Translations under genes and position numbers: made by a program | DNA from: a virus | DNA length: 22,029 nucleotides | IMG/VR virus record: IMGVR_UViG_3300032238_000471 | Coordinates: 1 to 22,029 of that record | Direction: 5' to 3' (one strand) | Notes under the pieces: generated by a model | Databases searched by the model: none | What the model saw: the letters and a program-made list of their open reading frames with translations, nothing else | Told to the model about the DNA's origin: nothing | Shown here: piece by piece, positions 1 to 22,029 of the stretch | How positions within the stretch are numbered: position 1 is the stretch's first letter | Layout of the letters: each line of letters begins with the position of its first letter

Positions 1-965
1 CTGCGGCACAGGGCAACGACAGCAGGTTGAGCGACTCACGCACGCCCACCGCTCACGCATCAACGCACGCTACTGGTGGCAGCGATGCCATCACGCCTAG
101 CAGTATTGGAGCAGCGCCAAACACGGCTGCAAACGTGCAAATTTTCCAAACCATTGGCAGCGCAACATGGACAAAACCCGTTGGAGCAGTGCGACTGCGC
201 GTGCAAGGCTGGGGCGCTGGTGGTGGTGGCGGCAGTGGTCGCAGAGGGCCAACTGGCGAACTGAGATGCGGTGGTGGCGGTGGTGGCTCAGGGTCGTATT
301 TTGACCAGATGATTTTGGCTTCCGCATTCGGAGCAACGGAGACAGTTGTCATTGGTGATGGCGGCAATGGAGCAGCGGCGCAGACAGTTGATTCGTCAAA
401 TGGGGTGGCAGGTGTTGCTGGAGGAACTTGTTCGTTTGGCAGTTTAAATTTTTATGGCGGCGGGGGTGGCGGGGGTGGCACGATAACTGCGGGCACCGCT
501 GGCGGGGGATCATGGGGTGGAAATGGTGGTGGAGCATTATCAAGTACCAGCACTGTTGCGGCAGGTGGAGTGCCAAATGGTCAAACATCAACCGGCACTG
601 CTGGCGGATCTGGATCTGGGGCATCCGGGGCGTTGCTTTTGCCTGCGGCTGTGGCAGGTAGTAGCGGAGGCTCTGGAGGGAGATTTTTGCCCACAAATTT
701 AAGCGGCGGCGCAGCGGGCACTGTCAGCGTTCCAAACGCCGGATCTGGAATTTCCTCCGGCGTCAACTCTAACGGAATGCCTATGGGCGCAACTGGTGGC
801 GGTGGTGGCGCGTCAACTTTAACCGGCACGGCAGGCACTGGTGGCGCAGGTGGAGCGTTTGGCGGCGGAGGCGGAGGCGGAGGAGCATCTCAAAATGGTG
901 TTAACTCTGGCGGAGGCGGTAAGGGTGGTCAGGGCCTTGTCGTTATAACCTCGTATTTTGCCTAA
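1..965 (+). CDS. Glycine-rich tail fibre-like protein, 5' truncated
   Basis: The reading frame is open to the window edge, so the gene begins upstream and only the C-terminal ~321 residues are seen. A TTG at 27 could be read as a start, but it encodes the Leu of the motif GNDSRLSDSRTPTAHAST, which recurs in phage tail and fibre proteins and continues upstream of the TTG. After this linker comes WTKPVGAVRLRVQGWGAGGG and then ~230 residues dominated by poly-Gly runs and GG-x-GG blocks. The protein ends in GGQGLVVITSYFA, the usual close of glycine-rich fibre tip domains. Known members sit at the distal end of tail fibres or baseplates and may touch the host surface. Its place directly before the lysis genes fits the end of a tail operon. 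The repeats are low-complexity, so alignment-based naming will be weak. Structural role is fairly sure; the exact role (fibre or appendage) is inference. Confidence 0.8.
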   Translation, partial: AAQGNDSRLSDSRTPTAHASTHATGGSDAITPSSIGAAPNTAANVQIFQTIGSATWTKPVGAVRLRVQGWGAGGGGGSGRRGPTGELRCGGGGGGSGSYFDQMILASAFGATETVVIGDGGNGAAAQTVDSSNGVAGVAGGTCSFGSLNFYGGGGGGGGTITAGTAGGGSWGGNGGGALSSTSTVAAGGVPNGQTSTGTAGGSGSGASGALLLPAAVAGSSGGSGGRFLPTNLSGGAAGTVSVPNAGSGISSGVNSNGMPMGATGGGGGASTLTGTAGTGGAGGAFGGGGGGGGASQNGVNSGGGGKGGQGLVVITSYFA

Positions 966-967
966 GT

Positions 968-1471
968 ATGGAGTGGGTCAAACAAATCCTGCCCACGATT
1001 GGCAGCATTTTAGGAGGTCCGCTTGGCGGTGCTGCCGTGTCAGCTGTGGCTGATGTGCTGCACATTGACACGCCGACAAAAGCGAAAATCGAGAAGGCGC
1101 TTACGTCTGGTCAGTTAACCGCCGAACAGATGGCAGCACTGCAACAAGCCGATCTCGCGTTGAAAACCAAAATGGCTGAAATGGGCATTAGGGCCGAGGA
1201 GTTGCAACAGGCTGACCGCGCCAACGCTCGGGCAATGCAACAGGGGACTGGATCATGGGTTCCCGCGGCTCTAGCGTGCACGGTGACCGCTGGGTTTTTT
1301 GGAATCCTCATCGGTCTGATGACAGGCGATTTAAAACTGTGGGACAACGCAGGACTAACTTTGCTAATTGGTTCACTTTCAACAAGTTGGGCCGCTGTTG
1401 TTTCTTTTTATTACGGCGCATCACACATTAAAAATGACACGACGCCAAACCACAACGCAAAAAGCGGTTAG
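968..1471 (+). CDS. Holin, 3TM/GTA-holin-like
   Basis: This 167-residue protein starts with ATG two bases after the fibre stop. The N terminus (ILPTIGSILGGPLGGAAVSAVAD) is a small-residue hydrophobic or amphipathic segment. A charged, Gln-rich helical stretch follows (residues ~35-95). Two strong membrane segments come next: ~97-118 (WVPAALACTVTAGFFGILIG) and ~126-150. The C terminus is short and polar. This order matches the GTA_holin_3TM type of phage holin, which opens the inner membrane to release endolysin at lysis. Position at the head of the lysis region, ~2 kb before an endolysin that lacks a signal peptide, supports the call. No Shine-Dalgarno is seen, so translation may be coupled to the fibre gene. 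The family call is from recognised layout, not a search. Confidence 0.75.
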   Translation: MEWVKQILPTIGSILGGPLGGAAVSAVADVLHIDTPTKAKIEKALTSGQLTAEQMAALQQADLALKTKMAEMGIRAEELQQADRANARAMQQGTGSWVPAALACTVTAGFFGILIGLMTGDLKLWDNAGLTLLIGSLSTSWAAVVSFYYGASHIKNDTTPNHNAKSG

Positions 1472-1622
1472 CCTACGGCTCACTCGATTGCGCTCATTTG
1501 CAGAGGTTCTACTGCTGGCAATCGTGCTGCGTTTTGCGCTCAACTGGGTATTTAAAACGTGCGGAGTGGATCTCCACGTCGAGGTGTACGAAATCGCGCT
1601 CATTTGGCTCTTCTGCGTTTAA
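1434..1622 (+). CDS. Small membrane protein in lysis region
   Basis: This is a 62-residue protein from ATG 1434, overlapping the end of the holin by 38 nt in another frame. It begins with a basic segment (TRRQTTTQKAVSLRLTRLR). Hydrophobic stretches follow at ~24-38 (VLLLAIVLRFALNWV) and ~50-62 (EVYEIALIWLFCV), and it ends inside the second one. The basic N terminus predicts an N-in topology. I do not recognise a family. Context suggests an accessory holin or antiholin, but this is inference. A longer GTG-initiated version from 1368 exists but would lie almost wholly inside the holin, so ATG 1434 is preferred. Confidence 0.55.
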   Translation: MTRRQTTTQKAVSLRLTRLRSFAEVLLLAIVLRFALNWVFKTCGVDLHVEVYEIALIWLFCV

Positions 1623-1625
1623 CAA

Positions 1626-2372
1626 ATGGCAAACATCACCCGCAAATGGAAGCGATTTATGGCCGTGGGATGCACGCACGGGCATCTGGTTGACGGCGAC
1701 CTTCTCAAGCAGGTTTACGCCTTTCAGGAACGATGGAAACCGCAAACGCGCATCGCTCTCGGAGATCACATTGACCTCGCTTGTCTCCGCGCCGGTGCAG
1801 TTGGAACCGCTGATGACGCCGCAGATCCTGAGGGTGACCTAAGCGACGGGCTGGCGTTCATTTCACGCTTCGCGCCGCAGGTTTATCTTCTTGGAAATCA
1901 TGAGGCAAGACTTACGAATCTCATGGATTCACCCAGGGCAATCGTTTCAGCACTGGCATCGCGGATTTACTATCAGATTCAGGCCCGCGCTCGGGAGGTT
2001 AAATGCGAGGTGGTGGACTACTCATTTCAACATGGCTGGAGACAATACGGTGACGCATTGTTTGGGCATGGGTACATGATAAACGAGGCCGCCGTGCGAG
2101 ATCACGCCGAGGCAATCTGCACTGGCACTGCAACCAAAGTGGTGATCGCGCATCTCCACCGAGTCACTCAGGCCGAGGGCCGCAACCGTTCGCACCCGAC
2201 TGGGTACTGCGTTGGATGGTTGGGAAAAACCGAGGAAGCTGGGTATGCAGCTTTGAGACGGGCAACGACGAGTTGGTCGAGGGGTTTTGCGTTTGGAGAA
2301 TACTGCGACAACGAAACTCAAATATGGCTAGCAAAAGAGACAAAAAATCAGACGTTCCGCCTTCCGGTTTAG
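1626..2372 (+). CDS. Calcineurin-like metallophosphoesterase
   Basis: The 248-residue protein shows the ordered metal-binding motifs of the calcineurin-like phosphoesterase fold. These are GCTHGH (residues 15-20), GDHID (46-50), GNHE (90-93), FGHG (146-149) and AHLH (175-178). H18, D47, N91, H148, H176 and H178 are the expected ligands and catalytic residues. In the first motif the usual D-x-H is C-T-H, with Cys16 where a metal-binding Asp is normal, which may alter metal choice or activity. Family members hydrolyse phosphomono- or diesters (proteins, nucleotides, nucleic acids), and the substrate here cannot be read from the sequence. It sits between membrane-protein genes of the lysis region, starting 3 nt after the previous stop without a clear ribosome site. 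Confidence 0.85.
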   Translation: MANITRKWKRFMAVGCTHGHLVDGDLLKQVYAFQERWKPQTRIALGDHIDLACLRAGAVGTADDAADPEGDLSDGLAFISRFAPQVYLLGNHEARLTNLMDSPRAIVSALASRIYYQIQARAREVKCEVVDYSFQHGWRQYGDALFGHGYMINEAAVRDHAEAICTGTATKVVIAHLHRVTQAEGRNRSHPTGYCVGWLGKTEEAGYAALRRATTSWSRGFAFGEYCDNETQIWLAKETKNQTFRLPV

Positions 2373-2584
2373 GCTGGATCAACAAATTGGCCGAGGAAAT
2401 CAACGCGCCATTTCCACCCGAGGGGGAGGGATGGTTGACGCTAACGGAGGTTGCTGCGCATTTAGGGCGAGGGTTAACGTCTGCAATCACGGCGCTTCGA
2501 AAAGCAAATGCTGAAAAGAAGCGGTTCTCGCATATCGGGATCGACGGAAGACATGTGACGCTGGTACATTATCGCATCAAATGA
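2324..2584 (+). CDS. Small protein with possible HTH segment
   Basis: This is an 86-residue protein. ATG 2324 is chosen because upstream codons in this frame lie inside the phosphoesterase gene and look non-coding. The overlap with that gene is still 49 nt. The N terminus is Lys-rich (ASKRDKKSDV). Residues ~37-65 (GWLTLTEVAAHLGRGLTSAI and onwards) read like a helix-turn-helix or winged-helix with a T-x-x-E-V-A-x-x-L-G core, followed by a basic helix and short strand-like segments. A DNA-binding role is possible but odd in a lysis cassette. No family is recognised. The gene ends in an ATGA overlap with the next one. Confidence 0.6.
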   Translation: MASKRDKKSDVPPSGLGWINKLAEEINAPFPPEGEGWLTLTEVAAHLGRGLTSAITALRKANAEKKRFSHIGIDGRHVTLVHYRIK

Positions 2585-2886
2585 ACCTCAAGGACGAAGG
2601 CATAGATTTAGGATTGGCGCTTGCAGGTTTATTTGGAGCCATAATGACAAGCAGCAAACAGCAGCAGAGCTTGCCGGCTACGATTGCATCGTTACTTGGT
2701 GGAGCCGCATCTGCAAATTACATCACTCCGCTCGTTTTAAAAATGGCAAACCTCGACGGGCATGATTTCGGATATGCCATCGCATTTCTTCTTGGGTTTC
2801 TCGGACTCCGCGCAGTCGAGAATTTGGCAAACAAAATGATCCCAACCAATGCACATCACGACACTGATCAATCTCGTCGCAAATAG
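2581..2886 (+). CDS. Membrane protein, possible holin
   Basis: The 101-residue protein starts in an ATGA overlap with the preceding stop, which suggests translational coupling. It has hydrophobic segments at ~9-23 (DLGLALAGLFGAIMT), ~32-57 (small-residue rich, SLLGGAASANYITPLVLKMA) and ~64-79 (GYAIAFLLGFLGLRAV). A His/Asp/Arg-rich polar tail follows (HHDTDQSRRK). Size, Gly/Ala-rich membrane segments and a charged C terminus are holin traits. It is one of several membrane proteins in this lysis region. Which of them is the pore-forming holin and which an antagonist cannot be told from sequence. Confidence 0.65.
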   Translation: MNLKDEGIDLGLALAGLFGAIMTSSKQQQSLPATIASLLGGAASANYITPLVLKMANLDGHDFGYAIAFLLGFLGLRAVENLANKMIPTNAHHDTDQSRRK

Positions 2887-3208
2887 TTTGCTCATTTGCT
2901 CCTCGGTGCATCTGCTTTTCCGCGTATTTGGGAAAAAGGATTCGCGAGTCTGGCGACATCCGGTGAAAGCTATGCTGTACAAGGCCGTCATGGCCGTGAC
3001 GATCTGCGGTGCTGCTGCTAACATCATTACGCTTTCAACACCAAGTTGGAGTGAGATACTGCTTAACCTGGGCGCGTCTGGGAATTGGCTGTTCCTTTCG
3101 TTCTACCTCTATGAAGATTCAGCCATTATCAAACCGAATGCGCCGGTGGCTCAAGCTAAAGCAAAGCCAGCAGCAACGCCTCGACGCCGCAAAAAGGCAA
3201 CTGCCTAG
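2849..3208 (+). CDS. Three-helix membrane protein with basic tail
   Basis: The 119-residue protein from ATG 2849 overlaps the previous gene by 38 nt. Three hydrophobic segments are visible: ~6-25 (LINLVANSLLICSSVHLLFR), ~44-63 (YKAVMAVTICGAAANIITLS) and ~70-87 (ILLNLGASGNWLFLSFYL). They are followed by a Pro/Ala/Lys linker and a strongly basic C terminus (TPRRRKKATA). Three membrane segments and a basic cytoplasmic tail resemble class I holins in general layout, but I do not recognise a specific family. No SD is seen, so expression probably depends on translation of the upstream overlapping gene. Confidence 0.6.
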   Translation: MHITTLINLVANSLLICSSVHLLFRVFGKKDSRVWRHPVKAMLYKAVMAVTICGAAANIITLSTPSWSEILLNLGASGNWLFLSFYLYEDSAIIKPNAPVAQAKAKPAATPRRRKKATA

Positions 3209-3272
3209 CATCTACGACTGGCGTGGATTGCCAGTGCATGACAAACCGAAGGTGTATTATGGACAGGGATGA
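3138..3272 (+). CDS. Possible overlapping small ORF, basic protein
   Basis: A 44-residue reading frame (MRRWLKLKQSQQQRLDAAKR, ending in WRGLPVHDKPKVYYGQG) starts inside the preceding membrane-protein gene. It bridges to the next gene, overlapping that start by 14 nt. An in-frame ATG at 3111 would add nine residues. The C-terminal half lies in DNA not used by either neighbour and reads like ordinary protein, which is the main reason to list it. There is no SD, lipobox or membrane segment, so it is not an obvious spanin component. It may simply be an open frame. Confidence 0.3.
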   Translation: MRRWLKLKQSQQQRLDAAKRQLPSIYDWRGLPVHDKPKVYYGQG

Positions 3273-3423
3273 CGAAATGGTGCCGGTGCTGCTGATTAAC
3301 ATGCTCGCAATCGCAATCAACTTTTCCGAATTTAGTCCGATGACGCAGTGCTTTTGTACTGTGGCCGCGGGTTTATACACGGTTGTAAAAACCGTGGAAG
3401 CCATTAACAATTTACGCAAATGA
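3259..3423 (+). CDS. Small membrane protein upstream of endolysin
   Basis: This is a 54-residue protein. ATG 3259 is preferred over GTG 3223 and ATG 3238 because GAAGGTG at 3248-3254 gives an SD at proper distance. The upstream codons also overlap another open frame. After an acidic start (DRDDEMV) there is a hydrophobic segment ~8-20 (PVLLINMLAIAIN) and another moderately hydrophobic one ~29-45 (TQCFCTVAAGLYTVVKT). The gene ends in ATGA overlapping the endolysin start, so endolysin translation is probably coupled to it. No family is recognised; a holin-like or regulator role is inference from position. Confidence 0.55.
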   Translation: MDRDDEMVPVLLINMLAIAINFSEFSPMTQCFCTVAAGLYTVVKTVEAINNLRK

Positions 3424-4007
3424 ATCTCACCCGCGACGGCATCAACTTTATCGTCGAACAGGAAACAGGTGGACGCGACGAGTACAACCCGCGGCCCGAG
3501 TGGCCCGGCGAGGCGTCAGGCGTGACCATCGGCATCGGGTACGACCTCGGGTACAATTCGTCAACCGCAGTCAGCCAGGACTGGGGCCAACACGTTTCTA
3601 GAACCGATCTAGCGCGATTAGTGGCATGCTCTGGAATTAGAGCTGAGGACGCTAAACTGCTGCTGTTTAGTGTGCGAGACATCAGTATTCCGTGGGAATC
3701 CGCAATGGAAGTTTTTGAGGAGGTGACCGTTCCGCGTTTTTATCTTCAAATGCTCAGGATCTACCCTCAGGCCGACGAGCTAGAACCAAATCAGACCGCA
3801 GCGCTGTTGAGCCTGGTGTTCAATCGTGGCGCATCGCTGACAGGCGATCGGAGGCGTGAGATGCTGGACATTCAGAACGCACTAAAGGCCGGCGATTTGG
3901 CGCAGGTGCCTGAACTGTTTCGCTCGATGGATAGGCTCTGGCCCAATACCAAGGGACTGCGTTTGCGTCGTCACCGGGAAGCTGATCTATTCGCCGCCAT
4001 CGCATGA
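3420..4007 (+). CDS. Endolysin, pesticin/T4-lysozyme-like muramidase
   Basis: This 195-residue protein is predicted to hydrolyse the MurNAc-GlcNAc bonds of peptidoglycan. The N terminus has an active-site layout of this superfamily: FIVEQETGG (residues 10-18), then GVTIGIGYDLG (34-44). E13, T36 and D42 have the same spacing as the catalytic E, T and D of pesticin as I recall them (E178, T201, D207), and the TIGxGxD core is typical of phage lysozymes. A later NQTAALLSLVFNRG segment matches the helix that precedes the C-terminal lobe in such enzymes. There is no signal peptide or transmembrane anchor, so release needs a holin, consistent with the membrane proteins upstream. Start is fixed by the ATGA overlap at 3420. 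Confidence 0.85.
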   Translation: MNLTRDGINFIVEQETGGRDEYNPRPEWPGEASGVTIGIGYDLGYNSSTAVSQDWGQHVSRTDLARLVACSGIRAEDAKLLLFSVRDISIPWESAMEVFEEVTVPRFYLQMLRIYPQADELEPNQTAALLSLVFNRGASLTGDRRREMLDIQNALKAGDLAQVPELFRSMDRLWPNTKGLRLRRHREADLFAAIA

Positions 4008-4228
4008 CACCAGAGGAACGACTATCCGAGGCTGTCAGGGTTCTTGCGGAGCATTTCGACGTGGTGCAAATTTTTGCACAACTGCATGACGACGAGAAGG
4101 ATGCAACGGATGTTTGGGTCGAAGGCCGAGGCAACACGCTGGCACGCAGAGCACACATTGAATCTTGGTTAAATACCTGCACCGTAACGGATCACGACGA
4201 CGACGACGGCGAAGAGTTGACTACCTAG
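4004..4228 (+). CDS. Small acidic hypothetical protein
   Basis: The 74-residue protein starts in an ATGA overlap with the endolysin stop. It is predicted mostly helical, with a hydrophobic stretch LSEAVRVLAEHFDVVQIFAQ at residues ~7-26. It ends in a very acidic tail (DHDDDDGEELTT). I do not recognise a family. Coupling to the endolysin suggests co-expression late in infection, and the acidic tail could be a binding or solubility element. No signal peptide or membrane segment is present. Confidence 0.65.
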   Translation: MTPEERLSEAVRVLAEHFDVVQIFAQLHDDEKDATDVWVEGRGNTLARRAHIESWLNTCTVTDHDDDDGEELTT

Positions 4229-4251
4229 CTGGATGGGTTTAACGTGTCGGC

Positions 4252-4392
4252 ATGACACTCAAAGAGCATTGCCAGCGTATTGGGGCGCTTAAATCCGAAA
4301 AAAAAGCCGTCGCAAGCCGGGAAAATGGGCGCAAAGGGGGCCGTCCTAGAAAAAATAAGTCGTTGGAAAATAGCGACTTACAAAGAAAATGA
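4252..4392 (+). CDS. AT-hook-like basic microprotein
   Basis: The 46-residue frame from ATG 4252 carries ASRENGRKGGRPRKNK at residues ~21-36. GRPRK is an AT-hook-like core, and the ASR-x-NG-x-K/L-GGRPRK arrangement recurs in small phage and plasmid proteins. The protein is strongly basic, so minor-groove DNA binding is plausible. Its C-terminal codons are built over a perfect inverted repeat (4356-4380). There is no SD, and the 23-nt gap upstream is short. A TTGACT at 4217-4222 followed by TTTAAC at 4238-4243 (15-nt spacer) is a weak promoter candidate for it. Function is unknown beyond likely nucleic-acid contact. Confidence 0.55.
   Translation: MTLKEHCQRIGALKSEKKAVASRENGRKGGRPRKNKSLENSDLQRK
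4350..4380 (-). terminator. Inverted repeat with minus-strand T run
   Basis: TAAGTCG (4356-4362) and CGACTTA (4374-4380) are perfect inverted arms. The stem can extend by three more pairs, two of them wobble, to a GAAAA loop. On the + strand the repeat is preceded by six A (4350-4355), so a transcript from the minus strand would read hairpin then UUUUUU, the form of an intrinsic terminator. No minus-strand gene is visible for it to serve. It could limit antisense transcription into the lysis genes, or act on the + strand RNA as a simple hairpin near the end of the AT-hook gene. Confidence 0.35.
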
Positions 4393-4405
4393 AAAAAAGG
4401 TGTAG

Positions 4406-4431
4406 ACAGGTAAACCGAACCTGTTAGGTTT
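4406..4431. promoter_or_regulatory. Nested palindromes, candidate operator/promoter
   Basis: ACAGGT-AAACCGA-ACCTGT (4406-4424) is a 6-bp-arm inverted repeat. AACCT-GTT-AGGTT (4418-4430) is a second one sharing its right half. AAACC (4412) and GGTTT (4427) also pair. A TAGACA at 4403-4408 and a poor TAGGTT at 4425-4430 are 16 nt apart, so a weak promoter could lie across the site. This is the first sizeable gap (4393-4470) after the lysis genes and before the early-type genes. A repressor- or activator-controlled start of the next transcription unit would fit. The symmetry is seen; the role is inference. Confidence 0.35.
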
Positions 4432-4470
4432 CTAAACGTCAGCAAGAAACCAACCAACGCGACACCCACT

Positions 4471-4725
4471 ATGAAAATCCAAAATCTGATTCCATACGTA
4501 ATTGAAACCCGTAAATTTGGCGCAACTTACATTCATTCCGCAATCCGCAAAACAATTCACGGATGGGAAGGCGTCGAAGGATCACTCAATGGCGAGCAGG
4601 TTGTCGCTACATTCTGCGGGTACGGACGATCCCTTCAATCTGGCGGGCACAAATACAAAGCGCATTTGCGCTACGTTAAGTCCGGCAAACCAGTGGCAAG
4701 CAAATTGATTTCGAGCATTATTTAA
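4471..4725 (+). CDS. Hypothetical protein
   Basis: This 84-residue protein is the first gene after the palindromic gap. It reads as a small soluble, basic alpha/beta protein with many aromatic and Gly residues (TIHGWEGVEGSLNGEQVVAT, then CGYGRSLQSGGHKYKAHLRY). I do not recognise a family. No SD is seen before ATG 4471 (GCGACACCCACT). It is probably the first gene of the early-type small-gene run if the palindrome region holds a promoter. Basic character and position suggest a host-takeover or regulatory role, but nothing in the sequence proves it. Confidence 0.6.
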   Translation: MKIQNLIPYVIETRKFGATYIHSAIRKTIHGWEGVEGSLNGEQVVATFCGYGRSLQSGGHKYKAHLRYVKSGKPVASKLISSII

Positions 4726-4727
4726 CC

Positions 4728-4997
4728 ATGAGCACTTCCCATTACTCCTCAAGGCCAGCGCAGACCGACAAAATCCTCAGCGCGTGGCTTAAAAACCCAC
4801 ACAATCCGGCAAACGAGCTTAAAAAGCGTCGCCTTCATGCAGCAATTTGGATGCTGGCCGGTGGCATCCTACTGATGCTGGACATCGTCGCAATCCGCTT
4901 TTTTGCCACCGATGCAGTCGAAACGCTGGTGCTGGCAGCATTAACAATGCCGACTGGGTTGTTTGTCATCCTGTGCAGTTTGGAGGCTAGAAAATGA
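4728..4997 (+). CDS. Two-helix membrane protein
   Basis: The 89-residue protein starts two bases after the previous stop. A polar, basic N-terminal half (to ~residue 36, ending NELKKRRLHA) precedes two hydrophobic segments, ~37-57 (AAIWMLAGGILLMLDIVAIRF) and ~64-84 (VETLVLAALTMPTGLFVILCS). A short SLEARK tail follows. Both termini are predicted cytoplasmic by the positive-inside pattern. No family is recognised. Early-region phage membrane proteins of this kind are often superinfection-exclusion or host-modifying factors, but that is inference. It ends in an ATGA overlap with the next gene. Confidence 0.65.
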   Translation: MSTSHYSSRPAQTDKILSAWLKNPHNPANELKKRRLHAAIWMLAGGILLMLDIVAIRFFATDAVETLVLAALTMPTGLFVILCSLEARK

Positions 4998-5248
4998 AAC
5001 CACCACGAATTGCCACTCAGTCTGACATTGATCGACTTGAAGGCATGCGTTACGCCATTAAAAAATTAAGTTACGAAGATGCCTCGGTTTACAATTTTTT
5101 CTTAAATATTCAGCAGGTTAATAAAGCATTCAAAATTTGGTTAAATGAGACAAGACGCATACCGCTCAATCGAGCATCAACAAATGTCGGCAATTCCGCA
5201 ATGGATCGCGGGTCATGCGGATCCAGGCAGTATGGCGCAGCTAGATAG
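4994..5248 (+). CDS. Hypothetical small protein
   Basis: The start at 4994 is well supported: GGAGG at 4982-4986 is seven bases upstream, and the start overlaps the previous stop as ATGA. Residues 1-55 (ATQSDIDRLEGMRYAIKKLS, then DASVYNFFLNIQQVNKAFKI) look like a normal helical soluble protein. The last ~30 residues (RASTNVGNSAMDRGSCGSRQ and after) are low-complexity and overlap the next gene by 104 nt, so this tail may be overprinted or the ancestral stop may have been lost. No family is recognised. Confidence 0.6.
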   Translation: MKPPRIATQSDIDRLEGMRYAIKKLSYEDASVYNFFLNIQQVNKAFKIWLNETRRIPLNRASTNVGNSAMDRGSCGSRQYGAAR

Positions 5249-5693
5249 GGCGCTGTCGAGGTGGCTTGCAAAACAGTCACCTGAGCGCAACCAGCGCGTT
5301 GGGTATGCTCGCAAAGGGATTTTTACTCTGTCAGAGCCAATTACTGAGGAAGAGTATGCAGTCCGAAATAAACGCAGCAATAGGATGCGGTCAGCTAAAA
5401 AGCTGGGATTGGAAGTCCGCAACGAAGCCGAGTATTTGACAGCCCGCGCTCAATTTGAGGAGAAGCGGATCGCCGCGATGAAAGCGTCGAAAGACGTGCA
5501 GATTGCCGCTCGCATTGCCGCTTTGCCAGAAAGAATCGTAAAAGCCTACGACCTGCGACGCGTCGAGCACCGAAACTGGAAGCAGATGAGCCGAGCCGAA
5601 TGGGTGGCGACATTGCCACCAGAGGAGCAGGATCATATCCTTAGTAAGCGAGAGTTTGCGAAACTGGGCGCAGCTAACCGCAAAAAATCATGA
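5145..5693 (+). CDS. Charged helical hypothetical protein
   Basis: The 182-residue frame is rich in Arg, Lys, Glu and Ala. It is predicted long-helical over residues ~68-150 (ITEEEYAVRNKRSNRMRSAK, then EAEYLTARAQFEEKRIAAMK) and ends basic (AKLGAANRKKS). The start is uncertain. ATG 5145 gives a 104-nt overlap with the previous gene. ATG 5184 (MSAIPQW) and ATG 5232 (MAQLDRALSRW) are shorter alternatives, and none has a strong SD. The coding signal is convincing downstream of 5232. I do not recognise a family; nucleic-acid or protein scaffolding is possible from charge and helix content. Confidence 0.6.
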   Translation: MRQDAYRSIEHQQMSAIPQWIAGHADPGSMAQLDRALSRWLAKQSPERNQRVGYARKGIFTLSEPITEEEYAVRNKRSNRMRSAKKLGLEVRNEAEYLTARAQFEEKRIAAMKASKDVQIAARIAALPERIVKAYDLRRVEHRNWKQMSRAEWVATLPPEEQDHILSKREFAKLGAANRKKS

Positions 5694-5878
5694 ACCCGTG
5701 GGGCTACAGCGACCCAGACGACGCTCCCGTCTGCCGTGGCTGCATGGAGATGATGCACCTCGACGGAGCTGAGAATCACACATCGAATTGGATTTGTAAA
5801 ACTGAAGATTGCTATGAAAGCACAACTGAAACTGAGACCGAGCAACCTGCCGAAATTGGCTTTGTGCGGTCAATTTGA
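5690..5878 (+). CDS. Zinc-ribbon-like microprotein
   Basis: This is a 62-residue protein in an ATGA overlap with the previous stop. C15-x2-C18 and C36-x4-C41, with H23 and H30 between them, form a likely small zinc-binding site. The C-terminal part is acidic and Thr/Glu-rich (STTETETEQPAEIG) and overlaps the nuclease gene by 65 nt in another frame. Such phage microproteins are common, and functions vary from DNA-binding to inhibition of host factors. None can be assigned here. Confidence 0.6.
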   Translation: MNPWGYSDPDDAPVCRGCMEMMHLDGAENHTSNWICKTEDCYESTTETETEQPAEIGFVRSI

Positions 5879-6794
5879 AGGCGCCCCTGGCACATCAGAT
5901 GCCGCCGCTCGTGGAACAATGTTAGACCTAGCGCTACGCTCCGCATGGGAGCTGGGTGAGGTGCCACCGTTAGAGCAGGAGGACGCCATCGCGGTTGCGT
6001 GGGCTTATGAAACCATCGCAGAGCTTGCCGACGGTCGGCATGTCGAAATGAATGAGGAGCGGTGTAAAATCCGCGTAGACCACCTTGACTGCACCGGCAC
6101 AGCGGATGCGATTTGCATATCTGGAGGCTGGCACGCAGATTTAAAATCTGGGCAGATTTACAACTACCGCGAACAGATGGCCGCCTACGCACTCGGGCTA
6201 ATGGTCGAGACCGCGACAAACAAATGGACGGCGCATCTATTATTCTGCGACCAACAACGCGTTATAAGCCATCATTTTACGTTTGCCGAGGCCGTTGAGA
6301 TTCTGAAAGCGGTTGTCGCAAACGTAGGGGCCGAACCCAAGCCGAATGAGTTTTGCAACTGGTGCGCTAAGGCTCTCACATGCACGGCTCGAATTGAGGC
6401 GCAGGAAACCGCACTGGCGACCACTAGCGACGCATTCCAGCTCATCCTTAACGACTCGGACAGGCTAGGGGATTTTTTGCAACGTTGTAAAATTTTCGAG
6501 GATTTCCAAAACGCTGCCGTTGCCAAAGCTCGTGAGATGCTTGAGGCTGGCACGCCGGTTCAGGGATGGAGGCTAGGCAAGGCCCGCGCATCTCGATTTG
6601 TGTCAGGTGAAACGTTAAATCAACATGCGGATCGGTTTACCAAAGAAAAACTTATCGAGATTGTCGGGTCAATCAGCGCGAACAAGGCCGAGGTGCTTTT
6701 CGGAGGGCCAGTGGACGAACTGGTCGAACAGAAACTCAGTCAAAACCCGTTAGTGGCAGCAAATTTAAGGGGCGCGACTTCCAAACGCGCATAA
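5814..6794 (+). CDS. RecB/Cas4-like PD-(D/E)XK exonuclease (DUF2800-type)
   Basis: This 326-residue protein is probably the exonuclease that resects double-strand ends for phage recombination. The nuclease core is visible: GTADAI with D98, then HADLKSG with D109-x-K111, then Q121-M-A-A-Y125, the QxxxY motif of RecB-family nucleases. C18 plus C181-x2-C184-x5-C190 matches the four-cysteine pattern that holds a 4Fe-4S cluster in AddB, Cas4 and DUF2800-type phage nucleases. The N-terminal PSNLPKLALCGQF resembles the conserved start of that family. A C-terminal ~130-residue helical part follows the cysteines. Next come a RecT-like annealing protein and an SSB-like protein, the classic partner set. 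Start ATG 5814 overlaps the zinc-ribbon gene. Confidence 0.85.
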   Translation: MKAQLKLRPSNLPKLALCGQFEGAPGTSDAAARGTMLDLALRSAWELGEVPPLEQEDAIAVAWAYETIAELADGRHVEMNEERCKIRVDHLDCTGTADAICISGGWHADLKSGQIYNYREQMAAYALGLMVETATNKWTAHLLFCDQQRVISHHFTFAEAVEILKAVVANVGAEPKPNEFCNWCAKALTCTARIEAQETALATTSDAFQLILNDSDRLGDFLQRCKIFEDFQNAAVAKAREMLEAGTPVQGWRLGKARASRFVSGETLNQHADRFTKEKLIEIVGSISANKAEVLFGGPVDELVEQKLSQNPLVAANLRGATSKRA

Positions 6795-6807
6795 CCAGAA
6801 AAAACAA

Positions 6808-7473
6808 ATGGAACTCATACCAATCAGCGACATCCAAACGATGGCGCAAAACATCAGCAAATCCGGATTTTTCGGATTAAAAACACCCGAGCAGGCCGCT
6901 GCTCTCATGCTCGTCGCACAGGCAGACGGATTGCATCCGGCAAAAGCCGCAACGCATTACCATATCATCCAGGGTAAACCGTCGCTGTCAGCGGATGCAA
7001 TGCTGGCGCGTTTCCAGAGCGCTGGTGGCCGTGTTAACTGGGACGTTTACACAGACGCAGAAGTCACTGGCACGTTTACACACGCGCAGGGTGGATCCGT
7101 TAAAATTTCGTGGACCATCGCACGCGCCAAAAAAGCCGGCATCGGTAACCTTGAAAAGTTTCCGGCTGCAATGCTCCGCGCTCGTTGCATAAGCGAAGGC
7201 ATCCGAACCGTTTATCCTGGCGTTATCGTCGGGATGTATACGCCGGAGGAGGTCCAGACCTACGCGCCAGCCGTTACGGAGGCGTTACCAGAGCCGACCG
7301 ATTGGCTGCTGAAAATTGAACAAACCACAACGCTAAAGGAACTCACCGATACGTTTTTCAAGGCTGTAAAAAGCCTCGATAAAAACAGCAATGAATACGC
7401 ATCGCTTCAAGAAGCCGCCGCAACTCAGAAACTTATTTTGACGTATGATAAAATACAAACCAACGCAGAATAA
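6808..7473 (+). CDS. RecT-like single-strand annealing protein
   Basis: The 221-residue protein has the layout of RecT-family recombinases of phages. SGFFGLKTPEQAAALMLVAQ leads into GLHPAKAATHYHIIQGKPSL, then SADAMLARFQSAGG, a short beta region, WTIARAKKAGIGNLEKFPAA, and ending MLRARCISEGIRTVYPGVI. These segments match the conserved core of RecT-like proteins as I know them. Such proteins coat ssDNA made by the partner exonuclease and anneal it to complementary strands. The start codon lies 13 nt after the nuclease stop with an A-rich leader (AGAAAAAACAA) and no SD. The C-terminal ~70 residues are helical and charged, probably for multimer or partner contact. Confidence 0.8.
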   Translation: MELIPISDIQTMAQNISKSGFFGLKTPEQAAALMLVAQADGLHPAKAATHYHIIQGKPSLSADAMLARFQSAGGRVNWDVYTDAEVTGTFTHAQGGSVKISWTIARAKKAGIGNLEKFPAAMLRARCISEGIRTVYPGVIVGMYTPEEVQTYAPAVTEALPEPTDWLLKIEQTTTLKELTDTFFKAVKSLDKNSNEYASLQEAAATQKLILTYDKIQTNAE

Positions 7474-7843
7474 CCCGGTTCTCAAAGCCGGTGAACACGT
7501 CGCAACCGTAAAATCAGCCAACGAAGGTTTCTCAGCCAAGGGCGATCAAACCATTGAATTGGAATTAAACGTAGGAGGGTTTACGATGCGTGACACGTTG
7601 TACAACTCAGAGCGTGCTTCGTGGCGCATTAAACAAGCGCGTGCATGTTTCGGATTCGACGACGCGGAAGGTGAAGAGATCGAGTTTGAAGCCGCCGACC
7701 TGATCGGATGCACTGGTAAAGTCCGCGTTGATTTGGGCGAACCCAAAAAATCTGGAAAATACGAAGGAAAATCGTTTTTAGAAGTTAAGGAATATTTGCC
7801 GCGCACCGAACAAGAGGTGACGCCTGACAACATTCCGTTTTAA
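7445..7843 (+). CDS. ssDNA-binding protein-like (DUF669-type)
   Basis: The 132-residue protein overlaps the RecT-like gene by 29 nt. Residues ~15-115 are beta-rich, with an OB-like or DUF669-like run (GDQTIELELNVGGFTMRDTL, later GCTGKVRVDLGEPKKSGKYE). The C terminus is Glu/Asp-containing and ends in DNIPF, very close to the DDIPF tip that bacterial SSB uses to recruit repair proteins. With a nuclease and RecT-like protein next to it, a role in ssDNA protection during recombination and replication is likely. The family (DUF669 or true SSB) is not certain. Confidence 0.7.
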   Translation: MIKYKPTQNNPVLKAGEHVATVKSANEGFSAKGDQTIELELNVGGFTMRDTLYNSERASWRIKQARACFGFDDAEGEEIEFEAADLIGCTGKVRVDLGEPKKSGKYEGKSFLEVKEYLPRTEQEVTPDNIPF

Positions 7844-7945
7844 ACACTTTACTCCCGTGAAAACCAACTTTTGGCGAAGAGGGCTTGGCGCGGGATGATA
7901 AACGGTGGGGCGCGACATCGAGATCAACGCGCAACACTATACACT
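7844..7945. promoter_or_regulatory. Leader of helicase-methyltransferase gene
   Basis: This 102-nt gap separates the SSB-like gene from the fusion gene. It contains TTGGCG at 7871 and 7885, with TGATAA at 7896-7901. The spacers are 19 and 5 nt respectively, so no convincing promoter results. The stretch just before the start reads CACTATACACTATG. There is no SD before ATG 7946. A gene of distinct composition carrying its own leader would fit a moron-like insertion, but a promoter is not proven. Confidence 0.2.
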
Positions 7946-10141
7946 ATGAATATGACTTACGACGAATATATCACAAGCAAACGAAAGATTGCGAAATCAT
8001 GTGGGTTTGATCCCCTACCGTTCATTGCTCCTCTTTTTGAATGGCAAAAACAGATTGTATCATGGGCTGTAAAAAAAGGACGTGCCGCGTTGTTTGAGGA
8101 TTGCGGTCTTGGTAAGACTGCACAGCAATTAGAATGGGCATCGCAGGTTTTTAGAAAAACAGGAGGGAGCATTTTAATTCTCACTCCACTGGCGGTTGCA
8201 TCTCAAACCGTTAGAGAAGCAGAAAAGTTTGGAATTGAAGCTAAACAAGCATCATCTGACGATGACATTTCAACCTCTGGAATTTGGATTACAAACTATG
8301 AAAAACTAGAGCACTTTGATTGCTCGCAGTTTGCTGGAGTCGTTTTGGATGAGTCATCTATTCTTAAAGCGTTTACAGGGAAAACTAGAATCGCACTTAC
8401 AAACGCATTCTCTGAAACTCCATATAGGCTTTGCTGCACTGCTACACCTTCACCAAATGACTACACCGAGTTAGGGCAGCACGCTGAGTTTTTGGGCATT
8501 TGCAGCCCGGCTCAAATGCTCGCCACGTTCTTTGTGAATGACACGTTCAACACTGGCGATTGGCGTCTAAAGAAACACGCCGAATCAGAGTTCTGGAAGT
8601 GGCTTGCAAGTTGGGCGGCTTGCGTTTCCAAACCGAGTGATATTGGGTTTGATGATTCAGACTACATTTTACCATCGTTAAACATGCAGACAATCCTCGT
8701 GGATTCTGACGAGTCCGTTGACACAGGGGAAGATTTATTCCGAATTGCGACTCTTTCAGCAACCACCATGCATCGTGAAATGCGAATTACTTCCCCAGCC
8801 CGATGCGATGCTGTTGCTGCGATTGTAAATCAATCTCACGAATCGTGGATTGTTTGGTGTAATACGAATGATGAAGCAGATGGATTGATTGAACGAATTC
8901 CAGACGCGGTTGAAGTTCGAGGGTCAGATTCATCTGATAAAAAACAAAGGATTCTTTCTGATTTTAGTGAAGGACGAGCACGAGTCATTATCACAAAACC
9001 AAGTATTGCCGGATTTGGCTTAAATTGGCAGCACTGTCGAAATGTGGCGTTCGTGGGACTTTCCTATTCCTTCGAGGATTTTTACCAAGCACTCAGGAGA
9101 TCATACCGTTTCGGACAAAAGCAGCAGGTGAACGGATTTATCGTTCAGGCAAAAACAGAAGGCGCAATTCTCAGATCGATTGAACGCAAAATTGAACAAC
9201 ACAAGAAAATGCAACAGAACATGACACTCGCAGCAAAAGAACTTACTTTCTCTGATAGAGAAGACATTTTAGCAAAAACGGACATCACAACGTACACTGG
9301 AAAAGATTGGACAGTGCACCACGGAGACTGTGTGAGAGTAGCCAAACAAATACCTGATCACAGTATTGGATTCAGTGTTTTCTCCCCTCCCTTTGCCGAT
9401 CTGTTTACATATTCAAATGATCCTCAAGACATGGGGAATTGTGACAATATGCAAGAGTTCATGGTGCATTTTGATCACTTAATTGCAGAGTTGAAACGCA
9501 TCATAAAACCGGGTCGCGAGGTTGCGGTTCACTGTGTCGATCTGATTGCCACTAAATGGAAACATGGGGCAATTCAATTCCAAGATTTTAGCGGTGAAAT
9601 CATTCGCGCATTTTGGAAGCATGACTTTCTCTTTCATTCGAGAATTTGCATTTGGAAATCACCAGTCACGGAAATGCAGAGGACAAAGGCTCACGGGTTG
9701 CTCCATAAAACTTTACGAAAGAATTCAGCGGATTCTCGCGTCGGGTGTGCTGATTATCTTTTGGCGTTTCGCGCTCCGGGGCAAACAACTGATCCAGTCG
9801 TGAAAGATGGGTCTGAGTTTCCGGTTAGTTGGTGGCAAGAGGTCGCTTCTCCAGTCTGGATGACGGTTGATCAAGGTCGCGTTTTAAATGGTGAGGTTGC
9901 CAGAGAAAACGCAGACGAAAAGCATATCTGCCCTTTGCAACTTGATGTCATTGAAAGAGCCATCACTCTTTGGAGCAATCCCGGCGATTTGGTTTATTCT
10001 CCATTTACGGGAATTGGATCGGAAGGATACGGAGCTTTGACACTTGGACGCAAGTTTGTTGGAAGCGAATTAAAGAAGTCTTACGCAGAATGGGCCGTTG
10101 CTAATCTGAACAAGATCGAAGCTCAACCGACGCTTTTTTGA
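7946..10141 (+). CDS. SF2 helicase fused to DNA methyltransferase
   Basis: The 731-residue protein has two enzymatic halves. Residues ~30-420 are a SNF2/SF2 helicase-type ATPase: EDCGLGKT (51-58, Walker A), LDESS (134-138, DExx box), TATPSPND (165-172) and QALRRSYRFGQ (381-391, motif VI). Residues ~450-725 are a beta-class N4-cytosine/N6-adenine methyltransferase: SPPF at 480-483 is the catalytic motif, and YSPFTGIGSEG (684-694) the AdoMet-binding motif. The C terminus is QPTLF, a clamp-binding-like tail. The frame is open upstream to TTG 7871, but ATG 7946 (or 7952) is preferred because the preceding residues look non-coding. Codons are A/T-rich compared with the next gene: by hand 23 of 60 bases at 9181-9240 are G or C, against 38 of 60 at 10561-10620. 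This suggests separate acquisition. Likely role: modification of phage DNA against host restriction. Confidence 0.88.
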   Translation: MNMTYDEYITSKRKIAKSCGFDPLPFIAPLFEWQKQIVSWAVKKGRAALFEDCGLGKTAQQLEWASQVFRKTGGSILILTPLAVASQTVREAEKFGIEAKQASSDDDISTSGIWITNYEKLEHFDCSQFAGVVLDESSILKAFTGKTRIALTNAFSETPYRLCCTATPSPNDYTELGQHAEFLGICSPAQMLATFFVNDTFNTGDWRLKKHAESEFWKWLASWAACVSKPSDIGFDDSDYILPSLNMQTILVDSDESVDTGEDLFRIATLSATTMHREMRITSPARCDAVAAIVNQSHESWIVWCNTNDEADGLIERIPDAVEVRGSDSSDKKQRILSDFSEGRARVIITKPSIAGFGLNWQHCRNVAFVGLSYSFEDFYQALRRSYRFGQKQQVNGFIVQAKTEGAILRSIERKIEQHKKMQQNMTLAAKELTFSDREDILAKTDITTYTGKDWTVHHGDCVRVAKQIPDHSIGFSVFSPPFADLFTYSNDPQDMGNCDNMQEFMVHFDHLIAELKRIIKPGREVAVHCVDLIATKWKHGAIQFQDFSGEIIRAFWKHDFLFHSRICIWKSPVTEMQRTKAHGLLHKTLRKNSADSRVGCADYLLAFRAPGQTTDPVVKDGSEFPVSWWQEVASPVWMTVDQGRVLNGEVARENADEKHICPLQLDVIERAITLWSNPGDLVYSPFTGIGSEGYGALTLGRKFVGSELKKSYAEWAVANLNKIEAQPTLF

Positions 10142-11547
10142 TGAAACTCCGCCCGTATCAACACGCCGCAATCGCCGGTGTCAGGGAAGCATTCCGCGCT
10201 GGAAAGCGTCGCGTACTGCTCGTGGCGCCGACTGGCGCTGGTAAAACGGTAATGTTTAGTTACCTTAGCGGATCATTGCTGCGTAACGGGCACAACGTGC
10301 TTCTAATGGCGCACAGAGACGAGCTGCTGGATCAGATCAGCCGCACGCTTCAGCAATTTGATGTACCGCATGGATTTATTGCCGCTCGCCGTCAGCTAAT
10401 GCTCAGGCATAAAGTTCAGGTCGCAGGCGTCCACACGCTTAAAAATAGATGTGCGACGCTGCGGTGGAAACCTGATTGGATCATCTGCGACGAGGCCCAT
10501 CACGCGACCGCCGGGAGTTGGGCGACGATCATTAAAGCCTATCCCGGGGCGAAAATCATTGGCGTCACCGCGACACCCTGCCGACTGGATGGCCGAGGGC
10601 TTGGCAATGTATTTGACGAGATGGTGATCGGTCCTCAGGTTGCAGATCTCATTCGTGATGGGTACCTGTCTCGTATCAAATACTTTTGCCCAGCCACCGT
10701 GGACACGAGCGGGCTTAAAAAACGCATGGGCGATTTCAGGGCCAACGAGATCAACGATGCCGTAAACATTCCTCGCGTAACAGGTGAGGCCGTCGAATAT
10801 TACCGCAAGCTCTGCGACGGTCAGCCTGCCGTGGCATTCTGCGCCTCCATCAAACATTCAGAGCACGTTGCAGAGACCTTCCGAGCCGCTGGCTATTGTT
10901 GGCAATCTTTGGACTCAAGGATGACTCCAGAGGCACGCAGGGATGCCGTTATCGGGCTGGGCAACGGATCGCTGCACGGCATCAGCTCATGCGACATCAT
11001 CAGCGAGGGATTCGACCTACCAATCGTCAGTGCCGCGATCTTGCTGCGTCCTACTGCATCGCTGAGTCTATTCCTCCAGCAGGTGGGGCGCGTGCTGCGA
11101 ATTGCTCCTGGAAAAACACATGCGACCATCATCGACCACGTCGGAAACGTAGGCTCGATGCGGGCTGGCGAATGGGTAGAGCGGCACGGATTTGCCGAGG
11201 ACGTGCGCGAGTGGTCGCTGGAGGGCCGCGTTAAACGCGCCAAGGGGGCTAGCGTGTCGCTGTGTGAAAACTGTTTTGCCATCATGCCGATTGGGGCGCG
11301 GGAATGCTCCGAATGCGGCTGGCAACGCCCAGAGAAACAGGCACGGTTTGATGAGTCGACATCAGACGTTGAGTTAAAACAGGTGGACGTTGAAAGGGCT
11401 AAGGCTGCGCTGAACAGGTCTATCAAGTCGGCGCGATCACTGGAGGATTTGCAAAAAATAGCTAGAAAACAGGGATACGCTCAGGGATGGGCATGGCATC
11501 GCTGGAATGCTCGGACGAAAAAGCAGACGACGTACAAGATTAAATGA
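10141..11547 (+). CDS. RadD-like DEAH-box helicase
   Basis: This is a 468-residue SF2 helicase. Visible motifs are the RPYQ Q-motif-like start, APTGAGKT (29-36), DEAH (117-120), TATP (143-146), EGFDLP (289-294) and QQVGRVLR (313-320). A C-terminal zinc-ribbon, C375-x2-C378 and C389-x2-C392, follows the helicase lobes. DEAH helicase plus C-terminal four-Cys element is the layout of RadD and its phage relatives, which act in DNA repair and branched-DNA processing. The ATG overlaps the previous stop in TGATG; a TTG one codon earlier is not needed. It ends in an ATGA overlap with a VRR-NUC gene, which suggests the two work on the same branched substrates. Confidence 0.85.
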   Translation: MKLRPYQHAAIAGVREAFRAGKRRVLLVAPTGAGKTVMFSYLSGSLLRNGHNVLLMAHRDELLDQISRTLQQFDVPHGFIAARRQLMLRHKVQVAGVHTLKNRCATLRWKPDWIICDEAHHATAGSWATIIKAYPGAKIIGVTATPCRLDGRGLGNVFDEMVIGPQVADLIRDGYLSRIKYFCPATVDTSGLKKRMGDFRANEINDAVNIPRVTGEAVEYYRKLCDGQPAVAFCASIKHSEHVAETFRAAGYCWQSLDSRMTPEARRDAVIGLGNGSLHGISSCDIISEGFDLPIVSAAILLRPTASLSLFLQQVGRVLRIAPGKTHATIIDHVGNVGSMRAGEWVERHGFAEDVREWSLEGRVKRAKGASVSLCENCFAIMPIGARECSECGWQRPEKQARFDESTSDVELKQVDVERAKAALNRSIKSARSLEDLQKIARKQGYAQGWAWHRWNARTKKQTTYKIK

Positions 11548-11858
11548 CCGAATCCGAAATTCAATCTGCCATCCACCGCTCCATCGGATCTCGTCCTGAC
11601 TGTCGCCTGTTTCGTAATCATACTGGCAAGGTTCAGGACCGCTCTGGCCGATGGCACACGTTCGGTCTGGCAACTGGCAGCGCGGATCTCATCGGATGGT
11701 GCCGAGGACGTTTCCTTTCCATCGAGGTCAAATCTGCGACAGGTCGCGTTAGGCCCGAACAGGTTGCGTGGATGGAAACGGTTAACAGGCATGGAGGCAT
11801 CGCCTTCGTCGCTCGGTCAGTGGAGGAAGCTAACGAACTACTAAATCAACACTTATGA
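11544..11858 (+). CDS. VRR-NUC domain nuclease
   Basis: The 104-residue protein is a stand-alone VRR-NUC (PD-(D/E)XK) nuclease. GSADLIG holds the catalytic D48, and FLSIEVKSATGRVRPEQ holds E61-V-K63, followed by a conserved Gln (Q73). An early RNHTGKV segment is also typical of this family. Related proteins are structure-specific nucleases, and phage stand-alone versions cut branched or Holliday-junction-like DNA. Both ends are ATGA overlaps, with the RadD-like helicase before and the primase after, so it is an integral part of the replication operon. It would likely resolve recombination intermediates before packaging. Confidence 0.85.
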   Translation: MTESEIQSAIHRSIGSRPDCRLFRNHTGKVQDRSGRWHTFGLATGSADLIGWCRGRFLSIEVKSATGRVRPEQVAWMETVNRHGGIAFVARSVEEANELLNQHL

Positions 11859-14029
11859 CAATTAACTTTGACAAACTAAACGAATCACTGCTCAGCAACT
11901 ACCTCAGCATTCTCCAGCAGTGGCTGCCTAATGGGCGCAAAATCGGCCCTGACTGGTGCGTTGGTTCACTAACCGGTGAAGCTGGCAAATCGCTGAAAAT
12001 CCACGTTCGCAAAGGCGTTTGGAAGGATTTTGCCAGTGGAGACGGTGGTTCGGATCCGATATCGCTCTACGCCGCTATTCTTGGCGTTTCACAGGGAGAA
12101 GCCGCTCGCCGGCTTAATGGTTTCCAATCAAAACCGAATGCTCCCATTTCGGATGGCACAGAATTTGAACCCGTGCTCGATCCCCCCGACGACATGCCAG
12201 ATCCGCAGGTCGGGGAGTTCTCAGCCCGGTACGATTACTTGTCAGCCTCGGGCAACCTTTTAGGTATCGTAACACGTCAGGACAAATCCGACGGCAGCAA
12301 AACCATCCACCCGCGGACGCCGTGGTACGATTCAGAGGGCCGGATCATCTGGCGATGGAAGGGCTTCCAGACCCCACGTCCTCTGTACGGACTCAATCAA
12401 CTCGCCAAGCGTCCCGATGCTGTGGTGGTAGTGGTGGAGGGGGAAAAGTGCGCCGATGCGCTCAGTGTGCTCGACTCCTCCACGCCTGTTGTCACGTGGT
12501 GCGGCGGATCCAACGCCGTCCGATCGGCAAACTGGCAACCGCTGGCAGGTCGTAGGGTTGTCCTGTGGCCGGACGCTGACGAGCCTGGGCGCAAAGCCAT
12601 GGCTGACGTCGCCGAGGCGCTTGGGAAACTGAAAGCCGAGGTGAAACTCGTGGATGCGCCTGCCGATTCCCCTCAGGGCTGGGATTGCGCCGACGCTATT
12701 GCAGAGGGGTGGACCCTCGAGCGTTGTCACAGCCTGCTGGCATCTGCTCGGAGAGTATCATCTGATCCCGTCGTGCTGGCTCGGGTAACAACCACCACAA
12801 CCGCAACTCGGACCCCAGAGGCCGACGTGGTGCAGCGTGTCGAGGTTCGCGACGAGTTTCTCCCACCGTCCGCACCAGAGATGGCGCAATACGGTCTTCA
12901 GATGGGCGCTGGGGGGAAATACATACCGGCCCTCGATTCGCTGTGCCGAATTATGGAGCTCCACAGCTACTGGCGCGGACATATCTGGTGGGATTCATTC
13001 CTTGAACGGGTACTAACCGACCTACACGGGCCGGTTGAACCGTGGACCGATCATCATTCCTCTCGTGCGACCCGTTGGGTTCAGTCCGTGTTTGAGATGC
13101 CGACAACCTCCACGGATCGCATCCATGAGGCCGCGATGACCGTGGCCCGCGAAAACCCCAGGAACTGCCTTACACACTGGCTCGGCACGCTACAGTGGGA
13201 TGGTGTAGCGAGGATGGCGGATTTGCTGCCGACAGGGTTTGGAACTGCCAAGGACGCATACCATGTCCGGGTTGGGGAATGTTGGATCCTGTCACTGGTG
13301 GCACGAGCATTTTCCCCAGGCTGCAAGGTGGACACGATGCCAGTCTTCGAGGGATCTCAGGGGGCCGGCAAATCGTCCGCGCTGGCAATTCTAGGGGGCG
13401 AATGGTTCGGCGAATGCCACGAGGACTTCGGATCCAAGGATTTCGTCCTGTCACTGAAAGGCAAATGGATTATCGAAGTTGCTGAAATGCATAGTTTTAA
13501 GCGACAGGACGTGGACAGGCTGAAGGGCATTATGAGCACCAGAGTGGACCGCGTCCGAGTCCCCTACGGCCGAATGACTGAGGAGCACCCGAGGCAGTCA
13601 GTGTTTGCCGGCACTACTAACCGCGACGACTGGCAGCAGGACGACACCGGCGCACGCCGCTTCTGGGCAGTGCGGTGCGGGTTTCTGAAGCTGGACTGGC
13701 TACAAGACAACCGAGAGCAATTATTTGCCGAAGCTGTGAGCCGATTTAAAGGCGATGAGGACTGGTGGAGCATCCCGCTGGCCGACGCCGCCCGCGCTGC
13801 CGATGAACGCCGGCCTGAGGATCCGTGGGAGGAGATTTTAGAGCGTCACCTGATTGACGGGCAGGTTTACTCATCGCGGGAGCTTCTCGGTCACCCGTTG
13901 GATATTGAGATGGAAAATCAATCGCAGCAAGCTGCCGCACGCGTCGGACGGATTCTTAGAAAACTTGGCTGGGAGTCGTTTGTGAGGCGCGAAGGCGAAG
14001 GAACTCGTAAACTCTGGAGGAAAGTGTAG
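11855..14029 (+). CDS. TOPRIM primase fused to VirE-type helicase
   Basis: The 724-residue protein is the probable replication initiator enzyme. Residues ~180-300 form a TOPRIM domain: VVVVEGEKCADAL with E195 and E197, then LWPDADEPG with D240 and D242. Residues ~355-690 match the virulence-associated-E/D5-like helicase family: EGSQGAGKSSAL (Walker A, ~499-510), WIIEVAEMHSF (Walker B region, ~539-548), GTTNRDDW (~586-593) and GARRFW (~599-604). The N-terminal ~100 residues include VWKDFASGDGGSDPISLYAA, as seen before TOPRIM in phage primases. The Pro/Thr-rich stretch ~300-335 is a linker. It would prime and unwind phage DNA. The candidate origin lies directly downstream, a common arrangement for phage initiators. 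Confidence 0.88.
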   Translation: MTINFDKLNESLLSNYLSILQQWLPNGRKIGPDWCVGSLTGEAGKSLKIHVRKGVWKDFASGDGGSDPISLYAAILGVSQGEAARRLNGFQSKPNAPISDGTEFEPVLDPPDDMPDPQVGEFSARYDYLSASGNLLGIVTRQDKSDGSKTIHPRTPWYDSEGRIIWRWKGFQTPRPLYGLNQLAKRPDAVVVVVEGEKCADALSVLDSSTPVVTWCGGSNAVRSANWQPLAGRRVVLWPDADEPGRKAMADVAEALGKLKAEVKLVDAPADSPQGWDCADAIAEGWTLERCHSLLASARRVSSDPVVLARVTTTTTATRTPEADVVQRVEVRDEFLPPSAPEMAQYGLQMGAGGKYIPALDSLCRIMELHSYWRGHIWWDSFLERVLTDLHGPVEPWTDHHSSRATRWVQSVFEMPTTSTDRIHEAAMTVARENPRNCLTHWLGTLQWDGVARMADLLPTGFGTAKDAYHVRVGECWILSLVARAFSPGCKVDTMPVFEGSQGAGKSSALAILGGEWFGECHEDFGSKDFVLSLKGKWIIEVAEMHSFKRQDVDRLKGIMSTRVDRVRVPYGRMTEEHPRQSVFAGTTNRDDWQQDDTGARRFWAVRCGFLKLDWLQDNREQLFAEAVSRFKGDEDWWSIPLADAARAADERRPEDPWEEILERHLIDGQVYSSRELLGHPLDIEMENQSQQAAARVGRILRKLGWESFVRREGEGTRKLWRKV

Positions 14030-14084
14030 GTTACCGTTGCGTTTCCGATTAAAGTTTCCGCGCAAGTGCCTTGTTTTAAGGTAC

Positions 14085-14102
14085 GTTACCTATGTTACCT
14101 AT
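14085..14102. repeat. Tandem 9-bp repeat GTTACCTAT
   Basis: Two perfect abutting copies of GTTACCTAT (14085-14093 and 14094-14102) run directly into the A+T core. A third GTTACC is at 14030, just after the primase stop. They are the best-preserved members of the left-hand box array and may bind the primase/helicase or another initiator. Confidence 0.8.
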
Positions 14103-14136
14103 AATATTACTTATAATATATATTATATATAGTATA
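14100..14136. other. A+T core with 16-bp palindrome
   Basis: 35 of these 37 bases are A or T. TATAATATATATTATA at 14112-14127 is a perfect palindrome. TATAAT also occurs at 14100-14105, so a promoter -10 is possible, but no matched -35 is seen. Position between two oppositely oriented box arrays fits a DNA-unwinding element. Confidence 0.6.
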
Positions 14137-14177
14137 GGGGAAATGGGGGGCGCGCGAGAAACGCGTAGGCCTTATAG

Positions 14178-14217
14178 GGAAACGTCGAAAACACGGAAAC
14201 TTCGGAAACGCGGAAAC
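14178..14217. repeat. GGAAAC box array
   Basis: Four exact GGAAAC copies lie at 14178, 14195, 14204 and 14212, three of them as CGGAAAC (14194, 14203, 14211). Start-to-start spacing is 17, 9 and 8 nt. Looser GAAAC or GAAAAC versions continue to both sides (14156, 14187, 14247, 14268, 14276). This is the right-hand array of the candidate origin. Confidence 0.7.
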
Positions 14218-14281
14218 ATTTACTCTGTTGAGGCTGTTTCCACTAAAGAAACGTCAAAAACAAACCGAAAACACTGAAACT

Positions 14282-14485
14282 ATGGAAACACACGAAGGGG
14301 TTTTGCTCGGCCCCGACAACAAACTTGAGCTAATTGGCATAACGGTAGAGATTACGCACGAAACCATTAAAGCCTGGCGCGGTCCAGAGCTTTTGCATGT
14401 CCAGTCGCTTAAATCGGCGTGGATTACTGGCGCGCCTGGCAAACGGCACTGGCCCATTGGCAACGGGAGGACTGTCGTATGGTAA
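14282..14485 (+). CDS. Small hypothetical protein
   Basis: The 67-residue protein starts at ATG 14282. An upstream ATG at 14228 lies within the repeat region and would add a low-complexity leader, so the later start is preferred. The sequence (LLGPDNKLELIGITVEITHE, then IKAWRGPELLHVQSLKSAWI) alternates short hydrophobic strands and polar turns and looks like a small soluble beta-rich protein. It overlaps the next gene by 7 nt. No SD and no recognised family. It is the first of a run of microprotein genes between the origin and the packaging genes. Confidence 0.55.
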   Translation: METHEGVLLGPDNKLELIGITVEITHETIKAWRGPELLHVQSLKSAWITGAPGKRHWPIGNGRTVVW

Positions 14486-14646
14486 CCGTGCTCACCTACG
14501 CCGTGGAATGCGATTTTCGACCATATCAGCAATGGATTGTCGAAGCTGAGTCCGAGTCAGAAGCTCGGTTGATGGTCGCCCAGATGCTGGGTGTTCCGTT
14601 TGAGGAGACTGATGCGGCAATTAAACGCGAACAAAACACGCAATAA
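14479..14646 (+). CDS. Small hypothetical protein
   Basis: This is a 55-residue protein. ATG 14479 is chosen over ATG 14419 because GGGAGG at 14465-14470 is a good SD eight bases upstream. Residues 1-25 resemble one beta strand with polar turns (MVTVLTYAVECDFRPYQQWI). They are followed by an acidic helix with the pattern ESESEARLMVAQMLGVPFEE. The fold resembles small phage proteins with a beta-alpha unit, but no family is assigned. The last codons lie about 10 nt before the first of three repeated TTGAACA-type boxes. Confidence 0.6.
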   Translation: MVTVLTYAVECDFRPYQQWIVEAESESEARLMVAQMLGVPFEETDAAIKREQNTQ

Positions 14647-14655
14647 CACGCATTT

Positions 14656-14705
14656 TGTTCAAATCCACAGAGTAAAATTGAACACAAACACAGAAGAATT
14701 GAACA
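14656..14705. promoter_or_regulatory. Three phased TTGAACA boxes before gene 14705
   Basis: TGTTCAA (14656-14662, inverted) and TTGAACA (14678-14684 and 14699-14705) have centres 22 and 21 nt apart, i.e. about two helical turns. The last two extend to AATTGAACA. TAAAAT at 14673-14678 is a good -10 candidate lying between and partly under the boxes, but no convincing -35 is seen. The third box reaches the A of the ATG at 14705. A protein bound on one DNA face here could control the microprotein genes. It may also be chance in A-rich DNA. Confidence 0.35.
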
Positions 14706-14995
14706 TGACCACACAGGAAATTATAAAACAGGTTATCAAGGAACGTAATGAAGCCCGCGCAGAGGTGGAGCGTTTGAAGCTGGAACGCGATCTGTGGCAG
14801 CAAATCCAGCGTGATGGGGCAACCGTCAACCAACAGTTGACAGTTCGCCCAGAGCCCTCGCGGCTGGAGATTGCGGCAATGCTAAAAGCAGGTTGGGTTG
14901 CTAACCCAGACGTATTTTCCCGCCGTGATGACGATCCGGCGTGGTGGATCGAGCAAGCAGACGCACTCATCGCAGCAGCAAAGGAGGGTAAATAA
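14705..14995 (+). CDS. Coiled-coil small protein
   Basis: This is a 96-residue protein. ATG 14705 is preferred to the longer frame from 14591, because the longer one overlaps the preceding gene and translates the operator-like repeats. AGAAG at 14692-14696 is a modest SD. Residues ~3-35 (QEIIKQVIKERNEARAEVER onwards) form a heptad-like charged helix. The rest (EIAAMLKAGWVANPDVFSRR, then DPAWWIEQADALIAAAKEGK) is a compact helical segment with Trp/Pro positions often seen in small phage proteins of unknown function. Its stop is followed immediately by a strong ribosome site for the next gene. Confidence 0.65.
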   Translation: MTTQEIIKQVIKERNEARAEVERLKLERDLWQQIQRDGATVNQQLTVRPEPSRLEIAAMLKAGWVANPDVFSRRDDDPAWWIEQADALIAAAKEGK

Positions 14996-14996
14996 T

Positions 14997-15173
14997 ATGG
15001 GTAGCCGTTCAAGTGGAGATAAAGGATGCGCCTTAAATCGCATTTACCAAGGTACTAGAGTAAAAAACAAATTCAGAATCAAAGAGGAAAAGCTTAAAGA
15101 AAAGGCTGCACGTGCAGCAAAAAACAAGGCACTGCTTTTGCGGTGCAGGGGGGCCATGGAGGAGGCAGAATGA
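14997..15173 (+). CDS. Small basic protein
   Basis: The 58-residue protein from ATG 14997 is preceded by AAGGAGG at 14981-14987, one of the clearest SD sites in the window, so the start is well fixed. It is very basic, with a helical Lys/Arg/Glu stretch (RIKEEKLKEKAARAAKNKAL). Basic character suggests RNA, DNA or ribosome contact, but no family is recognised. Its end overlaps the next start as ATGA. Confidence 0.65.
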   Translation: MGSRSSGDKGCALNRIYQGTRVKNKFRIKEEKLKEKAARAAKNKALLLRCRGAMEEAE

Positions 15174-15370
15174 GAACCACCTGTGAACATTTTGTCCCAC
15201 TCGAAACCGAGTGCGGATACTGCGTGGCCGACGCTGTCAGGCGCAGGCTTAGACGGGCGCACGATATCCTGACTGCGTATTGGTGCGCTTGCAAATGTCG
15301 CCGGCCTGATGCGGATCCGTGTTTTAATTGCCAGAACCTCAAAAAACTGATGACCGATGAGCGAGATTGA
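15170..15370 (+). CDS. Cysteine-rich zinc-binding microprotein
   Basis: This 66-residue protein starts in ATGA with the previous stop, with GGAGGAGG (15158-15165) a few bases upstream. It has nine Cys: C5 (with H7), C15-x2-C18, C39-x-C41-x-C43 and C51-x2-C54, enough for two zinc sites. An Arg-rich helix (AVRRRLRRAHDILTAYW) lies between the clusters. It may bind nucleic acid. It is the second Cys-rich small protein of the window and does not resemble the first in spacing. No family is recognised. Confidence 0.65.
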   Translation: MRTTCEHFVPLETECGYCVADAVRRRLRRAHDILTAYWCACKCRRPDADPCFNCQNLKKLMTDERD

Positions 15371-15536
15371 CCAATTGCTTACCAAACTGCACGCGCTGGA
15401 GGACAGCCATTACCGGGCAACGGACTACGCAAGCCGCTGGCCGTGTGTCCTGTGTGAGGTGATGATTCCAGAAATGGAGGCGCAAATTGAGAAATTGCGA
15501 GACAAACTCAGGCAACTCGGGCAATCTTCTGAGTAA
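15357..15536 (+). CDS. Small helical protein with CxxC
   Basis: The 59-residue frame from ATG 15357 overlaps the preceding gene by 14 nt. It is predicted almost entirely helical, with SEIDQLLTKLHALEDSHYRA, a central WPCVLCEVM (CxxC) and a C-terminal coiled-coil stretch (EAQIEKLRDKLRQLGQ). The pattern of two helices joined at a CxxC looks like real protein, and the frame fills the gap before the packaging genes exactly. Function is unknown. Confidence 0.55.
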   Translation: MSEIDQLLTKLHALEDSHYRATDYASRWPCVLCEVMIPEMEAQIEKLRDKLRQLGQSSE

Positions 15537-15577
15537 CTTCCGCGACACCTGCGTCCCCTGACCAAATTGGGGGAAAA

Positions 15578-16057
15578 GTGGTGCGACAGCAGGAGAGACT
15601 GCACAATTCTCGGACGCGAGATCGGGAACGCCGCCAAGAGTCAATGGGCGTGACAGGCGTGGAGAGACACGCATCTTTTATGATCGAAGATCTCCTAGAC
15701 ATGGTAGACATCAACCGACCTCAGGCGGAGGCCGTAATGCTCTGGCATGAGGCAGCCGCTGGAGAGGCACGAGCCGAGGCAGTTAGCGATGCAATCGTGC
15801 GGCTGCTCACTTACCTGCTGGACGACGACAAAACTCGACTGCGTGCGCTGGGTCTGGCTTACGCTATCGGACGCCCGGACATAGCTGGAGGCATCACACT
15901 CGAGGATCTAGCGCTCAGGGAGGGCGTTGCGAACAACACGCTAGCCAACTGGAGAGACAGGGCCGCCTCGGAACTGGCTAGGACTACCCCCCGCAAGGAA
16001 TCTATTGGCCAGGAAACTAATCGAAGGTCCCCCTTGTCGTGTTACACAAACTTATGA
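15578..16057 (+). CDS. HTH protein next to terminase
   Basis: This is a frame of up to 159 residues. GTG 15578 is preceded by GGGGGAAAA and is used here. ATG 15644 and ATG 15680 (MIEDLLDMVDI) are alternatives, and the N-terminal ~35 residues are Arg-rich and may not be translated. Residues ~65-100 are helical, and ~105-130 (GITLEDLALREGVANNTLAN then WRDRA) form a likely helix-turn-helix. The protein is directly upstream of, and ATGA-coupled to, the small terminase gene. It could be a packaging-site binder or a late-gene regulator; the sequence does not decide. Confidence 0.6.
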   Translation: MVRQQERLHNSRTRDRERRQESMGVTGVERHASFMIEDLLDMVDINRPQAEAVMLWHEAAAGEARAEAVSDAIVRLLTYLLDDDKTRLRALGLAYAIGRPDIAGGITLEDLALREGVANNTLANWRDRAASELARTTPRKESIGQETNRRSPLSCYTNL

Positions 16058-16530
16058 GTCGTCCTAAAAAATCCAGCATGCAAAAATTGCCGGTATTGGC
16101 AAAATCTGCCGACCCAGTTGGACGGGTTGAGCTAGGAAAGGCATTAGGAATCAGTCATCAATCCGCTTCGCTTTTGGTCAAACAGGGCATGCCGACGCAC
16201 TCTGTGGAGGCCGCCAAAGAGTGGTACGCGTCACTCAAAGCCAAGCCCACCGACCTTGGAGGCGCCAAGCTCCAAAAGACCCTCCGCGAGATTGAACGAC
16301 TGGATCTCATCGTCGCCAGGGAACGTGGCGAGCTAATTAATCGCGCCGAGGTGCGCGAGGCTGGCGTTGCGATTGGCGCTCTGCTATCCGCCGAGCTGGC
16401 CGCCGCAGTTAATGACCTTTGCGGACAGGTGGCCGGCGTCGACGAGGCAACGGCTAGGCAATTGCTAGAGGCGCGCGCCGACTCGCTTCTGGAATCGGTG
16501 CAAAAGAAACTCAATGAATCCACTCTTTGA
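16054..16530 (+). CDS. Terminase small subunit, Nu1-like
   Basis: The 158-residue protein starts at ATG 16054 in an ATGA overlap (a GTG at 16039 is less likely). The N terminus is basic. Residues ~28-45 (VELGKALGISHQSASLLVKQ) form a helix-turn-helix like Nu1, the small terminase of lambda, which recognises the packaging site. A long helical middle (GGAKLQKTLREIERLDLIVA, then RGELINRAEVREAG) and a final helix follow, as in other Nu1/DUF1441-like proteins. The gene overlaps the large terminase by 17 nt, and that neighbour supports the call strongly. Confidence 0.8.
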   Translation: MSRPKKSSMQKLPVLAKSADPVGRVELGKALGISHQSASLLVKQGMPTHSVEAAKEWYASLKAKPTDLGGAKLQKTLREIERLDLIVARERGELINRAEVREAGVAIGALLSAELAAAVNDLCGQVAGVDEATARQLLEARADSLLESVQKKLNESTL

Positions 16531-18229
16531 GGGCATCATTTCAGGGATCACCAGGCTCTTCCGAGGTGACCCGCTAGACTGGTTGTCAGCCAACGTCAGG
16601 CTGCCGCACTCGGCACGCAGCACGCGGTTCTCGCCTGATAATGCGCCGTGGCTAAATGACATTGTCCGATCAGTGACGGATGACCGAGTCAAACAGATCG
16701 TGGTAAAGGCGCCGACTGGAGGCGGAAAAACCACGCTTCTGGAGTTGATCGTACCGTGGATTATAGCACAACAACCTGGGCCAATGCTGGTAGTGGGTCA
16801 AACGGACGAAACGACCAAAGAATGGGCGGAAAGCCGACTGCTTCCGATCCTCGAGGCGTGTCCGCCTGTGGCGAAACTTTTTCCAAGTGATCGGCATCTA
16901 AAGCGGAAAACGTCGATTTTGTTTCCACATATGGCGATGTTTCTTTCTGGGGCCAATCTTTCTAGCCTGCAAGAAAAGTCGATGCGCTATTGTTATGGAG
17001 ACGAATGCTGGCGTTGGGATGCGGGGATGATCGGGGAGCTAAAGAAGCGGCACCACGACAGATGGAATAGGAAAACCATCCTTTGTTCTCAGGCAGGAAA
17101 CGCCGGTGAGGATTTTGATCTGGAGTTTCAGTCGGGAATCGTCCGCGAGTGGGGAACGGAATGCGAGTCCTGCGGGGTATGGCACAAGTACCTGTGGACC
17201 TCGATCCGTTACGACGAAGCCAAAACTGAGGCTGGAGAGTGGGACTGGCAGAAGCTAGCTGCCAGCGTCAGGCATCAGTGCCCGCACTGCGACCACGTAA
17301 CGCTAGACACGGCGCAAGGCCGCCGCAGTTTGTCTAACCGTGGACGCTATGAGGTACAGGATGGCAATCAGCCGATCTCTGGCAATACGGCGTTTACATG
17401 GTCCGCGCTGGCGGTTTGGTGGATTCCTTGGGCCGATTTGGTTATCGAATGGCTAAAGGCTCAGGAGTCCAAACACAGAGGGATGACCGACCCGCTGCGG
17501 CAGTTTGTGCAGAAGCGACTGGCGCAGTCTTGGAAGATGGAGCAGGAAGCTCCTGAAATTAACCTCACCGCAGGTGATTATTACCTGTCAGATCATGCCG
17601 ATGGTCAACCAATAGACAACGAGGTTAAACGCATCATGGCTATCGACAGACAGAGAGATCACTTTTGGTGCACGATCCGAGCTTTTCGGATTGATGGGTC
17701 AAGTCGTTTACTTTGGGCAGGAGAAATGTCCACGGCAGAAAATTTAAGGGTGCTTCAACAGAAAATGAAGGTGCCAGAAAAATTGTGCTTTATCGATGCG
17801 CAATATGACACAGGGCTATCGTATACAGATTGCGTGCGGTTTAATTGGACCGCGCTTCATGGTTCTGGGAGAGATGGATTTACTCATATTCAGTCTGGAA
17901 AACAGGTTCAGAAATTCTTTTCGCCAGTGAAGGAAGCCGCAGCTCCTACTGGGGGACGGGCGCGTTATATCTTTTGGTCGAACGAAGGAGTGAAGGACCG
18001 TTTGTCACAGCTCAGGGCACAAGGTTCGCCTGTGTGGGAATATCCAAAAGACGTGCCGTCCGAGTACCTGAAACAGATTAATTCCGAGGTAAAACGGGAA
18101 GTGGTGGACAAGGTGACAAAAAGAATTACCCATCGCTACGTTAAACTGCGGAAGGACAATCACATGTGGGATACCGAGGCAATGACCACAGCCGCCGCGC
18201 TGATGCTGGGGCTACTGAAGGATCATTGA
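16514..18229 (+). CDS. terL: Terminase large subunit, lambda gpA family
   Basis: The 571-residue protein is the packaging motor and DNA-cutting enzyme. Walker A is VKAPTGGGKTT (64-74), and Walker B is YGDECWRW with D163 and E164. C217-x2-C220 and C256-x2-C259 form a zinc site in the position seen in gpA-like terminases. The C-terminal nuclease carries candidate acidic residues in MAIDRQRDHF, FIDAQYDT and MWDTEAM. N-terminal DPLDWLSANVRLPHSARSTR is typical of gpA. Length is slightly short of lambda gpA (641). Translation is likely coupled to the small subunit through the 17-nt overlap. Conserved order with gpW-like, portal and S49 protease genes confirms the family. Confidence 0.93.
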   Translation: MNPLFEGIISGITRLFRGDPLDWLSANVRLPHSARSTRFSPDNAPWLNDIVRSVTDDRVKQIVVKAPTGGGKTTLLELIVPWIIAQQPGPMLVVGQTDETTKEWAESRLLPILEACPPVAKLFPSDRHLKRKTSILFPHMAMFLSGANLSSLQEKSMRYCYGDECWRWDAGMIGELKKRHHDRWNRKTILCSQAGNAGEDFDLEFQSGIVREWGTECESCGVWHKYLWTSIRYDEAKTEAGEWDWQKLAASVRHQCPHCDHVTLDTAQGRRSLSNRGRYEVQDGNQPISGNTAFTWSALAVWWIPWADLVIEWLKAQESKHRGMTDPLRQFVQKRLAQSWKMEQEAPEINLTAGDYYLSDHADGQPIDNEVKRIMAIDRQRDHFWCTIRAFRIDGSSRLLWAGEMSTAENLRVLQQKMKVPEKLCFIDAQYDTGLSYTDCVRFNWTALHGSGRDGFTHIQSGKQVQKFFSPVKEAAAPTGGRARYIFWSNEGVKDRLSQLRAQGSPVWEYPKDVPSEYLKQINSEVKREVVDKVTKRITHRYVKLRKDNHMWDTEAMTTAAALMLGLLKDH

Positions 18230-18279
18230 CAAATTAGCGCGACGATGGCAGTGTAGGAGTCGCGAAACACTACTGAACT

Positions 18280-18319
18280 GCTCTCACTCGGGTAACTGGG
18301 TGAGGGCATTTTGCTTTTT
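18280..18319 (+). terminator. Intrinsic terminator before gpW-like gene
   Basis: A 10-bp stem (18280-18289 with 18298-18307, two G-U pairs) and 8-nt loop are followed by ATTTTGCTTTTT. The terminase operon therefore ends here or is attenuated before the head genes. Upstream, AGTGT (18250) and ACACT (18267) can form another small hairpin. Confidence 0.7.
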
Positions 18320-18330
18320 ATAACTAAGGT

Positions 18331-18588
18331 GTGAGTCCAAAACACCTAGTCCGCGCTCTCTTGTCGAGAGATCTTGCCGAGTTGCGCGCCATGAGGGACG
18401 CCAATCTGGACAAAGTGATGGCCGGCCAAGGTGGCTATCTGGCAGCGTCAACAGTGAACGGGTCCAGTTTCACGTTTGCGAACGGCATGACAGCATCTGA
18501 GGTGCTCACAATCGTGCAACAGGCAATCGACCTTAAAGAGGCAGGCATCTGCCAGCCAATCACGCGGACTTCAATTCGATTCCTATGA
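18331..18588 (+). CDS. Head-tail joining protein, gpW-like
   Basis: The 85-residue protein lies between terminase and portal, exactly where gpW sits in lambda-type phages. The N-terminal helix (HLVRALLSRDLAELRAMRDA) is followed by a Gly-rich turn, a beta hairpin (YLAASTVNGSSFTFANG) and a C-terminal helix (MTASEVLTIVQQAIDLKEAG), the helix-hairpin-helix order of gpW, though slightly longer than lambda gpW (68). GpW closes the head and receives the tail. GTG 18331 is used because ATG 18391 would remove the first helix. AAGG is only one base away, so the ribosome site is abnormal. The next gene starts in an ATGA overlap. Confidence 0.7.
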   Translation: MSPKHLVRALLSRDLAELRAMRDANLDKVMAGQGGYLAASTVNGSSFTFANGMTASEVLTIVQQAIDLKEAGICQPITRTSIRFL

Positions 18589-20087
18589 GTCTGGTTTCTA
18601 AACTCAAATCCTTTTTCAAATCAGACGTTCCGAAGGTCTCCTCGGAATATCAGGTGTATCGCCGCCAGCGTCTTATTGAAGGCGGCGCATGGGGCACGCA
18701 ACCGTTTTATCAGCAACATCTTCAGAGCTTTACTAAAGAGGTTCCGCTTGGCGAATGGCGCCAGGTGAATTCAATGGCGCGTAAGATGTACTGGAATGTC
18801 GGGTTGGTTAATCATGCCATCGACTCACGCGCCATGATGACCATTGGCAAGGCGATGAAGCCGATTTTCCAAGGTGAAAACAAGGAATGGGGCGCGTTGG
18901 CTGAAACATGGTTAAACGACTGGTTTCAAATCTGCTACGTTGACGGCATGTCGTGGTGGGATGGCTTGTTTCTTGAGTCCGTAGCCATTGACCGAGACGG
19001 TGACGCGCTCACGATTCTGACGACGTCGGAGAGCGGATTTCCGCAGCTTCAGATCGTCCCTTGGCATCAAATTGGCTCGCGTGATTCGACAATTCCTCTG
19101 GTGATTAAAGAGGGCGCATACGCTGGCTATCGCGAGGACAACGGCGTAATACTGAACAGTGCAGGCCGCGCAATCGCTTACCGCATCCTTGGCGAGACAA
19201 TCGATCAGGACCGCATCGTGTCTGCTCAGTCTGCCATGCTCACCCGTGACCATCGCGAAATCGGACAGGTGCGCGGCATCAGTGGATTGGCGCCGGCAAT
19301 CATGGGCCTGCGGTCGCTCAAAGAGTTGGGCGATGACATTCGGTTTGCTGCAAACGCTCACGCCAAGCTGACGTTTATCGTGAACAACGAACACGGTATG
19401 GCAGACCCTGCCGACCCTGCTTACGCGCTGGCAGACAACGGGTCGTTTAACCAATCGAATAATATTCGGATGGAGCAGATGCAAGGCGGAATGGTTCAGT
19501 ACATGCGCGCCAACGCCGGTGAGTCAATCAAGGCATTCGATACTAATTTCCCCTCAGAAGCTCAGGACCGCTTGCAGGAGCGCATCATCCGAGATGCACT
19601 GCTTGCGATGGGCTGGCCCCCAGAACTAGGCTGGGACATGAGCAAACTTGGCGGTGCATCCGCTCGGATCATGCTCGAAATGGCAAACCGTTCGATCACT
19701 GACCGGCATCAGTACCTATCACAATTCTGCAAACGCCGCTGCGCGTTTGCCATTGCTCGGGCCGTCGAACTGGGTCTCTTGCCACGCTACACTGGATCCG
19801 ATGCCGCACGCGGTGGAGCGTACCAGTTCCGATTCAGCGCGCCTCCTCTGCTCACCGCTGATGCTGGCTATGCTTCCCGTGATGCCATCGAAGCGTACCG
19901 CGCCGGAATGCGCTCGATGACGGATATTCTGAGCGCGGGCGGAATGACGCTCGACCAGCATTTGGATGAGGTTGAGAAAGAAGAAATTGAGATCCGCAAA
20001 CGCATGGAACGCTCCGGGCTTCCGCGATCAGTGTTTGGGATTCTGACTCCAAACGGACAACCTCAGGACATGACTCAAAACTTATGA
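18585..20087 (+). CDS. Portal protein, lambda gpB family
   Basis: The 500-residue protein forms the dodecameric ring at the head vertex through which DNA enters. Family-typical stretches are the basic N terminus, RKMYWNVGLVNHAIDSRAMM, an acidic FLESVAIDRDGDALTILTTS, and QLQIVPWHQIGSR. ISGLAPAIMGLRSLKELGDD comes next, and DALLAMGWPPELGWDMSKLG towards the end. These resemble the lambda portal family (phage_portal_2) as I know it; length is near that of gpB (533). Both flanking junctions are ATGA overlaps, so gpW-like, portal and protease are translated as a coupled set. No separate head-maturation fusion is seen. Confidence 0.9.
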   Translation: MSLVSKLKSFFKSDVPKVSSEYQVYRRQRLIEGGAWGTQPFYQQHLQSFTKEVPLGEWRQVNSMARKMYWNVGLVNHAIDSRAMMTIGKAMKPIFQGENKEWGALAETWLNDWFQICYVDGMSWWDGLFLESVAIDRDGDALTILTTSESGFPQLQIVPWHQIGSRDSTIPLVIKEGAYAGYREDNGVILNSAGRAIAYRILGETIDQDRIVSAQSAMLTRDHREIGQVRGISGLAPAIMGLRSLKELGDDIRFAANAHAKLTFIVNNEHGMADPADPAYALADNGSFNQSNNIRMEQMQGGMVQYMRANAGESIKAFDTNFPSEAQDRLQERIIRDALLAMGWPPELGWDMSKLGGASARIMLEMANRSITDRHQYLSQFCKRRCAFAIARAVELGLLPRYTGSDAARGGAYQFRFSAPPLLTADAGYASRDAIEAYRAGMRSMTDILSAGGMTLDQHLDEVEKEEIEIRKRMERSGLPRSVFGILTPNGQPQDMTQNL

Positions 20088-20911
20088 GCTTTTCACGCAT
20101 CCTTTCCCGAGTTTACCACGAGCCTTGGTTCATCACCGCTGGCGGGTTTCAGGTCATCGACCGTCTTATCAAGTCCCGCATTGCTCGCTCAAATGGCGAC
20201 GACGGCGAAATGGACATGAGCGCGTTTATGAATCCGCGTGAGCCAATGGAGATCGACCCAAACGGCATCGCGCACATTCACATCTGCGGCACGATGGCAA
20301 AGGGTATTTCGGAGATCGAGAAATGCTGTGGTGCCACCGACTACGAAGACGTTGAAGACGAACTGGAAGAAGCGATGAAAGCCAACGTGCGCGGCATCTG
20401 GCTTGAAATCGACTCACCCGGTGGGGCCTGCACCGGAAACAGTGAAGTGGCAGACATGCTTCAGGCTATTTCCTCCAAGATTCCAACGCTGGCTTGGACG
20501 GATGGAATGGCTTGCAGCGCCGCGTATAACATCGCTTGCAGCGCTCGGGAAATCTGGGCATCTCCTAGCGCAACGCTTGGCAGCATTGGAGCTATTATTC
20601 CGTGGGTGGATCAATCCGCGATGTGGGCCGATGAGGGCCTTGAGTGGGCACCAATCACAAACACAGAAGGCGATTTAAAGGGAGCCATGTCTGGTCCTTC
20701 GCTCACCGCCGCACAAGCCGCGTCCCTTCAGGAGTTGGTGCAGGACAACTTTAACTTGTTCAAAGCTAACGTATTGAGAAACCGCAATGTCGCGCCGGAG
20801 TCAATGCGTGGGCAGTGCTTCCTAGCGGGTCGCGCTTTACAGAACAAGCTCATTGACAAAGTGGCGACAGAAGAGTTAGCTTACGGTCGTCTGTTGTCAT
20901 TGTTGATGTAG
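20084..20911 (+). CDS. S49/SppA-like head maturation protease
   Basis: The 275-residue protein is related to SppA and to lambda gpC. It has EIDSPGG (108-114, oxyanion region), GMACSAAYNIA with the predicted nucleophile S145, and ATLGSIGAI (163-171). EGDLKGAMSGPS carries K199, the probable general base of the Ser-Lys dyad. In lambda-type phages the gpC gene contains a nested scaffold (Nu3). Here the scaffold-like protein instead has its own gene after a terminator, so the protease ends soon after the catalytic domain. It is expected to cleave scaffold or portal during capsid assembly inside the cell. Start is in an ATGA overlap with portal. Confidence 0.9.
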   Translation: MSFSRILSRVYHEPWFITAGGFQVIDRLIKSRIARSNGDDGEMDMSAFMNPREPMEIDPNGIAHIHICGTMAKGISEIEKCCGATDYEDVEDELEEAMKANVRGIWLEIDSPGGACTGNSEVADMLQAISSKIPTLAWTDGMACSAAYNIACSAREIWASPSATLGSIGAIIPWVDQSAMWADEGLEWAPITNTEGDLKGAMSGPSLTAAQAASLQELVQDNFNLFKANVLRNRNVAPESMRGQCFLAGRALQNKLIDKVATEELAYGRLLSLLM

Positions 20912-20925
20912 TTTCATAGTGTATG

Positions 20926-20965
20926 ACGCCCGCAGGGTTAAATCTCTGCGGGCGTTTTGCTTTTT
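20926..20965 (+). terminator. Strong intrinsic terminator before scaffold-like gene
   Basis: ACGCCCGCAG (20926-20935) and CTGCGGGCGT (20946-20955) are a perfect 10-bp G+C-rich stem with a 10-nt loop. TTTTGCTTTTT follows. This would reduce read-through from portal/protease into scaffold and capsid genes, or mark the start of a separately promoted unit. Its tail is nearly identical to that of the terminator at 18280-18319. Confidence 0.8.
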
Positions 20966-20978
20966 ATACTTAGGGTAT

Positions 20979-21368
20979 ATGGATCGCCCCGATACCTTGG
21001 CATCTGCTCTTGAAGCTCTTGATGCCGCACGCGCCGATGTTGCCGCGCTTAACGCACTCGCCGCTGAGCATAGCTCGGTAGTTGAGGTCGTTGCCGCGTT
21101 GACTGCTGACAATGAAACTTTGAAGGCTTCCGCCGCCGCTCAACTCGCTCAGATTAGTGAGTTGACTCTGGCACTCGAAGCAGCTCAGGCATCCGCTGAG
21201 CATAAAGCAAATGCAGTGATTGCCAACCTTGGCGTGCCTGCTGTGCCGGTGACGCCTGAAGCGCCTGCACCGAAAACTTCTGACGAATTGTGGGCTGAAT
21301 ACAACATCCTACCAATCGAAGCCAGAAACGAATTTTACGCGAAGAATCGCGCAACACTCAGTAAGTAA
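20979..21368 (+). CDS. Scaffold-like coiled-coil protein
   Basis: The 129-residue protein starts at ATG 20979; the longer frame from ATG 20919 would translate through the terminator hairpin and is rejected. Residues ~5-85 are Ala/Leu/Glu-rich and strongly heptad-like (DTLASALEALDAARADVAAL, later LAQISELTLALEAAQASAEH), followed by a Pro-rich linker (VPAVPVTPEAPAPKT). A conserved-looking C terminus follows (DELWAEYNILPIEARNEFYA). A coiled-coil body with a short C-terminal binding segment, placed between protease and major capsid, fits an assembly scaffold. A decoration protein is the other option. AGGG is 3 nt before the ATG. Confidence 0.65.
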   Translation: MDRPDTLASALEALDAARADVAALNALAAEHSSVVEVVAALTADNETLKASAAAQLAQISELTLALEAAQASAEHKANAVIANLGVPAVPVTPEAPAPKTSDELWAEYNILPIEARNEFYAKNRATLSK

Positions 21369-21387
21369 CCCCAACAAACCCAAATAA

Positions 21388-22029
21388 ATGAGCAATACAA
21401 TCGCTGGGGTGAACCTGGCACAAATCGCCCAGGAATCACTTCCTTCCCTTCAGGCCCTGTTCGCATCACTCGGTGCATGCACGACAGATTTTTCGACAGA
21501 AATCGCTGATCGTGGTGCAAGTATCACAACTCGGTATCCCGTAAACGTTACCGCACAGGATCTTAGCCTCGGATTCATCCGAACTGGCGTTGAAACTGTT
21601 GCTAAGACCATCACGCTGAACCAGTACCCCGGGTTTGTGTATGGCTTTAACGATTTGGAGCGTTCCAAATCATCGATCAACCTGAACGACCTGTTCATCA
21701 ATCCTGCACTGACCGCGCTCGGCAAATCCGTGTTCGGAACTGTGTGGAATCTGGTGACCTCTTCCAACTTTGATTCCGTCGGGATCAACGCTGGAAACTT
21801 CGATCGTTCGGATCTCGCTGACCTTTCCGCTCGTTTGACGACTCAGGGAATGCCGACCGAAGGCCGTGCGGTTTTGTTGAATCCAACCTATTTCGCTTCC
21901 CTCGTGAAATCGCTGAACTCTGCTGAGTTCCCAGGCTTCATCCGCGAGAAGGCCGAAGGCTTCATTCCTCGCGTGGCAGGGTTCGACGTTTATAAGTCGA
22001 GCGAGTGTGATGCCTACGGTCTGGGCCTC
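21388..22029 (+). CDS. Major capsid protein, 3' truncated by window
   Basis: 214 codons from ATG 21388 run to the window end without a stop. The sequence has the feel of HK97-fold coat proteins of the P22-coat-like group: a helical N-terminal arm (IAQESLPSLQALFASLG), then ITTRYPVNVTAQDLSLGFIR. TLNQYPGFVYGFNDLERSKS comes next, and LSARLTTQGMPTEGRAVLLN with NPTYFASLVKSLNSAEFPGF later. RAVLLNPTYFASL is typical of the P-domain spine region. It lacks the lambda gpE look expected beside lambda-type portal and protease, so the head module may be mosaic. No SD before the start (CCCAACAAACCCAAATAA). Its place after protease and scaffold supports the call. Confidence 0.8.
   Translation, partial: MSNTIAGVNLAQIAQESLPSLQALFASLGACTTDFSTEIADRGASITTRYPVNVTAQDLSLGFIRTGVETVAKTITLNQYPGFVYGFNDLERSKSSINLNDLFINPALTALGKSVFGTVWNLVTSSNFDSVGINAGNFDRSDLADLSARLTTQGMPTEGRAVLLNPTYFASLVKSLNSAEFPGFIREKAEGFIPRVAGFDVYKSSECDAYGLGL

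Follow-up and report, generated by a model that had tools for sequence, protein, structure and literature searches.

Satellite elements of the SaPI and PICI kind, together with SCC relatives, carry the closest described counterparts of the locus analyzed here. In their pri-rep-ori module, the gene for a VapE/D5-type primase-helicase is followed by two opposed sets of iterons with an A+T-rich stretch (PMC6092414). Maintenance was observed for plasmids that carried rep and ori of the PICI EcCICFT073 but not for plasmids lacking rep, and fewer colonies grew once ori had been deleted (PMC6092414). The SaPI primases named in a second study are archaeo-eukaryotic (PMC7581432).

SaPI Rep has been reported to bind as two hexamers. 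In phage P4, the primase-helicase alpha binds type I iterons of the ori-crr system, in which crr is separate.

Here we analyze a stretch of viral DNA of 22,029 nucleotides, IMG/VR record IMGVR_UViG_3300032238_000471, referred to below as the window. This 22-kb record encodes a GpA-type large terminase, a lambda-type portal, an S49/ClpP-type head protease and a major head protein and, to judge from these genes, represents all or part of a tailed phage. We conclude that the gap after its primase-helicase gene is almost certainly a start site of DNA copying.

Results

A mirrored box array behind the primase-helicase gene

Eleven GTTWCC/GGAAAC boxes lie within 260 nt (14030–14289), between the stop codon of the primase-helicase gene and the gene that comes after it, whose likely ATG is at 14282. 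An initial annotation of the sequence had proposed a replication origin here on the basis of ten boxes, all of which are present at the positions it gave. On the left, every box is on the plus strand: three outer boxes (14030–14059; GTTACC at 14030, GTTTCC at 14041 and 14054) precede an inner pair (14085–14099; GTTACC at 14085 and 14094) with a 9-bp step. On the right, minus-strand GGAAAC boxes at 14178, 14195, 14204 and 14212 form the inner array (14178–14217), which a degenerate box at 14187 (GAAAAC) completes to five boxes in steps of 9, 8, 9 and 8 bp. They are followed by a lone reversed GTTTCC box on the plus strand (14236–14241) and an outer GGAAAC box on the minus strand (14284–14289); one-mismatch boxes are also found at 14247, 14267 and 14275. 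The box at 14236 is the sixth on the right and the one on the other strand, in agreement with the annotation that five of six right boxes oppose the left ones. The two sides differ in box orientation (5:0 left, 1:5 right; Fisher p = 0.015), and the overall order is >>>>>|<<<<><, with halves that are not identical (5 and 6 boxes).

The first box abuts the stop codon, which places the block directly 3' of the primase-helicase gene as annotated, and the last overlaps the likely ATG of the next gene; the entire intergenic space is therefore filled by boxes. That gene (14282–14485, plus strand, 67 aa from the ATG), which would form the right-hand boundary of the origin, matched no known family when its protein was scanned in a longer TTG form (14228–14485). 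The clustering is pronounced: the remainder of the window has 0.31 boxes per 260 nt, compared with 11 here (Poisson tail approximately 5e-14, before correction for about 85 windows), so a similar density is not seen elsewhere. Dinucleotide shuffling of the region (5,000 replicates, mean 0.6) never produced as many boxes, and no second box array was found within the window. An open reading frame at 14092–14277 was rejected as coding; it matched no family and is composed of the box repeats.

The inner arrays enclose a core of 78 bp (14100–14177), with an A+T part at 14100–14136 followed by a G+C-rich part containing GCGCGCG. The A+T part, described previously as a 37-nt core, is 35/37 A+T, the highest of any 37-mer in the window, and the least stable 40-mer of the window begins at 14098. 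A 16-bp palindrome at 14112–14127 had also been pointed out; it is perfect, but one as long arises in 30.5% of core shuffles, and we reject it as a functional element because it matches chance expectation. GC skew was likewise discarded as an origin marker. It does not switch at the box region of the window, and of four longer relatives three show no switch either, while the remaining one has the site at its contig end. No DnaA box (TTWTNCACA, up to one mismatch) is present in 14030–14290, and no Rfam RNA element matched in the region.

The upstream gene encodes a VapE-type primase-helicase

The gene that ends at the array (11855–14029, plus strand) encodes a 724-aa protein with a DnaG-like N-terminal region containing a Toprim domain, a VapE-type AAA+ helicase and a predicted C-terminal winged helix. 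Pfam matches were to PF05272 (VapE-like helicase, 4e-69) and PF13362 (Toprim_3, 4e-6). Comparison with 7pds_A gave 1.9e-37 with phmmer and 4.6e-85 with a profile. The AlphaFold (AF2) model, built from a 54-sequence alignment, has a mean pLDDT of 90; its best Foldseek match is 7pds_C, PriRep1 with dsDNA (E 2.6e-26), and 7ola, the SaPI5 primase-helicase, is also among the structural matches. The window therefore has, by PF05272 and by likeness to 7pds in both sequence and fold, what the SaPI/PICI module has directly upstream of its iterons: a VapE/D5-type helicase gene, often primase-fused. In the secondary structure of the model, the winged helix spans residues 657–723 (encoded at 13823–14023, plus strand), with helices at 657–665, 674–679 and 691–703 and a beta hairpin at 706–713/716–723.

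Genes for a DEAD/ResIII helicase and a VRR-NUC nuclease precede VapE in the window (10138–14029); in Bacteroides F2, Corynebacterium CL31 and Listeria LWP01 (L103, L104 and L105), they come after VapE and the array. Further upstream, a single 756-aa frame (7871–10141) fuses an SNF2-type helicase half to a DNA methylase half (N6_N4_Mtase).

Mirrored arrays recur behind VapE genes

Loci encoding relatives of the window VapE protein were taken from viral contigs and scored with a strict test, which required an identical hexamer in at least two phased copies on one side and at least two inverted copies on the other, around a core of 20–160 bp. Behind VapE, 26/60 viral loci passed, compared with 0/1961 control windows from the same loci and 0/1200 shuffles. 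In an independent set of loci from bacterial genomes, 12/39 passed compared with 0/980 controls, giving 0/2,941 control windows for both sets pooled. The positives include related loci and do not represent 38 independent events; the iterons nonetheless fall into many different sequences. When one degenerate position was allowed, 16/60 loci still failed, which may have degenerate arrays, arrays in another place or none; this relaxed scan also passed 4% of control windows (60/1479) and was left out of the counts. The layout is thus conserved after the primase genes of related phages and replicated in a second collection; the absence of conservation that would have refuted an origin did not arise.

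Behind the VapE stop codon, close relatives of the window keep this layout but use different boxes (TGTTTCCGA, TGTAGCCGAT, TGTAACGG, TGTTACCG, TGTTCCGG and GAACCC). Five isolated phages, APSE-1, Marinobacter PS3, Listeria LWP01, Corynebacterium CL31 and Bacteroides F2, resemble the window in having mirrored arrays behind the VapE gene but differ from it in iteron sequence. The annotation tables of these stretches list no origin feature, and a literature search on published origins of VapE phages found nothing usable. Two variants of position were noted. Pseudomonas phage LPPA36 has a mirrored CTGTCC array with an alternating core one gene downstream of VapE (L098, 3144–3277), and in L005, L006, L010 and L003 the 3' end of the VapE frame contains the left array, whose translation gives the protein a short repetitive tail.

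Boxes that extend to the likely start codon of the next gene might instead be operators, through which VapE or another phage regulator controls the following genes by autoregulation or as a late switch while copying starts elsewhere; iteron arrays often also autoregulate. We consider this very improbable. Arrays keep their place behind VapE even though the downstream genes vary from locus to locus, no sigma-70-like promoter match was found within 13700–14700, and an operator has no need of boxes mirrored about an unstable stretch. Moreover, a PICI origin in which the boxes are ordered in a closely similar way is reported to support replication.

Box number, order and spacing recur between loci

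Full arrays were read with a per-locus weight matrix. Loci with only 2+2 boxes (L061, L066, L102, L123 and others) are weak positives and were excluded from the analysis of box order. From the outside toward the core, the arrays have two or three boxes, often one reversed box, and two or three inner boxes, followed by the mirror image. Orders such as >><>>>|<<<><< and >>><>>|<<<>>< recur among unrelated box sequences. Six is the commonest number of boxes per half in the first set (18/40 left, 16/40 right), with 8/21 left and 7/21 right halves having six in the second, and inner boxes are spaced 9 bp apart in 83/133 steps. Behind the primase-rep gene of EcCICFT073, TCTACC boxes are arranged as >><>>>|<<><<. 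Compared with this order, the window array fits on its right side but has no reversed box on the left. The reversed box at 14236 sits where many distant relatives and EcCICFT073 have theirs, and it is absent from most of the nearest relatives of the window. Given the recurrence of orders with a reversed box, in EcCICFT073 as well, this apparently wrong-way box would fit the wider plan, although such a fit is not proof.

The locus could also be an origin of another type, used for theta or strand-displacement copying in one direction or recognized by a host initiator, instead of one at which two VapE hexamers fire both ways. The unequal halves and the missing skew switch are in keeping with this idea, but many lineages maintain the dyad order in both halves, binding of SaPI Rep is reported to involve two hexamers, and the region has no DnaA box; we regard it as unlikely, though far from negligible. 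For the reading with two VapE hexamers, bidirectional firing is plausible; with no skew switch at the site, we infer it from the dyad.

A+T-rich and alternating cores

Core lengths among the relatives are mostly 67–116 bp, and the cores of the window clade combine one A+T part with one G+C part. G+C-rich relatives often have a long, strictly alternating purine-pyrimidine tract of up to 55 nt as their core instead of A+T, and the origin tract is the longest alternating tract of the whole locus in 33/40 G+C-type loci. Perfectly alternating cores of 30–55 nt are found behind VapE in L140, L049, L095, L113, L121, L037 and others. Overall, 92.5% of viral-set cores exceed windows of the same locus in A+T content or in alternation, a pattern that was spotted post hoc in this first set and held up in the second. 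Alternating purine-pyrimidine tracts can adopt Z-DNA under negative supercoiling, and what the two core types share would be a stretch that yields under supercoiling.

Iterons and the predicted winged helix diverge together

Where boxes differ, the winged-helix region diverges more than the ATPase. Within the window clade (leaving aside the more distant L009), loci with different iterons are 80–92% identical in the ATPase and 43–64% identical in the C-terminal part, which is 80–92% identical among members with the same iteron (L005/L006/L010 and L002/L018). The sharpest pair is L003 and L019 (iterons GAACCC and TGTTACCG, respectively), with 92% identity in the ATPase, 84% in the N-terminal part and 58% in the winged helix. 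A partial Mantel test of iteron against winged-helix similarity, given the ATPase, yielded r = 0.25 (p = 0.0005). The reverse partial correlation, of iteron similarity with the ATPase without the winged helix, was also positive (r = 0.21), and shared ancestry is therefore not fully separated from co-evolution. We propose that the C-terminal winged helix, as modeled, is the reader of the iterons.

This parallel divergence also bears on the idea that chance has placed a site for partition, packaging or recombination (parS, pac/cos or an enhancer) beside the primase-helicase gene. Repeat arrays mark such sites too, and terminase genes start approximately 2 kb downstream of the box region. Against this idea, the iterons diverge along with the VapE C terminus, arrays follow VapE in distant phages with different downstream genes (in a search that was anchored on VapE), and no partition gene was recognized among the scanned proteins. 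We give this explanation even less credence than operators.

Discussion

We consider it highly probable that 14030–14289 is a tailed-phage replication origin of SaPI/PICI type, read by the VapE-type initiator helicase encoded upstream. The origin proposed in the initial annotation is upheld by the recurrence of the layout in relatives, its replication in an independent collection and a closely similar box order behind rep of a PICI with a reported functional origin.

At such an origin, the VapE-type primase-helicase would bind the iterons through its C-terminal winged helix, and two sets of helicase, one per half, would assemble facing each other. The unstable core would then open, the helicase rings would engage the single strands and move off, and the attached DnaG-like primase would lay primers. 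The sequences themselves show clustered boxes in mirrored order behind VapE, a layout that recurs with varied boxes, a more divergent winged-helix region where boxes differ and an unstable core; VapE binding, core melting, the two hexamers and firing in both directions are inferred.

More tentatively, a single VapE-origin plan may extend across tailed phages and satellites, a generalization that we hold as possible but somewhat doubtful. The dyad of about six boxes per half in steps of about 9 bp would be a template for two hexamers; the core would yield under negative supercoiling, as an A+T stretch or, in G+C-rich phages, as a Z-DNA-prone tract; and boxes and winged helix would be re-coded in step, so that every phage has an initiator-origin pair of its own. 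Lineages that each combine their own box with their own winged helix offer a natural experiment on origin finding and opening by a self-loading replicative helicase, and the same set bears on why relatives do not cross-fire. The six boxes per half make it testable whether DNA counts out a double hexamer, and the A+T and alternating cores whether a core works by melting or by absorbing supercoils.

Among known systems, iteron plasmid origins (Rep with DnaA boxes) likewise have their initiator gene next to short repeats and an adjoining A+T-rich region. The window differs in its mirrored arrays on both sides, in an initiator that is itself the helicase and in the lack of a DnaA box, for which a DnaA-dependent iteron plasmid origin was rejected. 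The protein shares its fold with PriRep1 (7pds), solved as six chains with dsDNA, over approximately 440 columns (TM-score 0.70 by target length), but identity is 22% and its N-terminal primase half lies outside the match.

The SaPI/PICI module is similar in that opposed iteron sets stand directly behind a primase-helicase gene, and the window has the two iteron sets flanking an A+T-rich region immediately 3' of rep by which that module is defined (PMC6092414). The order in EcCICFT073 is close to that of distant phage relatives and, apart from the reversed left box, to that of the window. The core, however, is 78 bp in the window, whereas in EcCICFT073 25 bp separate the inner arrays and the main A+T stretch is found farther out, between the inner and the outer boxes. 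The window protein has a primase half of DnaG-like (Toprim) type, in contrast to the archaeo-eukaryotic SaPI primases named above. A PICI is a satellite that needs a helper phage for virion proteins, whereas the carrier here is a tailed phage with its own terminase, portal, head protease and major head protein genes. This kind of origin is known from satellites, and the window adds a phage-borne member; the layout occurs both in tailed phages that encode head proteins of their own and in phage isolates, APSE-1 among them. From the wider comparison come the recurring dyad of six boxes per half, boxes apparently re-coded with the winged helix and two alternative types of core.
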